From Streptomyces dioscori (GTDB lineage Bacteria; Actinomycetota; Actinomycetes; Streptomycetales; Streptomycetaceae), in NCBI RefSeq assembly GCF_003024195.1, contig NZ_KZ679039.1:722285-786284 (forward strand): a stretch of 64,000 nt of DNA. The letters run 5' to 3'. This document shows positions 1 through 64,000 of this stretch, one piece after another. Position numbers and translations under genes: made by a program. The notes under the pieces are model-generated. The model had not been told where the DNA came from. It made no database searches and worked only from the letters and a program-made list of their open reading frames with translations. The stretch's first letter is position 1; every line of letters starts with the position of its first letter.

Positions 1-148
1 TGGCGCGCTCGGTTACGACGTCGTGTTCGGGCTCGCCCAGGGGGACCTCGCCACAGGTCTGGTGGCCGGCGCGGCGATCGTCTGCCTCGGCCTCATGCTC
101 GACCGGGTCACCCAACCGACGCGGGGCCGTACGAGGAAGGGAGCCTGA
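1..148 (+). CDS. ABC transporter permease, C-terminal fragment (glycine betaine/proline type)
   Basis: Only the last 48 codons lie in the window, with the stop TGA at 146-148. The visible part ends in a hydrophobic helix (GLVAGAAIVCLGLMLDRV) followed by a basic tail, which is the usual end of an OpuAB/ProW-type inner-membrane permease. It is assigned mainly from its neighbour: the next ATG follows one base after the stop and encodes a glycine-betaine type binding lipoprotein. The two would form one importer for compatible solutes. The family is inferred from context because the conserved permease core lies outside the window. Confidence 0.7.
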   Translation, partial: GALGYDVVFGLAQGDLATGLVAGAAIVCLGLMLDRVTQPTRGRTRKGA

Positions 149-149
149 G

Positions 150-1124
150 ATGCGTACACGTACGACACGCAGGAGGTCAGGCGCGCTCGCGGCCGGCTGC
201 TCCCTGCTGGTGCTGACGGCCGGCTGCGGAGCCGCCGACATGACCGAGCAGGCCTCGCCCTTCGCCAACGCGCAGGGCGCGAAGACCGTGACCCTCTCCA
301 CCCAGTCCTGGGTCGGCGCGCAGGCCAACGTGGCCGTCGCGCAGTACCTGCTGGAGCACGAACTGGGCTATCGCGTCGACACCGTCCAGGTCGACGAGGT
401 GCCCGCGTGGGACGCGCTCAGCCAGGGCCGCGTCGACGCGATCCTGGAGGACTGGGGCCACCCCGAGCAGGAACAGCGGTACGTCGAGGACAAGAAGACG
501 ATCGTCGACGGTGGCGGCCTCGGCGTCACCGGGCACATCGGCTGGTTCGTACCGACGTACTTCGCGAAGCAGCACCCCGACGTGACGAACTGGAAGAACC
601 TGAACAAGTACGCGGACCGGTTGCGGACCGCCGAGAGCGGTGGCAAAGGGCAGTTGCTCGACGGCTCACCCTCCTACGTCACGAACGACAAGGCGCTGGT
701 GAAGAACCTGGACCTCGACTTCCAGGTGGTGTTCGCCGGTTCGGAGGCGGCACAGATCACGCAGATGCGGCAGTTCGCCAAGGAGAAGAAGCCGTTTCTC
801 ACGTACTGGTACTCACCGCAGTGGCTCTTCGAGAAGGTGCCCATGACGGAGGTGAAGCTGCCCGCGTACAAGGAGGGCTGCGACGCGAAGCCGGAGGCGG
901 TCGCCTGCGCGTATCCGCACACGCCGCTCCGCAAGTACCTCAACGCGGACTTCGCGGAGTCGGGCGGCGGGGCCGCCGCGTTCCTGAAGAAGTTCAGGTG
1001 GACGACCGAGGACCAGAACGAGGTGTCCCTCCTGATCGCGGACCAGAAACTGTCTCCGGAGGAGGCGGCGAAGAAGTGGGTACGCGGCCATGAGCGCACG
1101 TGGAGGACTTGGCTGACGAAGTAG
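150..1124 (+). CDS. Glycine betaine/proline-type ABC transporter substrate-binding lipoprotein
   Basis: 324 aa. A basic N-terminus and hydrophobic stretch end in a lipobox LTAGC (Cys26), so the protein should be lipid-anchored on the outer face of the membrane. The body is OpuAC-like: an early TQSWVGAQANVAVAQYLLE segment, then EDWGHPEQEQRY and TYWYSPQWLFEK, with the Trp/Tyr residues that family members use as an aromatic cage for quaternary ammonium ligands. The start is supported by an AGGAAGGGAG purine run about 7 bases upstream and by near-contact with the permease stop. The likely role is capture of glycine betaine or a related osmoprotectant. The exact ligand cannot be told from sequence. 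Confidence 0.87.
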   Translation: MRTRTTRRRSGALAAGCSLLVLTAGCGAADMTEQASPFANAQGAKTVTLSTQSWVGAQANVAVAQYLLEHELGYRVDTVQVDEVPAWDALSQGRVDAILEDWGHPEQEQRYVEDKKTIVDGGGLGVTGHIGWFVPTYFAKQHPDVTNWKNLNKYADRLRTAESGGKGQLLDGSPSYVTNDKALVKNLDLDFQVVFAGSEAAQITQMRQFAKEKKPFLTYWYSPQWLFEKVPMTEVKLPAYKEGCDAKPEAVACAYPHTPLRKYLNADFAESGGGAAAFLKKFRWTTEDQNEVSLLIADQKLSPEEAAKKWVRGHERTWRTWLTK

Positions 1125-1194
1125 CCGACGGGGGAGGCGGGCAGGGCGGGGCGGCTGACGTTGCCCGCCGGCCGCGGGCCGGTGGGGGCGCGCC

Positions 1195-1237
1195 GCGCAG
1201 TTCCCCGCGCCCCCATCAGGGGCGCGGGGAACTGCGC
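1195..1237. terminator. Perfect 19-bp hairpin between convergent genes, built from two repeat copies
   Basis: The arm GCGCAGTTCCCCGCGCCCC (1195-1213) pairs perfectly with 1219-1237 across a 5-base loop. AATCTTTT follows on the + strand. It lies between the + strand binding protein (ends 1124) and the - strand AhpD-like gene (ends 1404), so it could terminate the importer operon. It is made of two opposed copies of the dispersed repeat described elsewhere in this window. Confidence 0.6.
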
Positions 1238-1336
1238 AATCTTTTCGCTTTGAGCGGCACGGGGCAGCGGCGGCCGGCCCGGTCTTCCAGGGGCGCGGGG
1301 AACTGCGCAATCTTTTAGGGGCGCGAGGAACTGCGC
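1195..1336. repeat. Dispersed GC-rich repeat, four copies
   Basis: Copies of the 19-mer core GCGCAGTTCCCCGCGCCCC, or its reverse complement, lie at 1195-1213, 1219-1237, 1290-1308 and 1318-1336 (the last with one mismatch). The block is flanked by inverted flanks GCGGGCCGGTGGGGG near 1174-1188 and CCCCCACCGGCCCGC near 1342-1356. The 279-bp gap 1125-1403 holds this block and no supported gene. Confidence 0.85.
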
Positions 1337-1403
1337 GGGCAACCCCCACCGGCCCGCAGCCGACGTACACACATGGACCCGTCCGGAAGACGGGTCCGAG
1401 AAG

Positions 1404-1925
1404 TCACCCGTGCTGACCGGCCGTGTAGTGCCCCGGCACCAGACGGCACGTCACGCCGAACCGGTTCCACGCGTTGATCACCGTGATCGACGCGAGCAAC
1501 TGGGACAGCTCCGTCTCGTCGAAGTGCCGCGCGGCCGTCTCGAACACCTCGTCCGGGACGAACCCGTCCGTCAGGACCGTCACGGCCTCGGTCAGCGCGA
1601 GCGCCGCCAGTTCCTTCTCCGTGTAGAAGTGCCGGGACTCCTCCCAGGCGCTGAGCTGCACGATCCGCTCCACGCTCTCGCCCGCCGCGAACGCGTCCTT
1701 CGTGTGCATGTCGAGGCAGAACGCGCAGTGGTTGAGCTGCGAGGTGCGGATCTTCACCAGCTCCAGCAGCACGGGGTCGACGCCCCGCCTGGCCGCCGCG
1801 TCCAGTTTGACCATGGCCTTGTAGACCTCGGGGGCGAACTTGGCCCACTGGAGCCGGGGGCTCTCCTCGGGGGCGGTGGTGCTCTGTGCGGTCGGCGTAG
1901 TCGTTGTGGTCGTCGTTGTCGTCAT
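1404..1925 (-). CDS. Carboxymuconolactone decarboxylase / AhpD-like family protein
   Basis: 173 aa. The centre carries the AhpD-core signature CAFCLDMH (Cys67, Cys70, His74), a redox-active CxxC followed by a His that supports peroxidase-type disulfide chemistry. This suggests a small alkylhydroperoxidase-like antioxidant protein rather than a true catabolic decarboxylase. The N-terminus is a run of nine Thr residues, probably disordered. The gene is divergent from the MocR-type regulator at 1973, with only 47 bp between the starts; the regulator is therefore the obvious candidate to control it. No clear ribosome binding site precedes the ATG. Confidence 0.85.
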   Translation of the reverse strand: MTTTTTTTTTPTAQSTTAPEESPRLQWAKFAPEVYKAMVKLDAAARRGVDPVLLELVKIRTSQLNHCAFCLDMHTKDAFAAGESVERIVQLSAWEESRHFYTEKELAALALTEAVTVLTDGFVPDEVFETAARHFDETELSQLLASITVINAWNRFGVTCRLVPGHYTAGQHG

Positions 1926-1972
1926 GCTGTCGACCCTAGGAGCAAACCAGCCCAGGAGTATGGTCCATTTCC

Positions 1973-3382
1973 ATGGCTGGATCTTGGGCCACTTTCGGAG
2001 TGGATCTGCATGTCGACGTGGCGCGTACCGGCTCCGGCCTGCGCAGAGGCCTCACGGACGCACTGCGGGAGGCCGTGCGGGGCGGACGGCTCGCCCCGGG
2101 CATCCGGCTGCCGTCCTCACGTTCCCTCGCCGCCGACCTCGGCATCGCCCGCAACACGGTCGCCGACGCGTACGCCGACCTCGTCGCCGAGGGCTGGCTC
2201 ACCGCACGCCAGGGCTCGGGCACGCGGGTGGCGCAGCGGGACGTGCCGGTTCCGGCCTCACCCGCGCGCAGACCCCGGTCACGTCAGGGACCCGCGTACG
2301 ACCTCGTCCCCGGCACCCCCGACCTCGCGTCCTTCCCGCGCGCCGAGTGGCTCAAGGCCTACCGCCGGGCCCTCACGGCGGCACCGAACGACGCCCTCGG
2401 TTACGGGGATCCGCGCGGCCGTGTCGAACTGCGCACCGCCCTCGCCGGTTACCTCGCCCGCGCCCGGGGCGTCCGCGCGGACCCCGACCACATCCTTGTC
2501 TGCTCGGGGTTCGTCCACGGGCTGATGCTGCTCGGGGAGGTGCTGCGGCGCCGGGGCGCACGGACGCTCGCCGTGGAGTCGTACGGCCTCGATGTGCACT
2601 GGGAGCTGATCGAACGGGCGGGCCTGGAGTCGGTGCCGCTGCCGTTCGACGAGCTGGGCACGCGGACGGACGACCTGGGGGAGGCCGATGACGGTGCGCT
2701 GGGCGGGGTGCTGCTCACACCCGCCCACCAGTTCCCCATGGGGGTGCCGCTGCGCCCCGACCGCCGTGCCGCCGTCGTCGACTGGGCGCGGCGCACGGGC
2801 GGGCTGATCCTGGAGGACGACTACGACGGCGAGTTCCGCTACGACCGCCAGCCCGTGGGCGCGCTCCAGGGCCTCGACCCGGACCGCGTGGTGTACTTCG
2901 GCACCGCCAGCAAGGCGCTCGCGCCCGGTCTGCGTCTCGGCTGGCTGGTCCTGCCGCCGGACGTGGCGCCCGAGGTCATGGCGGCGAAGGGCGGCGCGGA
3001 CTGGTCGTGCGGGGTCCTGGACCAGCTGACACTGGCGGAGTTCATCACCTCGGGCGCGTACGACCGTCATGTACGCGCCTCCCGGCTCCGTTACCGGCGC
3101 CGCCGCGACCAGCTCGTCGCGGCCCTGGCGGCCCGCGCCCCGTCGGTCACCGCCACCGGTATCGCGGCCGGATTCCACGCCGTGCTGCGGCTTCCGCCCG
3201 GCACCGAGCAGTCGGTGGTCCGCGCGGCGGCCTGGCACGGCCTGGCCCTGCACGGCCTGACCACCTACCGCCACCCGGCCGCCACGCCTCCACCGGCGGA
3301 CGCCCTGGTCGTCGGCTACGGAACCCCGTCGGACAGCGGCTGGCCGGGAGCACTGGAAACCCTGTGCGGGGCGCTGACCTGA
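1973..3382 (+). CDS. MocR/PdxR-type GntR-aminotransferase fusion transcriptional regulator
   Basis: 469 aa. The N-terminal winged helix is GntR type (residues about 15-85: LPSSRSLAADLGIARNTVADAY and then GWLTARQGSGTRVA). It is joined to a fold-type I aminotransferase domain with the PLP lysine in FGTASKALAPG (Lys314) and YDGEFRYDR upstream. Such proteins sense PLP or an amino-acid derivative and often control the divergent neighbour, here the AhpD-like gene. A TATGGT hexamer at 1959-1964 sits 8 bases before the ATG, and no Shine-Dalgarno is visible, so a leaderless transcript is possible (inference). Confidence 0.93.
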   Translation: MAGSWATFGVDLHVDVARTGSGLRRGLTDALREAVRGGRLAPGIRLPSSRSLAADLGIARNTVADAYADLVAEGWLTARQGSGTRVAQRDVPVPASPARRPRSRQGPAYDLVPGTPDLASFPRAEWLKAYRRALTAAPNDALGYGDPRGRVELRTALAGYLARARGVRADPDHILVCSGFVHGLMLLGEVLRRRGARTLAVESYGLDVHWELIERAGLESVPLPFDELGTRTDDLGEADDGALGGVLLTPAHQFPMGVPLRPDRRAAVVDWARRTGGLILEDDYDGEFRYDRQPVGALQGLDPDRVVYFGTASKALAPGLRLGWLVLPPDVAPEVMAAKGGADWSCGVLDQLTLAEFITSGAYDRHVRASRLRYRRRRDQLVAALAARAPSVTATGIAAGFHAVLRLPPGTEQSVVRAAAWHGLALHGLTTYRHPAATPPPADALVVGYGTPSDSGWPGALETLCGALT

Positions 3383-3458
3383 CCCCACCGCCGGGCGGCG
3401 ACGCTGACCCGACCTCGCCCGGATGCCGGATGCCGGGTACCGGCTCCGGCCCAGGCGG

Positions 3459-3518
3459 CCAGGCCCAGGCCCAGGCCCAGGCCCAGGCCCAGGTCCAGGT
3501 CCAGGTCCAGGTCCAGGC
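3459..3518. repeat. Hexamer tandem repeat CCAGGC/CCAGGT
   Basis: About ten consecutive hexamers, first CCAGGC then CCAGGT, lie between the MocR gene (ends 3382) and the stop of the DMT gene (3526). The run begins eight bases beyond the DMT stop. No hairpin is obvious. It is a simple-sequence tract likely to vary in copy number between strains. Confidence 0.9.
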
Positions 3519-3525
3519 CCGGCCT

Positions 3526-4449
3526 CTAGGCCGTGCCCCGTCCCGCCTTCGCCCCGTCGTCCGCCGGCGCCTCCCCGAAGCGGGCCAGCGCCAGCGCGCC
3601 CGCCACCGCCACCGCGAAACCGAGGACGGCCAGCCACTCCAAACCCTCGCGGGTGCGGTCGCCCAGCCAGACCACGCCCACCACGGCCGGGCCGATGGTC
3701 TCGCCGACGACCATCCCCGCCGTGGCCGTCGTCACCGAGCCGCGCTGGAGCGCCGAGGTGAGCAGGAGGAACGCCGCGCCTCCGCCCAGCAGCAGCGCGT
3801 ACGTCGCCGGATCGGTGACGAGCGCCGAGAGGGCGAGGCTGTCGATGAGCCGGACCGACACCTCGACGACCCCGAACCCGAACCCGGCGCCCAGGCCGAG
3901 CGCGAGCGCCCGCGCCCGTCCGGGCAGCCGCCCGGCGAGCGCCCCGATGAGCAGGACGGCGAAGGCGGTGGCCGCCATCGCGTACTTGAGTGCCGTCGAA
4001 CCGGCCCTGTCCCCCTCCTCGCCGGACGCCAGACCGAGCATCGCGAGCCCCGCGCACACCACCGCGACCGCGCCCCACTCGATCCCGCTCAGCCGCACCC
4101 CCAGGAGCCAGGCCGCCACCACCGCCGTCACCGCGAGGCTCGCGGCGAGCGCCGCCCCCACCGCGTAGATCGGCAGTGAGCGCAGGGCCGCGATCTGCAG
4201 CAGGAACCCGACCCCGTCGAGCGCGAGCCCGGCGAGATACCGCCACTCGCGCACGGCCCGCAGGAACAGGGCGGCGTCCACCCCGGAAGCCGCGTCACCG
4301 GAAGCCGCGTCACCGGAAGCCGCGTCACCGGAAGTCGCGCCAGAGGGCTCCGTGCCCGGCCCGGCGGCCCGCGTGGCGATCGCCTGCAACACCGTCGCCG
4401 TCCCGAAGCACATCGACGCACCAAGGGCACACAGCATTCCAAAGAGCAC
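3526..4449 (-). CDS. DMT (EamA-like) superfamily transporter
   Basis: 307 aa with about nine or ten hydrophobic helices and the two-repeat layout of drug/metabolite transporters. The first helix is LCALGASMCFGTATVLQAIA; a second half starts near LIGALAGRLPGRARALALGL. Residues about 40-56 are a low-complexity loop of repeated GDAAS units encoded by a 15-bp DNA tandem repeat. The substrate is unknown. The start could be the GTG at 4449 or the ATG at 4437; neither has a strong ribosome binding site. The gene converges on the MocR gene and is probably monocistronic. Confidence 0.85.
   Translation of the reverse strand: MLFGMLCALGASMCFGTATVLQAIATRAAGPGTEPSGATSGDAASGDAASGDAASGVDAALFLRAVREWRYLAGLALDGVGFLLQIAALRSLPIYAVGAALAASLAVTAVVAAWLLGVRLSGIEWGAVAVVCAGLAMLGLASGEEGDRAGSTALKYAMAATAFAVLLIGALAGRLPGRARALALGLGAGFGFGVVEVSVRLIDSLALSALVTDPATYALLLGGGAAFLLLTSALQRGSVTTATAGMVVGETIGPAVVGVVWLGDRTREGLEWLAVLGFAVAVAGALALARFGEAPADDGAKAGRGTA
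4285..4334. repeat. 15-bp in-frame tandem repeat inside the DMT transporter gene
   Basis: The unit GGAAGCCGCGTCACC occurs at 4285-4299, 4300-4314 and 4315-4329, followed by a partial diverged copy. The 15-bp period keeps the reading frame, so copy number can change without breaking the gene. It encodes a Gly-Asp-Ala-Ala-Ser loop near the N-terminus. Confidence 0.9.
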
Positions 4450-4561
4450 AAAGTGACTTTAGAGGAAGGGAAGTTGGGGTAGCCGCGTGTACAACCGGGG
4501 CGCGTGATCTTTACGCTGTCGGACTGACGGGCCCGGAAGACGGGCCGGACGGGGGAGAGAC

Positions 4562-4897
4562 ATGGCGGAGCAGCGCAGAAGACTTCGGTCCAGCACGGTC
4601 GTACTCGGTGGCATGGGCGTCCTCGCGACAGCCCTCACCTCGTGCGGGTCGGATCCCGACCGCCGTTGTGTGGACCGCGACAGCTACGACTTCACGGGCA
4701 GCTACGCGGTCGTCGCCGACCAGAACTGCGCGTCGGGCAAGAAGCGCGGGACCAGTAAGCGCACCACCGTCGACGCCGCCTGGTACTACGACGCCGACGT
4801 CTCCGGAGGCCGCGCCGAGGACGGCACCTTCAGCCGCAGCGAGGCCGTCGACCGGGACGGCTTCGGCTGCTCGGACTCGGGCAGCGGCGGCGGCTGA
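4562..4897 (+). CDS. Small secreted lipoprotein next to a GSP-synthase-like gene (YgiB-like position)
   Basis: 111 aa. An N-terminal basic/hydrophobic stretch ends in LTSCGSDP, a plausible lipobox. The mature part has four further Cys residues (RRCVDRD, DQNCASG, FGCSDSG) and an aromatic AAWYYD segment, and ends in a Ser/Gly-rich tail. I recognise no domain. It is followed 64 bp later by a glutathionylspermidine-synthase-like gene, the same order as ygiB-ygiC in enterobacteria, so it may be the envelope partner of that enzyme (inference). A purine-rich GGGGGAGAG precedes the ATG. Confidence 0.7.
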   Translation: MAEQRRRLRSSTVVLGGMGVLATALTSCGSDPDRRCVDRDSYDFTGSYAVVADQNCASGKKRGTSKRTTVDAAWYYDADVSGGRAEDGTFSRSEAVDRDGFGCSDSGSGGG

Positions 4898-4961
4898 CCG
4901 TGGCACGGAACGTACTGACGGACCACGGACCCACGTACTGACGGACTACGGACACACGACT

Positions 4962-6149
4962 GTGGAACGCCGAACCATCGAACCCCGCCCCGGCTGGCAG
5001 CGAACGGTCGAGGACCAGGGCCTCATCTATCCCCTCACCCGCTACCCGGACGACTCCCTGCGCCCTTACTGGGACGAGTCCGCCCACTACGTCTTTTCCC
5101 TGCCCGAGGTCGAGGCCCTGGAGGAGGTCGTCGAGGAACTCCACAGCATGTGTCTGGCCGCGGCCGAGCACATGGTCGCGGAGAACCGCCTCGCCGACCT
5201 CGGCATCACCGACCCGCGGGTGGCGGAGCCGGTCGCCGAGGCCTGGCGCCGCCGCGCCGAACTCCCGTCCCTGTACGGGCGCTTCGACCTCCGTTACGAC
5301 GGCACGGGCCCGGCGAAGCTGCTGGAGTACAACGCCGACACCCCGACCTCGCTCGTCGAGGCCGCGAGCCCCCAGTGGTTCTGGATGGAGGAACGATTCC
5401 CCGGCGCCGACCAGTGGAACTCCCTCCACGAACGGCTGGTCGAGGCCTGGCGGAAGCAGGCCTCCCTCCTCCCGCCCGGCAGCCCTCTCTACTTCGCGCA
5501 CTCCGCCGCCGACGAACTCGGCGAGGACCTCATGACGGTCGGCTATCTGAAGGAGACCGCGGAACAGGCCGGCCTCGACACCGCCTGGATAGCGATGGAG
5601 GAGATCGGCTGGGACCGTCTCTCCGGACGCTTCGTCGACAAGCAGCTCCGTTTCATCCGCAGCTGTTTCAAGCTCTACCCCTGGGAATGGCTCACCACCG
5701 ACCGCTTCGCCCCGCACGTCCTCGCCACCCTCGACAACGGCGGCGGCACCGGCACGACGATGTGGATCGAACCCGCCTGGAAGATGCTGCTCAGCAACAA
5801 AGCACTCCTCGCGATCCTCTGGGAGCTCTACCCCGGCCACCCGAACCTCCTGCCCGCCTACCTCGACGGCCCCCGCGAACTGGCCACCACCAGCGGCTAC
5901 GTGGCCAAGCCCCTCCTCGGCCGCGAGGGCGCCGGCGTCACCCTCCACGAACCGGGCTCGGGGCCCGTCGCCGTCCGCGACGAGGCCTGCTGCTACCAGG
6001 AACTGGCACCCCTGCCGTCCTTCGACGGCAACCGGGTCGTCCTCGGCGCCTGGGTCGTCGGCGACGAGTCGGCCGGCCTCGGCATCCGCGAATCGTCCGG
6101 CCCGGTGACGGACGAGTACGCGCGCTTCCTGCCGCACGTGATCCTGTGA
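4962..6149 (+). CDS. Glutathionylspermidine synthase-like ATP-grasp ligase (YgiC type)
   Basis: 395 aa from a GTG at 4962. The family's typical segments are present: [24 protein letters not shown] near residue 105, a long central domain, then [20 protein letters not shown] and [14 protein letters not shown], the ATP-grasp nucleotide-binding region. True glutathionylspermidine synthases make an amide bond between glutathione and spermidine. Streptomyces makes mycothiol instead, so the substrate here is unknown. The open frame extends far upstream, but codons before 4962 lie in the lipoprotein gene or a short tandem repeat (about 4911-4951), so the GTG is the sensible start. Confidence 0.85.
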
Positions 6150-6152
6150 CCC

Positions 6153-6186
6153 ACGGCAGGGGCCGGTCCCGGCCGGACCCTGCCGT
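6153..6186 (+). terminator. Hairpin after the GSP-synthase-like gene
   Basis: A 14-bp stem with one mismatch (6153-6166 with 6173-6186, loop about six bases) starts four bases after the stop codon. No T-run follows, as is usual for Streptomyces terminators. Confidence 0.55.
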
Positions 6187-6357
6187 CGCTCGCATGGTGG
6201 ACGGCGCGGCCTCTCCCGCGGGCCCTCCCGGTACGCTGATCCACGGGCCGTGACTGGCGCGCTGGGATGGGATCGACCATCGGGGAGCGGCCCGGGAAGT
6301 GTGTGCCGTGCGCCTGGGCCGAACCGTGAACGCCGTACGCCACGTCCGGAGGCCGTC

Positions 6358-9086
<2,729 letters not shown>

Positions 9087-9235
9087 TCGCCGGGACGAGA
9101 CCAGGACAACACCGGCACGACATCCGGAACGGGCCCGCCCCGCCGTACAGTCGATAGCCGAACCGGCGGCGGCCCTCGCCCGACCGGAACGCCGACACGG
9201 TGGAACAGAACACCGGCACAACGACAGGAGACGAC

Positions 9236-9814
9236 GTGGGGACCGTAACGATCGGTGTGTCGATCGCGGTCCCGGAGCCACACGGCAGCCTGCTCCAGGA
9301 GCGGCGCGCGGGCTTCGGTGACCCCGCGGCTTCCGGCATTCCCACCCACGTCACCCTGCTGCCGCCGACCGAGGTCGAACAGTCGGCGCTGCCCGCGATC
9401 GAGACGCATCTCGTGGAGGTCGCGGCGGCCGGCCGCCCCTTCTCGATGCGGCTGAACGGCACGGGAACGTTCCGTCCGCTGTCCCCGGTCGTGTTCGTGC
9501 AGGTGGTCGAGGGCGCCGAGGCCTGCACCTGGCTGCAGAAGCAGGTCAGGGACGCCTCCGGGCCCGTGGCGCGCGAGCTGCAGTTCCCGTACCACCCGCA
9601 TGTGACGGTGGCGCACGGCATCGACGACGAGGCGATGGACCGGGCCTTCGAGGAACTGGCGGAGTACGAGGCGCAGTGGCCGTGCACGGGTTTCGCGCTC
9701 TACGAGCAGGGGGCCGACGGGGTGTGGCGCAGGCTGCGCGACTACGTCTTCGGGGGTGCCGTTGTGCCGCCGCAGGCGAGCCATGTGGAACGAGGTCCGC
9801 TTCCGGCGTGCTGA
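9236..9814 (+). CDS. 2'-5' RNA ligase / 2H phosphoesterase family protein
   Basis: 192 aa. Two HxT motifs, HVTLL (His38) and HVTVA (His122), mark the 2H phosphoesterase fold, whose members hydrolyse or form 2'-5' or cyclic phosphodiester bonds. The spacing and length fit the YjcG/ThpR-like group. The GTG at 9236 is chosen because AGGAG (9226-9230) lies five bases upstream; the open frame extends back to 9200 but lacks such a site. The natural substrate is unknown. Confidence 0.85.
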   Translation: MGTVTIGVSIAVPEPHGSLLQERRAGFGDPAASGIPTHVTLLPPTEVEQSALPAIETHLVEVAAAGRPFSMRLNGTGTFRPLSPVVFVQVVEGAEACTWLQKQVRDASGPVARELQFPYHPHVTVAHGIDDEAMDRAFEELAEYEAQWPCTGFALYEQGADGVWRRLRDYVFGGAVVPPQASHVERGPLPAC

Positions 9815-9871
9815 CGGGGCGCCCGAGGGCCTGAGGTCCGGCGCGTGGCTGCGGGCCGGTGGGGGCTTGTC

Positions 9872-9965
9872 GCGCAGTTCCCCGCGCCCCTGGGGTGAGT
9901 GGGGGCTTCGGCCGGGTTCTTGTCTGCGGGTCCGTCGTGGTTGGCCGCGCAGTTCCCCGCGCCCC
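9872..9965. repeat. Dispersed GC-rich repeat, two copies
   Basis: Exact 19-mer cores lie at 9872-9890 and 9947-9965, each preceded by GGCCGGTGGGGGCTT- or GTCGTGGTTGGC-type flanks. They fill the 186-bp gap between convergent genes ending at 9814 and 10001, where they may act as a terminator or 3' processing element. Confidence 0.85.
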
Positions 9966-10000
9966 TGGAGGGGCGCAGCCCCCTCGAAGGGGCCCGCCCC

Positions 10001-10756
10001 CTACAGGGGCAGGCGGCGGAACAGGCCCCGTGGGACGTGCCGTAGCGCCGACATGACCACCCGCAGCGCTCCCGGTACCCATACCGTTTCGGAGCGGCGG
10101 CGCAGGCCCGTCTCGATGGCTGTGGCGACCGCCTCGGGGGTCGTCGCGAGGGGGGCCTCCTCCAGGCCCTCCGTCATCCTGGAGCGGACGAAGCCGGGGC
10201 GTACGACCATCACGTGGACGCCCGTGCCGTGCAGCGCGTCGCCCAGACCCTGGGCGAACGCGTCGAGGCCCGCCTTGCTGGAGCCGTAGATGAAGTTGGC
10301 GCGGCGGGCCCGCTCGCCCGCCACCGAGGAGAGCACCACCAGGGAACCGTGGCCCTGCGTCTGGAGCGCTTGCGCGCACACCAGCCCCGACGACACGGCG
10401 CCCGTGTAGTTGGTCTGCGCGACCCGTACCGCGGCGCCGGGCTCGTTCTCGTCGTGCGACTGGTCGCCGAGCACGCCGAACGCGAGCAGGACCATGTCGA
10501 TGTCGCCCTCGGCGAAGACCTTGCCGAGTGCCGCCTCGTGGGCGTCGGGGTCGAGCGCGTCGAAGTCGACGGTACGGACGTCCGCGCCGAGTTCGCGCAG
10601 TCCGGCGGCGGCCGACTCCAGGCCGGGTGAGGGGCGGCCCGCGAGCCACACCGTGCGGGTGCGGCGGGCGATCAGCCGCCGTGCGGTGGCGAGCCCGATC
10701 TCGGAGGTGCCGCCGAGGACGAGCAGGGACTGGGGGATGCCGAAGGCGTCCTTCAT
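10001..10756 (-). CDS. SDR reductase, DprE2-like (decaprenylphosphoryl-2-keto-ribose reductase)
   Basis: 251 aa. The NAD(P)-binding motif is VLGGTSEIGLATARRL and the catalytic pair is YGSSKAGLDAF (Tyr-x3-Lys), as in short-chain dehydrogenases. It follows a DprE1-like oxidase on the same strand with a 57-bp gap. In mycobacteria DprE1/DprE2 together epimerise decaprenylphosphoryl ribose to decaprenylphosphoryl arabinose. The start has AGGAG nine bases upstream. The substrate assignment rests on the cluster, not on this protein alone. Confidence 0.85.
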   Translation of the reverse strand: MKDAFGIPQSLLVLGGTSEIGLATARRLIARRTRTVWLAGRPSPGLESAAAGLRELGADVRTVDFDALDPDAHEAALGKVFAEGDIDMVLLAFGVLGDQSHDENEPGAAVRVAQTNYTGAVSSGLVCAQALQTQGHGSLVVLSSVAGERARRANFIYGSSKAGLDAFAQGLGDALHGTGVHVMVVRPGFVRSRMTEGLEEAPLATTPEAVATAIETGLRRRSETVWVPGALRVVMSALRHVPRGLFRRLPL

Positions 10757-10813
10757 GGAACCGAACTCCTATGGGGGGAGGGCCGACAGGGCAGTGGCGG
10801 GTGGCAGCCGGCG

Positions 10814-12169
10814 TCAGAGCCCGAGGCGCCGGGACAGGTCGGAGGTGAAGACGGACCGCGGGTCCAGCTCCGCGCGCAGCGCCCGGAACTCGCCGAGCCG
10901 CGGATACATCGCCGTGAGCAGCTCGGGCCGCAGCCGGGAGTCCTTGGCGAGGTAGACGCGCCCGTCGGCCGCGGCGACCTCCTCGTCCAGCTCGTCGAGG
11001 AAGCCGCCGAGCCCCGGCAGGTTCGCGGGGATGTCGAGGGCGAGGGTCCAGCCGGGCATCGGGAAGGACAGCCAGCCCGGGTCGCCCTCGCCGAAGCGCT
11101 TCAGGACGGCGAGGAAGGACGGGCAGCGGCGCTGCGAGATGCGCCGCACGATCCGGCGCAGGGTCTCCTCCTGCCCGTAGCCGACGGCGAACTGGTACTG
11201 CACGAAACCGCCGCGCCCGTAGACGCGGTTCCAGTGCGGCACGCCGTCGAGCGGGTGGAAGAACGTGGACATCCGCTGGAGTTCGCCCACCCGCGCGCGG
11301 GGCGCCTTGCGGTACCACAGCTCGTTGAAGAGACCCACCGTCGTACGGCCCAGCAGGCCCTCGGGGACGAAGGAGGGCGCCGCGGGAAGACGCCCCGGAC
11401 GGAACTCCAGCGGGGCTCTACGCGCGCGCGTGCGGCCGTCCAGCGCCTCCAGGGGGGCGTGATCGCCCCGGGTCAGCACCGAGCGGCCCATGGACGCGCC
11501 GCGGGCCAGCAGGTCGATCCAGGCGACCGAGTAGCGGTAGCGGTGATCGGTCGCCGTGAGGCGGGCCATCAAGTCGTCCAGGTCCGTGGCGCGTTCCGTG
11601 TCGACGGACATCAGCGACGTCGCCACGGGCTGCAGCCGGACGGTGGCCGTCAGGATGACGCCGGTCAGGCCCATGCCGCCCGCCGTGGCGTCGAACAGGG
11701 GCGTTCCCCGGTCCACCATGCGGATCTGCCCGTCGGCGGTCAGCAGTTCGAAGGACAGGACGTGGCGGGCGAACGAGCCGGACACATGGTGGTTCTTTCC
11801 GTGGATGTCCGCGCCGATCGCCCCGCCGACCGTCACATAGCGGGTTCCGGGAGTCACCGGCACGAACCAGCCCAGCGGCAGCAGTACTTCCATGAGGCGG
11901 TGCAGGGAGACACCGGCGCCGCACAGCACGGTCCCGCCGTCCACGTCGACCGCGTGGACGCTGTCGAGCCCCGTCATGTCGAACACGGCCCCGCCCGCGT
12001 TCTGCGCCGCGTCCCCGTACGCCCGTCCGAGGCCCCGCGCGATGCCTCCGCGGGCCCCGCACTCCCGGACGGCCGCCACGGCCTCCTCGTACGAACGGGG
12101 GCGCACCAGGCGGGCTGCGGTGGGAGCGGTGCGGCCCCACCCCGTGACGGAAACCGTGTCGGTAGGCAT
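10814..12169 (-). CDS. FAD-dependent oxidase, DprE1-like (decaprenylphosphoryl-ribose 2'-oxidase)
   Basis: 451 aa. The N-terminal FAD (PCMH) domain carries IARGLGRAYGDAAQNAGG and VTVGGAIGADIHGKNHH. The C-terminal half matches mycobacterial DprE1 closely: FLAVLKRFG, SFPMPGW, LAKDSR (Lys409 at the position of the essential Lys418). The benzothiazinone-reactive Cys387 of M. tuberculosis DprE1 aligns with Ala377 here (PGWTLALDIP versus PGWNICVDFP, recalled), so this enzyme should not form the covalent drug adduct. The gene is divergent from the PAP2/UbiA operon across a 142-bp, relatively AT-rich intergenic region. Confidence 0.88.
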   Translation of the reverse strand: MPTDTVSVTGWGRTAPTAARLVRPRSYEEAVAAVRECGARGGIARGLGRAYGDAAQNAGGAVFDMTGLDSVHAVDVDGGTVLCGAGVSLHRLMEVLLPLGWFVPVTPGTRYVTVGGAIGADIHGKNHHVSGSFARHVLSFELLTADGQIRMVDRGTPLFDATAGGMGLTGVILTATVRLQPVATSLMSVDTERATDLDDLMARLTATDHRYRYSVAWIDLLARGASMGRSVLTRGDHAPLEALDGRTRARRAPLEFRPGRLPAAPSFVPEGLLGRTTVGLFNELWYRKAPRARVGELQRMSTFFHPLDGVPHWNRVYGRGGFVQYQFAVGYGQEETLRRIVRRISQRRCPSFLAVLKRFGEGDPGWLSFPMPGWTLALDIPANLPGLGGFLDELDEEVAAADGRVYLAKDSRLRPELLTAMYPRLGEFRALRAELDPRSVFTSDLSRRLGL

Positions 12170-12311
12170 GCCAGTGACCGTATCGAGCCGAAGTTGCCTT
12201 TAGTTACCTAACATCCCTCTACATCCCTTTCCTCCCCGAAATGGGTGATTAATGGGATGTCGCTCAATATTGCCGGAGCTGTAGCCCTGTTGACGTGAAC
12301 AGTGAGTCCCC

Positions 12312-12833
12312 ATGGACCACCACGACGAGCGCCCTGACCTGGACCACCGGATCCTCACGGCCCTCCACGCACGCGGCACGGGCCCCGCAGTCGCCGCCGC
12401 CGCGCGGACCCTGTCCCTGGCGGGAGAGCACGGCGCGCTGTGGCTCGCGGCGGGCCTCGCGGGAGCCGCCGCCGACCGGGAGCGGCGCGGCGCCTGGCTG
12501 CGCGGCACGGCCCTGACCGCGGGCGCGCACCTCGCCAGCATGGGCGTGAAACGGCTCGTACGCCGTCCGCGTCCCGGCCATGTCGAGCCGCTGGTCCGCA
12601 CCGCGGGCCGGCACTCCTTCCCCAGCTCGCACGCCACGTCCGCGGTGGCCGCCGCCGTGGCCTTCGGCGCGCTCGGCGCACGGGTGGTGCCCGCGCTGGC
12701 CGCCGCGATGTGCGTGTCGCGGGTGGTCGTCGGCGTCCACTACCCCTCGGACGTCGCCGCGGGCGCCGCCCTCGGCGCGGTCACCGCCCGGCTGGGCGCC
12801 CGCTGGATGACAGGAGGCCGTGACCATGGCTGA
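12312..12833 (+). CDS. PAP2-family phosphatase (decaprenylphosphoryl-5-phosphoribose phosphatase-like)
   Basis: 173 aa with several short hydrophobic helices. The three PAP2 motifs are present: KRLVRRPRP, PSSHATS and SRVVVGVHYPSD. It overlaps the next gene, a UbiA-type phosphoribosyltransferase, by 8 bp. In mycobacteria the corresponding phosphatase (Rv3807c) removes the 5-phosphate from decaprenylphosphoryl-5-phosphoribose, the step after the transferase. Function is inferred from that pairing. Confidence 0.85.
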   Translation: MDHHDERPDLDHRILTALHARGTGPAVAAAARTLSLAGEHGALWLAAGLAGAAADRERRGAWLRGTALTAGAHLASMGVKRLVRRPRPGHVEPLVRTAGRHSFPSSHATSAVAAAVAFGALGARVVPALAAAMCVSRVVVGVHYPSDVAAGAALGAVTARLGARWMTGGRDHG

Positions 12834-13800
12834 GACGGCCCTTCTGGGGAGCGCGAAGAGTCCGGGAAGCGCGGGGAGAGCGGAGGAGACACGGGGGAAG
12901 CGGTCCGCCCCGCCGAAAAGTGGCCTCCTGAAGGGCATCGTCAGGACCGCCCGTCCGAAACAGTGGGTCAAGAACGTCCTCGTGGTCGCCGCCCCGGCCG
13001 CCGCCGGCGAACTCTTCTCACGCCACGCGCTCGTCCAGGTCGCCCTGGTCTTCGTGCTGTTCACGGCCTGCGCGGCGAGCGTCTACCTCGTCAACGACGC
13101 CCGCGACGCCGACGCCGACCGCGCCCACCCGGTCAAGCGTCACCGGCCGGTCGCCGCCGGCGTGGTGCCCGTCCCGGTCGCCTACTCCGTAGGCATCGTT
13201 CTCGCCGTCGTCGCCCCCACCGTGGCCGCGTTCGTGTGCTCGCCGCTCACCTCGGCACTGCTCACCGCCTACCTGGGGATGCAGTTCGCGTACTGCATCA
13301 GCCTCAAGCACGTCCTGGTCGTCGACCTCGCCGTCGTGACCACCGGGTTCCTGATGCGGGCCATGATCGGCGGACTCGCGCTGGGCATCCCGCTGTCGCG
13401 CTGGTTCCTGATCACGACCGGCTTCGGCGCGCTGTTCATGGTGTCCGCCAAGCGCTACTCCGAAGCCGTCCAGATGGCCGGGAAAGCGGGCGCCACGCGC
13501 GCGCTGCTCACCGAGTACACCGTCGGCTACCTGCGCTTCGTCTGGCAGTTGGCCGCCTCCGTCGCCGTCCTCGGCTACTGCCTGTGGGCCCTGGAGGAGG
13601 GCGGCCTGCCGCACACCAGCGTGCTGCCCTGGCGGCAGCTGTCGATGGTCGCCTTCATCCTCGCCGTCCTGCGGTACGCGGTCTTCGCCGACCGGGGCAC
13701 CGCGGGCGAACCGGAGGACGTGGTCCTGCGCGACCGCGCGCTCGCCCTGATCGGCGTGGCCTGGCTCGCCATGTACGGCCTGGCGGTGGCCAACTGGTGA
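12826..13800 (+). CDS. UbiA-type decaprenyl-phosphate phosphoribosyltransferase
   Basis: 324 aa from the ATG at 12826, preferred over the GTG at 12820 because AGGAGG (12812-12817) is correctly spaced only for the ATG. It has about nine membrane helices. The first Asp-rich motif is VNDARDADADRAHPVKRHRP (the NDxxDxxxDxxH pattern of UbiA enzymes) and RPKQWVKN is near the N-terminus, as in Rv3806c. It would transfer 5-phosphoribose from PRPP to polyprenyl phosphate at the cytoplasmic face. The translational overlap with the phosphatase and the following GtrA gene indicates one operon. Confidence 0.88.
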   Translation: MAETALLGSAKSPGSAGRAEETRGKRSAPPKSGLLKGIVRTARPKQWVKNVLVVAAPAAAGELFSRHALVQVALVFVLFTACAASVYLVNDARDADADRAHPVKRHRPVAAGVVPVPVAYSVGIVLAVVAPTVAAFVCSPLTSALLTAYLGMQFAYCISLKHVLVVDLAVVTTGFLMRAMIGGLALGIPLSRWFLITTGFGALFMVSAKRYSEAVQMAGKAGATRALLTEYTVGYLRFVWQLAASVAVLGYCLWALEEGGLPHTSVLPWRQLSMVAFILAVLRYAVFADRGTAGEPEDVVLRDRALALIGVAWLAMYGLAVANW

Positions 13801-14279
13801 GCGGGGCGCGGAGTGCGGAGACAGGAGGCGTGCGCCGGGCGCCCCCGCCGCACGCGGGCCGGCCGCACCGCCGGGAACTGCTCGGCTTCGCCGCCGCGGG
13901 CCTCCTCGCGTACGCCGCCGACCTCGCCCTCTTCCTGTGGCTGCGCGGCCCGGCCGGGCTCGACCCGCTGACCGCCAAGGCCCTGTCGTTCGTGGCGGGC
14001 TGCTCGGTCGCGTACGCGGGCAACGCGCTGGGCACGTACCGGCACACGACCCCGGGCCTCCTCCAGTACGCGATCTTCTTCGGGGTGAACATCGCGGGAG
14101 CCCTGGTGCAGCTGCTGTGCATCCTCGTCAGCCACTACGGCCTCGGGCTCACCTCCCCGCGCGCGGACATCGTGTCGGGCGCCGGAATCGGCATGGTGCT
14201 CGCTACGGTCCTGCGCTTTTGGGGTACGAGGACATTGGTTTTCCGAGGCGAGGGCAGAGTCGGATCATGGACTGGCTGA
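13797..14279 (+). CDS. GtrA-family membrane protein
   Basis: 160 aa. After a basic N-terminus come four hydrophobic helices, with the GtrA-type block LLGFAAAGLLAYAADLALF and a C-terminal VLATVLRFWGTRTLVF. GtrA proteins are small membrane proteins linked to polyprenyl-phosphate sugars. In mycobacteria Rv3789 of this family sits next to dprE1/dprE2. The GTG at 13797 overlaps the UbiA stop (GTGA), suggesting coupling. A second GTG near 13830 after GGAGG has too short a spacing. It overlaps the YihY gene by 13 bp. Confidence 0.82.
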   Translation: MSGARSAETGGVRRAPPPHAGRPHRRELLGFAAAGLLAYAADLALFLWLRGPAGLDPLTAKALSFVAGCSVAYAGNALGTYRHTTPGLLQYAIFFGVNIAGALVQLLCILVSHYGLGLTSPRADIVSGAGIGMVLATVLRFWGTRTLVFRGEGRVGSWTG

Positions 14280-15199
14280 AAAAGCTCCCCGTCGTGGGCC
14301 CGTGGGTCGCACGGCTGATGCTCACGCACGCCTGGCGTTCGTACGAACGGCTGGACCGGGTGAAGTGGACGCGGCTCGCCGCCGCGATGACCTTCATCAG
14401 CTTCCTCGCGCTCTTCCCGCTGATCACCGTGGCCGCCGCGATCGCCGCCGCGGCCCTCGACGAGAAGGGGGTGCAGACGCTTGAGGACAAGATCGCCGAG
14501 CAGATCCCCGGCATCGCCGAACAGCTCGACATCGGCGCTCTCGTCGACAACGCCGGCACCGTCGGCCTCATCGCGGGCGCCCTGCTGCTGTTCACCGGCA
14601 TCGGCTGGGTCGGCTCGATGCGTGAGTGCCTGCGCGCGGTCTGGGAGCTCCCCGACGAGGAGGAGAACCCGATCCTGCGCAAGCTCGTGGACGGCGGCGT
14701 ACTCGTCGGCCTCGGCGGCGCCGCGCTCGTCACGATCGCCGCGTCCACCCTCGCGTCGACCGCCGTGGGCTGGACCACCCGGCAGCTCGGCATCGAGGAG
14801 GGCGGCTGGGGCGGCGTGCTGCTGCGGGTGGCCGCGTTCGCCGTGGCCGTCCTCGCCGCCTTCCTGCTGCTCCTGTACCTGCTGACGCTGCTCCCCGGCG
14901 TCCAGCCCGAGCGACGCCGCCTCGTCGTCGCCGCGCTGATCGGCGCCGCCGGGTTCGAACTGCTGAAACTGCTGCTCAGCGGCTATATCCAGGGAGTCGC
15001 GGCGAAGAGCATGTACGGGGCGTTCGGGGTGCCCGTCGCGCTGCTGCTGTGGATCAACTTCACGTCCAAGCTGCTGCTGTTCTGCGCGTCCTGGACGGCG
15101 ACGGAACACAAGGAGGCGGCGGAGCCGGCCGGCACGGACGACTCCGCGGACCTCAGCGGCGGCGACGCATCAGCTCCGGCAGCGGCCAGCGGCGGTTGA
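14267..15199 (+). CDS. YihY/BrkB-family inner-membrane protein
   Basis: 310 aa. It shows the family order of six hydrophobic helices and signature segments AAAMTFISFLALFPLITVAAAI, IGWVGSMRECLRAVW and KSMYGAFGVPVALLLWINFTSKLLLF. The molecular function of the family is not settled. It overlaps GtrA by 13 bp, so it belongs to the polyprenyl-sugar operon. Its 3' end overlaps the convergent D,D-carboxypeptidase gene by 47 bp. Confidence 0.9.
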   Translation: MDWLKKLPVVGPWVARLMLTHAWRSYERLDRVKWTRLAAAMTFISFLALFPLITVAAAIAAAALDEKGVQTLEDKIAEQIPGIAEQLDIGALVDNAGTVGLIAGALLLFTGIGWVGSMRECLRAVWELPDEEENPILRKLVDGGVLVGLGGAALVTIAASTLASTAVGWTTRQLGIEEGGWGGVLLRVAAFAVAVLAAFLLLLYLLTLLPGVQPERRRLVVAALIGAAGFELLKLLLSGYIQGVAAKSMYGAFGVPVALLLWINFTSKLLLFCASWTATEHKEAAEPAGTDDSADLSGGDASAPAAASGG

Positions 15200-16469
15200 T
15201 CAGGAAGACACCGGCGGCGAGCAGGGCGAGGACGCCGCCGGTGATCGCCAGGGCGATGCCGACACCGCCCGAACCGTCCGTACCGTCCGCCTTCGACGAG
15301 GCGGCCACCGTCTTCGACTTGCCCGCGCCGTCACCCGAACCGCCCGCCTCGCCGGAGGCGTTCGCGCCCGGCTGCGCACCCGTGTCCGCGCTCTTCGGCG
15401 GCACCAGCTCGCCCACCGGCGAGACCTTGCCCGAGGCCTTGAAACCCCAGTCGAGGAGCTTGGCGGTCTCCTTGTAGACCTCGTCGTGCTCCTGCTTCTC
15501 CGGGTTCATGACCGTGACGAGCAGCACCCGGCCGTCGCGCTCGGCGACGCCGGTGAAGGTCGCGCCCGCGTTGGTGGTGTTGCCGTTCTTCACACCCGCG
15601 ATGCCCTGGTAGGCGTCGAGGCCGTAGTCGCCGGTGAGCAGCCGGTTGGTGTTCTGGATCTCGAAGGACCCGCGGGTGGTCCTGCCCTTCTTGTTCTTCT
15701 TGGTCTCGCCGGGGAACTTCGCACGGACCGTCGAGCAGTACTCCCGGAAGTCCGCGTTCTGCAGGCCGGAGCGGGCGAACAGGGTCAGGTCGTACGCCGA
15801 CGACACCTGGCGCTTCTCGTCGTAGCCGTCCGGGCTGACCACGTTCGTGTCGAGCGCCTGGAGCTCCTCGGCGCGCGCGTTCATGTCCGCGACGGTCCGG
15901 TCCACGCCCCCGTTCATCGCCGACAGGACGTGTACGGCGTCGTTGCCGGAGCGAAGGAAGACACCGAGCCACAGATCGTGGACCGTGTACGTCTCGTCCT
16001 CCTTGACGCCCACCATGCTGGAGCCCGAGCCGATGCCCGCCAGGTCGGACGGGACGACCTTGTGCTTCTGCTTCTTCGGGAACTTGGGCAGCAGGGTGTC
16101 GGCGAACAGCATCTTCAGGGTGCTCGCCGGAGGCAGCCGCCAGTGCGCGTTGTGCGAGGCCAGGACATCGCCGGACTCGGCGTCCGCGACGATCCAGGAG
16201 CGGGCGCTCAGATCCTTCGGGAGGACCGGCGCACCGGTGCCGAGGTTCGCCTGCGTCCCGGGCTGCGCGAGCAGGGCGCCGCCCACCGACGACATGTCCG
16301 CCGGTGGGGTGGCCGACGGGCTGGCCGACGGGCTCGGCTTCGGCTTGTCCGCCGCGAAGGCGGCCGCGGCTGCGGCGGCGGGCGCGGTGGCGGTCGCCGT
16401 GAGCGCGAGCGAGAACGACAACAGGGTGGCGGAAGTGACCAGCAAGGAGGACTTGGCGGTCTTTTTCAT
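15153..16469 (-). CDS. D-alanyl-D-alanine carboxypeptidase (peptidase S11 family)
   Basis: 438 aa from the ATG at 16469. The signal peptide is MKKTAKSSLLVTSATLLSFS and onward. The catalytic SxxK is in PPASTLKMLF (Ser116, Lys119), SxN is in FLRSGND, and the third motif is KNG (GVKNGNTTNAG) rather than KTG. A Pro/Ser linker precedes the catalytic domain. The C-terminus has a Ser/Gly-rich stalk, one membrane helix (VGIALAITGGVLALLAAGVFLI) and a RRRR tail, so the enzyme is anchored at the outer face of the membrane. It trims the terminal D-Ala of peptidoglycan stem peptides. A GTG at 16478 is an alternative start. Confidence 0.92.
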   Translation of the reverse strand: MKKTAKSSLLVTSATLLSFSLALTATATAPAAAAAAAFAADKPKPSPSASPSATPPADMSSVGGALLAQPGTQANLGTGAPVLPKDLSARSWIVADAESGDVLASHNAHWRLPPASTLKMLFADTLLPKFPKKQKHKVVPSDLAGIGSGSSMVGVKEDETYTVHDLWLGVFLRSGNDAVHVLSAMNGGVDRTVADMNARAEELQALDTNVVSPDGYDEKRQVSSAYDLTLFARSGLQNADFREYCSTVRAKFPGETKKNKKGRTTRGSFEIQNTNRLLTGDYGLDAYQGIAGVKNGNTTNAGATFTGVAERDGRVLLVTVMNPEKQEHDEVYKETAKLLDWGFKASGKVSPVGELVPPKSADTGAQPGANASGEAGGSGDGAGKSKTVAASSKADGTDGSGGVGIALAITGGVLALLAAGVFLINRRWPLPELMRRRR

Positions 16470-16629
16470 GGCGGGCACGGTCGAGAACGTACAGGGCGCG
16501 GGGAGGGAAGTCGCAGGGGCCTCCTCGCCGGGGCCCTTTCCGGCAGGGGCTTTTGCGCCACCGTGCCGTGCGCCGTGGCCGGACCCACCCCGGGCGCCGC
16601 TTCCGTTCGAGGGCGGCGATACTGAACCC

Positions 16630-16878
16630 ATGAAGCTCAGCCGTCCCCTCTCCTGGTTCCTGCTCGCCTTCGGAGTGTGGAGCTGGGTCATTTGGGTCAC
16701 TTTCATCAAAAATCTCTGGAAGGACGGCAGCGGGCTCGCCTTCGACGACGCGGGCGATCCGACCGGGTACTTCTGGGTGCACCTGACGCTCGCCGTTGTC
16801 TCCTTTGTCTTGGGGACGGTTGTCGGGGGCATCGGGTTGCGCGGGGTCCGGGCCTTGCGCCGGACACCGTCGTCGTAA
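16630..16878 (+). CDS. SCO4848-type small membrane protein
   Basis: 82 aa with two hydrophobic helices (LSWFLLAFGVWSWVIWVTFI and WVHLTLAVVSFVLGTVVGGI) around an acidic loop, and a basic C-terminus. It matches my memory of the conserved actinobacterial SCO4848 family, whose function is unknown. A GATACT hexamer at 16618-16623 lies six bases before the ATG with no Shine-Dalgarno, suggesting leaderless expression (inference). It is divergent from the D,D-carboxypeptidase. Confidence 0.8.
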   Translation: MKLSRPLSWFLLAFGVWSWVIWVTFIKNLWKDGSGLAFDDAGDPTGYFWVHLTLAVVSFVLGTVVGGIGLRGVRALRRTPSS

Positions 16879-16898
16879 CGCCGTACCGGCACAACGCG

Positions 16899-16959
16899 GT
16901 ATCGCCGTATCGCCGTATCGCCGTATCGCACAACGTCATAACGTCATAACGTCATAACG
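16899..16959. repeat. Two adjacent 8-bp tandem repeats
   Basis: GTATCGCC repeats nearly four times at 16899-16929 and AACGTCAT repeats three and a half times at 16932-16959. They fill the short gap between the SCO4848-type gene and the metallophosphoesterase, ending next to the latter's ribosome binding site (GGGAGAG, 16959-16965). Unit number could alter the upstream region of that gene. Confidence 0.9.
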
Positions 16960-16972
16960 GGAGAGTCCTCGC

Positions 16973-18298
16973 GTGGTCATCGTGTTCGTCGTGGTGGTGG
17001 TTCTGGTCCTCGCCGTGTTCGGGGGGCTGCACTGGTACCTGTGGCGCCGGCTGGTGCGCGACACGACAGCGCGGCCCGGGGTGTCCCGGCGCGTGGGCAC
17101 GGCCGTGATCGTCGGCGGGCCGGTGCTGATGTTCGCGGCGATCACGTCCGAGCGGACGGGCGCGCCGTTCTGGCTGCAGCAGGTGCTGGCCTGGCCCGGC
17201 TTCCTGTGGATGGTGCTGTCGATGTACCTCCTGCTGGCGCTGCTGGTCGGCGAGGCCGTACGGCCGCTGCTGCGGAGGTTCCTGGACCGGCGTACGGCGC
17301 CCGCGGCCGAGCCGGTGGCCGAGCCGGTCGTCGAACCGGCGGAGGTGCGCGAGGCCGCGCACGTACCGTCGGGGGCGTCGGCGGCCGGGGAAACGGCGGC
17401 CCGGGACGCCGAGCGGCCCGCGGAGGCACCGGCGTCTGCGTCTGCCCCCGCGTCCGCGCCCGTGTCCGTCGGACCCTCGCGGCGGCTCCTCATCTCGCGG
17501 GTCGTGGGCGGGGCCGCCGCGGCCGCCGCCGTCGGCACCGTGGGGTACGGGACGTACGGCGTCCTGAGCGGGCCCAAGGTCAAGCGGGTCACCGTGCCGC
17601 TGGCCAAGCTCCCGAGGGCCGCCCACGGATACCGGATCGCCGTCGTCAGCGACATCCACCTCGGGCCCGTGCTCGGGCGCGGCTTCGCCCAGAAGGTCGT
17701 CGACACGATCAACTCGACGCAGCCCGACCTGATCGCGGTCGTGGGCGACCTCGTCGACGGCAGCGTGAAGGACCTCGGGCCCGCCGCCGCGCCGCTCGCC
17801 CAACTGCGGGCACGGCACGGCTCGTTCTTCGTCACCGGCAACCACGAGTACTTCTCCGGGGCCGAGGAGTGGGTCGCGCGCGTACGTGAACTGGGGCTGA
17901 ACCCGCTGGAGAACGCCCGCACCGAGCTGGCGCACTTCGACCTCGCCGGTGTCAACGACATAGCCGGGGAGGACGAGGGCCAGGGGCCCGACTTCGCGAA
18001 GGCCCTCGGCGACCGGGACCGCGGCCGGGCGTCTGTCCTGCTCGCGCACCAGCCCGTACAGATCCATGACGCCGTGGAGCACGGGGTGGACCTCCAGCTC
18101 TCCGGGCACACCCACGGCGGGCAGCTGTGGCCCGGCAACCTCGTCGCGGACCTCGCCAATCCGACACTCGCCGGTCTGGAGCGCTACGGGGACACACAGT
18201 TGTACGTGTCGCGGGGCGCCGGCGCGTGGGGGCCGCCCACGCGGGTGGGGGCGCCGTCGGACATCACGGTCGTGGAGCTGGCCTCCAGGCAGGCCTGA
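16973..18298 (+). CDS. Membrane-anchored metallophosphoesterase (YkuE-like)
   Basis: 441 aa. The N-terminal 100 residues form four hydrophobic helices. An acidic Pro/Ala linker follows, then a SRRLLISR segment with another helix. The C-terminal phosphoesterase domain has all calcineurin-type metal motifs: SDIHLGP, GDLVDG, GNHEYF, HQPVQ and GHTHGGQLWP. Relatives act on lipid headgroup or UDP-linked phosphoesters at the membrane. The start is GTG at 16973 with GGGAGAG seven bases upstream. Confidence 0.92.
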   Translation: MVIVFVVVVVLVLAVFGGLHWYLWRRLVRDTTARPGVSRRVGTAVIVGGPVLMFAAITSERTGAPFWLQQVLAWPGFLWMVLSMYLLLALLVGEAVRPLLRRFLDRRTAPAAEPVAEPVVEPAEVREAAHVPSGASAAGETAARDAERPAEAPASASAPASAPVSVGPSRRLLISRVVGGAAAAAAVGTVGYGTYGVLSGPKVKRVTVPLAKLPRAAHGYRIAVVSDIHLGPVLGRGFAQKVVDTINSTQPDLIAVVGDLVDGSVKDLGPAAAPLAQLRARHGSFFVTGNHEYFSGAEEWVARVRELGLNPLENARTELAHFDLAGVNDIAGEDEGQGPDFAKALGDRDRGRASVLLAHQPVQIHDAVEHGVDLQLSGHTHGGQLWPGNLVADLANPTLAGLERYGDTQLYVSRGAGAWGPPTRVGAPSDITVVELASRQA

Positions 18299-18672
18299 CG
18301 CGGGTCGCCGGACGTGGGTCGCCTGGCGCGGGGCTCCGACGTGCGGCGCCGACCAGCTGATTTTTGGCCAGTCGGCGGGGTGTCGGCCGGTGCCGGTACG
18401 GCCTGGAACCTTCACATGATCCGGTGAACCGTCGCGTGCGGGTCCCGGCCGGTGTGCCGCGGCAGGGTACGACTCGCTGGCTGAGCAGTGCGGACGTGAG
18501 GGGGCCGGGTACCCGTCGGGCGGCAGACGGCCCTCCGGTTGTGGAGCCCCCACGGGATCGGCCCGTCGAGCGCCTGTCGCGTTCATGCAGGGTTGCAATT
18601 GCGCGAGTGACGCATCGGGCGCGCGTCACGCAGCATGATGTGACGGAGGCGTGCGCGGGGTGAGGAGCAAAC
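18299..18672. other. 374-bp gap with one inverted repeat and no supported gene
   Basis: Open frames on both strands here lack homologue-like sequence and overlap each other. GTGACGC (18607-18613) pairs with GCGTCAC (18623-18629) across nine bases, about 45 bp before the anti-sigma-like gene. It is a possible operator or RNA hairpin. A GAGGAG purine run near 18662 is the ribosome binding site of the next gene. Confidence 0.5.
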
Positions 18673-19113
18673 GTGTTGAGACGCAACTCCTTCCGGCTGC
18701 CCAGGCACCCGGCTTCCGTGGGGCTCGCGCGGCGCCGGGTGCGGGACCATCTGTCGAACTGGGGGCACAGCGCGGGGGAGCAGGCGTTCGAGGACGTGGT
18801 GCTGCTCGTGTCCGAACTGGCGACCAACGCGGTGCGGCATGCGCCGTTGCTTGAACGGGAGTTCGAGGTCGCGGTGACCACGCTCGCGGACGGGTCGTGT
18901 CTCATAGAAGTCTCCGACGAGAGCGCTGCGCAGCCGCGGTTGCGGTCGGTCCGGGAGGACGAGGGGGAGTCGGGGCGGGGGTTACGGCTGGTGGAGAGCC
19001 TCACCACGGCGTGGGGGGTCTGGAGCCGGGGCCGCCACGGCAAGACGGTGTGGGCACTGATCCCGGCCCCGGACCCGAAGCCGGAGCCCTCCGGGCGGGG
19101 GCTGGCGGGGTGA
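18673..19113 (+). CDS. HATPase (anti-sigma-factor/RsbW-like) ATP-binding protein
   Basis: 146 aa. It carries GHKL ATPase motifs: LLVSELATNAVRHA (N-box with the Mg-binding Asn), IEVSDESAAQPRL (G1) and GRGLRLVESLTTAWGVW (G2), with KTVWALIP at the end. Streptomyces has many stand-alone proteins of this type that act as serine kinases or anti-sigma factors. No partner gene is adjacent. Start GTG at 18673 has GAGGAG upstream. Confidence 0.87.
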   Translation: MLRRNSFRLPRHPASVGLARRRVRDHLSNWGHSAGEQAFEDVVLLVSELATNAVRHAPLLEREFEVAVTTLADGSCLIEVSDESAAQPRLRSVREDEGESGRGLRLVESLTTAWGVWSRGRHGKTVWALIPAPDPKPEPSGRGLAG

Positions 19114-19137
19114 CCTGCGGGCCGGTGGGGGCTGGCC

Positions 19138-19443
19138 GCGCAGTTCCCCGCGCCCCTGACGGGGGTGGTCCCGTCGTGCTTTGACTTGCGCCCGGTGGGG
19201 GTTGGCCGCGCAGTTCCCCGCGCCCCTGACGGACGGGTCGGCCCCGCTGTTACGCGATCTGCGGGCCGGTGGGGGCTGAGCGCGCAGTTCCCCGCGCCCC
19301 TTACGGGGCGCCCCTCCCGGGGGAAAAGCTGGGGCGCAGCCCCGCTTTTGAGGGGCGCGGGGAACGGCGCGGCTCACCCCCACCGGCCCGCAGGTCGGAT
19401 AAGGGCGGGGCCCAGGCCCCGTAAGGGGCGCGGGGAACTGCGC
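19138..19443. repeat. Dispersed GC-rich repeat, five copies, forming inverted halves
   Basis: Cores lie in + orientation at 19138-19156, 19208-19226 and 19282-19300, and in - orientation at 19352-19370 and 19425-19443. Each is joined to GCGGGCCGGTGGGGGCT or its complement. The two orientations face each other, so the 374-bp region between convergent genes (ends 19113 and 19488) can fold into long hairpins. Confidence 0.88.
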
Positions 19444-19487
19444 GATCAGCCCCCACCGGCCCGCAGGGGACAACGGTCGGAGCAGCC

Positions 19488-20933
19488 TTACCCCGCGCAC
19501 AGCCCGGCGGGCAGTGTGACCGTCACCGTCAGGCCCGCCCCCGGTGACGTGCGCACCGTCACGTCACCCCCGTGCGCCGCCGCAACCCCCTGCACGATGG
19601 CCATGCCCAGGCCACTGCCCGCACCCCCACCCGCCCGGAAGAACCGGTCGAAGATGCGCGCGGCGTCCTCCTCCGCCAGCCCCGGCCCCTCGTCGGCGAC
19701 CCGTACCCGCACCACCCCGTCGACCCGCTCCAGATCGAGCGCGACCGCGACATCCGCGGGCGTGTGCGTGCGTACGTTCGCCACGAGGTTGCCGAGCACC
19801 TGCCGCAGGCCCGACTCGTCCGCCCGTACGAGGAGGGCGCCCTCGGCGCGCACCGACACCGGGCGCCCCGGCTGCTGCGCCCGCAGATCCTCCGCCGCGT
19901 CCCGCACCAGACGGCTCAGGTCGACGTTCCGGAACCGCAGTTCGGGCTGCTGGTCGAGGCGCGCCAGGGTGAGCAGCTCGTCGACGAGGCGCCCCATCCG
20001 GTCGGCCTCCCCGGTCATCCGGTCCCACGCCCGCTTGCGCTCGGCCGGCTCCCGCAGCATGCCCTTGTCGTACAGCTGGAGGTAGCCGCGTATCGCGGAC
20101 AGCGGCGTACGCAGCTCGTGCGAGGCGTCCGCGACGAACCGCCGCAGCTGGGCGGCGCTGCGCTCCCGCGTCCGGTACGCCACCTCGACCTGCTGGAGCA
20201 TCGAGTTGAGGGCGAGCCGCAACTGCTCGACCTCCTGGGTCGGATGGTGGCTGGACGGCACCCGGCGGGCCAGATCCCCCTCGGCGATCGCCGACGACGT
20301 CTCCACCATGTCCTCTAGGGGCCGCAGCCGCCGGCTCACGCTCAGCATCGTCAGTACGGCGAGCAGCGCCAGCAGCAGCACCCCGAAGAACAGGTCGAGT
20401 TTGAGCGCCTTGGCCATGCCCTTGTGCAGCGCGTCGGTCGACCCGGCGACGAGGATCACGGACCCGTCGGGCAGGGACGCGCCGATCACCCGGAACGGCG
20501 AACCGTCCACGGTCACATCGCGCGGGTCCGCGTCACCGGTGAGCGCACGGGGATCGCCCACCGCCGAGGCGAGCGCACGCTGGTTCGCGGTCGGTTCGAA
20601 CGTGCCGAGCGTGAGAGCCCGGCCCTCGCGGTCGACCACCGCGAACAGCGAGTCGGCGTCCGGCGGACCCTGCGACTCCGGAGCCCGCCCCTCCCGGACG
20701 AAGGCCAGCGCGCTCAGCGAGTCGATCTGCCGCGCGGTCAGCTGCGTACTCTCCAGGGAGTCCCGCATCCTGAGCAGCTCCGAGTCGACCTGGTCCAGCA
20801 GGTAGTACCGCATGCCCATCAGGCTCACCGCCGTCGCCACGACGATGCCGAGCGCCAGCAGCCCCACATTGGCCACCGTCAGCTTGCCGCGCAGGGAGTG
20901 GACGCCGTGCCCGCGGCAGCGCCGGCGGATCAC
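19488..20933 (-). CDS. Two-component sensor histidine kinase
   Basis: 481 aa. Two membrane helices flank an extracytoplasmic domain of about 130 residues. A HAMP linker follows, then the dimerisation/phosphoacceptor helix ASHELRTPLSAIRGY (His272) and the catalytic HATPase domain (NLVANVRTHTP, DEGPGL, GSGLGMAIVQG). The start is GTG at 20933, overlapping the regulator stop as GTGA. The open frame runs on far upstream, but only through the regulator in another frame. It probably phosphorylates the adjacent OmpR-type regulator; the signal is unknown. Confidence 0.93.
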   Translation of the reverse strand: MIRRRCRGHGVHSLRGKLTVANVGLLALGIVVATAVSLMGMRYYLLDQVDSELLRMRDSLESTQLTARQIDSLSALAFVREGRAPESQGPPDADSLFAVVDREGRALTLGTFEPTANQRALASAVGDPRALTGDADPRDVTVDGSPFRVIGASLPDGSVILVAGSTDALHKGMAKALKLDLFFGVLLLALLAVLTMLSVSRRLRPLEDMVETSSAIAEGDLARRVPSSHHPTQEVEQLRLALNSMLQQVEVAYRTRERSAAQLRRFVADASHELRTPLSAIRGYLQLYDKGMLREPAERKRAWDRMTGEADRMGRLVDELLTLARLDQQPELRFRNVDLSRLVRDAAEDLRAQQPGRPVSVRAEGALLVRADESGLRQVLGNLVANVRTHTPADVAVALDLERVDGVVRVRVADEGPGLAEEDAARIFDRFFRAGGGAGSGLGMAIVQGVAAAHGGDVTVRTSPGAGLTVTVTLPAGLCAG

Positions 20934-21619
20934 GCGAGCCCGTATCCGACGCCGCGCCGGGTCGTGATCACCGGGGCGCCGAGCGCGTCGAGCTTGCGCC
21001 GCAGATAGCTGATGTACGTCTCTACGACGGTCGACTCCGCCGGGTGCTCGTACTGCCAGACGTGCCGCAGCAGCTGCTCCTTGGGCACGATCCGGCCGCC
21101 GTTGCGCACGAGGAAACGCAGCAGCGCGTACTCGGTCGGGGTCAGTTCGACCGTGCGGCCCGCGCGGTGCACCGAGTACGTCGTCTCGTCCAGCTCCAGG
21201 TCGCCGTAGCGCAGCGGAGGGCGCTCGGGCAGGACGTCGGCGGGGCGGGTGCGGCGCAGCACGGCGGTGATGCGGGCGATCACCTCGTCGATGTTGAACG
21301 GCTTGGTGATGTAGTCGTCGCCGAAGGAGAGCGCGCCGACGATCTCCGTGGGCGCGTCCCGCGCGGTGAGGAACACCAGCGCGAGATCGGGCTGCTTCAC
21401 GCGCAGTTCGCGGCCGAGCGCCCGGCCGTCGCCGTCCGGGAGCATCACGTCGAGGAGCGCCGCGTCCGGGCGGGTGCGCTCGGCCATCGTCAGCGCCTGG
21501 CGGACGGTCCCGGCGGTCATCACCTCGAAGCGGTGGTAGCGCAGGGCGATGGTCAGCACGTCCGCGATGCTCGGCTCGTCCTCGACGACCAGCACGGTCG
21601 CCCCCTCGTGAGCGGTCAT
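20930..21619 (-). CDS. OmpR/PhoB-family response regulator
   Basis: 229 aa. The receiver domain has the acidic pair VVEDE, phosphoacceptor Asp57 (LLDVMLPDG) and the conserved Lys in YITKPF. The C-terminal winged helix contains ELTPTEYALLRFLVRNGGRIV and TVVETYISYLRRKLD. It is co-translated with the kinase and divergent from the MMPL exporter at 21786, so that exporter is the natural candidate target. Confidence 0.95.
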   Translation of the reverse strand: MTAHEGATVLVVEDEPSIADVLTIALRYHRFEVMTAGTVRQALTMAERTRPDAALLDVMLPDGDGRALGRELRVKQPDLALVFLTARDAPTEIVGALSFGDDYITKPFNIDEVIARITAVLRRTRPADVLPERPPLRYGDLELDETTYSVHRAGRTVELTPTEYALLRFLVRNGGRIVPKEQLLRHVWQYEHPAESTVVETYISYLRRKLDALGAPVITTRRGVGYGLA

Positions 21620-21785
21620 GCCCCCAGTATCGGCGCGGCCACCGACAACGGGGCCGGCTCGCCCTTTGGAGTTCCTTGTGAGTCATGGCCAGGTCATGTC
21701 CCGCGGCCCGCGCCGCGCCCGATGCTGTGCCGCAGGACCTGGGGGACCAACCGACAACCGACGGACGAATAAGGGGCGTTGAGGC

Positions 21786-24287
21786 GTGACGACATTGGCA
21801 CGGTGGTGCTATCGGCACCGGCTGGTGGTCCTGATTCTGTGGGTGGGGACGGTGCTGGGGCTGGGCTTCGCGGGTTCCGCCGCGGGCACGAACTACGCGG
21901 ACACCTTCACCCTTCCGAACACGGACTCCACGCGCGCGTACGACCTGATGGAGAAGGCATTCCCGGAGCGGTCCGGCGACACCGACACGGTGGTGTGGAA
22001 GGTCGACGAGGGGACGGCCCGGGACGCGTCCGTACGCTCCCGGATCGAGCCCGCCCTCGAAGAGATCGGGCGCATGAAGGGCGTCGGCGAGGTCAGCAGC
22101 CCGTACGCCGCTCAGGGGGCCTCGCAGTTCAGCGAGGACGGGCGGATCGCGTACGCCCAGATCACCTTCACCGAGCAGGCCAACGGTGTGCCGAAGGCGC
22201 TCGTGGAGGACGTCGTCGACACCGCGCAGGGCGCCGAACGCGCCGGACTCCAGGTGGAGCTGGGCGGCCAGGCGATCACCCGCACCCAGGAACCGCCCAC
22301 CGGCATCGCCGAGATGGTCGGCATCCTGGCCGCGGCGGTCGTCCTCTTCCTCGCCTTCGGCTCGCTCTTCGCGATGCTGCTGCCGCTCGTCGTCGCGATC
22401 GCCGCCCTCGGTACCGGACTGATGGCGACCTCGTTGCTCAGCCATGTCACCGACGTGCCCGAAGTGGCGCCACTGCTCGGCTCGCTGATCGGCCTGGGCG
22501 TCGGCATCGACTACGCCCTGTTCATCGTGACGCGGCACCGCAGGGGCATCCTGCGCGGTATGAAGCCCGAGGAGTCCGCCGTCACGGCCCTCAACACCTC
22601 GGGCCGCGCCGTCCTGTTCGCCGGCGGCACGGTGTGCATCGCGCTCGCCGGGATGCTGGTGATGAACATGCGCTTCCTGGACGGTGTCGTCGTCGCCACC
22701 TCGCTGACGGTCGTGCTGAGCGTGCTCGCCGCGGTCACCCTGCTGCCCGCGCTCCTCGGACTGCTCGGCATGCGGGTGCTCAGCCGCAAGCAGCGCCGAC
22801 GGCTCGCCGCCGAGGGACCGGAGTCGGAGGAGGCGAGCGGACTCGCCGCCCGCTGGTCCGCGTACGTGCAGAAGCGGCCGCGGACGATCGCCGCCGGGGC
22901 TCTGGTCGTCATGATGATCCTGGCGCTGCCCGTCCTGTCGATCCGGCTCGGCGCCACCGACCAGGGCAACCACCAGGACTCCACGACCACCCGGCAGGCG
23001 TACGACCTGCTCGCCGAGGGCTTCGGACCCGGCTTCAACGGCCCGCTCCAGGTGGTCGTGGACGGCGGGGGAGCCACCGGTGGTGCGGCGGCCGGTGACG
23101 TGGACGCGCTCGTCTCCACCATCCGCTCGACCGACGGGGTCGCCCAGGTCGCCGCCGCGCCGCCCGCGCGGGGTATCACGGTCATCCAGGTGGTACCCAC
23201 CACGTCACCGCAGTCCGAGAAGACGGACCAGCTGATCGACCGGCTGCGCGACGACGTGATCCCGGAGTCCGGGGCGAAGGCCCATGTGGGCGGCGTGACC
23301 GCCGTCTTCAAGGACTTCGCGGCCGTCACGGGGGAGCGGCTGCCCTACTTCGTCGCGGCGATCATCTCGCTCGGCTTCCTGCTGCTGATGGTGGCCTTCC
23401 GCTCCCTGGTGGTGCCGCTGACGGCGGCCCTGATGAACCTCATCGCGGCAGCCGCCTCCTTCGGAGTGCTCGTCGCGATCTTCCAGTGGGGCTGGGGCAC
23501 GGAACTCCTCGGCATCGGCAAGGAGGGGCCGATCACCGCCTTCCTGCCGGTCATCATGCTGTCGCTGCTCTTCGGGCTCTCGATGGACTACCAGGTGTTC
23601 CTGGTGAGCCGTATGCACGAGGAGTGGGTGCACACCAAGGACAACGCGCGCGCGGTCCGGGTCGGCCTCGCCGAGACCAGCCGGGTCATCAACTGCGCGG
23701 CCCTGATCATGATCTGCGTGTTCTCCGCGTTCGTGCTCAGCGGTGACATGGAGGGCGCGATGGCGGGCATCGGGCTCGCGGCGGCGGTCGCCCTCGACGC
23801 GTTCATCCTGCGTACGGCCCTGGTGCCGGCCGCGATGCACCTCCTGGGCAACTCCAACTGGTGGCTGCCCGCGGGCCTGGAGAAGCGGCTGCCGCACCTG
23901 GCGGTGGAGCCCCGCGAGGAGACGGCCGACGCGCCCCACGCGCGCGTGCCCGACGCCGAGACCGGCACCGGCACCGGCACCGGAACTGGAACCGGCTCCG
24001 GAACCGGCGGCGGTTCCACCGTGATCCACGGCTTCGTCCGCACCCCGGACGGCGCACCTGTGGAGGGCGCCGCGCTGACCCTGCTCTCCAAGGGCGGCCG
24101 TCAGCTCGACCGGGTGACCTCGCTGGCCGACGGCTCGTACATCGTCTCGGTCCCGGCGGCGGGCTCGTACCTGCTGGCCGTGACGGCCCAGGAGCACCCC
24201 TCCCGGGCCCGCCATGTGATGGTCGGCGCGGAACCGCTGGTGTACGACGTGGAGCTGGCGGAGGACGAGGTGGACGCGGTGAACTGA
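21786..24287 (+). CDS. MMPL/RND-family exporter with a C-terminal carboxypeptidase-regulatory-like domain
   Basis: 833 aa. It has twelve predicted membrane helices in the MMPL order, two large external loops and the repeated RND blocks GLGVGIDYALFIVTRHR and LFGLSMDYQVFLVSRMHEEW. After the last helix, a Gly-Thr repeat linker (about residues 720-743) leads to a beta-rich domain of about 90 residues (VIHGFVRTPDGAPVEGAALTLLS, then TSLADGSYIVSVPAAGSYLLAVTA). This domain resembles the carboxypeptidase regulatory/transthyretin-like fold and is not usual for MMPL proteins. Lipid or drug export is inferred from the family. Confidence 0.92.
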   Translation: MTTLARWCYRHRLVVLILWVGTVLGLGFAGSAAGTNYADTFTLPNTDSTRAYDLMEKAFPERSGDTDTVVWKVDEGTARDASVRSRIEPALEEIGRMKGVGEVSSPYAAQGASQFSEDGRIAYAQITFTEQANGVPKALVEDVVDTAQGAERAGLQVELGGQAITRTQEPPTGIAEMVGILAAAVVLFLAFGSLFAMLLPLVVAIAALGTGLMATSLLSHVTDVPEVAPLLGSLIGLGVGIDYALFIVTRHRRGILRGMKPEESAVTALNTSGRAVLFAGGTVCIALAGMLVMNMRFLDGVVVATSLTVVLSVLAAVTLLPALLGLLGMRVLSRKQRRRLAAEGPESEEASGLAARWSAYVQKRPRTIAAGALVVMMILALPVLSIRLGATDQGNHQDSTTTRQAYDLLAEGFGPGFNGPLQVVVDGGGATGGAAAGDVDALVSTIRSTDGVAQVAAAPPARGITVIQVVPTTSPQSEKTDQLIDRLRDDVIPESGAKAHVGGVTAVFKDFAAVTGERLPYFVAAIISLGFLLLMVAFRSLVVPLTAALMNLIAAAASFGVLVAIFQWGWGTELLGIGKEGPITAFLPVIMLSLLFGLSMDYQVFLVSRMHEEWVHTKDNARAVRVGLAETSRVINCAALIMICVFSAFVLSGDMEGAMAGIGLAAAVALDAFILRTALVPAAMHLLGNSNWWLPAGLEKRLPHLAVEPREETADAPHARVPDAETGTGTGTGTGTGSGTGGGSTVIHGFVRTPDGAPVEGAALTLLSKGGRQLDRVTSLADGSYIVSVPAAGSYLLAVTAQEHPSRARHVMVGAEPLVYDVELAEDEVDAVN

Positions 24288-24309
24288 CCGCGTGGGGCGC
24301 CGCGAGGCG

Positions 24310-25164
24310 CTATGTGGCGGACTTCCTGGCGGGTTTGGCGGTCTTGGTGCTCTTGGCGGGATCGGGCAGCGCGTTCGTCATCCCCGGCAGGAAGTCCGTG
24401 AACAGTTCGTGCACCTCGCGGACCAGGGGCCGCAGCACGCGGAAGCGGGCCAGCGAGACGCCGAGCGAGGTGAGGCGGGCGCCTCGTTCGGCGAGCCGGT
24501 AGCTGCGCTCGCGCCCCTCCGTACGGTCGAAGATCCAGTACAGGACCAGACCCATCTGGGAGAGCCACAGCAGTTCGGGAAGCACCTCCCGCAGCTCTTC
24601 GGGGATCTTCGCCTTCGAACCGCTCAGTACCTCGCTGCAGACGCCGATGGCCTCCACGCGCGCGTGCTCCGACTCGGGCGAGAACGGGCTGAGCGGGCTG
24701 TCCGGATCGGCGGCGTTCTTGAAGAACTGCACCGCGAACTCGTGGTACGGCGTCGCCACGTCCAGCCACGCCGTCAGGACCCCGGCGATCCGCTTCTCCA
24801 GGTCCCGCTCGTGGTCCAGGACCTCGCGGACCGCCGCGCGGTGCTCCACGGCCATGCGGTCGTAGAAGCCCTGGATCAGGTGCTCCTTGCCCGCGAAGTA
24901 GTAGTACGCGTTGCCTACGGAGACCCCGGCCTCCTTGGCGATGGCCCGCATCGTCGTCTTCTCGTAACCCCGTTCCTGGAACAGGCGCATGGCCGTCTCC
25001 AGGATCAGGGCCCGGGTCTGCTCGCTCTTGGCGGGCGTGCGCGGGGCGCCGGGGCCTTCGGGTACCGCGGCGCCCTCGGGCACGGCGTGGCCTTCGGGCA
25101 CGGTCCGGCTCTCGGGCACCGCGGGGCCGTCCGGGCTGGGGGCACTGTCGTTCGCTGCTGGCAC
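24310..25164 (-). CDS. TetR-family transcriptional regulator
   Basis: 284 aa from GTG at 25164. Residues 1-43 are a Pro/Glu/Gly repeat (VPEG units) not seen in compact TetR proteins. The HTH follows (ILETAMRLFQERGYEKTTMRAIAKEAGVSVGNAYYYFAGKEHL, recognition helix AGVSVGNAYYYF). The C-terminal ligand domain is longer than usual, with a Lys-rich tail. It is the last gene of a three-gene operon (26100 to 24310) behind a paired TTGAAC operator, so autoregulation is likely. The ligand is unknown. Confidence 0.9.
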   Translation of the reverse strand: MPAANDSAPSPDGPAVPESRTVPEGHAVPEGAAVPEGPGAPRTPAKSEQTRALILETAMRLFQERGYEKTTMRAIAKEAGVSVGNAYYYFAGKEHLIQGFYDRMAVEHRAAVREVLDHERDLEKRIAGVLTAWLDVATPYHEFAVQFFKNAADPDSPLSPFSPESEHARVEAIGVCSEVLSGSKAKIPEELREVLPELLWLSQMGLVLYWIFDRTEGRERSYRLAERGARLTSLGVSLARFRVLRPLVREVHELFTDFLPGMTNALPDPAKSTKTAKPARKSAT

Positions 25165-25174
25165 GGGACAGAGC

Positions 25175-25696
25175 CTAACGAGGCGGACAGGTGCCGCTGT
25201 CGCAGGCGGGCGGGTTCCAGGTCCAGCCCACGACCGGGTCGTACGACCATCCGTCGGCCGCGGTGTACGCGCCCCCGCCCCAGTACCCCTCCCGGCGGGC
25301 CCGCTGTCCCTCGCGCCACTTGGCCGCGGCGAGCACCGCGCCCCGGGCCAGCCGGGCCCCGGCCGGGGTGCTGAGCCGGTGGGCCATCGGGCGGTGGTCG
25401 GCGAGCGCCCACAGGGTGACGACCCAGGCGGCGGTACCCCGGTAGACCTGGCCCGCGTCCCCGATCACGGTGATCTCGTCGAGCGTCGCGGCGTGGTCGA
25501 GTCCCGGGTAGCGGCGCCTGGCCTCCGCCGATCCGGCGGCCACCAGTTCCAGGGGCACCAACTGCTGCTGCCACACGAGCCAGTCGCGCAGGAAGGTGCA
25601 GAGCGAGCACTGGGCGTCGTACAGGACGGTGAGCCCGCGGACCGGGACGCGTACGGCGTCCCGGTCCGGGCCTGCGGCGGTCGCCACCGGGGTCAC
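25175..25696 (-). CDS. DCC-family thiol-disulfide oxidoreductase
   Basis: 173 aa. The thioredoxin-like N-terminus has YDAQCSLCTFLRDW, with Cys-x2-Cys in the DxxCxxC context that defines the DCC (DUF393) family. The C-terminus is unusually rich in Trp, Gly and Tyr (YWGGGAYTAADGWSYDP). Start GTG at 25696 overlaps the upstream gene's stop (GTGA). It is probably cytoplasmic; the electron partner is unknown. Confidence 0.85.
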   Translation of the reverse strand: MTPVATAAGPDRDAVRVPVRGLTVLYDAQCSLCTFLRDWLVWQQQLVPLELVAAGSAEARRRYPGLDHAATLDEITVIGDAGQVYRGTAAWVVTLWALADHRPMAHRLSTPAGARLARGAVLAAAKWREGQRARREGYWGGGAYTAADGWSYDPVVGWTWNPPACDSGTCPPR

Positions 25697-26100
25697 GCCC
25701 TGCCCGCCGGCGCGACCCAGCCCTGCGGCGGCACGGGCGGCTGCTGCTCGCGCTCCATGACGCCCCGGCGGCGGATCTTGTTGAGCACGTAGACGTTCCC
25801 CAGGTGCATGGCGCCGAGCACCAGGAGCACCACGCCGAGCTTCGTCGACAGGGCCTCGAAGACCCCGCGGGCGTCGGCGATCTCGTCGTCCTGGTTCAGA
25901 TAGAGAGCCACGAAGCCGAGGTTCACCAGGTAGAAGCCGACCACCAGGAGGTGGTTGACGGCGTCCGCGAGTTTCTCGTTCCCCTGCAGCACATCGGCCA
26001 GGAAGATCCGCCCGTTGTGGCTGAGGGTCCGTGCCACCCAGACCGTCAGCGCGACGCTGATCAGCAGATATATGACATACGCAACGACCGTGAGATCCAT
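25693..26100 (-). CDS. Small integral membrane protein, first gene of the TetR operon
   Basis: 135 aa with three or four hydrophobic helices (VAYVIYLLISVALTVWVA, LLVVGFYLVNLGFVALYL, LGVVLLVLGAMHLGNVYV) and a Pro-rich C-terminus. I recognise no named family. A GGAG run near 26107-26111 precedes the ATG. Expression should start at the promoter embedded in the paired TTGAAC operator just upstream. Its role may connect to the DCC oxidoreductase with which it is translationally coupled. Confidence 0.75.
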   Translation of the reverse strand: MDLTVVAYVIYLLISVALTVWVARTLSHNGRIFLADVLQGNEKLADAVNHLLVVGFYLVNLGFVALYLNQDDEIADARGVFEALSTKLGVVLLVLGAMHLGNVYVLNKIRRRGVMEREQQPPVPPQGWVAPAGRA

Positions 26101-26110
26101 GTCCCCGCTC

Positions 26111-26177
26111 CTACTTGAACGTGTTCAAAACTCCGTCGAGAGAAAATGTAGACCTGTTTTTGAACACGTTCAAGTAG
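26111..26177 (-). promoter_or_regulatory. Paired TTGAAC-GTTCAA operator with embedded promoter
   Basis: Two sites, TTGAACGTGTTCAA (26115-26128) and TTGAACACGTTCAA (26160-26173), are reverse complements of each other. Each has 6-bp inverted arms with a 2-bp centre. They extend to a perfect 20-bp inverted repeat (26111-26130 with 26158-26177). On the - strand, TTGAAC of the upstream site is followed by exactly 17 bases and TACATT, a good -35/-10 pair. The other site lies between the -10 and the ATG at 26100. A TetR dimer at both sites would block initiation. The obvious binder is the TetR protein of the same operon. Confidence 0.85.
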
Positions 26178-26244
26178 AGCTTCGGCGGTACGGGTGTGAC
26201 GTGCGGCTCAGGGGCGCGGCCCAGGTGCGCTGGGGGGGCGGGTG

Positions 26245-26655
26245 TCAGCCGGTGCGGGCCAGCTCGGGCCGCTTGGTGTAGTCCGTGAACCCGATGACGT
26301 TGCCCCAGGGGTCGGCGACCTCGACGGTCCAGCCGGTGGCGACGGAGAGGGGCGCGTCGAGGGGCTGGACGCCGGCGGCGGCGAGGGTGTCGGCCATGCC
26401 TCGGGCGTCCCGCACCTCCAGCCACACCCGGGGGCAGGCCCAGGCGGGCGGCCGGTGCCCCAGCTCGCTCTCCAGCCGCAGTAGCACGCCGGGCGTCTCC
26501 TTGCCGACCTTCAGCACGGCGATCCCGGCCTCGTCGAGCCGGAACCCGACCGTGAACCCGGCCCGCCGGTAGAAGTCCACGGCCTCGTCGAGGTTCCCGA
26601 CGGGAAGAAGAACATTGTCGAATCCGAGCAGGTCGTACGACTCTTCGTCTGACAT
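26245..26655 (-). CDS. VOC (glyoxalase/bleomycin resistance) family protein
   Basis: 136 aa with the two beta-alpha-beta-beta-beta modules of the vicinal oxygen chelate fold: FDNVLLPVGNLDEAVDFYRRAGF at the start and WTVEVADPWGNVIGFTDY at the end. It may be a metal-dependent lyase, an isomerase or a binding protein; substrate unknown. It stands alone between the TetR operon promoter and the M48 gene. Confidence 0.85.
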   Translation of the reverse strand: MSDEESYDLLGFDNVLLPVGNLDEAVDFYRRAGFTVGFRLDEAGIAVLKVGKETPGVLLRLESELGHRPPAWACPRVWLEVRDARGMADTLAAAGVQPLDAPLSVATGWTVEVADPWGNVIGFTDYTKRPELARTG

Positions 26656-26756
26656 GTCGTCAGATTAGGTGGCGGGGTGGGGGTGAGGGGGGAGGCGAGG
26701 GGGAGGTGCTGGGGGAGTCACCCGTGTGGCGCCGAGGGCGGTTGTCCGGGACAGCT

Positions 26757-28055
26757 CTAGTGACCGAGCCCGTGCTTGACGATGCGCTGGGCCGCCGTTG
26801 TGGCCGGGGCGGCCAGTTCGGCCGCGATGCGGGACTCCGTGCCGGCGTCCGTCGTCACGGTCGCCGGGAGGGGCGGGACGGCGAGGAGGCACTGGTGGCG
26901 CAGGTGGGTCGGGGGATGGGTCGCGTCGACGCTCTGACCTCGCAGGGTCGCCGCGCGGCGCTGGCGTTCGTACTCGCTCTGCGGGACGGAGTCCATGTGC
27001 GCGCGCAGACGCTCCCACAGGCCCTGCCAGGGTTGCCGGTCCGCCGTGCCGCGCCGGCTGACCTGCTGGGCGTTGGTCTCGCGCCGCAGCATGGTCTCGG
27101 CCGAGTCGAGCACGAGGAAACGGTTCATGATCGACGCGGCCGCGTCGGTGGATCCGGCCCGCGCGGCCATCGAGTCGGCGAGGTACTCGGCGCGCTGTGT
27201 CGCCCGCAGGGTCAGCCGGTCCAGCAGTATCAACAGCCCCTGGAGCAGGGCGCGGGGCAGGATGAAGACCAGGTTGACGAAGGCCTCCACGAGGGTGGGG
27301 TTCGGCGTCGGGTCGACGTAGTAGCGCCAGGTGCTGAGCGAGCGGAGCGCGTTGCCGATGATCAGGCCGTGCCGGGTGTCCCCGTTGCTGTAGTGGCCGA
27401 GTTCATGGCCGAGCAGGGCGATCCGCTCCTGCGGGGTGAGGATCTCCCAGAGCGGCACGCCGATGGTCAGCAGCCGGCGACCGCGTATCCCGTACGTCGT
27501 CACGCTCGCGTTCAGCTCCGTGCTGACGGCGAGCGTGTCCACTCCACGGGTGTCCGCGACGACGGCGACCTCGTCGATCAACGCGAAGAGCGCGGGCGCG
27601 TCGGCGCGGGTCAGCAGGGGCTGGTCGTCGGGCAGTTCGGAGAAGCGCGGCCGCAACGTCCAGGTGAGCACCGCGAGGACCAGGCCGAGGACCGTCCCGG
27701 CACCGCCCCACCCGGTGACGAGGAACCACACCGCGCCGACGGCCAGGGCCACGGTGACGCCGTGCACCGCGAGCGCGATCGCGTAGGCCGCGAGGCCCGC
27801 GGCGTCGCGGCGCGGGCGCAGCGTCTCTCCGGCGGCCACTTCGGTGGCCAGGCGCTCGCCGTAACGGCGGGCGAGTCTTCGCCGCCGTCTCTCCAGCCGC
27901 CCCGGCTCCTCGCCGGGCCGCTCCGGATCCACGTTCCAGTCGCACCCGGCACACCAGGTGGTGAACCGCCCGTCCACCCGGATCTCGGCCCCGCACTGCG
28001 GACACGGCTGCGTTGTCTCTCCGGCCTGCCCGCTGATCCCGACGCTGGTACTCAC
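26757..28055 (-). CDS. M48-family membrane metallopeptidase with N-terminal zinc ribbon
   Basis: 432 aa from GTG at 28055, chosen because GGGAGG lies about seven bases upstream; the open frame continues 22 codons further without such a site. A zinc ribbon (PCPQCGAEIRVDGRFTTWCAGC) is followed by membrane helices, the catalytic HExxH in LLGHELGHYSNGD, a further helix pair and a distal zinc-ligand region YLADSMAARAG. M48 enzymes (HtpX/CAAX-protease type) degrade membrane proteins or process lipidated ones. Confidence 0.9.
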   Translation of the reverse strand: MSTSVGISGQAGETTQPCPQCGAEIRVDGRFTTWCAGCDWNVDPERPGEEPGRLERRRRRLARRYGERLATEVAAGETLRPRRDAAGLAAYAIALAVHGVTVALAVGAVWFLVTGWGGAGTVLGLVLAVLTWTLRPRFSELPDDQPLLTRADAPALFALIDEVAVVADTRGVDTLAVSTELNASVTTYGIRGRRLLTIGVPLWEILTPQERIALLGHELGHYSNGDTRHGLIIGNALRSLSTWRYYVDPTPNPTLVEAFVNLVFILPRALLQGLLILLDRLTLRATQRAEYLADSMAARAGSTDAAASIMNRFLVLDSAETMLRRETNAQQVSRRGTADRQPWQGLWERLRAHMDSVPQSEYERQRRAATLRGQSVDATHPPTHLRHQCLLAVPPLPATVTTDAGTESRIAAELAAPATTAAQRIVKHGLGH

Positions 28056-28191
28056 GCGACGCCTCCCACTCCCCGACCCCTCCCCAGAGGCCGCTCCGCT
28101 CGTGACGCCACAGCTGATCACTCCGCGGACGCCACGTAAAGCTTTTTAGGGCCCGTGACGTGCGGATACCGCGGCGAACACGCGAACGGCT

Positions 28192-28389
28192 TCACCGGCA
28201 GGGGTGGCCGGATATCTCCTGGCGAACGGCAGCCAGCAGTGAGCGGAGGCCTGCCGGGGGGACAGTGAGCGTGGTGGTCGGGTCGTCGGATTCGCGGAGG
28301 TGGAGTTCGCCGGCGGGGGTGGTGGCGAGTTCCAGGCAGTTGTTCCCCTCGCTGCTGTAGGAGGACTTCTGCCAGTGGAGGGTGGGCAT
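28192..28389 (-). CDS. DUF397 protein, copy 1
   Basis: 65 aa from ATG at 28389. It has the DUF397 pattern W-x-KSSYSSEGNNCLELA and then LRESDDPTTTLTV and LRSLLAAVR. The open frame starts 11 codons earlier at a GTG, but AAAGG before the ATG favours the shorter form. In Streptomyces such proteins pair with WhiJ-like HTH regulators and may act as antagonists or toxin-like partners. It is a tandem paralogue of the gene at 28491. Confidence 0.85.
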   Translation of the reverse strand: MPTLHWQKSSYSSEGNNCLELATTPAGELHLRESDDPTTTLTVPPAGLRSLLAAVRQEISGHPCR

Positions 28390-28490
28390 CGGAGGCCTTT
28401 CACAGGAATCGGTTGTGGCCACCTGGCGGCCTACTTGGGCGACGCTGCTGCGCTAGTCGCCATACCGGTGAAATCACCGCGCAGTTGCTT

Positions 28491-28682
28491 TCAAGTGCTC
28501 GTGGCTATCTCGGGGCGGGTTGCAACCAGCAAGAAGCGAAGACCTGAGGGGTGGACGGCGAGTGTGGTGGTCGGGTCGTCGGATTCGCGGAGGCGGAGTT
28601 TGCCATCGGGGGTGGAGGCGAGTTCCAGGCAGTTGCTGGCCTCGCTGCTGAATGAGGACTTCTGCCAGCAGAGTTCGGTCAT
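28491..28682 (-). CDS. DUF397 protein, copy 2
   Basis: 63 aa. Same architecture as copy 1 (WQKSSFSSEASNCLELAST, LRESDDPTTTLAV, GLRFLLVATR). The ATG overlaps the stop of the upstream HTH gene by 4 bp (ATGA), so it is translationally coupled to it. The duplicated coding DNA is still highly similar to copy 1, including a 27-bp shared block (about 28270-28296 and 28568-28594). Confidence 0.88.
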   Translation of the reverse strand: MTELCWQKSSFSSEASNCLELASTPDGKLRLRESDDPTTTLAVHPSGLRFLLVATRPEIATST

Positions 28683-29545
28683 GATGGGTCCTTTCGTAGG
28701 TCTGCGATCAGTCCGTGGATGAAGTCGCGCGATTCTGCGGCGGTGAGTGAGAGCTGCTCCATGCGGCCCATGATTGTTCGGTACTTCTCCAGCTGGGCTT
28801 CTGCGTGCAGGAATTCGGAGCCGTGTTCCGTGTCCAACTGCACGGTGTCCAGTTGTGGGTGCGGACCGTCGGCGATGACCACGGTCTGGCCTGCGCCGGG
28901 GAAGATGCCGGCCGAGAAAGGGAGCACGAGGACTGTCACGTTCTCGCGTTCGCTCATCTGCGCAATGTGCGCCAACTGGTCGCGCATGATGCCGGGGCCC
29001 CCGAACTGCATCCGCAGAGCCGCCTCGTGGATGATCCCGGCGTACTGCGTCGGGGTGTCGCTGTAGAGAATTCCCTGGCGCTTGATGCGGTGGGACAGAC
29101 GGTGCTCGATCTTCGGGGGCGGCAGGCTGGGCACATTCTGCTGGAAGACCAGGCGGGCGTAGTCCGCGGTCTGGAGAAGCCCGGGCAGATGCGTGAACTG
29201 AACCGTACGCAGCGCCTTCGCGTGCTCCTCCATTTCCGACAGGTCCAGCAGGACCGGCGGGAGGAGATCCCGGTAGTCGTCCCACCAGTTGCGGGAGCGT
29301 CCAGCCGTCATGGCCGCGAGCGCGTCGATGTAGGGCTCATCGCAGCATTCGTACCCGTGGGCGAATGCTCGAACGCGATCCGCGCTGACGCCGAACCGTC
29401 CGGACTCGATGTTGCTGATTCGAGCCGGATCGATACCCAGTTTCTGCCCCGCCTCGCGGGAGTTGAGGCCCGCGCGCTCACGGAGTTTGCGCAGTTCAGC
29501 GCCTAGGCGCTGTTGCCTGGCGGTGGCCGTAGGCCTTGGTGGCAT
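28679..29545 (-). CDS. WhiJ-like XRE-HTH regulator (Scr1 family antitoxin-like, DUF5753)
   Basis: 288 aa from ATG at 29545; the open frame begins 27 codons earlier, but homologues start near PPRPTATARQQRLGAELRKL. The XRE-type HTH (residues about 9-65: RAGLNSREAGQKLGIDPARISNIESGRFGV) is followed by the long C-terminal domain typical of Streptomyces developmental regulators (VRTVQFTHLPGLLQTADYARLVF). It is followed by two DUF397 genes and preceded divergently by an HATPase gene, the classic WhiJ/AbaA-type locus tied to development and antibiotic production. Confidence 0.9.
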   Translation of the reverse strand: MPPRPTATARQQRLGAELRKLRERAGLNSREAGQKLGIDPARISNIESGRFGVSADRVRAFAHGYECCDEPYIDALAAMTAGRSRNWWDDYRDLLPPVLLDLSEMEEHAKALRTVQFTHLPGLLQTADYARLVFQQNVPSLPPPKIEHRLSHRIKRQGILYSDTPTQYAGIIHEAALRMQFGGPGIMRDQLAHIAQMSERENVTVLVLPFSAGIFPGAGQTVVIADGPHPQLDTVQLDTEHGSEFLHAEAQLEKYRTIMGRMEQLSLTAAESRDFIHGLIADLRKDPS

Positions 29546-29735
29546 TGCGGATTCACTCCAATAAGTTGCCGTGTTCGGTAGCAGTATTGCAGTCGAGTGC
29601 TCTACTTTCAGTGTGCGGTCAGTCACTCAAAGTGGCGCAGGAGTATCGGAAGCGCACCGCGACAGCGACAGAGCCACCGCCCGCGTCATCTGACTGCATC
29701 CATCAACCCCTGAATCGCACAGAGGAGTTACGGCC

Positions 29736-30191
29736 ATGACCGAACTCGCCCTGCACCACCCTGCCCACTCGCCGCTCGACGGCGACTGGGAGTACGCGCT
29801 CCGCATCCCCCACTCGCCCCTGGGGCCGGGCATCGTCCGCGCCCACGTGCGGGCCGTGCTCACCCGCTACCAGGTGGAGTCCGGCGTCCTCGACAACGCC
29901 CAACTCGTCGCGTCGGAGCTGGTCACCAACTCCCTGTCCTGTACGCGGGACTCCGTCGCCGTGCGGCTCATGCGCACCGACGGCCGGTTGCGGCTCAGCG
30001 TGTGGGACAGCAGCCCGTATCCTCCACCGCGACCGCCGGGGGCCGTCGCGGGGCCCGAGGACGAGAGCGGGCGCGGGCTCTGGCTCACCCGGGCGTGCGC
30101 CGACGACTGGGGCCACTACCTCGTGATCAACGGGCGGCGCAACGGCGGCGGCAAGGAGGTCTGGGCCGAGTGGCGCGCCCCCGGTGCGTAG
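29736..30191 (+). CDS. HATPase (anti-sigma-like) ATP-binding protein of the WhiJ-type locus
   Basis: 151 aa. GHKL motifs are present: LVASELVTNSLSCTRDSVAV (N-box), LSVWDSSPYPP (G1) and ESGRGLWLTRACADDWG (G2). It is divergent from the WhiJ-like regulator across 190 bp. In several such loci the HATPase, HTH and DUF397 genes form a functional unit. GAGGAG lies upstream of the ATG. Confidence 0.88.
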   Translation: MTELALHHPAHSPLDGDWEYALRIPHSPLGPGIVRAHVRAVLTRYQVESGVLDNAQLVASELVTNSLSCTRDSVAVRLMRTDGRLRLSVWDSSPYPPPRPPGAVAGPEDESGRGLWLTRACADDWGHYLVINGRRNGGGKEVWAEWRAPGA

Positions 30192-30337
30192 GCTCGGCCG
30201 GGGCCCGCTTCGTGACACTTGCCGCATCCGTGCACAACACCACGGCCGAACCGGCTTCTCTATCCGCCGTCCTCTCCGGCAAGATGTCCTGACCTGATTC
30301 TTTTCATACGTCGTCACCGTCCCCAGGAGCAGTCACC

Positions 30338-30892
30338 GTGAGCGAGCAGCCGTCTCAGCCGCAGCAGCCACCGAACCAGCCGCCCGGCTACGGCTATCCG
30401 AACTCCGGGGAGACGCCTCCCGGTTACGGCTATCCGAACCCGGGTGCCGTCCCGCCGAGCGACGCCAACCCGTACGCGGCCGGGCAGCCGGGTTCCGGGC
30501 AGTATCAGCAGCCGGGGCAGCCCGGTCAGCCCGGGCAGCCGTACGGGCCTCCGCAGTCCGGGTACCAGCAGGGGCCCGGATACCCGCCCCCCGGCGGCTA
30601 CGCCCCGGCCGGCGCCTACCCTCCCGGTACGTTCACCGGTGACCCCAACGCCCCGTACGGCTACGACCCCTACGGGCGCCCGTACTCCGACAAGTCGAAG
30701 ATCATTGCGGGTGTTCTGCAGCTCTGCCTGGGGAGCCTCGGTGTCGGGCGGTTCTACATCGGCAGCGTCGGCATCGGGCTCGCTCAGCTCTTCACCTGTG
30801 GCGGGCTCGGGATCTGGGCCCTCATCGACGGGATCATGCTGCTGACCGGGCACAACGCCACGGACGCGCAGGGCCGCCCCCTGCGTGGCTGA
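30338..30892 (+). CDS. TM2-domain protein with Pro/Gly/Tyr-rich N-terminus
   Basis: 184 aa. Residues 1-110 are low complexity with repeated PPGYGYPN and GQPGQPGQP units. The C-terminal 70 residues form the TM2 domain: PYSDKSKIIAGVLQLCLG, GRFYIGSVGIGLAQL and TCGGLGIWALIDGIMLL. AGGAG lies about nine bases before the GTG. It overlaps the DUF2752 gene by 8 bp. TM2 proteins are of uncertain function; the Pro-rich part is probably cytoplasmic and may bind partners. Confidence 0.88.
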   Translation: MSEQPSQPQQPPNQPPGYGYPNSGETPPGYGYPNPGAVPPSDANPYAAGQPGSGQYQQPGQPGQPGQPYGPPQSGYQQGPGYPPPGGYAPAGAYPPGTFTGDPNAPYGYDPYGRPYSDKSKIIAGVLQLCLGSLGVGRFYIGSVGIGLAQLFTCGGLGIWALIDGIMLLTGHNATDAQGRPLRG

Positions 30893-31295
30893 GACCGGCT
30901 CCGTGCGCGCGGAACTGCTGCGGCGCCCGGCGACCGCACCCCTCGCGGTGCTCGTCGCCGGGGTCCTCGGCGCCGGCTATCTGTACGGCACCGATCCGCA
31001 CGAGGCCGGCCACGCCCTGCCCGCCTGCCCGTTCCGGTTCGTCACCGGGCTGCTCTGCCCGGCCTGCGGCGGCACGCGGATGACGTACGACCTGATGCAC
31101 GGTCAGTTCGGCGCGGCCTGGCTCGACAACAGGGCGCTGCTGCTCGCCTCGCCGTTCGCCCTCGCGTTGTTGGCGCGCTGGATCGTGGAAGGGCTGCGCG
31201 GGCGGCGCTGGCGGCCCGAACTCAGCCCGCGCGTACAGGTGTTGGTGCTCGCTATAGCAGTCACCTGGACCGTTGTCCGCAATATTCGTGGCTAA
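30885..31295 (+). CDS. DUF2752 membrane protein
   Basis: 136 aa with three helices. The family signature is CPFRFVTGLLCPACGGTRMTYD, which holds three Cys in a CPx-CPxCG arrangement next to a membrane helix, then LMHGQFGAAWLDNRALLL. The GTG at 30885 overlaps the TM2 gene. The cysteine motif suggests metal or heme-related binding, but this is unproven. Confidence 0.87.
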   Translation: MAETGSVRAELLRRPATAPLAVLVAGVLGAGYLYGTDPHEAGHALPACPFRFVTGLLCPACGGTRMTYDLMHGQFGAAWLDNRALLLASPFALALLARWIVEGLRGRRWRPELSPRVQVLVLAIAVTWTVVRNIRG

Positions 31296-31522
31296 ATTTT
31301 GGCATGACTTGATCACGGGATGGGAACAATAGGCCGTTCGCTCTCCCGCTGGCCCCATGGCCCTCCGTACGCTCACACGTCACAGGGGGGACGACGTGCG
31401 CACGGTCACGTGGGCGCGGTGACGCTGATGCGACCTTTGGCAGGTATCTGCCACGGGTCCCTCCTGGAGTTCCCCGGGGCGGGCCTGCTCCGGTTTCATT
31501 CAGTCATCCAGGAGCACGTCTC

Positions 31523-31786
31523 ATGACCGTCCCCACCCCCGCCACCCCGTACGGCGTCGACCCGCAGGGCCGTCCCTACTCGGACAAGTCGAAGATCGTC
31601 GCGGGCATCCTGCAGATCTTCCTGGGCACGCTCGGCATCGGCCGCTTCTACGTCGGCTCCGTCGGCGTGGGTGTCGCCCAGCTCCTCACCTGCGGTGGCC
31701 TGGGCTTCTGGGCGCTGATCGACGGCATCCTGTTCCTCACCAGCAACGACCGCACCGACAAGCAGGGTCGCGTCCTGCGCGGCTGA
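31523..31786 (+). CDS. TM2-domain protein, short paralogue
   Basis: 87 aa, essentially only the TM2 domain: DPQGRPYSDKSKIVAGILQI, GRFYVGSVGVGVAQLL and GGLGFWALIDGILFL. It is very similar to the C-terminal 70 residues of the protein at 30338 but lacks the Pro-rich extension. The ribosome-binding sequence CCAGGAGCA is shared by both, consistent with duplication. A 227-bp gap separates it from the DUF2752 gene, so it probably has its own promoter. Confidence 0.9.
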   Translation: MTVPTPATPYGVDPQGRPYSDKSKIVAGILQIFLGTLGIGRFYVGSVGVGVAQLLTCGGLGFWALIDGILFLTSNDRTDKQGRVLRG

Positions 31787-31801
31787 CATCGGTGAGAGCA
31801 G

Positions 31802-31845
31802 TGCAAGAGGGGCCCCACTCCGGCGGGAGTGGGGCCCCTCTTGCA
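31802..31845. terminator. Strong bidirectional terminator hairpin
   Basis: A perfect 19-bp stem (31802-31820 with 31827-31845, loop CGGCGG) lies between the convergent TM2 gene (ends 31786) and sdhB (ends 31868). It should stop transcription from both sides. Confidence 0.9.
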
Positions 31846-31867
31846 TACGTACCGAGGTACAACAAGA

Positions 31868-32647
31868 TCAGAAGCGGCGTGTGATCAGTGCCCGCTTCAC
31901 TTCCTGGATCGCCTTCGTGACCTCGATACCGCGCGGGCAGGCGTCCGTGCAGTTGAACGTCGTGCGGCAACGCCACACGCCGTCCTTGTCGTTGAGGATC
32001 TCCAGGCGCTGCTCTCCGGCGTCGTCACGCGAGTCGAAGATGAAGCGGTGGGCGTTCACGATGGCGGCCGGGCCGAAGTACTGGCCGTCGTTCCAGAACA
32101 CCGGGCACGAGGACGTGCACGCGGCGCAGAGGATGCACTTCGTCGTGTCGTCGAAGCGCTCCCGGTCCTCGGCCGACTGCAGACGCTCGCGCGTCGGCTC
32201 GTTCGTCTCCTTCGTGACCAGGAACGGCATCACGTCGCGGTACGCCTGGAAGAAGGGCTCCATGTCCACGACCAGGTCCTTCAGCACGGTGAGGCCCTTG
32301 ATGGGCTCGACCGTGATGGGCTTGGCCGGGTTGATGTCCTTGATCAGGGTCTTGCAGGCGAGACGGTTCTTGCCGTTGATCCGCATGGCGTCCGAGCCGC
32401 AGATGCCGTGCGCGCAGGACCGGCGGAACGTCAGGGTGCCGTCCAGATCCCACTTGATCTTGTGCAGCGCGTCGAGGACACGCTCCTTGGGGTCGATCTC
32501 CAGCTGGAAGTCTTCCCAGACCGCTTCCGCCGAGTTCTCGGGGTTGAAGCGGCGGATGCGGAACGTGGCCGTGATGTACGGGGAGTCGGCGAAGCCGGGC
32601 TCGGCCGTGCCGGCCGCGTCGGCCTTGTCCAAGGTAGGGGTTGCCAT
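31868..32647 (-). CDS. sdhB: Succinate dehydrogenase iron-sulfur subunit
   Basis: 259 aa. The N-terminal ferredoxin-like part binds the 2Fe-2S cluster (SCAHGICGSDAM) and the C-terminal part has CILCAACTSSCP and CTDACPRGI for the 4Fe-4S and 3Fe-4S clusters. It passes electrons from the flavoprotein SdhA to quinone at the membrane. Its ATG overlaps the sdhA stop by one base (TGATG), and it is the last gene of sdhCDAB. Confidence 0.97.
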   Translation of the reverse strand: MATPTLDKADAAGTAEPGFADSPYITATFRIRRFNPENSAEAVWEDFQLEIDPKERVLDALHKIKWDLDGTLTFRRSCAHGICGSDAMRINGKNRLACKTLIKDINPAKPITVEPIKGLTVLKDLVVDMEPFFQAYRDVMPFLVTKETNEPTRERLQSAEDRERFDDTTKCILCAACTSSCPVFWNDGQYFGPAAIVNAHRFIFDSRDDAGEQRLEILNDKDGVWRCRTTFNCTDACPRGIEVTKAIQEVKRALITRRF

Positions 32648-34401
32648 CAGTACTTACGCTCCATCGGCTGGTAGCGGGTCTGCACGACCGGCTTGTAGTC
32701 GAGACGGATCGACTCGGTGCCGTCGTCGCCGACCTCGCGGTACGCCATGGTGTGGCGCATGAAGTTGACGTCGTCGCGGTTGGGGTAGTCCTCGCGGTAG
32801 TGACCGCCGCGGGACTCCTTGCGGGCGAGCGCGGACACGGCCATGACCTCGGCGAGGTCGAGCAGGTTGCCCAGCTCGACGGCTTCGAGGAGGTCGGTGT
32901 TGAACCGCTTGCCCTTGTCCTGGACGGACACGTTCAGGTAGCGCTCGCGCAGCTCGGCGATCTTCTCGACGGCCGTCTTGATCGTCTGCTCGGTGCGGAA
33001 CACCATGACGTTGGCGTCCATGCACTCCTGCAGCTCGCGGCGGATGTCCGCCACGCGCTCGTTGCCCGTGGCCGCCCGCAGCCGCTCGATCTGGCCGACG
33101 ACCAGCGAGGCCGGGTCCTCGGGCAGCTCGACGTGCCCGACCGTGGCCGAGTACTCCGCCGCCGCGATGCCCGCGCGCTTGCCGAACACGTTGATGTCGA
33201 GCAGCGAGTTCGTGCCGAGGCGGTTGGCGCCGTGCACGGAGACGCACGCGACCTCACCGGCCGCGTACAGGCCCGGGACGACGGTGGTGTTGTCCGCCAG
33301 GACCTCACCCTCGACGTTGGTCGGGATGCCGCCCATGGCGTAGTGCGCGGTGGGCTGGATCGGGATCGGGTCCGTGTACGGCTCGATGCCGAGGTACGTA
33401 CGGGCGAACTCCGTGATGTCCGGGAGCTTGGCGTCCAGCTGCTCCGGCGGGAGGTGCGTGAGGTCGAGGTAGACGTGGTCGCCCTCGGGACCGCAGCCGC
33501 GGCCCTCACGGATCTCCGTGTAGATGGAGCGGGACACGACGTCACGGGACGCGAGGTCCTTCATGACCGGCGCGTACTTCTCCATGAAGCGCTCGCCGTC
33601 CTTGTTGCGGAGGATGCCGCCCTCACCGCGGGCGCCCTCCGTCAGCAGGATGCCCATGCGCCAGATGCCGGTCGGGTGGAACTGGAAGAACTCCATGTCC
33701 TCCAGCGGCAGCCCGCGCCGGTAGACCGCGGCCTGGCCGTCACCGGTCAGCGTGTGCGCGTTCGACGTCACCTTGAAGAACTTGCCGGTGCCGCCGGACG
33801 CGTAGATCACGGCCTTCGCCTGGAAGACGTGGATCTCACCGGTCGCCAGTTCGTAGGCGACGACGCCGGCCGACTTCTTGACGCCGTCGACCTCCACGAG
33901 CAGCTGGTCGAGGACGTAGAACTCGTTGAAGAACTCCACACCCTCCTTGACGCAGTTCTGGTAGAGCGTCTGGAGGATCATGTGGCCGGTGCGGTCCGCC
34001 GCGTAGCAGGACCGGCGGACCGGGGCCTCGCCGTGGTTGCGGGAGTGCCCGCCGAAGCGGCGCTGGTCGATGGTGCCGTCCGGGGTCCGGTTGAACGGCA
34101 GGCCCATCTTCTCCAGGTCGAGGACCGCGTCGATGGCCTCCTTCGCGAGGATCTCGGCGGCGTCCTGGTCGACCAGGTAGTCGCCGCCCTTGATCGTGTC
34201 GAAGGTGTGCCACTCCCAGTTGTCCTCCTCCACGTTCGCCAGCGCGGCGGCCATACCGCCCTGCGCGGCGCCCGTGTGGGAGCGGGTGGGGTAGAGCTTC
34301 GTCAGCACGGCGGTCCGGCTGCGCTTCGTCGACTCGATGGCCGCGCGCATTCCGGCGCCGCCGGCGCCGACGATGACGGTGTCGTACTTGTGGATCTTCA
34401 T
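32647..34401 (-). CDS. sdhA: Succinate dehydrogenase flavoprotein subunit
   Basis: 584 aa. N-terminal FAD motif [16 protein letters not shown], the flavin-linking His region [40 protein letters not shown] and [13 protein letters not shown]. It oxidises succinate to fumarate on the cytoplasmic side. Length and motifs are those of a complete, functional SdhA. It lies 19 bp after sdhD. Confidence 0.98.
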
Positions 34402-34420
34402 GATTCTCGCAGCCCCGTGC

Positions 34421-34915
34421 CTAGCGGATGTTCGGGTCGAAGGTGAAGATCACCAGCGTGCCCAGCAGGATGGTGAACACCGTGGCGGTGTAGAGCAGGC
34501 CCTTGAGCCACAGCCGGGTGTCCGCGCGCTCCGCGTAGTCGTTGATGACCGTACGCAGGCCGTTGGCGCCGTGCAGCATCGCCAGCCACAGCATCAACAG
34601 ATCCCAGACCTGCCAGAACGGGGAGGCCCAGCGGCCCGCCACGAAGGCGAAACCGATCTTGGAGACGCCGCCGTCGAGGACCAGCTGGATGAGCAGGTGA
34701 CCCAGGACCAGGACGACCAGGACGACGCCGGACAGCCGCATGAACAGCCAGCCGTACATCTCGAAGTTGCCGCGGGTGGACTTCGGGGTCTTACGGGTCC
34801 GCTTGCGCGGGGCTTCGATGAGGGGCGCCGGGTTGTCGACGTCGTAGAGGGACGCGCCCTCGACGGGGCCGATACCGGGCGCGGTCTTCTCGGTGGTGCC
34901 TGTGTTGTTCGACAT
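34421..34915 (-). CDS. sdhD: Succinate dehydrogenase hydrophobic membrane anchor subunit
   Basis: 164 aa. A 45-residue hydrophilic N-terminus precedes three helices: [23 protein letters not shown], a second containing [22 protein letters not shown] with the heme/quinone-site His and Asp-Tyr, and a third. It lies eight bases after sdhC and completes the membrane domain. Confidence 0.93.
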
Positions 34916-34923
34916 CTTGCGCG

Positions 34924-35304
34924 TCAGCTCCCGAAGACTTCACGAGCGGCGTGGCCGAGGACGGGGTACAGGGCCCCGATCATCAGCACGACCCAGATGC
35001 CGACAACGGTCCAGAGCATCTGCTTCTGGTAGCGCGGGCCCTTCGACCAGAAGTCGACGGCGATCACCCGCAGGCCGTTGAGCGCGTGGAAGAGGATGGC
35101 GGCGACGAGGCCGTACTCCAGCAGCGCGACGACCGGCGTCTTGTAGGTGGCTACGACCTTGTCGTAGTCCTGGGGAGAGACACGGACAAGAGCGGTGTCC
35201 AGCACGTGTACGAACAGGAAGAAGAAGATGAGGACGCCGGTGACTCGATGAGCCACCCAGGACCACATTCCTTCCCGGCCGCGGTACAGCGTTCCAGCCG
35301 GCAC
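34924..35304 (-). CDS. sdhC: Succinate dehydrogenase cytochrome b556 subunit
   Basis: 126 aa from GTG at 35304, chosen for the GGAGGG about seven bases upstream and because the mature-looking sequence starts PAGTLYRGREGMWSWVAHRVTG. The 25 extra codons to 35379 are Pro/Gly/Arg rich and lack a ribosome binding site. Three helices carry the conserved Ser/Arg/His set (WVAHRVTGVLIFFFLFVHVLD, LFHALNGLRVIAVDFW). First gene of the operon. No convincing promoter hexamers are visible upstream. Confidence 0.93.
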   Translation of the reverse strand: MPAGTLYRGREGMWSWVAHRVTGVLIFFFLFVHVLDTALVRVSPQDYDKVVATYKTPVVALLEYGLVAAILFHALNGLRVIAVDFWSKGPRYQKQMLWTVVGIWVVLMIGALYPVLGHAAREVFGS

Positions 35305-35521
35305 GGAAGAACCCTCCGGGAGCGGGGATTGGGGCCTGCCGGCTTCGATGTCGACCTGGCCCGGCCGGGTACGGTCCACCGGCCCTGGCCATCGTAGCGA
35401 CGTGTTGTCGGAACGTTTACGGCGGGCCTACCGATGTGATCGAACTGGCAGGCAAAGGGGTACGTATGGGCTATTGCGGGTGGGGGTGGGTGCGGGTGTG
35501 TCGTGGCCCGCCTCAGGGATT

Positions 35522-35680
35522 GCGCAGTTCCCCGCGCCCCTGAAGGCAAACGATTGCGCCGTTCCCCGCGCCCCTGAAAAGCCAAAAGACTGCGCCGTTC
35601 CCCGCGCCCCTGGAGGTCGGAGGACCGCGCCGTTGCCCGTGCGCCTCAGGGACGAAAGATTGCGCCGTTCCCCGCGCCCC
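35522..35680. repeat. Five-copy array of the GC-rich repeat with about 35-bp period
   Basis: Cores begin at 35522, 35556, 35592, 35627 (degenerate) and 35662, spaced 34-36 bp, all in the same orientation, with short A-rich spacers. The last copy lies inside the 3' end of the OHCU-decarboxylase-like gene, and the stop codon of that gene (35646-35648) falls in the array. The regular spacing differs from the isolated copies elsewhere. Confidence 0.88.
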
Positions 35681-36237
35681 TGAAGATGTCCGTGTCCCCG
35701 ACGGATCTCGTCAGGCGGCCCCTGGTCAGGCGGCGTAGTTCTTCTGCTGTGAGCGTGAGTTCCTTGTCCGGGTCGTTGGTGAGGCGGGAGCTGATTTCGG
35801 TCAGGACCAGGTCGGGGGACTCCTCCGGGGGCGTGTCGTCCAGGCAGATGACGAAGACATGGCCGAAACGGCTCTCGTACGCGGCGTGGGCGGCGCTCAG
35901 GGCCGTGTGCGCGGCGGAGTACGCGCCGTCCGGCAGGAGCGTGAGTGATTCGCAGGCCAGGGCCTCGGTGACGTCGGCCGGCGTCAGGTCGTACGCCGCC
36001 TCGTCGGACGCGGCCAGCAGGGCGTCCAGGTCGGGATAGGGGCGGTGCGCGGCGACCCGGCGGGCCCAGTGGGAGCTGCCGCAGCAGGCCAGGAGCGTGC
36101 GCTCGGCCTCGTCCGCGGGCAGGGCGTTGAAACGGGCCAGGCCGGTGGGGCGGTGCCCGGGCGGCTCCGGTGTGGCGACGGCCTGGCCGGGGAGACGGGA
36201 AGGACGGTGCGCGGGCAGCGTGGGTTCCTCGGGTCAT
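35646..36237 (-). pseudogene. OHCU-decarboxylase-like protein with a one-base frameshift after the start codon
   Basis: The - strand frame ending at 35646 encodes LARFNALPADEAERTLLACC, HRPYPDLDALLAASDEAAYD, AHAAYESRFGHVFVICLDD and LTNDPDKELTLTAEELRRLT, clearly the family of 2-oxo-4-hydroxy-4-carboxy-5-ureidoimidazoline decarboxylases (ureide pathway). No ATG, GTG or TTG occurs in this frame after the upstream TGA. An ATG at 36237 in the neighbouring frame, minus one C of the CCC run at 36231-36233, would give MTEEPTLPAHRPSRLPG fused to the rest (about 196 aa). So it is a frameshift, slippage site, CTG start or sequencing error. The usual active-site HPRxG and EQ are missing. The last residues (FRGAGNGAIFRP) come from a dispersed repeat. 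Confidence 0.75.
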
Positions 36238-36468
36238 CAGGAGGAGCAAGAGGGGCAAGGGGATGAAGTGAGAGGTGTGCTCTCACGCTATCGAGGCTTG
36301 GCGGTAGCTGTCCGAGAGATGCCCGGACTTCACCCGTAAGGGAGAGTTTCAGGACAGATGGTGGACAGCGGCACCGGGAGACGGGGCTTAGGTTCACAGC
36401 GGAGGTACAGCGTACGGGGACGGGTCCGGGCGGGTGATCGGGCCAGGGATCGGGAGAGTGAGCGGGCT

Positions 36469-38103
36469 GTGGTGAACGGGCGTAGGCGCAAGGAGTCGGC
36501 ATCGGTCCACAGGAAGCCCCTGCTGGTCGGCGCGGGCGTCGTGGCGGTCGTGGCGGGCGCGGCGCTGACCGTGGGGCTCTGGCCGAGCGGCGACTCGGGC
36601 GCGCCCTCGACCGGGCGGCCCTCCGGCGAGAGGAGCGCCCAGGCACCGGCGGCCTCCCCGACCCCGTCACCCGATCGGACGTATCCGATGTCACGGGCAC
36701 CCCGGACGATTCCGGCCGTCCGCGAGCACACCGCCGCCCGCGGGCCCGGCTGGCGGCCCGCGAAGGGCGGCCGGGTGGTCGTGGGCGCCGACGCGCTCGC
36801 CGACGAGGGACGGCTGCTCGCCAAGGAGCTGGGGCTGACGTACGCGGGGCAGGGCGAGGCGCGCGCCGGGGACGTCGGGCTGAACCTCACGGACGAGGAC
36901 GCGAACGCCGAGTCGTACACGCTGCGGGTGGCCGACGGGCGGGTGCGGATCAGCGGTACGGAGGAGGCGGGCGTCTTCTACGGCACCCGCACGCTCAAGC
37001 AGGAGGTCCACGGGAACGCCACGGCGCCCGAGGGGGTCGTACGCGACTCGCCGGCCAAGCCGCAGCGCGGGTTCATGCTGGACATCGCGCGCAAGCATTT
37101 CACCGCCGCCTGGATCGAGGACAGGATCCGTGAGCTGGGCGATCTGAAGTACAACCAGCTCGGACTGCACTTCTCCGACGACCAGGGCTTCCGGATAGCC
37201 TCCGACTCGCATCCCGAGGTCGTCTCGAAGGAACATCTGACCAAGGCCGAGGTGCGGCGGATCCTCGCCCTCGCGAAGAGCCGGCACATAGCCGTCGTGC
37301 CCGAGATCGATTCGCCCGGACACCTCGGCGCGGTGATCGCCGCCCATCCGGACCTCCAGCTCCGCAACACCGCGGGGGTCGCCTCCAAGGGCGCGCTCGA
37401 CATCTCGAAGCCCGCCGCCGCGAAGATCGTCGACGAGCTGCTGAACGAGTACGCCGACCTGTTCCCCGGGCCGTACTGGCACCTCGGCGCCGACGAGTAC
37501 CAGGCGCTGACGGTGGCGAACCCGGCGGCCTCGTACCCGCAGCTGGCCACCGCCGCGACGAAGGCGTACGGATCCGGCGCCGGGATCGCCGACCTGGCGA
37601 CCGGGTGGCTCAACGACCGGGCCGACACCATGCGCGGCCACGACCGGACGATGCGCGCCTGGAACGACGGGATCTTCGCCGGGGGCACCGTCCAGGCCGA
37701 CAAGGACCTGAAGGTCGCGTACTGGACCGGCAAGGAGATCGGCGCGCGGCAGCCGACGGAGTACCTGCGGTCCGGACGCGAGCTGCTCAACTACAACGAC
37801 GAGTACCTGTACTACGTCCTCGGGCAGCCCAACACCTTCGTCTACCCGACCGGGCAGCGCATCTACGAGCAGTGGACGCCCCTCGTGGTGCGCGGCACGA
37901 CCCCGGTGCCCAAGGAGTACGACGACCAGATCCTCGGCGCGTCCTTCGCCGTCTGGTGCGACCTCTCCGGCTCCCAGACCCAGGCCCAGGTGGCGGCGGG
38001 GATCCGGATGCCGCTGCGGGCGCTGACGCAGAAGCTGTGGGATCCACGCAGGCCCGAGTCGTCGTGGGCCGACTTCAAGGCGCTGGCGGGGAAGCTGGAC
38101 TGA
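36469..38103 (+). CDS. Secreted or anchored beta-N-acetylhexosaminidase (GH20)
   Basis: 544 aa from GTG at 36469; the open frame begins at ATG 36358, but the extra residues are Arg-rich and non-conserved, and GGGAG (36452-36456) is nearer the GTG. A basic N-terminus and a helix (LLVGAGVVAVVAGAALTVGL) form a signal or anchor. The GH20b-type domain comes first, then the catalytic barrel with ARKHFTAAWIEDRI, LHFSDDQGFRI and the Asp-Glu pair HLGADEYQAL (Asp345-Glu346) that acts by substrate-assisted catalysis. It releases terminal GlcNAc/GalNAc, fitting chitin or wall glycan turnover. Confidence 0.92.
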   Translation: MVNGRRRKESASVHRKPLLVGAGVVAVVAGAALTVGLWPSGDSGAPSTGRPSGERSAQAPAASPTPSPDRTYPMSRAPRTIPAVREHTAARGPGWRPAKGGRVVVGADALADEGRLLAKELGLTYAGQGEARAGDVGLNLTDEDANAESYTLRVADGRVRISGTEEAGVFYGTRTLKQEVHGNATAPEGVVRDSPAKPQRGFMLDIARKHFTAAWIEDRIRELGDLKYNQLGLHFSDDQGFRIASDSHPEVVSKEHLTKAEVRRILALAKSRHIAVVPEIDSPGHLGAVIAAHPDLQLRNTAGVASKGALDISKPAAAKIVDELLNEYADLFPGPYWHLGADEYQALTVANPAASYPQLATAATKAYGSGAGIADLATGWLNDRADTMRGHDRTMRAWNDGIFAGGTVQADKDLKVAYWTGKEIGARQPTEYLRSGRELLNYNDEYLYYVLGQPNTFVYPTGQRIYEQWTPLVVRGTTPVPKEYDDQILGASFAVWCDLSGSQTQAQVAAGIRMPLRALTQKLWDPRRPESSWADFKALAGKLD

Positions 38104-38303
38104 GGGCCGCGTGTGCCATGCCCCGGCCGGTTCGTGCCCCAGCCGGTCGGGGGCATGTCCCCGGCGAATCCGAGTGGACGGGCGGGGCGCGCGAAACGTA
38201 TGTTCCCCAGGCCGCGCGAGGCCTCTGGGGAGAGGGCGCGCCCGGCCTCTTCGCGCGCTGTTCGGCGCGCCCTGTTCACGCATCCTCGGGGGACCGCTCA
38301 CCC

Positions 38304-39143
38304 ATGCTCTGTGCCCAATGCCGTCAGTCCGCCGTGACACCGGGCGGCACCCTCTGCCAGAACTGCGCCGGCGCCCGGGCCCAGCCCGTTCAGTCCTCTC
38401 AGCCCGTTCAGCCCGTTCAGCCCGTTCAGCCCGTCCAGTTCGTTCAGCCGGGTGCGTACGGCGGAACGCCCCTGGACGCGCCGCACGGCCCCGCCTGGCT
38501 GCGTTCGCCCGTCGGGCTCGGGAAGGCCGCCGCCGTGGCGGTCGCGGTGGCCTCGGCCACGGACCTCCTCGGGATCTGGTCCGCTTGGCTGACGTACGAC
38601 ATCGCGGACCGGCTGGCGGGTGACGGGATCGGCGCGGTTCCCATGACGGAGATCGACCGTGCGGACATGATCCTGACCGTCGCCGGGGTCGTGCAGACGG
38701 CCGCGTTCGTCGTGGCCATCGCCTTGTTCCTGGCCTGGTTCCAGCGGGCGCGCGTCAACGCCGAGGTGTTCGACCCGTTCGGGCACCGGATGAAGCGTGC
38801 CTGGACCTGCTGGAGCTGGTTCGTGCCCGTCGTCAACCTGTGGTTCCCGCGCCGGATCATGGCGGACGTCTGGGAAGCGAGCGCCCCTGTGGGACGGGCG
38901 TCCCACGCTCTGGTCAACGGCTGGTGGACCTGCTGGATCCTCGCGTTGATCGCCGACCGGGTCGGGTCCACCACGTACCGCAGGGCCGAGACACCCGAGG
39001 AGATCCGGGACGCCGTCGGGCAGGCGATGTTCGCGGACGCGGCCCATCTGGGCGCCGGTGTCCTCGCCGTCCTCGTGATCCTGCGCCTCACGCGGATGCA
39101 GGACGAGAAGGCCCGTGGCGGCGCCCTGGCCGTGGCTGTGTAG
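38304..39143 (+). CDS. DUF4328 membrane protein with N-terminal zinc ribbon
   Basis: 279 aa. A short zinc ribbon (LCAQCRQSAVTPGGTLCQNC) is followed by a QPVQPVQPVQ repeat. Then four helices carry the DUF4328 pattern, including MTEIDRADMILTVAGVVQTAAFV, FLAWFQRARVNAEVFD, WSWFVPVVNLWFPRRIMADVW and WWTCWILALIAD. The ribbon is probably cytoplasmic. The ATG at 38304 is the first one upstream of the ribbon. Function unknown. Confidence 0.85.
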   Translation: MLCAQCRQSAVTPGGTLCQNCAGARAQPVQSSQPVQPVQPVQPVQFVQPGAYGGTPLDAPHGPAWLRSPVGLGKAAAVAVAVASATDLLGIWSAWLTYDIADRLAGDGIGAVPMTEIDRADMILTVAGVVQTAAFVVAIALFLAWFQRARVNAEVFDPFGHRMKRAWTCWSWFVPVVNLWFPRRIMADVWEASAPVGRASHALVNGWWTCWILALIADRVGSTTYRRAETPEEIRDAVGQAMFADAAHLGAGVLAVLVILRLTRMQDEKARGGALAVAV

Positions 39144-39232
39144 TTTCTGGCGGCTTGCGTGTTCCGGTGGCGAACTACTGTGCCCGTGTGGTGTATTCGG
39201 CGCTGGCCGACCGACACACCGGGGGGAGCGGC

Positions 39233-39748
39233 ATGGGCTACTGGGGGTATTTCGTCGTGGGCAGAAGCGAGCAGCCGCTCGCCGAGCTACGCGCGTTGTC
39301 CGGCGCGGCGGGCATGACGCTGCACGAGACGGCGGACGGCGGCTGGCAGGTCTGGGAGTACCCGAACGCTCCCGACGGGGGCGCCTCGGACGTGGGGAAC
39401 ATGAACGACCTCGCCCAGGAGACGGGCGCGCCCGCGCTCTTCGGATACGTCATGGACAGCGACTGCGTGGTCGTCGAGGCGGCCGCGCCCGACAGCGGGG
39501 CCTGGACGACCTGTCTGGCCAGGGACGCGATGGCCGGCTATCTGGGCGGCAACGAGGACGGACTGGCCGTCGACGACTTCTTCCTGGAACCGCGCGACGC
39601 CGTCGTGCGGGCCCTCGCCTGGGCCGCCGAATCGGGCCGCGACGCGTCGGAGGACCGACTCCTCGACGTGCTCAGTTCCGACGCGAACCCCTCGGCCGAG
39701 ATGCTGTTCTTCCGGTTACTGGACCGACTGGGCGTCATCCCCATGTAG
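39233..39748 (+). CDS. Hypothetical protein, about 171 aa
   Basis: The protein begins MGYWGYFVVGRSEQPLAEL and is acidic and soluble. I recognise no catalytic motif. Aromatic-rich strands (GWQVWEYPN) and a helical C-terminal half (RDASEDRLLDVLSSDANPSAEMLFFRLLDRLG) suggest a compact alpha/beta protein. GGGGGAGCGGC precedes the ATG at 39233. The longer open frame upstream overlaps the DUF4328 gene in another frame and is not used. Confidence 0.7.
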   Translation: MGYWGYFVVGRSEQPLAELRALSGAAGMTLHETADGGWQVWEYPNAPDGGASDVGNMNDLAQETGAPALFGYVMDSDCVVVEAAAPDSGAWTTCLARDAMAGYLGGNEDGLAVDDFFLEPRDAVVRALAWAAESGRDASEDRLLDVLSSDANPSAEMLFFRLLDRLGVIPM

Positions 39749-39766
39749 ATTTCGGCCACTTCGCAC

Positions 39767-39794
39767 TGTGACGTTCCGGCCACCGTGCACGCAG
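39767..39794 (+). promoter_or_regulatory. Putative ECF-type promoter motif, copy 1
   Basis: TGTGACGTT (39767-39775), 13 bases, then ACGCAG (39789-39794). It ends 52 bp before the ATG at 39847. Identical elements and spacing occur at 44126 and 47959. The 17-bp distance from GTGAC to CGCAG fits an ECF -35/-10 pair. Confidence 0.6.
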
Positions 39795-39846
39795 TAAGGG
39801 GAAGTGCGGGCTCCGCGACCAGCGGCGGCCCACCGAGGGAGGCGTG

Positions 39847-40437
39847 ATGAGCCTGGTGGAACTGACCGCTCGGGCCGACGAGCTGGGTCTCGCGGCCGGC
39901 GGTCTGGCGTGCCTGGACAGGTGCGTGCCCCTGTTGGGCGGCGACGACGAGATCCTGCGCCCCCTGTGGGCGAGTCTCGCGGAGTCCGAGGAGGGGTTCC
40001 GGGACTGGGGCGAGTGCGTCGAGCAGGTGCGCGCCAAGCTCTATGTGGCGGACGGCCCGGAGAGCCCCGCGTCGGCCGAGGGCGAGGCCGTCGCGCTGGC
40101 GCACCGCATGCTCGGTGAGGCCCCGGCGGAGCGGACCGCCGCGAACCTGCGGGAGTGGGCCGACGCCTGCTCGGTCGCCGCGCTCCGGATCCACGGCCTC
40201 CTCGACGCCACGGCCCGTGCCGAGTCCGACGGCGCGGCCTCGGCGCGCGACCGCCGCGAGGGCCGTACGCAGGACATGTCGCCGCTCGTCGCCGCCGAAC
40301 TGCGCCGCCAGATCAGCGTGCTGGAACTGGTGTCGGCGCACGGCCCAGGGGGTCTGCGGCAGGCGCGCGAACTCACCACCGAGGGCCGCCGCGTCCTGCG
40401 CGCGGTGGTCTCCCGACGGGCCCGCGGACGCGCCTGA
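39847..40437 (+). CDS. Hypothetical helical protein, about 196 aa, behind the ECF-type motif
   Basis: A soluble, almost entirely helical protein (MSLVELTARADELGLAAGGL, WGECVEQVRAKLYVA, VAAELRRQISVLELV). I recognise no family. GGGAGG at 39837-39842 precedes the ATG; a GTG three bases earlier is less well placed. It carries the TGTGACGTT-N13-ACGCAG motif just upstream, so it may belong to the regulon of one of the ECF factors encoded 4-6 kb further on (inference). Confidence 0.72.
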   Translation: MSLVELTARADELGLAAGGLACLDRCVPLLGGDDEILRPLWASLAESEEGFRDWGECVEQVRAKLYVADGPESPASAEGEAVALAHRMLGEAPAERTAANLREWADACSVAALRIHGLLDATARAESDGAASARDRREGRTQDMSPLVAAELRRQISVLELVSAHGPGGLRQARELTTEGRRVLRAVVSRRARGRA

Positions 40438-40490
40438 GCACCCGCGGGCCCGAACCCGCACACGCCCCCCGTACACGCCCCCGTACACAT

Positions 40491-40527
40491 GAGGCCGGGA
40501 CCCTGTTCCGTACAGGGTCCCGGCCTC
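40491..40527. terminator. Strong hairpin terminator between convergent genes
   Basis: A perfect 16-bp stem (40491-40506 with 40512-40527, loop TCCGT) lies between the helical protein gene (ends 40437) and the amidase gene (ends 40548). It can act on both strands. Confidence 0.88.
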
Positions 40528-40547
40528 GTGCGCATACCGCGTGCTGT

Positions 40548-43328
40548 CTACGGGGTCAGGACCTGGCCCAGTCGCGTGGCCGTCGCCGTGCCCAGCTGGG
40601 TGACGCCGTAGTACGCCGACTTGGCGACGGAGACGCCCGACGCCGTGCTCGGGAGGTACAACAGCGTGCCGTTGTACGCGTCCTCGCCCTCCGCGCCGAT
40701 CAGCAGGTGCGCGCGGCCGTGGCCGGAGAAGTCCGTCAGCGAGACGGCCGAACCCAGCTTGTCGTCCTTCTCCGTGGACCCGGGGACACCCGTGGTGTCC
40801 TGCGAGAAGGAGAGCGACCCGGTGCCGGTGAGGCCGGCCGAGGCGCCCTTGAAGAGCCAGACCGCGCCCGCGTTCGCCTTGTTGGCTCCGCTGCGGGTGA
40901 TGTCCTCGTTCGGGGCGCCGGTCAGGACGTCCGCGAAACCGTCGGCGTTGAAGTCGCCCACGGAGACCGAGGTGCCCATCGCGTCACCGGACTCGTTGGC
41001 GCCCTCGACGCCCGCCGTGCTCTGCGTGATCTTCGTCAGCCCGGTGGTGGTGAAACCGGTCGTCGTGCCCGGGACCATCGTGACCTGGCCGCCGGAGATC
41101 GCGCCGGACTCGGAGGCGTACGGCTGGCCGATGACGATGTCGTCGTAGCCGTTGCCGTTCACGTCGCCCGCGGCGATCGAGCGGCCGCCCTTGACGGAGA
41201 GCGTGGACACCTTCGACAGGCCCAGCGACTTGGACCCCTTGAACCAGGTGACCTTGCCGGCGCCGGACGCGTCGCGGTAGTTGAGCGCCACGTCCGCGTA
41301 GCCGTCCCGGTTGAAGTCACCGGTCGTGGCGTCCGCGTACGCGAGGGCGCCGGAGGCGGTGGTGAGATCGCCGGCGACCTCGTGGCCGTCGTCGAAGCGG
41401 GCCGCCCAGTTGCCGCCCGTGCCGGTGGCCGCCGTGAAGACGTCGGCCCGGCCGTCGGCGTTGAAGTCGCCGACCGCGACCGTCGCGCCGAACCGCGCCC
41501 CGGCCGGCTCGTAGTCGTCGCCCAGCGCCATGGTGTCCGCGCCGAGGTCGAACTTCGGGCCGTACAGGATCGTCACCGCGCCGCGGTCCGCGTGGCCGGT
41601 CGTGTCGTCCTCGCCGGGGGCGCCGATCGCGATGTCCGCGTACCCGTCGCCGTTGATGTCGCCGAGGGCCGTGGCCGCGCCCCACTGGTCGCCCGACTCG
41701 GCGGCGCCCGGCACGTTGGCGGTGCCCTGGTTGAGCTTCACCTTCGAGGCGGAGACGGGGCCGTTCAGACCGCCGGGCACCAGGGTGAGCCAGCCGCTGC
41801 CCTGCTTGGGCGTGGCGGCGACGAGGTCGCTGATGCCGTCACCGTTGAAGTCGGCGGTCGGGACCGCGGAGTTCCTACCGGGGCTCGATGCGTACCGGCG
41901 GATCTCGCTCAGCTTCGAGTAAAGGTTTTTGCCGGGGCACTCGGTGGCGAAGCCGTCGCGGTGACCGGAGATCGTGTTCAGCGTGGCCTGCTGGCCCGCC
42001 TTCCACACACCCGTGTCGTCGGCGGCGGTCAGGGTGACCTGGCCGCTCGGGTTGCCGTCGTACTGGCCGAGCTTCCACGCGGCGACGCGCGCCACGGACT
42101 CCAGGGCGGCCCGCGTCGGCTTGCCCGCGGCCTTCGCCGCGGTGGTGGAGGTGGCCGCGGCACCCTCGAAGTCACCGAGGACCGCGATGCCCGCCGAGTC
42201 GCCGTTGAAGCCGTAGGTGTGCGCGCCGCGCACCGGCAGGTCGACGCCGCCCGCGCGGCCCTCGAAGATCCGGCCGCACTTGTCGACCAGGAAGTTGTAG
42301 CCGATGTCGTTCCACAGCTCGGTCTGCACGTGGTACGCCATGATGCCGCGCACCAGCGCGGGGGACTCGGCGCAGCTGTAGTCGTTCGTACCGACCGTGT
42401 GGTGGACGAAGACCGCGCTGACCTTGTCGATGTACTCCGGCGGGTCCTTGACCGTCGACTCGGCGGCACCCCACTGGGCGCGGGAGACGATCGGCGGCTG
42501 CGTCACGGTGGACGGCGGCGGGGACGGGACCGGGTCGGGCGTCGGGGAGGCCGACGCGCTCTCCGACGCACTCCCGGAGGCGCTTTCGGACGTGCTTTCG
42601 GCAGGTGACGCGGGAGCGCCGGCCGTGTCGGCCGCACCCGTGGGCTCCGCGCCCGCCGAATCCGCCGGGGACACGGACGCCGAGGCGGCGTCGGACGGGG
42701 AGCCGGTCGGATCCTCGGCGACGAAGGCGGCGCTGTCCAACGAGAGACCGGTGGCTGTGCTCAGAGCCTCGTTCTTCGCCTCGGCCGAGGTCACCCCAGG
42801 GTCCACGAGACTCAGCTCAAGTCCCTTGGGCAGCCCGGAACTCGCCGACCCCCCAGCCGCGACCACCCGCGCCTCGACGCCGTCGCTCGGGCCGACCCAC
42901 AGCGGATCGGACGCGCCGCGCGCCTCCTTGGCGCCCGGTTCCGCCTTGTCGACGGGGTGGAATTCCAGGTCCAGGTTCTGCCAGCCGGTCCACTCGCCCG
43001 AGCCGAGCGCGCGCGTCCGTACCTGGGCGGTGCCGTCGAGTTCGGCCTTCGCGCCGGCCCAGGAGATGCCGAGCAGCGAGAACTGGGCGGTGCCCGTCCG
43101 CTCCACCTCGCGGCGGTCCGTGCCGTCACTGCTCATCGCGAGCTCGTGGACCTTCACGGGCCGCTTGCTGCGCGCGGCGTCGGCCGACGGGTCGTCACCC
43201 GGGTTCGCGACCGCGTACGTCACGGCGCCCGCCCCGGCCAGTACGACGGCCCCCGTCGTCAGCCACGCTCTCCGCTTCAGACTCAGCGGTTTGTACGCAT
43301 GGGTCGTCCGGCGACTCAAATACCCCAC
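40548..43328 (-). CDS. Secreted PGRP-type N-acetylmuramoyl-L-alanine amidase with FG-GAP repeats
   Basis: About 926 aa. After an N-terminal signal-like helix (LKRRAWLTTGAVVLAGAGAVTYAV) come a variable domain, a Ser/Ala/Pro linker (about 215-265) and the PGRP amidase domain (about 278-470): VSRAQWGA, AVFVHHTVG, GRIFEGRAGG, GAHTYGFN and SGHRDGFATECPGK, with the His/His/Cys zinc ligands. The last 440 residues hold seven FG-GAP/VCBS repeats (DFNGDGISDL, DINGDGYADI, DFNADGRADV and so on) with Ca-binding Asp patterns, probably for wall binding. GTG at 43328 has no Shine-Dalgarno of its own; TTG at 43319 is an alternative. A short leader ORF ends two bases upstream. Confidence 0.88.
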   Translation of the reverse strand: MGYLSRRTTHAYKPLSLKRRAWLTTGAVVLAGAGAVTYAVANPGDDPSADAARSKRPVKVHELAMSSDGTDRREVERTGTAQFSLLGISWAGAKAELDGTAQVRTRALGSGEWTGWQNLDLEFHPVDKAEPGAKEARGASDPLWVGPSDGVEARVVAAGGSASSGLPKGLELSLVDPGVTSAEAKNEALSTATGLSLDSAAFVAEDPTGSPSDAASASVSPADSAGAEPTGAADTAGAPASPAESTSESASGSASESASASPTPDPVPSPPPSTVTQPPIVSRAQWGAAESTVKDPPEYIDKVSAVFVHHTVGTNDYSCAESPALVRGIMAYHVQTELWNDIGYNFLVDKCGRIFEGRAGGVDLPVRGAHTYGFNGDSAGIAVLGDFEGAAATSTTAAKAAGKPTRAALESVARVAAWKLGQYDGNPSGQVTLTAADDTGVWKAGQQATLNTISGHRDGFATECPGKNLYSKLSEIRRYASSPGRNSAVPTADFNGDGISDLVAATPKQGSGWLTLVPGGLNGPVSASKVKLNQGTANVPGAAESGDQWGAATALGDINGDGYADIAIGAPGEDDTTGHADRGAVTILYGPKFDLGADTMALGDDYEPAGARFGATVAVGDFNADGRADVFTAATGTGGNWAARFDDGHEVAGDLTTASGALAYADATTGDFNRDGYADVALNYRDASGAGKVTWFKGSKSLGLSKVSTLSVKGGRSIAAGDVNGNGYDDIVIGQPYASESGAISGGQVTMVPGTTTGFTTTGLTKITQSTAGVEGANESGDAMGTSVSVGDFNADGFADVLTGAPNEDITRSGANKANAGAVWLFKGASAGLTGTGSLSFSQDTTGVPGSTEKDDKLGSAVSLTDFSGHGRAHLLIGAEGEDAYNGTLLYLPSTASGVSVAKSAYYGVTQLGTATATRLGQVLTP

Positions 43329-43330
43329 CC

Positions 43331-43363
43331 CTAGAAAAGCAGCACAAAAAACCCACCCGTCAC
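43331..43363 (-). CDS. Possible 10-residue leader peptide ahead of the amidase
   Basis: A GTG at 43363 follows an ideal AAGGAG with nine-base spacing and encodes MTGGFFVLLF before TAG. Two bases after the stop comes the amidase GTG at 43328. Coupled translation would supply the ribosomes the amidase start otherwise lacks. Alternatively, a -1 slip or miscalled length in the TTTTTT run would fuse this start to the amidase frame. Confidence 0.35.
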   Translation of the reverse strand: MTGGFFVLLF

Positions 43364-43371
43364 AAGGGTGG
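43346..43371 (-). promoter_or_regulatory. Attenuator-like hairpin with T-run in the amidase leader
   Basis: On the - strand CCACCC and GGGTGG pair across a 7-base loop, immediately followed by GTTTTTTG. This is a compact Rho-independent terminator shape, unusual in so GC-rich a genome, and placed 18 bp before the amidase start. The loop contains the GTG of the leader ORF, so ribosome movement could control folding. Confidence 0.5.
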
Positions 43372-43611
43372 CTCCTTAATTCAGCGCCAACTTCGGACCA
43401 AACATCACCCAACAAGCCTGTGCGGTACGTCACTCCGGAGCGGGTTCGACGCTTGGGGAGAGTGGATGGTTGTGCCGATTCCGGTGAATTGCCGCGTGAC
43501 CTTTGTCACCATGGGGATGTGTGATGTTCGGGGCGCCCGGCTCGCTTGATGGTGCGGACCGGCCGTGGCTCGCGCGGCCCGGACGTGACCGACTGAGGGG
43601 GCGCAGGCGTG

Positions 43612-44130
43612 ATGGGGACGAGCGCGGAGTCGGGAGAGCCCTCGCGAGTGACCCGCAGGCTCTCGGCCGACCTGCGGATGCGGCAGCACGCGGCACGGTT
43701 CGTACGGGACGTCACGGCCCGCAACCGACTGCCGCTGGACTACTCCGTCGCGAGCCTGCGCGTCGTCGACTTCATCGTCGACGGGCTGCGCAGGAGCGGC
43801 CGGGACCACGCGGCCGTGGGCCGGGTGCTGTTCGGGCTCGGGGTGTACGCGGGAGAGGTGCTGGTGCGGCGGGCCGGTGCCGCGTGGGTCGAGTTCGACC
43901 AGGGGCAGCGGGAGTTGTTCGGCCAGCCGGTGGGCGTACGGATGCCGGACGGGCGCGTGTGGAATCCGCTGGGCAAGGTCGTGAAGCGGTTCGAGGCGGG
44001 GGAACGGGAGTCCCTGCGCACGTTCTATCTGCAGTTGCACGGGCGGGAGCGGGCCGGGCCGCCCGGGTCGCCGGGGCTGCCGCGGCGGTCCGGGTGTGCG
44101 GAGGCGGGCGGCGCGACCGACGAGCTGTGA
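43612..44130 (+). CDS. Hypothetical protein upstream of the ECF module
   Basis: 172 aa, basic, soluble and alpha/beta. It starts MGTSAESGEPSRVTRRLSADLRMRQHAARFV, with a central VGRVLFGLGVYAGEVLVRRAGAAWVEF and MPDGRVWNPLGKVVKRFEAG. I recognise no family. GAGGGGG lies upstream of ATG 43612 (a GTG at 43609 is an alternative). Directly upstream, GTGAC-CTTT-GTCAC (43496-43509) is a small inverted repeat. The 126-bp gap to the sigma factor contains an ECF-type motif starting at the stop codon of this gene. Confidence 0.7.
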   Translation: MGTSAESGEPSRVTRRLSADLRMRQHAARFVRDVTARNRLPLDYSVASLRVVDFIVDGLRRSGRDHAAVGRVLFGLGVYAGEVLVRRAGAAWVEFDQGQRELFGQPVGVRMPDGRVWNPLGKVVKRFEAGERESLRTFYLQLHGRERAGPPGSPGLPRRSGCAEAGGATDEL

Positions 44131-44153
44131 CGTTTCCGCGCCGCCAGACGCAG
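44126..44153 (+). promoter_or_regulatory. Putative ECF-type promoter motif, copy 2
   Basis: TGTGACGTT (44126-44134), 13 bases, ACGCAG (44148-44153), 104 bp before the sigma factor start at 44257. It overlaps the stop codon of the upstream gene. It would fit autoregulation of the first ECF sigma factor. Confidence 0.6.
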
Positions 44154-44184
44154 ATGACCTTGAGGGTGTGTGACCGCATACGGC

Positions 44185-44247
44185 CACGGTGGTCCGTCAC
44201 GGAGACGCGTCACGGATCTCCGTCACGGTGGTCCGTCACGGTGGTCC
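44185..44247. repeat. Short direct repeats in the sigma-factor leader
   Basis: CACGGTGGTCCGTCACGG occurs at 44185-44202 and 44224-44241, with a further ACGGTGGTCC at 44238-44247. They lie between the ECF-type motif and the sigma factor start, where they could bind a regulator or fold as RNA. Confidence 0.75.
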
Positions 44248-44256
44248 GAACCCGGT

Positions 44257-44889
44257 GTGAACGAGGCAGTGTTGGTCCAGGGAGGGGGGTCCCGCCGCGT
44301 GCGGTCGTCCGACGGGGAGCTGGGCCTGGCCGTCGCGCGGGCACAGCAGGGGGACGAGGACGCCTTCGCGGTCGCGTACCGGATCGTGCAGCCCGGACTG
44401 CTCGGGTATCTGCGGGGCCTGGTCGGCGCGGAGGCGGAGGACGTGGCCTCGGACGCGTGGCTGGAGATCGCCCGTGATCTGGGGCGGTTCCGCGGGGACG
44501 GGGCGGGGTTCCGCGGCTGGACCGCGACCATCGCGAGGCACCGGGCGCTCGATCACCTGCGCCGGCAGAAGGTACGGCCGCGGGCGTCCGCACTCGAACA
44601 GGACGTGCTCGACCTGCCCGCCGCCCGGAGCACGGACGACCAGGCACTGGAGTCCCTCGGCACGCAGTACGCCCTGGAACTCCTCGCCACCCTGCCGCGC
44701 GACCAGGCCGAGGCCGTGCTGCTGCGGGTCGTCGTCGGGCTCGACGGTCCGGCGGCCGGGCGGGTACTCGGCAAACGCCCCGGCGCGGTACGCACCGCCG
44801 CGCACCGGGGTCTGAAGCGGCTGGCCCGCCGCCTCGACGCCGAGGGTGTGACGGAAGACGGGCCCCGGACGCTGGGGGAGTCGGGATGA
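44257..44889 (+). CDS. ECF RNA polymerase sigma factor, module 1
   Basis: 210 aa from GTG at 44257; earlier in-frame starts run through direct repeats. Region 2 is GDEDAFAVAYRIVQPGLLGYL through DVASDAWLEIARDLGRFRGD and GFRGWTATIARHRALDHLRRQ. Region 4 is LATLPRDQAEAVLLRVVVGLDGPAAGRVLGKRPGAVRTAAHRGLKRL. It is strongly similar to the sigma factor at 45978, especially in region 4. The next gene encodes a single-pass membrane protein that may be its anti-sigma factor. Confidence 0.92.
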   Translation: MNEAVLVQGGGSRRVRSSDGELGLAVARAQQGDEDAFAVAYRIVQPGLLGYLRGLVGAEAEDVASDAWLEIARDLGRFRGDGAGFRGWTATIARHRALDHLRRQKVRPRASALEQDVLDLPAARSTDDQALESLGTQYALELLATLPRDQAEAVLLRVVVGLDGPAAGRVLGKRPGAVRTAAHRGLKRLARRLDAEGVTEDGPRTLGESG

Positions 44890-44916
44890 ACGGCAGACAG
44901 CCCTCCGGCGGCGGAA

Positions 44917-45663
44917 GTGGATGCGGACATGGGTGAACGAGAGGGCGACAGCACCCGCCCGGACCTCGGTGCCCTGCTCGCCGCCGCCGTAAGGGGCGGG
45001 GAAACGGACCCCGATGCGCGGAAGCGGGCCCTCGCCGCGTTCCGGGACGCCCGGGACGAGGGGGCGCACACGGCGGCCCGTACCCGGCGGCGGGACGACT
45101 GGCGGCCCGCGGGCGAGCGGCGGGCCTGGTCGCTGCGGGCGACGCTGGTCGCGCTGGCGGCGAGCGTGACGCTCGGCGGGGTGGCCGTCGCGGCCATCGG
45201 CTCGGGCGCGGTCGGACGGGACGACGGGGGCGAGCGGGACAGGCCCCGGCGGCCGTCGAGCAGTTCACCGGCCGACCCCGGCGGCCCTGCCGGTGTCGGC
45301 ACGCCCGGCGCGTCCGGGCTCGACCGGCTTTCCACCGCCCAGGACACCGAGTCCCACTGCCGCGCGTACGACTCCGGCAAGAAGCGGGGCAAGGGCCTCG
45401 ACCCGACCGCCTGGCAACTGCTGGTCCGGGCCGCGGGCGGCGAGGACGAGGTGGACGCGTACTGCGCGGCGCGGTCGGCCGAAGCGAAGAAAAAGAAGAA
45501 CGCCAAGAGCGCCAAGGCGACAGAGAAGGCCGAGAAGGCCGAGGCGAAGGAATCAGCCAAATCGTCGAAGGCGTCGGGCAGCGGTGTCACGAAAAGCCCG
45601 AAGGCCGCAAAGAGCGCGAAAAGCACGAAGAGTGAGAAGAACAAGAAGGGCGGGAGCGGTTGA
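44917..45663 (+). CDS. Single-pass membrane protein with Lys/Ala-rich tail, candidate anti-sigma partner 1
   Basis: 248 aa. N-terminal cytoplasmic part of about 70 residues with ALAAFRDAR (38-46), a helix at about 73-97 (SLRATLVALAASVTLGGVAVAA), then an outer part with two Cys about 35 residues apart (SHCRAYDSG and DAYCAARSAE) and a highly basic tail of KSAK and KAEKAE repeats. The same order is found in the protein at 46667. There is no HxxxCxxC zinc anti-sigma motif. The start may be GTG 44917 or ATG 44929. The anti-sigma role is inferred only from position and topology. Confidence 0.75.
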   Translation: MDADMGEREGDSTRPDLGALLAAAVRGGETDPDARKRALAAFRDARDEGAHTAARTRRRDDWRPAGERRAWSLRATLVALAASVTLGGVAVAAIGSGAVGRDDGGERDRPRRPSSSSPADPGGPAGVGTPGASGLDRLSTAQDTESHCRAYDSGKKRGKGLDPTAWQLLVRAAGGEDEVDAYCAARSAEAKKKKNAKSAKATEKAEKAEAKESAKSSKASGSGVTKSPKAAKSAKSTKSEKNKKGGSG

Positions 45664-45977
45664 CGGGGAGGGACGCCGGCTCCGCCGATGGCAACGGCCG
45701 GGGCCGCCACCCCCCACAGGAGAGGCCCCGGCCGTCGCGCGGCACGGGCCGCGCGGCGGCCCGTACTCTCCTCAGCGCCGCCGGTGCGTTTTGTGTCACA
45801 CCCCACGCCGCAACGAGTTGGTTGCATGTTGTACGGACATGGACGCGCCCCGGTTTCAAGCCGTAACGTGCATTTCGCGCCGGATGCGGGGCAGGACCGC
45901 AACCATCGACCGAGAGACCACGACGGAGATGACCCGGCCCGCGGGAGCGGCGTCGGCTGGGCGCAATAAGGGGCGCG
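45664..45977. other. 314-bp gap before the second ECF sigma gene
   Basis: No supported gene. A weak relative of the ECF-type motif, CGTAACGTG and then ATGCGG with the same spacing, occurs at 45862-45889, about 90 bp before the sigma start. AAGGGG at 45968-45973 is the ribosome binding site of the next gene. Confidence 0.4.
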
Positions 45978-46667
45978 GTGCTGGGGGACGACGCGGAGCT
46001 GACCGCCGCGGTGCTTGCCGCACAGTACGGGGACGAGACCGCGTTCCGTACTGTGTACCGAGCCGTGCATCCACGGCTCCTGGGGTACGTGCGCACGCTG
46101 GTCGGCGACCCGGACGCCGAGGACGTGACGTCCGAGGCCTGGCTCCAGATCGCCCGCGACCTCGAACGGTTCAGCGGCGACGCCGACCGGTTCCGCGGCT
46201 GGGCCGCCCGGATAGCCCGCAACCGCGCACTCGACCACATACGCATGCGCGGGCGGCGCCCCGCGATAGGCGGCGACGAGAGCGAACTGACCGGCAGGGC
46301 GGCCGAGTCCGACACCGCGGGTGAGGCCATCGAAGCGCTCGCCACGGGCCGCACCCTCTCCCTCATCGCCCAGCTCCCGCAGGACCAGGCGGAGGCCGTC
46401 GTACTGCGTGTCGTCGTCGGCCTCGACGCCAAGACCGCCGCGGACACCCTGGGCAAACGGCCCGGCGCCGTCCGCACGGCGGCGCACCGCGGACTCAAAC
46501 GCCTCGCGGAACTGCTCGGCACGGACCCGGAGGCGGCTGCTCCGGAATCCGTGGGCTCCCTGGCCTCGGTACCCCAGCAGAGACCCCCGCACACGGAGCC
46601 GCGTACCCGTGCGGTCACGTCGGCCGGTGTGACGCATACGCCTTCGCGTACGCAGAAGGACATGTGA
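45978..46667 (+). CDS. ECF RNA polymerase sigma factor, module 2
   Basis: 229 aa from GTG at 45978 with AAGGGG just upstream. Region 2: YGDETAFRTVYRAVHPRLLGYV, DVTSEAWLQIARDLERFSGD, RFRGWAARIARNRALDHIRM. Region 4: IAQLPQDQAEAVVLRVVVGLDAKTAADTLGKRPGAVRTAAHRGLKRLAELL. It is a paralogue of the sigma factor at 44257 with an extra Pro/Thr-rich C-terminal tail. Its stop overlaps the start of the membrane partner gene, indicating translational coupling. Confidence 0.93.
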   Translation: MLGDDAELTAAVLAAQYGDETAFRTVYRAVHPRLLGYVRTLVGDPDAEDVTSEAWLQIARDLERFSGDADRFRGWAARIARNRALDHIRMRGRRPAIGGDESELTGRAAESDTAGEAIEALATGRTLSLIAQLPQDQAEAVVLRVVVGLDAKTAADTLGKRPGAVRTAAHRGLKRLAELLGTDPEAAAPESVGSLASVPQQRPPHTEPRTRAVTSAGVTHTPSRTQKDM

Positions 46668-47992
46668 TGGCCGACGAGCGCTCTGTCTTCCCGGGGGACG
46701 ATCCCACGCCCCCCGGCCGGTGGCTGGACCGCGACGCGGCGGAACGGCTGCTGCGCGGAGAACCGCTCGAAGCCGTCGACGCCGACATCCGCGCCCAGGC
46801 CGACCGTCTCGCCGAGGCACTCGACGAACTGCGCACGTCCGCCGCCGGGTTCGCACCGACCGGTGCCACCGGAGTTGCTGGAGCCGCCGGAGCTGCAAGT
46901 GCCGCCGGTGCCGCCGGTGAACGTGGCGCCGAACTCCCGGGTGAGGAAGCCGCGTTGGCCGCCTTCCGCTCGGCGCGCTCCGGCCGGAGCGCGGAGACGG
47001 CCCTCGCCGGACCCTCCCGTAGGCGTTCCCCGGCGTCCTTCCCGTCGACGCCATCCGCCACCTCCGCCACCTCCGCCACCTCCTCCTCACCCTTCTCGCC
47101 TTCCTCGTCCCTGGGGGCCTCCCTGGACGCCGGCCTCGTCCGGCTGGGCCGTTTCACCCCGGACGACCGCGCCCGCTCCCCGTGGAGCCGCCCGGTGCGC
47201 TACGGCCTCGCCGCCGCGCTGGCCGCCGGGATGATCGGCGGGGTCGCCGTGGCCGCCACCGCCGGTGTCCTGGCCTTCGGCGGGGGCGGACCGGAACCGG
47301 GCGCCTCCGCGACGGCCGACGTCACGCAGGACCGCCCGCTGCGCACACCGTCCCCCGAGGCGACCCGGCGCGGCGACGACCCGCGGCCCGAGGGCAGCGC
47401 CGGCGCACCGACCGGCGGGGACTCCGCCCCGAGCGGCGAGGCACCCGGGGGTACGGGTACGGGCGCGCGGCCCGACTCCGACGACACCGGGCGCGAGAGC
47501 CGGCAGGGTCAGCGGTGGGCCAGGATCGCCTCGGCCTGCCGTGACATCCGCGACGGCAAGGACCTCGACGCCGGGCGCAGACGCACCCTGGAGGACGCGG
47601 CCCGGGGCGCCGAGCAGGTGCAGAAGTACTGCAGGGGCGTCCTGAGGACCTGGAACCACCGCGACTCCGACGACGACTGGAACGACCCCGGTTCCGGGTA
47701 CTCCGATCCGGACAAGGGTGACGACGGCAAGGGTGACAACGGCTTCGGCGGCGGCAAGGGTGACGACCGCGGCGGCGACGACAACGGCTTCGGCGGCGGC
47801 CACGGTGACGGCAAGGGCGACGGCGGTGGCCCTGACGGTGACGACCGCGGCCACATGAACACGAGCACGAGCACGAACACGAACACGAACACGAGCACGT
47901 TCCGCAGTGACGAGGGCAAGGCGTCCCCGGCCCGGTCCGCGCGCGTGTGGCGTCCTGGTGTGACGTTTTCAGCCGCCCCGACGCAGTACTAA
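46667..47992 (+). CDS. Single-pass membrane protein with Gly/Asp-rich tail, candidate anti-sigma partner 2
   Basis: 441 aa from ATG 46667 (AAGGA six bases upstream). The cytoplasmic part holds RWLDRDAAERLLRGEPLEAVD and ALAAFRSAR, the latter nearly identical to the partner-1 motif. One helix near 182-205 (LAAALAAGMIGGVAVAATAGVLAF) leads to an outer domain with ASACRDIRDGKDLDAGRRRT and VQKYCRGVL, again two Cys about 35 residues apart, then a Gly/Asp/Lys repeat tail and a Thr/Asn repeat. The architecture matches the protein at 44917, so the two sigma/partner pairs look like one ancient duplication. Confidence 0.78.
   Translation: MADERSVFPGDDPTPPGRWLDRDAAERLLRGEPLEAVDADIRAQADRLAEALDELRTSAAGFAPTGATGVAGAAGAASAAGAAGERGAELPGEEAALAAFRSARSGRSAETALAGPSRRRSPASFPSTPSATSATSATSSSPFSPSSSLGASLDAGLVRLGRFTPDDRARSPWSRPVRYGLAAALAAGMIGGVAVAATAGVLAFGGGGPEPGASATADVTQDRPLRTPSPEATRRGDDPRPEGSAGAPTGGDSAPSGEAPGGTGTGARPDSDDTGRESRQGQRWARIASACRDIRDGKDLDAGRRRTLEDAARGAEQVQKYCRGVLRTWNHRDSDDDWNDPGSGYSDPDKGDDGKGDNGFGGGKGDDRGGDDNGFGGGHGDGKGDGGGPDGDDRGHMNTSTSTNTNTNTSTFRSDEGKASPARSARVWRPGVTFSAAPTQY
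47959..47986 (+). promoter_or_regulatory. Putative ECF-type promoter motif, copy 3
   Basis: TGTGACGTT (47959-47967), 13 bases, ACGCAG (47981-47986), inside the last codons of the partner-2 gene. No + strand gene follows until 49096. A transcript starting here would run antisense into the L,D-transpeptidase gene that ends at 48128. Confidence 0.5.
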
Positions 47993-48127
47993 GCGAGCCG
48001 ACTGGTCATCGGCTGGCGCACGAGCCGGGGTTCCCCCCGTACTCACGGCTCAGTGCACACAAGGCGCGGGCGGGACACGTTCCCCCGGTCCCGCCCGCGC
48101 CCGCACACCTTCTCCGCCGCCCGGCGC

Positions 48128-48976
48128 TCACCAGTAGACGACGACCTTGTCGCCGTCCCTCACCTGCGCGAACAGCGCGGCGATCTTTCCTTCGTCCCGT
48201 ACGTTCACGCAGCCGTGCGAGCCGCCGTAGTAACCCGTCCCCGCGAAGTCCGCGGAGTAGTGGACCGCCTGGCCGCCGCTGAAGAACATCGCGTACGGCA
48301 TGGGTGAGTCGTAGATCGTCGACACATGGTGGCGCGACTTGAAGTAGACGTCGAAGACACCTTCGCGGGTGGGCGTGTACTCCGTGCCGAAGCGCACCGC
48401 CATCGTCGAGACCGTCCGGCCGTCGATCATCCAGCGCAGGGTGCGGCTGGTCTTGCTGATGCACAGCACCCGGCCCGTCAGACAGCGCGGATCCGGTTGC
48501 GCGGCCGGCTGGCCGCCCGACGCGTACAGGTCCCACTTGCCCGGCTCGCGGGTCATCCCCAGCAGCCGCTGCCAGGTCGCCGAGTCCGTGGTGCCGGTCT
48601 TCGGCAGGCCGCGCTTGCCCTGGAAACCCTTGACCGCGTAGACCGTCGAGGCGTCGTACGTGCCCGTGGGCCCCTCGTAGAGCCACAGCACCTGGCGCAG
48701 CCGGGCCTGCAACTCCCGTACGTCCATGCCCCGGTCGCCCGGTGACCACAGGACCTTGGGCGCGGGCTGCCCGGCGGAACTCGGCGGCTTGGCGTCACCG
48801 GGGGAGCGGCGGGCCGGTGACGGGGCGGCTGCGGACGACGACCCTCCGACGGACGGCGAACCGTCCGGTGACGTGCCCGGCGGGCCCGCCGGCTGGATCG
48901 TGCACCCGCTCACCACGGTGAGCGCCGCCAGCGCCGTCGCCGCCACACCTGATCTCCACACACCTGTTGTACGCAT
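48128..48976 (-). CDS. L,D-transpeptidase lipoprotein with peptidoglycan-binding domain
   Basis: 282 aa from ATG 48976 (GGGGGG upstream). The lipobox VVSGCTIQ ends the signal peptide. A Ser/Pro linker is followed by a PG_binding_1 domain (GMDVRELQARLRQVLWLYEGPTGTYD, VKGFQGKRGLPKTG). The YkuD domain has YYGGSHGCVNVRDEGKIAALF with the catalytic Cys256 and its His. It makes 3-3 cross-links or attaches proteins to peptidoglycan at the outer face of the membrane. Confidence 0.93.
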   Translation of the reverse strand: MRTTGVWRSGVAATALAALTVVSGCTIQPAGPPGTSPDGSPSVGGSSSAAAPSPARRSPGDAKPPSSAGQPAPKVLWSPGDRGMDVRELQARLRQVLWLYEGPTGTYDASTVYAVKGFQGKRGLPKTGTTDSATWQRLLGMTREPGKWDLYASGGQPAAQPDPRCLTGRVLCISKTSRTLRWMIDGRTVSTMAVRFGTEYTPTREGVFDVYFKSRHHVSTIYDSPMPYAMFFSGGQAVHYSADFAGTGYYGGSHGCVNVRDEGKIAALFAQVRDGDKVVVYW

Positions 48977-49095
48977 TTGAACCCCCCGCCGCTCATCGAT
49001 CCGGTCATCGATGTGCCGTGGTGACATCCGAGCGGCCGTCTCGTCCCGCAGAACTCCATCCTGCGCTGTCATACCCGGATGCGACACTGCCTCTC

Positions 49096-49749
49096 ATGCT
49101 TGGCGTAACCGATCTCCCCACCTACCTCGTGGGCCTCGTGCTGATTGTTCTGCTGCCGGGGCCGAACTCGCTCTATGTGCTGTCCGTCGCCGCGCGGCGG
49201 GGTGTCAGGACCGGCTATCAGGCCTCCGCCGGTGTCTGGTGCGGTGACGCCGTGCTGATGACGCTGTCCGCGGCCGGTGTCGCGTCCCTGCTGCAGGCCA
49301 ACACCCTGCTGTTCGGGATCGTGAAGTACGCGGGCGCCGGGTATCTCACCTGGCTGGCGTTCGGGATGCTGCGGGCCGCGTGGCAGATGTGGCGGACCCG
49401 GCGGGAGCGGGGCGAGGCCGAGGAGACCGCCCCGCCGGCCGTCGAGGAGCGCCCCTTCCGGCGGGCGCTCGTCATCAGCCTGTTCAACCCCAAGGCGATT
49501 TTGTTCTTCGTCGCGTTCTTCGTTCAGTTCGTGGATCCGGGCTACGCGTATCCCGCCCTCTCCTTCGTCGTGCTCGGTGTCTTCGCCCAGGTCGCGAGTT
49601 TCCTCTACCTCAGCGCCCTGATATTCGGCGGGACGAAGCTGGCGGCGGCCTTCAAGCGGCGCAGGCGGCTCTCCGCGGGGGCCACCTCCGCCGCCGGTGC
49701 CCTCTTCCTGGGCTTCGCCGTGAAGCTGTCGCTCGCCAGCTCCGTCTGA
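49096..49749 (+). CDS. LysE/RhtB-family amino-acid exporter
   Basis: 217 aa, six helices. Family features: LVGLVLIVLLPGPNSLYVLSVAARRGVRTGYQASAG at the start, then FRRALVISLFNPKAILFFVAFFVQFVDPG. The ATG at 49096 is the first start that leaves a proper first helix; no clear ribosome binding site is visible. It probably exports leucine-, homoserine- or cysteine-like amino acids. The gene is divergent from the L,D-transpeptidase. Confidence 0.88.
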   Translation: MLGVTDLPTYLVGLVLIVLLPGPNSLYVLSVAARRGVRTGYQASAGVWCGDAVLMTLSAAGVASLLQANTLLFGIVKYAGAGYLTWLAFGMLRAAWQMWRTRRERGEAEETAPPAVEERPFRRALVISLFNPKAILFFVAFFVQFVDPGYAYPALSFVVLGVFAQVASFLYLSALIFGGTKLAAAFKRRRRLSAGATSAAGALFLGFAVKLSLASSV

Positions 49750-49797
49750 GGGTCCCGGGAAGCAGTCCTGAGCAGCCCTAAGCGGTCCTGAGCGGTC

Positions 49798-51273
49798 CTA
49801 GAGGGCGCCGACCCGCGCCGCGTACTCCTTCAAGTTCCCCGTCGACCCGCCCGCCCAGCCCACGTAACCGTCGGGGCGGACCAGGAACACCCCGGTTCCG
49901 TACGCCTCGTACGCGGGGAAGCGGACCGTCGGGATGCCCGGGAGGTCCGGCATCCCGGGGTCCGTGCTGCCGACCGTGAGCAGTGTCCAGTGCGGGCCCC
50001 GGAAGGCGTCGAAGAGGCGGATCCCGGCGCGGGTGCCGTCCGGTGCGCGGTCACCCGCGCGCAGGGCCTCCTCGGGCAGGTCCGTACGCGTCTCCACCGC
50101 CAGCGCCGAGCCGCGGTAGCCGAGGCCGAGCTGCTGGGTGGCCGCGCCGCGCCGGACCTCGCCGCGGTGGACGCCCGTGGACAGGCCCAGCATCTGCGCG
50201 GCGACGGGCATCCGCTCCTCCTCGTACGAGTCGAGGAGGGCGGCCGGGGCGGACCCCCGCAGTACGGCCGCGAGCTTCCAGGCCAGGTTGTAGGCGTCCT
50301 GGACGCTGGTGTTGAGGCCCTGGCCGCCCGCGGGCGAGTGGACGTGGGCCGCGTCGCCCGCCAGGAAGACCCGCCGGTCCCGGAACCGGTCCGCCATCGC
50401 GGCACGCGGCCGGAACTCGGAGGCCCAGCGGACCTCGGTCACGTCGTCCGCGGACAGATGCGTGCGCGTGGCGACCAGCTTGCGGATGCCGTCGAGGGAC
50501 AGGTCGGGCTCGGCGGACGGATCGGCGAAACCGGCCGCCAGCTGGAAGTCCTCGGTGTGGGGCAGGGGGCAGATCCCCAGGAAGCCGCCCTGGAGGCCGG
50601 GGCCGGCGTCGGTGGGCGGGAAGAAGTGCCAGTTGTCGCGGTCGAGCCCGGTGACGCGGATGTCCGCGACCAGCGCCGGAGCCGGGTCCACGGTCTCGCC
50701 GGTCATCCCGATGCCCAGCGCGCGCCGCACGGCCGACCGGCCGCCGTCCGCGGCGACGGCGTAACGGGCGCGCACCGGGGTTCCGGAGGCGAAGCTCGCC
50801 GTCACCCCGTCGGCGTCCTGGTCGAGGCCCACCAGCTCCCGGCCGAAGGTGACGCCGCCGCCCAGTTCCGTCAGGCGCGCGTACAGGATCTCCTGCGTCC
50901 TCCACTGCGGCACCATCAGCGCGAAGCCCGCGTACGGGTCGGCCTCCGTCGCCTCCACCTCGTCGAACATCCGGTGCTCGCCCTGCCGCTGCCCGTCCTT
51001 CCAGATCATCCCGACGGGGTACGTGCCGCCGCCCGCCCGGAGCGCGTCCAGCACGCCGAGGTCGTCGAAGACCTCCTGGGTGCGCGGCTGGATCCCCTTG
51101 CCCCGCGAGCCGGGGAAGAGGCCGGCGGACCGCTCCACGACGAGGGCGCGTACGCCGTGCCGGGCGAGGTCGAGCGCGAGGGCGAGTCCGGTGGGTCCGG
51201 CGCCCACGATCAGGACGTCGGTCTCGGCCGGTACGGCGGGGGTGTCCACGGCGGCCTGCGTGACGGAATCCAC
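49798..51273 (-). CDS. FAD-dependent aromatic monooxygenase (PgaE/Rox-like)
   Basis: 491 aa from GTG at 51273, which has AAGGAG six bases upstream. The N-terminal FAD motif is DVLIVGAGPTGLALALDLARHG; AADGGRSAVRRALGI is the DG motif and FLAGDAAHVHSPAGGQGLN the second FAD motif. The C-terminal thioredoxin-like domain ends HWTLLTVGSTD through LVRPDGYVGWAGG, as in PgaE/MhpA/Rox-type hydroxylases. It would hydroxylate an aromatic or antibiotic-like compound using NADPH and O2. Two 15-bp palindromes control the region shared with the divergent TetR gene. Confidence 0.9.
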   Translation of the reverse strand: MDSVTQAAVDTPAVPAETDVLIVGAGPTGLALALDLARHGVRALVVERSAGLFPGSRGKGIQPRTQEVFDDLGVLDALRAGGGTYPVGMIWKDGQRQGEHRMFDEVEATEADPYAGFALMVPQWRTQEILYARLTELGGGVTFGRELVGLDQDADGVTASFASGTPVRARYAVAADGGRSAVRRALGIGMTGETVDPAPALVADIRVTGLDRDNWHFFPPTDAGPGLQGGFLGICPLPHTEDFQLAAGFADPSAEPDLSLDGIRKLVATRTHLSADDVTEVRWASEFRPRAAMADRFRDRRVFLAGDAAHVHSPAGGQGLNTSVQDAYNLAWKLAAVLRGSAPAALLDSYEEERMPVAAQMLGLSTGVHRGEVRRGAATQQLGLGYRGSALAVETRTDLPEEALRAGDRAPDGTRAGIRLFDAFRGPHWTLLTVGSTDPGMPDLPGIPTVRFPAYEAYGTGVFLVRPDGYVGWAGGSTGNLKEYAARVGAL

Positions 51274-51282
51274 GGCGATCTC

Positions 51283-51332
51283 CTTAACGTCGTTAAGTTG
51301 CTTGCGTCGAGGATGCACTTAACGACGTTAAG
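51283..51332. promoter_or_regulatory. Two 15-bp palindromic operators between monooxygenase and TetR genes
   Basis: CTTAACGTCGTTAAG (51283-51297) and CTTAACGACGTTAAG (51318-51332) are 35 bp apart. On the - strand TTGACA (51339-51334), 18 bases and CATCCT form the monooxygenase promoter; the distal palindrome lies in the spacer and the proximal one overlaps the AAGGAG ribosome site. On the + strand CTGTCA (51333-51338), 16 bases and TAGGGT (51355-51360) lead to the TetR GTG at 51367, six bases after the -10, a leaderless arrangement. The -35 elements overlap. Confidence 0.88.
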
Positions 51333-51366
51333 CTGTCAAGGAGAGACCTCCGGATAGGGTGCGAGC

Positions 51367-52008
51367 GTGGCTGTAGGGAAGATCGACCGAGCGCTGGTGG
51401 CCGACACGGCCCTGCGTCTGCTGAACGAGGTCGGCCTCAACGGCCTCAGCCTCCGCGTCATCGCCAAGGAGCTGGACGTCAAGGCGCCCGCCCTCTACTG
51501 GCACTTCAAGGACAAGCAGGCCCTGCTGGACGAGATGGCGACGGAGATGTACCGGCGGATGATCGCCAGTACCTCGATCCCGCCGGGCACGGACTGGCGC
51601 GAGCGGCTTCTCGTGGCCAACCGCGGTCTGCGTACCGCGCTGCTCAGCTACCGCGACGGGGCCAAGGTCTTCAGCGGCTCACGCTTCACCGGCACCGAGC
51701 ACGCCGCGCAGATGGAGGAGAACCTGCGCGCCTTCGTGGACGCCGGGTTCACCCTCCACCAGGGGGTACGCGCCTTCACCACCGCGTATCTCTACACGCT
51801 GGGCTTCGTCACCGAGGAGCAGGGCGTGTATCCCCTGCCGGGGGAGCGCCGCGAGGGCTACGACGTGGACGCGCGCGCCGAGATGCTCGCCGACCATCCC
51901 CTGACGGCGGCAGCGGGCTCGGTGATCTTCGAGGGGTACGACGAGGGGTTCGAGGAAGGTCTCATGCTGCTGCTGGCCGGGATCGAGACACACTTCGGAG
52001 CCGGCTGA
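51367..52008 (+). CDS. TetR-family regulator with tetracycline-repressor-type C-terminal domain
   Basis: 213 aa. HTH: NEVGLNGLSLRVIAKELDVKAPALYWHFKDKQALLDEM. The C-terminal part (SRFTGTEHAAQMEENLRAFVDAGFTLHQGVRAFTTAYLYTLGFVTEEQ) is the TetR_C type found in TetR itself. It probably represses the divergent monooxygenase and itself through the two palindromes and responds to the enzyme's substrate. Confidence 0.92.
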   Translation: MAVGKIDRALVADTALRLLNEVGLNGLSLRVIAKELDVKAPALYWHFKDKQALLDEMATEMYRRMIASTSIPPGTDWRERLLVANRGLRTALLSYRDGAKVFSGSRFTGTEHAAQMEENLRAFVDAGFTLHQGVRAFTTAYLYTLGFVTEEQGVYPLPGERREGYDVDARAEMLADHPLTAAAGSVIFEGYDEGFEEGLMLLLAGIETHFGAG

Positions 52009-52064
52009 ACCGCCTGGCTCGACCGGCTCCGAAGCGTACGGCGCGTGCGGCGCGTTGAGCGTGT

Positions 52065-53255
52065 TCAGCCCGTTCGGCGCGGCTTCGACAGGGCCGAGCG
52101 CAGCCGCGGGGTCAGCCGGTCCTCGACGAGCCGGTTCAGCAGCCAGGCCAGGGTCAGCATCGTCGCGACCGTCAGCAGTGCCGTCGCGTACGACGGAAGG
52201 CCCAGGTTCTGGTGGTAGGCCTTGATGGCGACCCAGCCCAGGTGCTCGTGGACCAGGTAGAAGGGGTACGTCAGCGCCCCGGCCACCGTCAGCCACGGCC
52301 AGTTCGCCCGGTTCAGCCAGCCCAGCGCGACCGCGGCGACCGCCACGAAGCCCAGGGTGACGACGAGGATGATCCCGGTCGAGCTGCGGTCGGAGAAGAA
52401 CCGCGGGTCGGGCGCGTGCCACAGCCGCGCCACCGCGTAGTGCTGGCCGATCAGCCAGCTGACGAGCACGATGCCCCAGGCGTACGCGTCGCGCCGGTCG
52501 CGGTGCACGAGGTAGAGGCCGATGCCGCCGATGAAGAACGGCGCGTACTCGGGCATCAGGATCAGGTCGAGCAGCGGCTCGTGCGCCGCCTGGGCGATCG
52601 CCGCGGCCAGGGTCCAGCTCGCGCAGAAGAGGATCACGCGCTGCCGGGTCGCCCCGGGCAGGACCACGCAGAGCGCGAACAGGGCGTAGAAACGGACCTC
52701 GGCCCAGAGCGTCCAGCAGACGCCGAGCACCCGGTCGGCGCCCAGGGGTTGCTGCATGAGCGTCAGGTTCAGCAGCGCGTCACTGGGCGAGACGGCGTGG
52801 TACGCGACCACCGGCAGCGCGAAGACGGCCGTGACGAGGACGATCGCCGCCCAGTACGCCGGCATCAGCCGGGAGACCCGCGAGGCGAAGAACGAGCGCA
52901 GGCTCCGTCCCCAGCCGCTCATGCAGATCACGAAGCCGCTGATCACGAAGAAGATCTGCACGCCGAGACAGCCGTACGCGAACCAGGTGTGCAGGGTGGG
53001 GAACTGGAGCTGCGGAGAGGTCCCCCAGGCCCCGCTCACCTCGCCGTCCCGGCCGCCGTAGTGGTACGCGGCGACCATCAGGGCGGCGATCAGCCGAAGC
53101 CCGTCCAGCGCGCGCAGCCGCGGGACGTGCTTCCTGGGAACTATCCGGGGTGGGACGGGAGCGCTGTCACCCGCCTCGGTGGTGGGACCCGTCCCGGGAG
53201 AGGAGTCCGCCCCCGGAGAGGACGTCGGGGCGGGCGACGAATCCACGGTGCTCAT
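52065..53255 (-). CDS. Acyltransferase family 3 (OafA-like) membrane protein
   Basis: 396 aa with ten or so helices. Signature: RLRALDGLRLIAALMVAAYHYGG with the catalytic-type His, and VQIFFVISGFVICMSGWG. Ser/Pro-rich N-terminus. The ATG overlaps the glycosyltransferase stop (ATGA). It likely adds acetyl or another acyl group to the nonulosonic-acid polymer made by the neighbouring enzymes. The C-terminus is basic. Confidence 0.9.
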   Translation of the reverse strand: MSTVDSSPAPTSSPGADSSPGTGPTTEAGDSAPVPPRIVPRKHVPRLRALDGLRLIAALMVAAYHYGGRDGEVSGAWGTSPQLQFPTLHTWFAYGCLGVQIFFVISGFVICMSGWGRSLRSFFASRVSRLMPAYWAAIVLVTAVFALPVVAYHAVSPSDALLNLTLMQQPLGADRVLGVCWTLWAEVRFYALFALCVVLPGATRQRVILFCASWTLAAAIAQAAHEPLLDLILMPEYAPFFIGGIGLYLVHRDRRDAYAWGIVLVSWLIGQHYAVARLWHAPDPRFFSDRSSTGIILVVTLGFVAVAAVALGWLNRANWPWLTVAGALTYPFYLVHEHLGWVAIKAYHQNLGLPSYATALLTVATMLTLAWLLNRLVEDRLTPRLRSALSKPRRTG

Positions 53256-54586
53256 CCGAGAGTGGCCCTCTTCAGGGATCGGGCGCGCTTGGCCACACGA
53301 CGGACCGTCGCGTTGCGCGGGATGAAGGCGAGCTGCGCCGGTACCGCGCCGGGCAGGCCCAGCGAGGTGAGGCGCCGCCGCTTGAAGTAACGCCAGGTGT
53401 GGTCGTTCAGACGCCGGGTCAGGTACTGCTCGGCGCCCGGCCGGGTGTCCGGGTAGATCTTGGGCTGCATGGCGAAGCCCACGGCCCGTACCAGCTCGGA
53501 CAGTTCGGCGGCGGTCATGCCCTGGCGCTGTTCGGTCACCGCCGTGCGGTCCGTCAGTTCCGGGAGCAGGGCGTCCACGATCGTGACGGGGACGCGGTTG
53601 CTGTTCTCGTACGGGGTGAGGCGTTCGAGGAGGGGTTCGGTGCCGATGCGGGCGACCGGGAGGCCGTACAGCGCGGAGGCCGTGAGCAGTGCGGTGGAGA
53701 AGCAGCCCACGACCAGCGCGGGGCGCATCCGCTGGTAGAGCACCTCGGCGAGGACCGGGGTGTCGAGCACGGTGAGGTCGGCGCCGATCCGCGTCGCCTC
53801 CTTCTCCAGGGCGCGCGACCAGCGGGCCGGCGCGCTGGGGTGCGGCTTGAACACGATCCGCTCGTGCCCGAGTGCGACGGCGCCCTTGAGCATGCGTACG
53901 TGCAGGTCCTCCTCCTCCTCGGCGGTGAGGATGCCGAGCGCGGAGAGGTACTGGCCGAGCAGCAGGGCCGGTTCGTCGATGGCGGGCAACTCGTCGCCCG
54001 TCTTGACGAGTTCGGTCAGGACGTCGGTGAAGACCGCGGTCGGCACGATCTCCGGTCCGACACCGAACTCCGTGAGCAGCAGCGGAGTGAGGCCCGGCAC
54101 CAGGTCGAGGTGGAGGAGCCGGTCGATCCGGGTGCCGACCAGCGGGTCGATCTTGTTGCGGGTCGGGCCGTAACTCATCAGGCCGTCGGCGTAGACGGTG
54201 ACGGGGGCGCCCGTGAAGATCTGGGTGAGGCCGAGCGCCGGGTTCACCTGGATCGATTCGACGACCAGCTCGACGTCGTCGTCGCCGAGCCCCCAGGCGA
54301 GCCGCAGATGCCGCTCCCACAGCGGTACGTCGTCGAGCCGCGGGGCCCAGCCGCCCGGGTGGAACGGGGAGATGGTCTCGTTCCACGAGATCACGTCGTC
54401 GAACCGGCCGCGCAACTGCGTGAAGCCGGGCATCTCGTCGACGCCGGGTGTCGTCTCGGGGGTCGCCGCGTTGTTGGAGACCAGCAGGACACGCCGGTCC
54501 GCGGGGCGGAAGCAGCCGGCGTCCACGGCGGCGGCGAGTGTCGCCGTGCCGTACAGCGTCGACGCCATGAAGATCTGGGTCCTCAC
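53252..54586 (-). CDS. Polysialyltransferase-family glycosyltransferase A
   Basis: 444 aa. It contains polysialyltransferase-type elements: VTVYADGLMSYG (acidic-Gly motif), RIVFKPHPSAPARW (HP motif) and VVGCFSTALLTASALYG (Ser/Thr motif). Bacterial members use CMP-activated nonulosonic acids. It is translationally coupled on both sides (ATGA overlaps with the GT2 and acyltransferase genes). With CMP-sugar synthetase and NeuB genes nearby, it should polymerise or add Kdn- or sialic-acid-like residues in the wall glycopolymer. Confidence 0.87.
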   Translation of the reverse strand: MRTQIFMASTLYGTATLAAAVDAGCFRPADRRVLLVSNNAATPETTPGVDEMPGFTQLRGRFDDVISWNETISPFHPGGWAPRLDDVPLWERHLRLAWGLGDDDVELVVESIQVNPALGLTQIFTGAPVTVYADGLMSYGPTRNKIDPLVGTRIDRLLHLDLVPGLTPLLLTEFGVGPEIVPTAVFTDVLTELVKTGDELPAIDEPALLLGQYLSALGILTAEEEEDLHVRMLKGAVALGHERIVFKPHPSAPARWSRALEKEATRIGADLTVLDTPVLAEVLYQRMRPALVVGCFSTALLTASALYGLPVARIGTEPLLERLTPYENSNRVPVTIVDALLPELTDRTAVTEQRQGMTAAELSELVRAVGFAMQPKIYPDTRPGAEQYLTRRLNDHTWRYFKRRRLTSLGLPGAVPAQLAFIPRNATVRRVAKRARSLKRATLG

Positions 54587-55560
54587 GCGGACACCCCCGC
54601 GGCGGCCGGCCGCCGGCGCAGCCGACGCAGTCGCGTCGCGCGCTGTATGTCCATGGAGTCGAGGGCGTCATCGAGGACGTCCTGCGGCATTCGCCGCAAT
54701 GCGACGGCACTCATCGACTTCAGTTTTCGTGCCACGGGCGGCTCGAACCTTTCGATGGATCCCAGGTGATGGGAAATAATCGCACAGTAGGTCCGCACGG
54801 CCTTCGGCAGGAGTTTATCCGCGTCCCGGTCCTGTGCCGTTTCGCTTACCACCTGGTCGAACGCGCGAATGAAATCCAGCTGCCGTACGTCACCGATCTG
54901 CGTCAGTGAGGAAGCGACACCGCGCCGGTAGAACACCCCGAGCAGACCCACCGTGGCGAACGATTCCGCCTCCCGGTGCAGCTTCCAGATCCACGGCCGG
55001 TCCTCGGCCGTGCGCAGCCCGTCAGTGAAGTGCAGCAGGCCCCGGTCGGCCAGTCTGCGGTGGTAGATGCCGGCCCACGCGTACGCGTAGTCGACGGAGG
55101 TGGAGCGGTCGGCGGGCAGGATCGCCTCGCGCGGATCGAGGACGACACCGCGCCTGCCGTACGGCACGCGGTGGATGGTGCGGGCCCGCGCGGTGCACTG
55201 GACATGGTCCGTGCGCACGAAGTCGCAGCCCAACCCCTCGATGGAGGCGAGCAGTTGCTCGTAATAGCCGGGGGCGAGCCAGTCGTCCCCGTCGAGGAAC
55301 GTGAGGTACTCGCCGCTCGCCGCGTCGATGCCGGTGTTGCGCGCGGTGGCCAGTCCTCCGTTCTGCTCGTGTCTGACATGCACCGCGCCCGGGAGCTCGC
55401 GCTCCGCGCGCGCGAGGATGTCCGGCGTCTCGTCGCGGGAGCAGTCGTCGACGAGAATGAACTCGAAGTCGTCGCGTGCGTTCGCACGCAGACTCTTCAG
55501 GGTGTCGGGCGCATATTGCTGCACGTTGTAGAACGGCACGATGACGGAGAGCTTGACCAC
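54583..55560 (-). CDS. Glycosyltransferase family 2
   Basis: 325 aa. GT-A fold: KLSVIVPFYNVQQYAPDTLKSL, FEFILVDDCSRDETPDIL, GGLATARNTGIDAASGEYLTFLDGDDWL with the DGDD metal motif. First gene of the - strand arm of the wall-polymer cluster. The start is GTG 55560 with no Shine-Dalgarno; a TAACGT hexamer ends seven bases upstream, pointing to a leaderless transcript. Confidence 0.9.
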   Translation of the reverse strand: MVKLSVIVPFYNVQQYAPDTLKSLRANARDDFEFILVDDCSRDETPDILARAERELPGAVHVRHEQNGGLATARNTGIDAASGEYLTFLDGDDWLAPGYYEQLLASIEGLGCDFVRTDHVQCTARARTIHRVPYGRRGVVLDPREAILPADRSTSVDYAYAWAGIYHRRLADRGLLHFTDGLRTAEDRPWIWKLHREAESFATVGLLGVFYRRGVASSLTQIGDVRQLDFIRAFDQVVSETAQDRDADKLLPKAVRTYCAIISHHLGSIERFEPPVARKLKSMSAVALRRMPQDVLDDALDSMDIQRATRLRRLRRRPAAAGVSA

Positions 55561-55566
55561 CCACGT

Positions 55567-55751
55567 GACGTTAGGCGGCGGCCCGGCATTCGTCTTGACC
55601 GCCGGTGAGATGTCAGGTGAACGACACGTGGCGGAATGGTGAACCAGGACTTATTACGTGCCGATCCGGGCCCGCGTCGCCATTCGGCGGTGTGCTGTTA
55701 ACCCTTTGTTGTATTCCGGTTGGGCCGGTGATCGGAATCGCTTCCTAGCGT
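55567..55751. promoter_or_regulatory. Divergent leaderless-type promoters of the wall-polymer cluster
   Basis: On the - strand TAACGT (55573-55568) lies seven bases before GTG 55560. On the + strand TAGCGT (55746-55751) lies seven bases before GTG 55759. Neither gene has a Shine-Dalgarno. The matching hexamers and spacing suggest both arms start transcription at or next to the start codon. The -35 elements are not clear. Confidence 0.5.
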
Positions 55752-55758
55752 CTTCGGT

Positions 55759-57093
55759 GTGCCAGCAAGTACCACGAAGTCCCTGCGAGTGGCCGTCCTC
55801 GCCGATTCCGACACCCGGTGGAAATGGGGCGCGCTCACCGCGAACCGTATCGCACCGGCCGATTCGGACATCAGGCTCGACGGCTACCTCCTGAGGGGCC
55901 GTGCCACCCCCACCGCCCGCCAACTCGAAGAGGTCGGCGTGCGCGCCGACTCCCTGCGGGAGGTCACCGCTGTCGAGTTCCTGCGGGAAATGGCCCGCGA
56001 GGAGGCCGCGTACGACGTCCTCGTGCTGTCCCTCGTCGGGGGCGGCGTCCAGGCGATGCTGCACGGGCTCTCCCACCAGTGGCGGGAGCGCGCGGCGACG
56101 GGCAGTACGAAGCGGCCCGTGGTCGTCACCGGCTATGTCGGCGTCGTCTACGAGAAGCTCGCCGACGGACTGCTCCTGCGGCACGGCGCGGACCTCGTCC
56201 TCGCCAACTCCCGCCAGGACGCGGACCGTTTCACCGCCGTGTACGAGGGAGTGGGCGCCGACGCCTCCTCGGTGACCGAGGTCGCCCTGCCCTTCCTCGG
56301 CGGCGACCCGTACGAGAAGCACGACCCGTACACGGTCGTCTTCGCCGCGCAGCCCTCCGTCCCGGAGAGCCGCAAGGACCGTACGTACCTGCTGAACCGG
56401 CTCGTCCAGCACGCCAGGCTGCACCCGGACCGCGAGGTCCTGCTGAAGCTGCGCTCCAAGCCGGGCGAGCACACCACACACATCGAGGAGCAGCCCTACC
56501 AGCGCCTCGCGGAGCGGATCCCCGGCGGCCCGCCCGCCAACCTCCGCCTCGTGTACGGGCACATGGGCGAGGTCCTCGACCGTACGGACCTGCTGGTCAC
56601 CGTCAGTTCCACGGCGGCCCTCGAATCGCTGCACCGGCGGATCCCCACCGTGGTCCTCACCGACCTCGGGGTGCGCGAGTCGCTCGGCAACCACCACTTC
56701 GTGGGCTCCGGCTGCCTCGCCTCCTGGGACCAGCTGGACGACGGGCACATCCCGTCACCCGACGAACGGTGGGTCGCCCGGCAGGGCGTGGGCGCCGACG
56801 GCTCGTACGAGACGGCCTTCGACGCGGCCCGCGAGCGGATCGCCGCGCTGCTCGCCGGGGGCACGCTGCCCGACCTCGCCCCCTACTACACGCCCGTCAC
56901 CGCGCCCGGCTACCTGCCCGGCATCCTCGCCCGCCACCACCTCGCGCCGGACGGCAGCCCGCTGCCCGGGGCGCCCGACGCCGAGCGGGAGCCGGGGGCC
57001 GTGCGGCAGATCGTGCGGCGCGCGGCGCGCGGCGCGTATCGGCACGGGGTGCAGCGGGTTGCGCCCGTCATCCGGCGGATGGGGGAGCTGTGA
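55759..57093 (+). CDS. Putative glycosyltransferase (DUF6716-like) of the nonulosonic-acid cluster
   Basis: 444 aa. The N-terminal half (RVAVLADSDTRWKWGALTANRI, VLVLSLVGGGVQAMLHGLSHQW) and C-terminal half (EVLLKLRSKPGEHTTHIEEQPY, DRTDLLVTVSSTAALESLHRRIPTVVLTD) resemble GT-B capsule and teichoic-acid glycosyltransferases, with the SS-TAALE motif that binds a nucleotide sugar. First gene of the + strand arm, followed by CMP-sugar synthetase, NeuB and a second polysialyltransferase. The DUF name is from memory. Confidence 0.78.
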   Translation: MPASTTKSLRVAVLADSDTRWKWGALTANRIAPADSDIRLDGYLLRGRATPTARQLEEVGVRADSLREVTAVEFLREMAREEAAYDVLVLSLVGGGVQAMLHGLSHQWRERAATGSTKRPVVVTGYVGVVYEKLADGLLLRHGADLVLANSRQDADRFTAVYEGVGADASSVTEVALPFLGGDPYEKHDPYTVVFAAQPSVPESRKDRTYLLNRLVQHARLHPDREVLLKLRSKPGEHTTHIEEQPYQRLAERIPGGPPANLRLVYGHMGEVLDRTDLLVTVSSTAALESLHRRIPTVVLTDLGVRESLGNHHFVGSGCLASWDQLDDGHIPSPDERWVARQGVGADGSYETAFDAARERIAALLAGGTLPDLAPYYTPVTAPGYLPGILARHHLAPDGSPLPGAPDAEREPGAVRQIVRRAARGAYRHGVQRVAPVIRRMGEL

Positions 57094-57148
57094 CAGTCCG
57101 CTCCGCGGCGGGGGCTGCTTTGAACCTGCGGGTTCGTCGTGGCTGGTC

Positions 57149-57167
57149 GCGCAGTTCCCCGCGCCCC
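57149..57167. repeat. Single copy of the dispersed GC-rich repeat
   Basis: The exact core GCGCAGTTCCCCGCGCCCC lies in the 118-bp gap between the glycosyltransferase and the CMP-sugar synthetase genes. It splits what looks like a single operon, so transcription may continue through it. Confidence 0.85.
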
Positions 57168-57211
57168 TTTCGGGGCGCCCTACGGCAGCCCCTCTACAAG
57201 GAGTACAGCCC

Positions 57212-58510
57212 ATGACCAAGTCGGAAGCGGGACAGCTGAAGGCAGTGCCCCGTGTGCTCGCGGTGATTCCCGCCCGGGGCGGGTCCAAGGGGGTTCCCGC
57301 CAAGAACCTGCTGCCCGTCGGCGGTGTGCCGCTGGTCGCCCGCGCGGTGCGCGAGTGCCGTGCGGCCCGGCTGGTGACGGACGTCGTCGTCTCCACCGAC
57401 GACCAGGCGATCGCCTCCGCCGCCCGTGAGGCGGGCGCCGAGGTCGTGCTGCGTCCCGCCGCCATCGCCGGTGACACCGCGACCTCCGAGGCGGCCGTCC
57501 TGCACGCCATGGACGCCCACGAGGCCCTGCACGGCTCCGCCGTGGACGCCGTACTCCTCGTGCAGTGCACCAGCCCCTTCATCATCCGCGAGGACATCGA
57601 CGGAGTGGCCGGCGCGGTCGTGGAGAACGGCGCGGACACCGCGCTGACCGTGGCGCCCTTCCACGGGTTCATCTGGCGGGACGCCGACGACGACCCGGCC
57701 GCGGTCGACACCGAGCTGACCCGGTCCGTCGGCGGCGGCACCACGGTCGCCAACACCACCGCCACGGACGGCGGTTACGGCGTCAACCACGACAAGTCGT
57801 TCCGGCCGCGCCGCCAGGACCGGCCCCAGGACCTCCTGGAGACCGGCGCCGCGTACTGCATGAACGCGGCCGGTCTGCGCGAGCACAAGCACCGCTTCTT
57901 CGGGCGGACCGAACTCGTGCGCACCGACCCCGCGCGGGTCCTGGAGATCGACGACCCGCACGACCTCGCCCGTGCCCGCGCCCTCGCGCCGCTCTTCGAC
58001 GCGAACCGCCCCGGCACGCTCCCGACCGCCGCCGACATCGACGCGGTCGTCCTCGACTTCGACGGCACCCAGACCGACGACAGGGTGCTGATCGACTCCG
58101 ACGGAAAGGAGTTCGTCTCCGTGCACCGCGGCGACGGACTCGGTATCGCGGCCCTCCGCAGGAGCGGCCTGTCGATGCTGATCCTTTCCACGGAACAGAA
58201 CCCGGTCGTCGCCGCCCGCGCACGGAAGCTCAAGATCCCCGTGCTGCACGGCATCGACCGGAAAGACCTCGCACTGAAGCAGTGGTGCGAGGAACAGGGC
58301 ATCGCGCCCGAGCGCGTGCTCTACGTCGGCAACGACGTCAACGACCTCCCGTGCTTCGCCCTCGTCGGCTGGCCCGTGGCGGTCGCGAGCGCCCACGACG
58401 TCGTACGCGGCGCCGCACGCGCGGTCACCACCGTCCCCGGTGGCGACGGCGCGATCCGAGAGATCGCCAGCTGGATCCTCGGCCCCTCTCTCGACTCCCT
58501 CGACAAGTAA
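57212..58510 (+). CDS. Acylneuraminate cytidylyltransferase fused to a KdsC-like HAD phosphatase
   Basis: 432 aa from ATG 57212 (AAGGAG eight bases upstream). The N-terminal domain (1-235) is a CMP-nonulosonate synthetase: VIPARGGSKGVPAKNLLPVGG, LVQCTSPFI, AYCMNAAGL. The C-terminal domain (about 270-420) is HAD type: VVLDFDGTQTDD, LILSTEQNPVV, VLYVGNDVNDLPCF, KdsC/NeuN-like. It would dephosphorylate a 9-phosphate and activate the sugar with CTP. The fusion favours a Kdn- or sialic-9-phosphate intermediate (inference). Confidence 0.9.
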   Translation: MTKSEAGQLKAVPRVLAVIPARGGSKGVPAKNLLPVGGVPLVARAVRECRAARLVTDVVVSTDDQAIASAAREAGAEVVLRPAAIAGDTATSEAAVLHAMDAHEALHGSAVDAVLLVQCTSPFIIREDIDGVAGAVVENGADTALTVAPFHGFIWRDADDDPAAVDTELTRSVGGGTTVANTTATDGGYGVNHDKSFRPRRQDRPQDLLETGAAYCMNAAGLREHKHRFFGRTELVRTDPARVLEIDDPHDLARARALAPLFDANRPGTLPTAADIDAVVLDFDGTQTDDRVLIDSDGKEFVSVHRGDGLGIAALRRSGLSMLILSTEQNPVVAARARKLKIPVLHGIDRKDLALKQWCEEQGIAPERVLYVGNDVNDLPCFALVGWPVAVASAHDVVRGAARAVTTVPGGDGAIREIASWILGPSLDSLDK

Positions 58511-58524
58511 GGAACGTCTCCACC

Positions 58525-59463
58525 ATGAGCTCCAACTCCCGTCTGCGCACCTTCGGTTCCAAGACCGCGGGCCCCGGCCACCCCGTCTACGTCGTCGGCG
58601 AGATCGGCATCAACCACAACGGCGACCTGGAGAACGCGTTCAAGCTGATCGACGCCGCCGCCGAAGCCGGCTGCGACGCCGTGAAGTTCCAGAAGCGCAC
58701 CCCGGAGATCTGCACCCCGCGCGACCAGTGGGACATCGAGCGCGACACCCCCTGGGGCCGGATGACCTACATCGACTACCGCCACCGCGTGGAGTTCGGC
58801 GAGGACGAGTACCGCCAGATCGACGAGTACTCCAAGTCGAAGAACATCGCCTGGTTCGCCTCCCCGTGGGACACCGAGGCCGTCGCCTTCCTGGAGAAGT
58901 TCGACGTCCCGGCCCACAAGGTCGCCTCCGCCTCCCTGACCGACGACGAGCTGCTGCGCTCGCTGCGCGCCACCGGCCGCACGGTCATCCTCTCCACCGG
59001 CATGTCGACGCCGAAGCAGATCCGCCACGCGGTCGAGGTCCTCGGCAGCGACAACATCCTGATGTGCCACGCCACGTCGACCTACCCGGCGCAGGCCGAG
59101 GAGCTCAACCTCCGCGTCATCAACACCCTCCAGGCCGAGTACCCGAACGTCCCGATCGGCTACTCCGGTCACGAGACGGGCCTGCAGACCACCCTCGCCG
59201 CGGTCGCCCTCGGCGCCACCTTCGTCGAGCGCCACATCACCCTCGACCGCGCGATGTGGGGCTCCGACCAGGCCGCCTCCGTCGAGCCGCAGGGCCTGAC
59301 CCGCCTGGTGCGCGACATCCGCACCATCGAGGCCTCCCTCGGTGACGGCGTCAAGAAGGTCTACGAGTCCGAGCTGGGCCCGATGAAGAAGCTGCGCCGC
59401 GTCTCGGGCGTCGTCGCCGAGGCGGAGATCGCCGCGGCGGCGGGCGAGCCGGTCGCGGTCTGA
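58525..59463 (+). CDS. NeuB-family nonulosonic acid synthase
   Basis: 312 aa. Signature blocks: VYVVGEIGINHNGDLENAFKLIDAA, CDAVKFQKRTPEICTP, HKVASASLTDDELLRSL, VILSTGMSTPKQI, IGYSGHETGLQTTLAAVALGA and FVERHITLDRAMWGSDQAAS. It condenses phosphoenolpyruvate with mannose, N-acetylmannosamine or their 6-phosphates to give Kdn or sialic acid. It ends soon after the barrel and lacks the C-terminal antifreeze-like (SAF) domain of typical NeuB (about 345 aa). AAGGAA at 58508-58513 precedes the ATG. Confidence 0.93.
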   Translation: MSSNSRLRTFGSKTAGPGHPVYVVGEIGINHNGDLENAFKLIDAAAEAGCDAVKFQKRTPEICTPRDQWDIERDTPWGRMTYIDYRHRVEFGEDEYRQIDEYSKSKNIAWFASPWDTEAVAFLEKFDVPAHKVASASLTDDELLRSLRATGRTVILSTGMSTPKQIRHAVEVLGSDNILMCHATSTYPAQAEELNLRVINTLQAEYPNVPIGYSGHETGLQTTLAAVALGATFVERHITLDRAMWGSDQAASVEPQGLTRLVRDIRTIEASLGDGVKKVYESELGPMKKLRRVSGVVAEAEIAAAAGEPVAV

Positions 59464-59549
59464 GCCACCGACCCCGCACCCCGGCACCACCCCTGCCCCT
59501 TCGTCACTCCCACCCCTTCCGATTCCAGGGAAGCGACGGTCGTACGTCG

Positions 59550-60791
59550 ATGAGTCCCCGCGCCGGGTCCACCGGCCCCCAGTCACCCGCCACGCTGGCT
59601 TTCGTGGAAAGCCCGGTGCAGCTCCTGAACGTCCTGGAGTGGGCGCACGCGCACGCGCTGAAGGCGGCTGCCCTCAGGAGCACCGGCGAGACCTCCGGAC
59701 CCCCGGGTCCGGAACTGGGAGCCGGCCGGCCCGGCGGAACCGGCAGGTTCGGCCGCTCCGGCAGGCCCGGCGGTTCGGGCAGGCCCGGCGGGCCCGGCAG
59801 GACTGAGGACGCCAGGCCGGGAGAGGCCGGTACCGGCCTCACGCTCGTCGTCCTGTCACCCACCGACCCGATGACCCGCGGGCAGCTCAGGCGGATGGCG
59901 GAGCTGGCCAGGGACGAGGGGTACGACGTGCGCTGGGAGGAGGCGCGGGGCGGCACGACCGCGCCCTTCCACACGGTCGGCGGACTCGCGCCGCTGCTGC
60001 GGCGCGCACGGCGCATCGTGATGGGCGACCCCTTCTCGCGGTACGTGCAGCTGCTGCTGACCATCACCCGTGCCCGCGACCTCGTCGTCGTGGACGACGG
60101 GACCGCGACCATGGAGTTCGTCTCCCAGCTGGCGCGCGGTGAACGGCTGGTGCGCTGGCACCGGCGCGGCGGGCGCCCCGGGGCCCGGGACCTGGTCTTC
60201 GCACCGGTCTCGGCCCGGGCCCGCCGCCGGCTCACCCCCGGCGCCGGACGCCGGGTGGAGATCTTCTCCTCCATGCCGATCGACGAGACGCCCGAGGGCG
60301 TCGACGTCTCGGCCAACGACTTCGCGTGGACCCGGGCCCGCTTCGGCCCGCCCCGCATCACCAAGGGCGCCGACCTGGTCGGCACGTCCCTCGTGGAGAC
60401 CGGGGTCGTCGACCCCGACCGCTACGTCGAAGCGGTGAAGGGGCTGGCCGGCACCTACGGGGCCACCCGCTACTTCGCCCACCGCAGGGAGAGCCCCGAG
60501 AAACTTCACCGCCTCGCCGTCGAGACGGGCCTGGAGATCGTCCGCCCGGACCTTCCGCTGGAACTGATCGCCCGCCGGGGCCCCATCGGCCGCATGATCC
60601 TCAGCTTCCCCTCCACCGTGGTCCACACCCTGCCGCTCGCGCTGGCAGGCACGGACGTCAAGGTCGCCGTCTTCGACATCGACCCGGCCTGGCTCACGGA
60701 GAACGCCTCCCCCCGGGCCCAGGGCTTCCTCTCGGGCGTCACGGACACGGCCCGCGACGCCCACCGCCTGTCGACGATCACGGCCACCTGA
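59550..60791 (+). CDS. Polysialyltransferase-family glycosyltransferase B with collagen-like insert
   Basis: 413 aa. N-terminal FVESPVQLLNVLEWAHAH is typical of bacterial polysialyltransferases; later motifs are LVVVDDGTATMEF, RYFAHRRESPEKLHRL and MILSFPSTVVHTLPLALAG. Residues about 57-92 are a Gly-x-y repeat insert (GRPGGTGRFGRSGRPGG and onward) between the first strand and VLSPTDPMTRG. It is probably disordered or triple-helix-like and not part of the core fold. Last gene of the + strand arm. Confidence 0.85.
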   Translation: MSPRAGSTGPQSPATLAFVESPVQLLNVLEWAHAHALKAAALRSTGETSGPPGPELGAGRPGGTGRFGRSGRPGGSGRPGGPGRTEDARPGEAGTGLTLVVLSPTDPMTRGQLRRMAELARDEGYDVRWEEARGGTTAPFHTVGGLAPLLRRARRIVMGDPFSRYVQLLLTITRARDLVVVDDGTATMEFVSQLARGERLVRWHRRGGRPGARDLVFAPVSARARRRLTPGAGRRVEIFSSMPIDETPEGVDVSANDFAWTRARFGPPRITKGADLVGTSLVETGVVDPDRYVEAVKGLAGTYGATRYFAHRRESPEKLHRLAVETGLEIVRPDLPLELIARRGPIGRMILSFPSTVVHTLPLALAGTDVKVAVFDIDPAWLTENASPRAQGFLSGVTDTARDAHRLSTITAT

Positions 60792-61125
60792 GGGCAGGGT
60801 CGGCCGGGCCCTGCCGTGGCGCTGTCCGGCGGGGTGTCCGGCAGTTGAACGGAACCGATCACGCGCCCGTATGCGTGGTATGCGTAGAGAGCCTGTTTCC
60901 GGGGACCCGGGAATGGGCGTCGCCGCTCGGAGGTTTTCCCACAAGGAAGGCCGGATCCGGTATCCGCCTGGGCAGGCGTGGGAGCCGCTGGTCCGAAAAG
61001 CCGGGCGAGTGTACCCAAGCCGGTCCATCTGTATGCGCCGCGCGGCTAGATTTCCTGTCCCGAACGCGTTGAAGTTTTGTTGATCGCAGGGCAGTCGGTC
61101 GTCGCGTCGCCCTACCCTTCAGAGG
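60792..61125. other. 334-bp gap with no supported gene
   Basis: No coding pattern or clear hairpin terminator is seen. The only candidate signal is TACCCT (61113-61118), seven bases before the GTG of the amidohydrolase, which would make that gene leaderless. Confidence 0.4.
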
Positions 61126-62388
61126 GTGAACCAACTGATGTCGCAAGAGTCCGAGGCCGATTCGTCCGGGGAAGCTTCGATCGGGGAAGAGCTGTCCGAA
61201 GGGGCAGCGCTTCCCGGCGTGCTGTCACAGGCGCTGCGCGCCGAACTCGTCGCGTTCCGACGCGACTTGCACATGCACCCCGAGCTGGGCAACCAGGAGT
61301 TCCGCACCACCGCCGCGATCAAGGAACGGCTGGAACGGGCCGGTCTGCGGCCCCGCGTGCTCAACACCGGAACCGGGCTCATCTGTGACATCGGCGTACC
61401 GGATCCCGCGCTGCCGATGCTCGCCCTGCGCGCCGACATCGACGGCCTGCCCATCCCGGACATGAAGAGCGGCTGCGCCTACCGCTCGACCGTGCCCGAC
61501 CGCGCCCACGCCTGCGGACACGACGTGCACACGACCGTCGTACTCGGCGCCGCGCTCGTCCTCGCCGACCTGCACGACCGGGGCCTGCTCGACCGGGCCG
61601 TACGCCTGATCTTCCAGCCCGCCGAGGAAGTCCTGCCCGGCGGCGCCCCCGACGTCATCAAGAACGGCGGCCTCGACGGCGTCGGCCGCATCGTCGCCGT
61701 CCACTGCGACCCGCGCGTCGACGCCGGACGCATCGGCCTGCGGTACGGGCCCATCACCTCCGCCTGCGACCGGGTCGAGGTCGCCCTGGACGGACCCGGC
61801 GGCCACACCGCCCGGCCGCACCTCACCACCGACCTCGTCACCGCCGCCGCCCGGGTCGCCGTCGACGTGCCGGCCGTCGTCGCCCGGCGGGTCGACGCCC
61901 GCTCCGGACTCTCCCTGACCTGGGGACGCATCGAGTCGGGGCACGCCTGCAACGTCATCCCGCAGCACGCCGAACTCTCCGGGACCGTACGGTGCCTGGA
62001 CCTCGCCGCCTGGCACGCCGCCCCCGATCTGGTGCACGCCGCGATCGACGAGGTCGCCACGCTCCACCGGGCCAAGTCCGAGATCAGTTACGTACGCGGG
62101 GTGCCGCCGGTCGTCAACGAGCCGGGCGCCACCGATCTGCTGCGCGCGGCGATGACCGCCCGGCTCGGGGCGAACGCCGTGGAGGACACCGAACAGAGCC
62201 TCGGCGGGGAGGACTTCTCCTGGTACCTGGAGCACGTGCCCGGCGCCATGGCCCGGCTCGGGGTGCGTACGCCGGGCGAGCGCACCGTACGGGACCTGCA
62301 CCAGGGGGACTTCGACGCCGACGAGTCGGCCATCACGGTGGGCGTCGAACTGTTCACCGCCGCCGCCCTGCTGCAGGCGCGCGGCTGA
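61126..62388 (+). CDS. M20-family amidohydrolase (IAA-amino acid hydrolase type)
   Basis: 420 aa. Metal motifs: LHMHPELGNQEF, DIDGLPIP, HACGHDVHT, FQPAEEVLPGGAPDVIKNGGLD and SLGGEDFSWYLEHVPG. The dimerisation domain contains GPGGHTARP. Such enzymes cleave N-acyl amino acids or peptides. The start may be GTG 61126 (TACCCT seven bases upstream, leaderless) or ATG 61138. Its relation to the polymer cluster is only positional. Confidence 0.9.
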   Translation: MNQLMSQESEADSSGEASIGEELSEGAALPGVLSQALRAELVAFRRDLHMHPELGNQEFRTTAAIKERLERAGLRPRVLNTGTGLICDIGVPDPALPMLALRADIDGLPIPDMKSGCAYRSTVPDRAHACGHDVHTTVVLGAALVLADLHDRGLLDRAVRLIFQPAEEVLPGGAPDVIKNGGLDGVGRIVAVHCDPRVDAGRIGLRYGPITSACDRVEVALDGPGGHTARPHLTTDLVTAAARVAVDVPAVVARRVDARSGLSLTWGRIESGHACNVIPQHAELSGTVRCLDLAAWHAAPDLVHAAIDEVATLHRAKSEISYVRGVPPVVNEPGATDLLRAAMTARLGANAVEDTEQSLGGEDFSWYLEHVPGAMARLGVRTPGERTVRDLHQGDFDADESAITVGVELFTAAALLQARG

Positions 62389-62420
62389 GGGGACGGCGCC
62401 GAACAGCCGGTGATCCACGG

Positions 62421-62452
62421 ACGAAGGGGTGCCCCGTTCGGCACCCCTTCGT
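62421..62452 (+). terminator. Hairpin terminator after the amidohydrolase
   Basis: A perfect 13-bp stem (62421-62433 with 62440-62452, loop CCGTTC) starts 33 bases after the stop codon. The sequence CCCCTTGTG follows rather than a T-run. Confidence 0.85.
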
Positions 62453-62622
62453 CCCCTTGTGTCACTCGTACGTAACCGGCGGCGGGCGTTCGTAACCGGC
62501 CGTCGGCACGAATCGATAACGGCAGTGATGAACCCCGTTCCCCTCCCCTTCTACGCGCGTTACTGTGCGCCGCAGTCAGCGTCGGCAACGGCGCCGTTGG
62601 GGAATGTAAGGGGTGCTCTCTC

Positions 62623-63702
62623 ATGCGTCGGATTTCTCGGAGAACCAGGCTTTCTCAAGCCGCTGTCGCCGTCGCGGTCGTCGTCGTCGCGGCCGCCGGC
62701 TGCGGCGAGACCAGCAACGAGTCGTCGGGCGGCGACACCGAGTCCGGCTCAGGCTCCGGCTACAAGGGCAAGGGCATCGGACTCGCCTACGACATCGGCG
62801 GACGCGGAGACCAGTCCTTCAACGACGCCGCCTACAGCGGGTTCGAGAAGGCCCGCAAGGAATTCAAGATCGGCGGCAACGACATCGAGCCGAGCGACGG
62901 CGAGTCCGACGCCGACAAGGTGCAGCGGCTGACCCAGATGGCCAAGGCCGGCTACAACCCCATCGTCGGCGTCGGCTACATCTACGCCCCGGCCGTCAAG
63001 GAGGTCGCCGCCAAGTACCCGAAGATCACCTTCGCCGTCATCGACGACGCCCAGGTGCAGGCGAAGAACGTCGCCGACATGGTGTTCGCCGAGGAGCAGG
63101 CCTCCTACCTCGCCGGTGTCGCCGCCGCCAAGGCCACGAAGAAGGACCACGTGGGCTTCATCGGCGGGGTGGACATCCCGCTCATCCACAAGTTTGAGGA
63201 CGGCTTCGTCCAGGGGGTCAAGTCGGTCGACCCGAAGATCGAGATCGAGAGCCGGTACCTCACCGAGAAGCCCGAGGACGGCGGGTTCTCCAACCCGAGC
63301 ATGGGCAAGGAGGCCGCCAGCGGGCAGGTCGAGGCCGGCGCCGACGTGATCTACCACGCGGCCGGACTGTCCGGCCAGGGCGTCATCCAGGAAGCCGCCG
63401 CGCAGAAGGTCTGGGCGATCGGGGTGGACTCGGACCAGTACAAGCAGAAGGCGCTCGCCGCGTCCAAGGACTGGATCCTCGGCTCCGCGCTCAAGGATGT
63501 GGGCGGCGCGGTGTACGAGGTCACCAAGTCCGTCGTGGACGGCAAGCCGCTGTCCGGTGAGCACCGGGGTGACCTGAAGTCGGGCGGGGTGGGCTTCGCC
63601 GACTCCAACCCGAAGTACAAGGAGATGACGGACGTCGTGGAGGCGGTGAACAAGGCGAAGGAGGACATCGTCAGCGGCACGGTGACGGTCAAGACCGACT
63701 GA
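62623..63702 (+). CDS. BMP-family ABC transporter substrate-binding lipoprotein
   Basis: 359 aa. Signal peptide with lipobox AAAGCGET. The mature part matches BmpA/Med proteins: GLAYDIGGRGDQSFNDAAYSG, VGVGYIYAPAVKEVAAKYP, EEQASYLAGVAAA, VGFIGGVDIPLIHKFEDGF and HAAGLSGQGVIQEA. These bind purine nucleosides for an ABC importer. No permease or ATPase gene is inside the window, so they may lie downstream or elsewhere. Confidence 0.92.
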   Translation: MRRISRRTRLSQAAVAVAVVVVAAAGCGETSNESSGGDTESGSGSGYKGKGIGLAYDIGGRGDQSFNDAAYSGFEKARKEFKIGGNDIEPSDGESDADKVQRLTQMAKAGYNPIVGVGYIYAPAVKEVAAKYPKITFAVIDDAQVQAKNVADMVFAEEQASYLAGVAAAKATKKDHVGFIGGVDIPLIHKFEDGFVQGVKSVDPKIEIESRYLTEKPEDGGFSNPSMGKEAASGQVEAGADVIYHAAGLSGQGVIQEAAAQKVWAIGVDSDQYKQKALAASKDWILGSALKDVGGAVYEVTKSVVDGKPLSGEHRGDLKSGGVGFADSNPKYKEMTDVVEAVNKAKEDIVSGTVTVKTD

Positions 63703-63753
63703 CCGCGCTCGCTTGCGGGCGCGGTCTCGGCTGCGGGCCGGTGGGGGTGACCG

Positions 63754-63908
63754 GCGCAGTTCCCCGCGCCCCTGGTGTGGTGACGGTGGTGCTGTCGGCT
63801 GACGGCCGGTGGGGGCGGGCCGCGCCGTTCCCCGCGCCCCTGGTGTGGTGACGGTGGTGCTGTCGGCCGACGGCCGGTGGGGGTGACCCGCGCCGTTCCC
63901 CGCGCCCC
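63754..63908. repeat. 68-bp tandem unit containing the dispersed repeat, three cores
   Basis: Cores at 63754-63772, 63822-63840 and 63890-63908 are exactly 68 bp apart; the intervening sequence (TGGTGTGGTGACGGTGGTGC and onward) is duplicated almost perfectly. No gene is supported in 63703-64000, which runs to the end of the window. Confidence 0.9.
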
Positions 63909-64000
63909 TGAGGGGCGGGGCTGCGCCCCTGCCCGTGCCCTGGCCACGGTGCCCCTTCAGGGGCGTCGGGGCGCGGAGGCGCGGAAAACGACGTCCCCGA

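Follow-up and report, generated by a model that had tools for sequence, protein, structure and literature searches.

The locus described here lies in a window of 64,000 nucleotides from Streptomyces dioscori and harbors two genes for ECF sigma factors together with several other genes on the forward strand. It starts with hel197 (39847..40437, +), which encodes an all-helical protein of about 196 amino acids. The first sigma factor gene, sig1 (44254..44889, +), has a tentative start in an open reading frame that opens at 44170, and is followed by tm1 (44929..45663, +; predicted start), a single-TM membrane protein and putative anti-sigma factor of sig1. The second pair consists of sig2 (45978..46667, +) and tm2 (46667..47992, +), again a single-TM membrane protein, here with two invariant cysteines, and a putative anti-sigma factor of sig2. 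Downstream of tm2 we predict a small RNA of about 112 nt with three hairpins (47992..48103, +; approximate ends). A convergent L,D-transpeptidase gene with YkuD and PG_binding_1 domains (48128..49087, -) forms the 3' border of the locus, and its orthologues are present in many of the fetched loci.

These genes share a bipartite DNA motif. The three exact copies of TGTGACGTT-N13-ACGCAG that the initial annotation had reported are all found on the + strand, at 39767-39794 (site a), 44126-44153 (site b) and 47959-47986 (site d). As a full set they were incomplete, since a good copy and a variant copy had been overlooked. The former, TGTGACGCA-N13-ACGCAG (site c; 46628..46655, +), lies within the end of the sig2 gene, with 11 nt between it and the ATG of tm2. 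The latter, TGTGACGGA-N13-ACGCTG (site e; 44847..44874, +), lies in the 3' end of sig1, differs in its -10 half and is the predicted tm1 promoter. The locus thus holds five copies within 8 kb, which all point the same way with respect to the unit that follows them and have half-sites that are not palindromic.

Only this cluster bears the motif in the genome. A scan of all 10,239,468 bases without mismatches returned three matches, all of them within the window, and the relaxed form TGTGACG-N15-ACGCAG four, likewise all in the window (39767, 44126, 46628 and 47959). Allowing up to two mismatches gave 18 matches, compared with 7 for the reversed-pattern control. For the shorter TGTGAC-N17-CGCAG there are at least ten matches, and six of those listed are other than the cluster copies. 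No more distant regulon members were identified beyond the local cluster. The distance between the half-sites is also favored across the 37 genomes of the same genus: spacings from N5 to N25 gave 171 matches in all, 53 of them for N15 and a mean of 5.9 for each of the other 20 spacings. Of these 53 matches, 45 fall in regions taken around sig2, every one in gene direction and none reversed. The N16 spacing, used as a control, had matches in 5 of 61 genomes. Two conserved elements at a fixed spacing, placed at a sigma factor locus and kept before orthologous genes, make the motif a likely ECF-type promoter with a -35 element GTRAC and a -10 element RCGCWG, 16 nt apart. This had been proposed before, and the comparison across genomes bears it out, with promoter activity of the individual sites being deduced from sequence.

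The helical protein had been placed in the regulon, and this assignment gains support from its orthologues. Site a, the predicted ECF promoter of hel197, is found upstream in all 14 orthologues with the start in view (11 and 3 further upstream; a 15th, in G022, is cut), in regions that were fetched by sig2 homology and not by the motif. An orthologue on a motif-fetched contig (L090) has no site in the 110 nt examined. Foldseek returned no match for hel197 at E 0.001. A VIA second look gave a single row, DUF416, that stands well above the rest, which for helical bundles is no proof.

Both sigma factors match PF04542 and PF08281 above the Pfam cut-off, so that sigma-70 regions 2 and 4 are present in each (Sigma70_r2 and Sigma70_r4_2 in sig1), while their best NCBIfam matches (ShbA, BldN family) are far under the cut-offs. 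The solved structures related to sig2 belong to ECF-type sigma factors. Site b overlaps the stop codon of the preceding gene and is predicted to act as the ECF promoter for sig1. The view that a sigma factor gene is served by one of the copies is borne out: with at most two mismatches the site is kept upstream of sig1 in 9 of the 16 sig1-bearing regions, and it is absent at this limit in 7. Site e is kept with at most one mismatch in 13 of the 16 regions and absent at this limit in 3.

Site c was compared across 34 genomes that were anchored on the downstream ribosome-binding site and start, without use of the motif. We find 33 identical at the 13 fixed positions and the remaining one with a single change. 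None of the 34 varies at the base that precedes GTG or at the third positions of the codons. The codon backgrounds are 0.047 for a preceding NNT end, 0.476 for GTG, 0.309 for ACG (which occurs twice) and 0.934 for CAG. Synonymous positions are kept, and therefore selection acts on the DNA and not on the protein.

The two membrane proteins are assigned as putative anti-sigma factors by position and hydropathy, as each adjoins a sigma factor gene and has a single TM segment, in tm1 one strongly hydrophobic stretch. They show no significant similarity to each other by BLASTP, and neither belongs to a Pfam or NCBIfam family or to a known anti-sigma family in these collections. Alignment A2, an AlphaFold model of an orthologue and hydropathy indicate that tm2 has a helical domain, which is probably extracytoplasmic. 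The model has three N-terminal helices, and a Foldseek search with its fold gave no significant match.

Which sigma factor reads the motif can be judged from its distribution. A sig2 homologue was matched in 37/37 same-genus genomes searched. Nineteen of these have a single sig2 match at E 1e-30 and therefore no sig1 match, with the restriction that in one (G017) sig1 may be cut off, because tm1 sits at a contig end. Sixteen of the 19 have site c, and in the other three (G008, G028 and G010) the sequence stops or becomes N after sig2. Because these 16 genomes keep site c, sig2 alone is probably enough. A sig2 homologue also lies upstream of 31 of 35 divergent copies of the predicted RNA, while two further copies are on a contig that is too short and two have none in view. 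Comparison therefore points to sig2 as the more conserved sigma factor and the likelier reader. The idea that the motif is the target of one or both ECF factors survives as far as the promoter is concerned, and has to be revised in that the likelier reader has no copy of its own. The weak fourth copy that had been assigned to sig2 (45862-45889) is rejected as a copy of this motif and is overlapped by a different element (45822..45869, +), which consists of a TTGCATGTTGTAC box plus TGGACG-N18-TAACGT. Of 37 stretches covering the 170 nt upstream of sig2, none has GTRACR-N15-RCGCWG, 26 have TGGACG-N17/18-TARCGT and 14 have the TTGCATGTTGTAC box. The element is promoter-like and resembles HrdB promoters. 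Conservation of the motif before orthologous sigma factor genes is thus seen for sig1 and not for sig2, and classic autoregulation is therefore absent for the likelier sigma factor.

Site d had been listed alongside the copies that precede genes. The copy is real, but no protein gene follows on the same strand and the downstream gene is convergent, and the site is likely the ECF promoter of an sRNA that the initial annotation had missed. We predict that the stretch after site d encodes a small regulatory RNA, because it combines a covarying structure with a promoter pattern in front and a terminator-like end, the third hairpin. The second and third hairpins have C-rich loops. Compensatory changes on both sides are seen in 15 of 23 base pairs, and 97.5% of the cells are paired; shuffled alignments reach 85.5%, and a slid structure 45.4% at most. 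The loop of hairpin 1, CTGGTCA, is kept in 43 of 44 aligned copies, and hairpin 2 keeps its C-rich loop, while the stems covary across genera. Alignment A1 comprises 34 of the 35 same-genus copies (G029 was left out), and alignment A4 nine of these 34 plus the 35 divergent copies, which come from 26 of the 40 other-genus genomes that have a match and from four same-genus genomes, hand-chosen.

The promoter pattern accompanies this RNA closely. GTRACR-N15-RCGC-N-K precedes 35/35 same-genus copies, and the strict pattern precedes 32 of the 35 divergent ones (null: 751 of 70,000 random windows), the other three having an altered -10. Overall, 67 of 70 copies have the strict pattern at constant spacing, 3-6 nt before the model start in all 67, and in the copies examined the start of the conserved RNA structure lies about 10 nt past the -10. 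Extra copies, both tandem and unlinked, each have their own promoter pattern. Among the 35 same-genus copies, the per-column identity is 0.29-0.63 upstream of the promoter versus 1.00 in hairpin 1. The RNA model has a single match in 36 of the 37 same-genus genomes and no match in 24 others; the exception, G008, has no RNA copy at all. In one relative (G018) the RNA lies on another contig. In a wider sample of the family the sRNA is present in 78 of 150 genomes and 7 of 17 genera, while at least 20 listed family genomes of other genera have no match to the model. Rfam has no family over the sRNA at its cut-off. The sRNA seems to represent an unnamed family that spans several genera of Streptomycetaceae. 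Outside the genus the 17-base hairpin was matched only once (G058); the motif and the remaining RNA are both missing around this match, which was taken as chance.

We consider it likely that the motif is read by sig2, and probably by its paralogue sig1, and that the five copies switch on a self-contained circuit that includes the predicted sRNA. This rests on comparison, namely on sites, spacing, DNA-level selection, gene order and the covarying RNA. In this circuit a housekeeping-type promoter would supply sig2, and tm2 would keep it at the membrane. An envelope signal, perhaps sensed via the cysteine-bearing external domain of tm2, would free sig2, which may then switch on the helical protein, the sRNA and, as feedback, more sig1 together with the two putative anti-sigma factors tm1 and tm2. 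The best reading of the sRNA would be a deeply conserved output of the ECF circuit.

The C-rich loops of the sRNA might pair with G-rich ribosome-binding and start regions, possibly with a conserved GGGGGA at the sig2 start. A duplex test over the 127 ORF starts of the window, a background that includes starts of spurious ORFs, ranks sig2 12th for the second loop and 9th for the third, and hel197 5th for the third loop. The ranks of tm2 are 95 and 116 for the second and third loops, and the first loop gave nothing notable (sig2 rank 64). The ranks of sig2 and hel197 are suggestive only. A GGGGGA box in one fixed place was not seen in other genera. It is a rather doubtful proposal that sig2 makes both its own membrane anti-sigma factor and, from the promoter that follows, a C-rich-loop sRNA that shuts off sig2 via the GGGGGA at its start codon. 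If true, a single sigma factor would be under double restraint, through a protein and an RNA whose genes are neighbors.

Other readings of the locus have to be weighed. A conventional transcription factor that binds one DNA face could likewise have a bipartite site with fixed spacing, and the absence of the site before sig2 is in favor of this. We give little weight to this reading, since all five sites have the same orientation to the downstream unit, the distance to the RNA model start is narrow in every strict-pattern copy, the half-sites are non-palindromic and the motif tracks an ECF sigma factor gene. It is also unlikely, if somewhat less so, that the reader of the sites is sig1 in place of sig2, or a third sigma factor encoded elsewhere. 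Copy b belongs to sig1, and the -10 variants ACGCTG at b and e hint at a possible preference of sig1 itself. Against this stand the genomes that keep site c without a sig1 match, and the sig2 homologue that accompanies most divergent RNA copies.

In the window, copies c, e and d each share the reading frame of the gene in whose end they lie (V-T-H/E/F...T-Q/L), so that the motif might be kept as a code for a C-terminal peptide (V-T-x5-T-Q/L) of sig1, sig2 and tm2. For the in-frame copies the fixed wobble positions at site c, set against the codon background, rule this out. Copies a and b are out of frame with the preceding gene and site d lies entirely beyond the tm2 stop in 26 of the 33 genomes where both can be placed, which makes the peptide reading extremely improbable as a whole. 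The third hairpin of the 3' structure forms a strong terminator-like stem, nearly palindromic, between convergent genes. The structure could thus be no more than a bidirectional terminator shared by tm2 and the transpeptidase gene, with site d driving a short, meaningless transcript. There is only a slim chance of this: the loops of hairpins 1 and 2 are kept while their stems covary across genera, identity is complete in hairpin 1 and falls upstream of the promoter, and tandem RNA copies duplicate the promoter along with the hairpins. The preferred reading thus remains an ECF promoter with an sRNA among its targets.

Streptomycete genomes encode dozens of ECF sigma factors, and for many of these no promoter is known. 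Here, comparative sequence analysis predicts a promoter, local targets and a structured RNA for a sigma factor present in 37/37 same-genus genomes. Pairs of ECF sigma factors and membrane anti-sigma factors are known in actinobacteria, for example SigE, SigM and BldN/RsbN. The locus resembles them in that a sigma factor gene is followed by a single-TM protein, with a presumed cytoplasmic N-terminus and external domain, and in its bipartite, fixed-spacing promoter with copies at its own locus. It differs in that neither membrane partner matches Pfam or NCBIfam models, and in that the motif precedes the putative anti-sigma genes and the sRNA and not the main sigma factor gene. In enterobacteria, sigma-E-dependent sRNAs such as MicA, RybB and MicL are encoded by genes unlinked to the sigma factor gene. 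An envelope-stress ECF sigma factor with an sRNA arm would be analogous, with no sequence relation claimed, but the sRNA predicted here belongs to the sigma locus. With such an RNA inside an ECF sigma/anti-sigma locus, envelope sensing would be coupled to post-transcriptional control.

Among actinobacterial RNAs, 6C RNA (RF01066) likewise has hairpins with C-rich loops, according to the definition quoted in PMC8388888. The predicted sRNA is distinguished by three hairpins, the CTGGTCA loop and the ECF-type promoter pattern. The 6C model has no row in 47700-48400 up to E 10, and the 6C RNA of this genome lies elsewhere (C7:410673-410749; 58.1 bits, over the cut-off). A comparable arrangement is that of scr4677 of S. 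coelicolor, a conserved intergenic sRNA that adjoins an anti-sigma factor gene. It is antisense and near the start of SCO4676; SCO4677 is tied to SigF and lacks a cognate sigma gene clustered with it, and scr4677 and SCO4677 are reported to co-localise only about 30% of the time (PMC3896431). Here, unlike what is described there, RNA, promoter pattern and ECF gene are found together in most loci.

Core strings of the sRNA had a single match in the literature, one unrelated human paper, and no paper was found to mention scr4866, scr4867, scr4868, SCO4868 or SCO4870. SCO4864/SCO4866 are the presumed S. coelicolor orthologues. The main text of PMC3765725 mentions neither these genes nor 'sigma factor', and the terms looked for are likewise absent from the main text of PMC4681348. 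The accessible part of PMC11678152 describes dozens of conserved, mostly unnamed intergenic regions, and the predicted sRNA could be among them. The names SCO4864/SCO4866 do appear in the portions of PMC2631018 and PMC4367926 that are accessible.

The exact bipartite motif occurs three times in the 10,239,468-base genome, and the whole-genome pattern search placed all three copies where the initial annotation had seen them and none outside the window. The relaxed form TGTGACG-N15-ACGCAG, in which the TT is dropped, has four genome matches, again all in the window (39767, 44126, 46628 and 47959). Across 37 same-genus genomes this N15 form has 53 matches, whereas the 20 remaining spacings in the range 5-25 total 118, or 5.9 each; chance is a poor explanation for the cluster. 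Of the 53 N15 matches, 45 fall in regions surrounding the ECF sigma gene sig2 (45978..46667), every one in gene direction.

Sampling was made independent of the motif by searching 61 genomes with the sig2 protein. From the 36 relatives in the same genus, 37 sig2-surrounding regions were taken (one genome is split over two contigs) and scanned alongside the window's own, and five site classes were found, all on the + strand in the window. Site a (39767) lies upstream of the helical-protein gene (39847..40437) in 14/14 orthologues with a visible start, 11 by upstream scan and three further upstream, a 15th, cut orthologue being uncounted; this bears out the proposal that the gene belongs to the predicted regulon. 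Site b (44126) precedes the other ECF sigma gene, sig1 (44254..44889). Site e (44847, -10 ACGCTG) lies at the sig1 3' end, before the membrane-protein gene tm1 (44929..45663), in 13 of the 16 sig1-bearing regions with at most one mismatch. Site c (46628) occupies the sig2 3' end before tm2 (46667..47992), and site d (47959) lies at the tm2 end or past it. The comparison supports and extends the earlier reading of the motif as a target promoter of ECF factors, its activity being a prediction. The expectation that it is kept before orthologous sigma genes held for sig1, through site b (9/16 regions, at most two mismatches), and failed for sig2, where none of the 37 regions has a motif-type site within 170 nt upstream. 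The weak fourth copy proposed at 45862 coincides in position with another promoter-like element, TGGACG-N17/18-TARCGT, which is found upstream of sig2 in 26/37 regions. We take it to resemble a housekeeping, HrdB-type promoter, and it looks like the predicted promoter of sig2. A TTGCA-TTGTAC box often stands above it (14/37 upstream stretches; box and element at 45822-45869 in the window); the box resembles an operator for some regulator.

In the window, each of sites c, e and d keeps the reading frame of the gene whose end it occupies, as would suit a motif kept as an encoded peptide, and site c was therefore anchored on the downstream ribosome-binding/start sequence instead of the motif. This was possible in 34/37 genomes (G008, G028 and G010 end or become N after sig2). 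All 13 fixed bases are identical in 33 of these, and the remaining genome differs by one A-to-G substitution in the -10. The GTG follows a residue that varies (Gly, Ser, Thr or Arg) but whose codon ends in T in all, while T-ending codons make up 4.7% of the sig2 body; the codon backgrounds are 0.476 for GTG, 0.309 for each ACG and 0.934 for CAG. Kinship inflates the identity counts, yet adjoining codons vary among the same genomes. Site d is entirely past the tm2 stop in 26/33 genomes, overlaps the stop codon in five further ones and lies within tm2 in two, the window's and G035. The fixed wobble bases at c and the position of d mostly past the stop led us to reject the peptide.

No sig1 match at E 1e-30 was found in 19/37 same-genus genomes, although in G017 the contig end may have cut sig1 off. 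Site c is retained in 16 of these 19, so sig2 is the likely reader of the sites. Both tm1 and tm2 are encoded directly 3' of their own sigma gene and have one hydrophobic segment each, and from position and topology they are putative anti-sigma factors; family and fold searches gave no match supporting this identity. In a structural model of one tm2 orthologue (mean pLDDT 62.1), the N-terminus forms three helices, and a helical domain predicted with confidence contains two invariant cysteines; a similar Cys...YC stretch is readable in tm1. Transcription from site c is predicted to start on the tm2 start codon or directly beside it, so a leaderless tm2 mRNA is possible.

A stretch of about 112 nt (47992..48103, +) that starts about 10 nt past the site d -10 is conserved far above its surroundings and is predicted to be a deeply conserved structured small RNA absent from Rfam. 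It folds into a hairpin with a CTGGTCA loop, a second with a TTCCCCCC loop and a third with a strong terminator-like stem and a TTCCCCC loop. When 44 sequences were aligned (35 being divergent copies), both sides had changed in 15/23 pairs; paired cells made up 97.5%, vs 85.5% for shuffled controls and no more than 45.4% with the partner slid. One- or two-base indels between the hairpins disfavour a protein-coding reading. Identity with 6C RNA was ruled out: scanning 47700-48400 against Rfam with a limit of E 10 returned seven weak rows, all far under the cut-offs and 6C not among them, and the genome's 6C RNA is located elsewhere. A model built from 34/35 same-genus sequences finds one copy per genome in 36/37 same-genus genomes, none in the fragmented G008, and 0/24 matches in the other genomes searched. 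Of 150 sampled family genomes, 78 match (38 same-genus, 40 other-genus) and 72 do not, at least 20 of these being other-genus (52 unlisted).

Promoter pattern and small RNA travel together. GTRACR-N(14-17)-RCGC-N-K ends 3-6 nt ahead of the model start in 35/35 same-genus copies and, at the same distance, in 32/35 divergent copies, the other three keeping the spacing with an altered -10. All 67 pattern-matching copies use N15; random windows from the same loci matched in 751/70,000. Tandem copies in G080, G162 and G200 carry the pattern on each. A sig2 homologue lies upstream of 31/35 divergent copies; the other four comprise two whose contig is too short to decide and two extra copies in G163, which each carry the pattern and have no sig2 homologue in view. 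Neighbouring promoter and small RNA duplications in other genera, and the G163 extras, are seen at the fetched loci L297, L308 and L309 (two copies each), L306 and L307.

Taken together, the comparisons support a self-contained ECF circuit that includes the small RNA, in which the activity of the promoters, the sigma factor that reads them and the function of the RNA are predictions. The initial inference is supported and extends to a proposed circuit with an RNA that Rfam does not know. The literature listings and passages searched yielded no description of the promoter, regulon or small RNA. Among the closest known systems are ECF sigma/anti-sigma loci in general, 6C RNA and scr4677 of S. 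coelicolor, which adjoins an anti-sigma gene. In its proposed mode of action the circuit resembles sigma-E of enterobacteria and the sRNAs of that factor.

Pairing could occur between C-rich loops in the RNA and G-rich start regions, and we hypothesize that the sig2 start is such a target. Its sequence GTGCTGGGGGAC (45978-45989) is complementary to these loops and nearly invariant in nucleotides (26/37 identical, GGGGA in 36), including GGG, an uncommon codon (17% of Gly codons). Among 127 starts in the window, its complementarity rank is 12th for the second loop and 9th for the third. The leader after site a (39795-39815), TAAGGGGAAGTGCGGGCTCCG, is much alike in close orthologues, and its GGGGAA could pair with UUCCCC of the RNA. 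Repeated GGTCCGTCACGG-like units occupy 44185-44250 of the window, past site b and ahead of the sig1 start.
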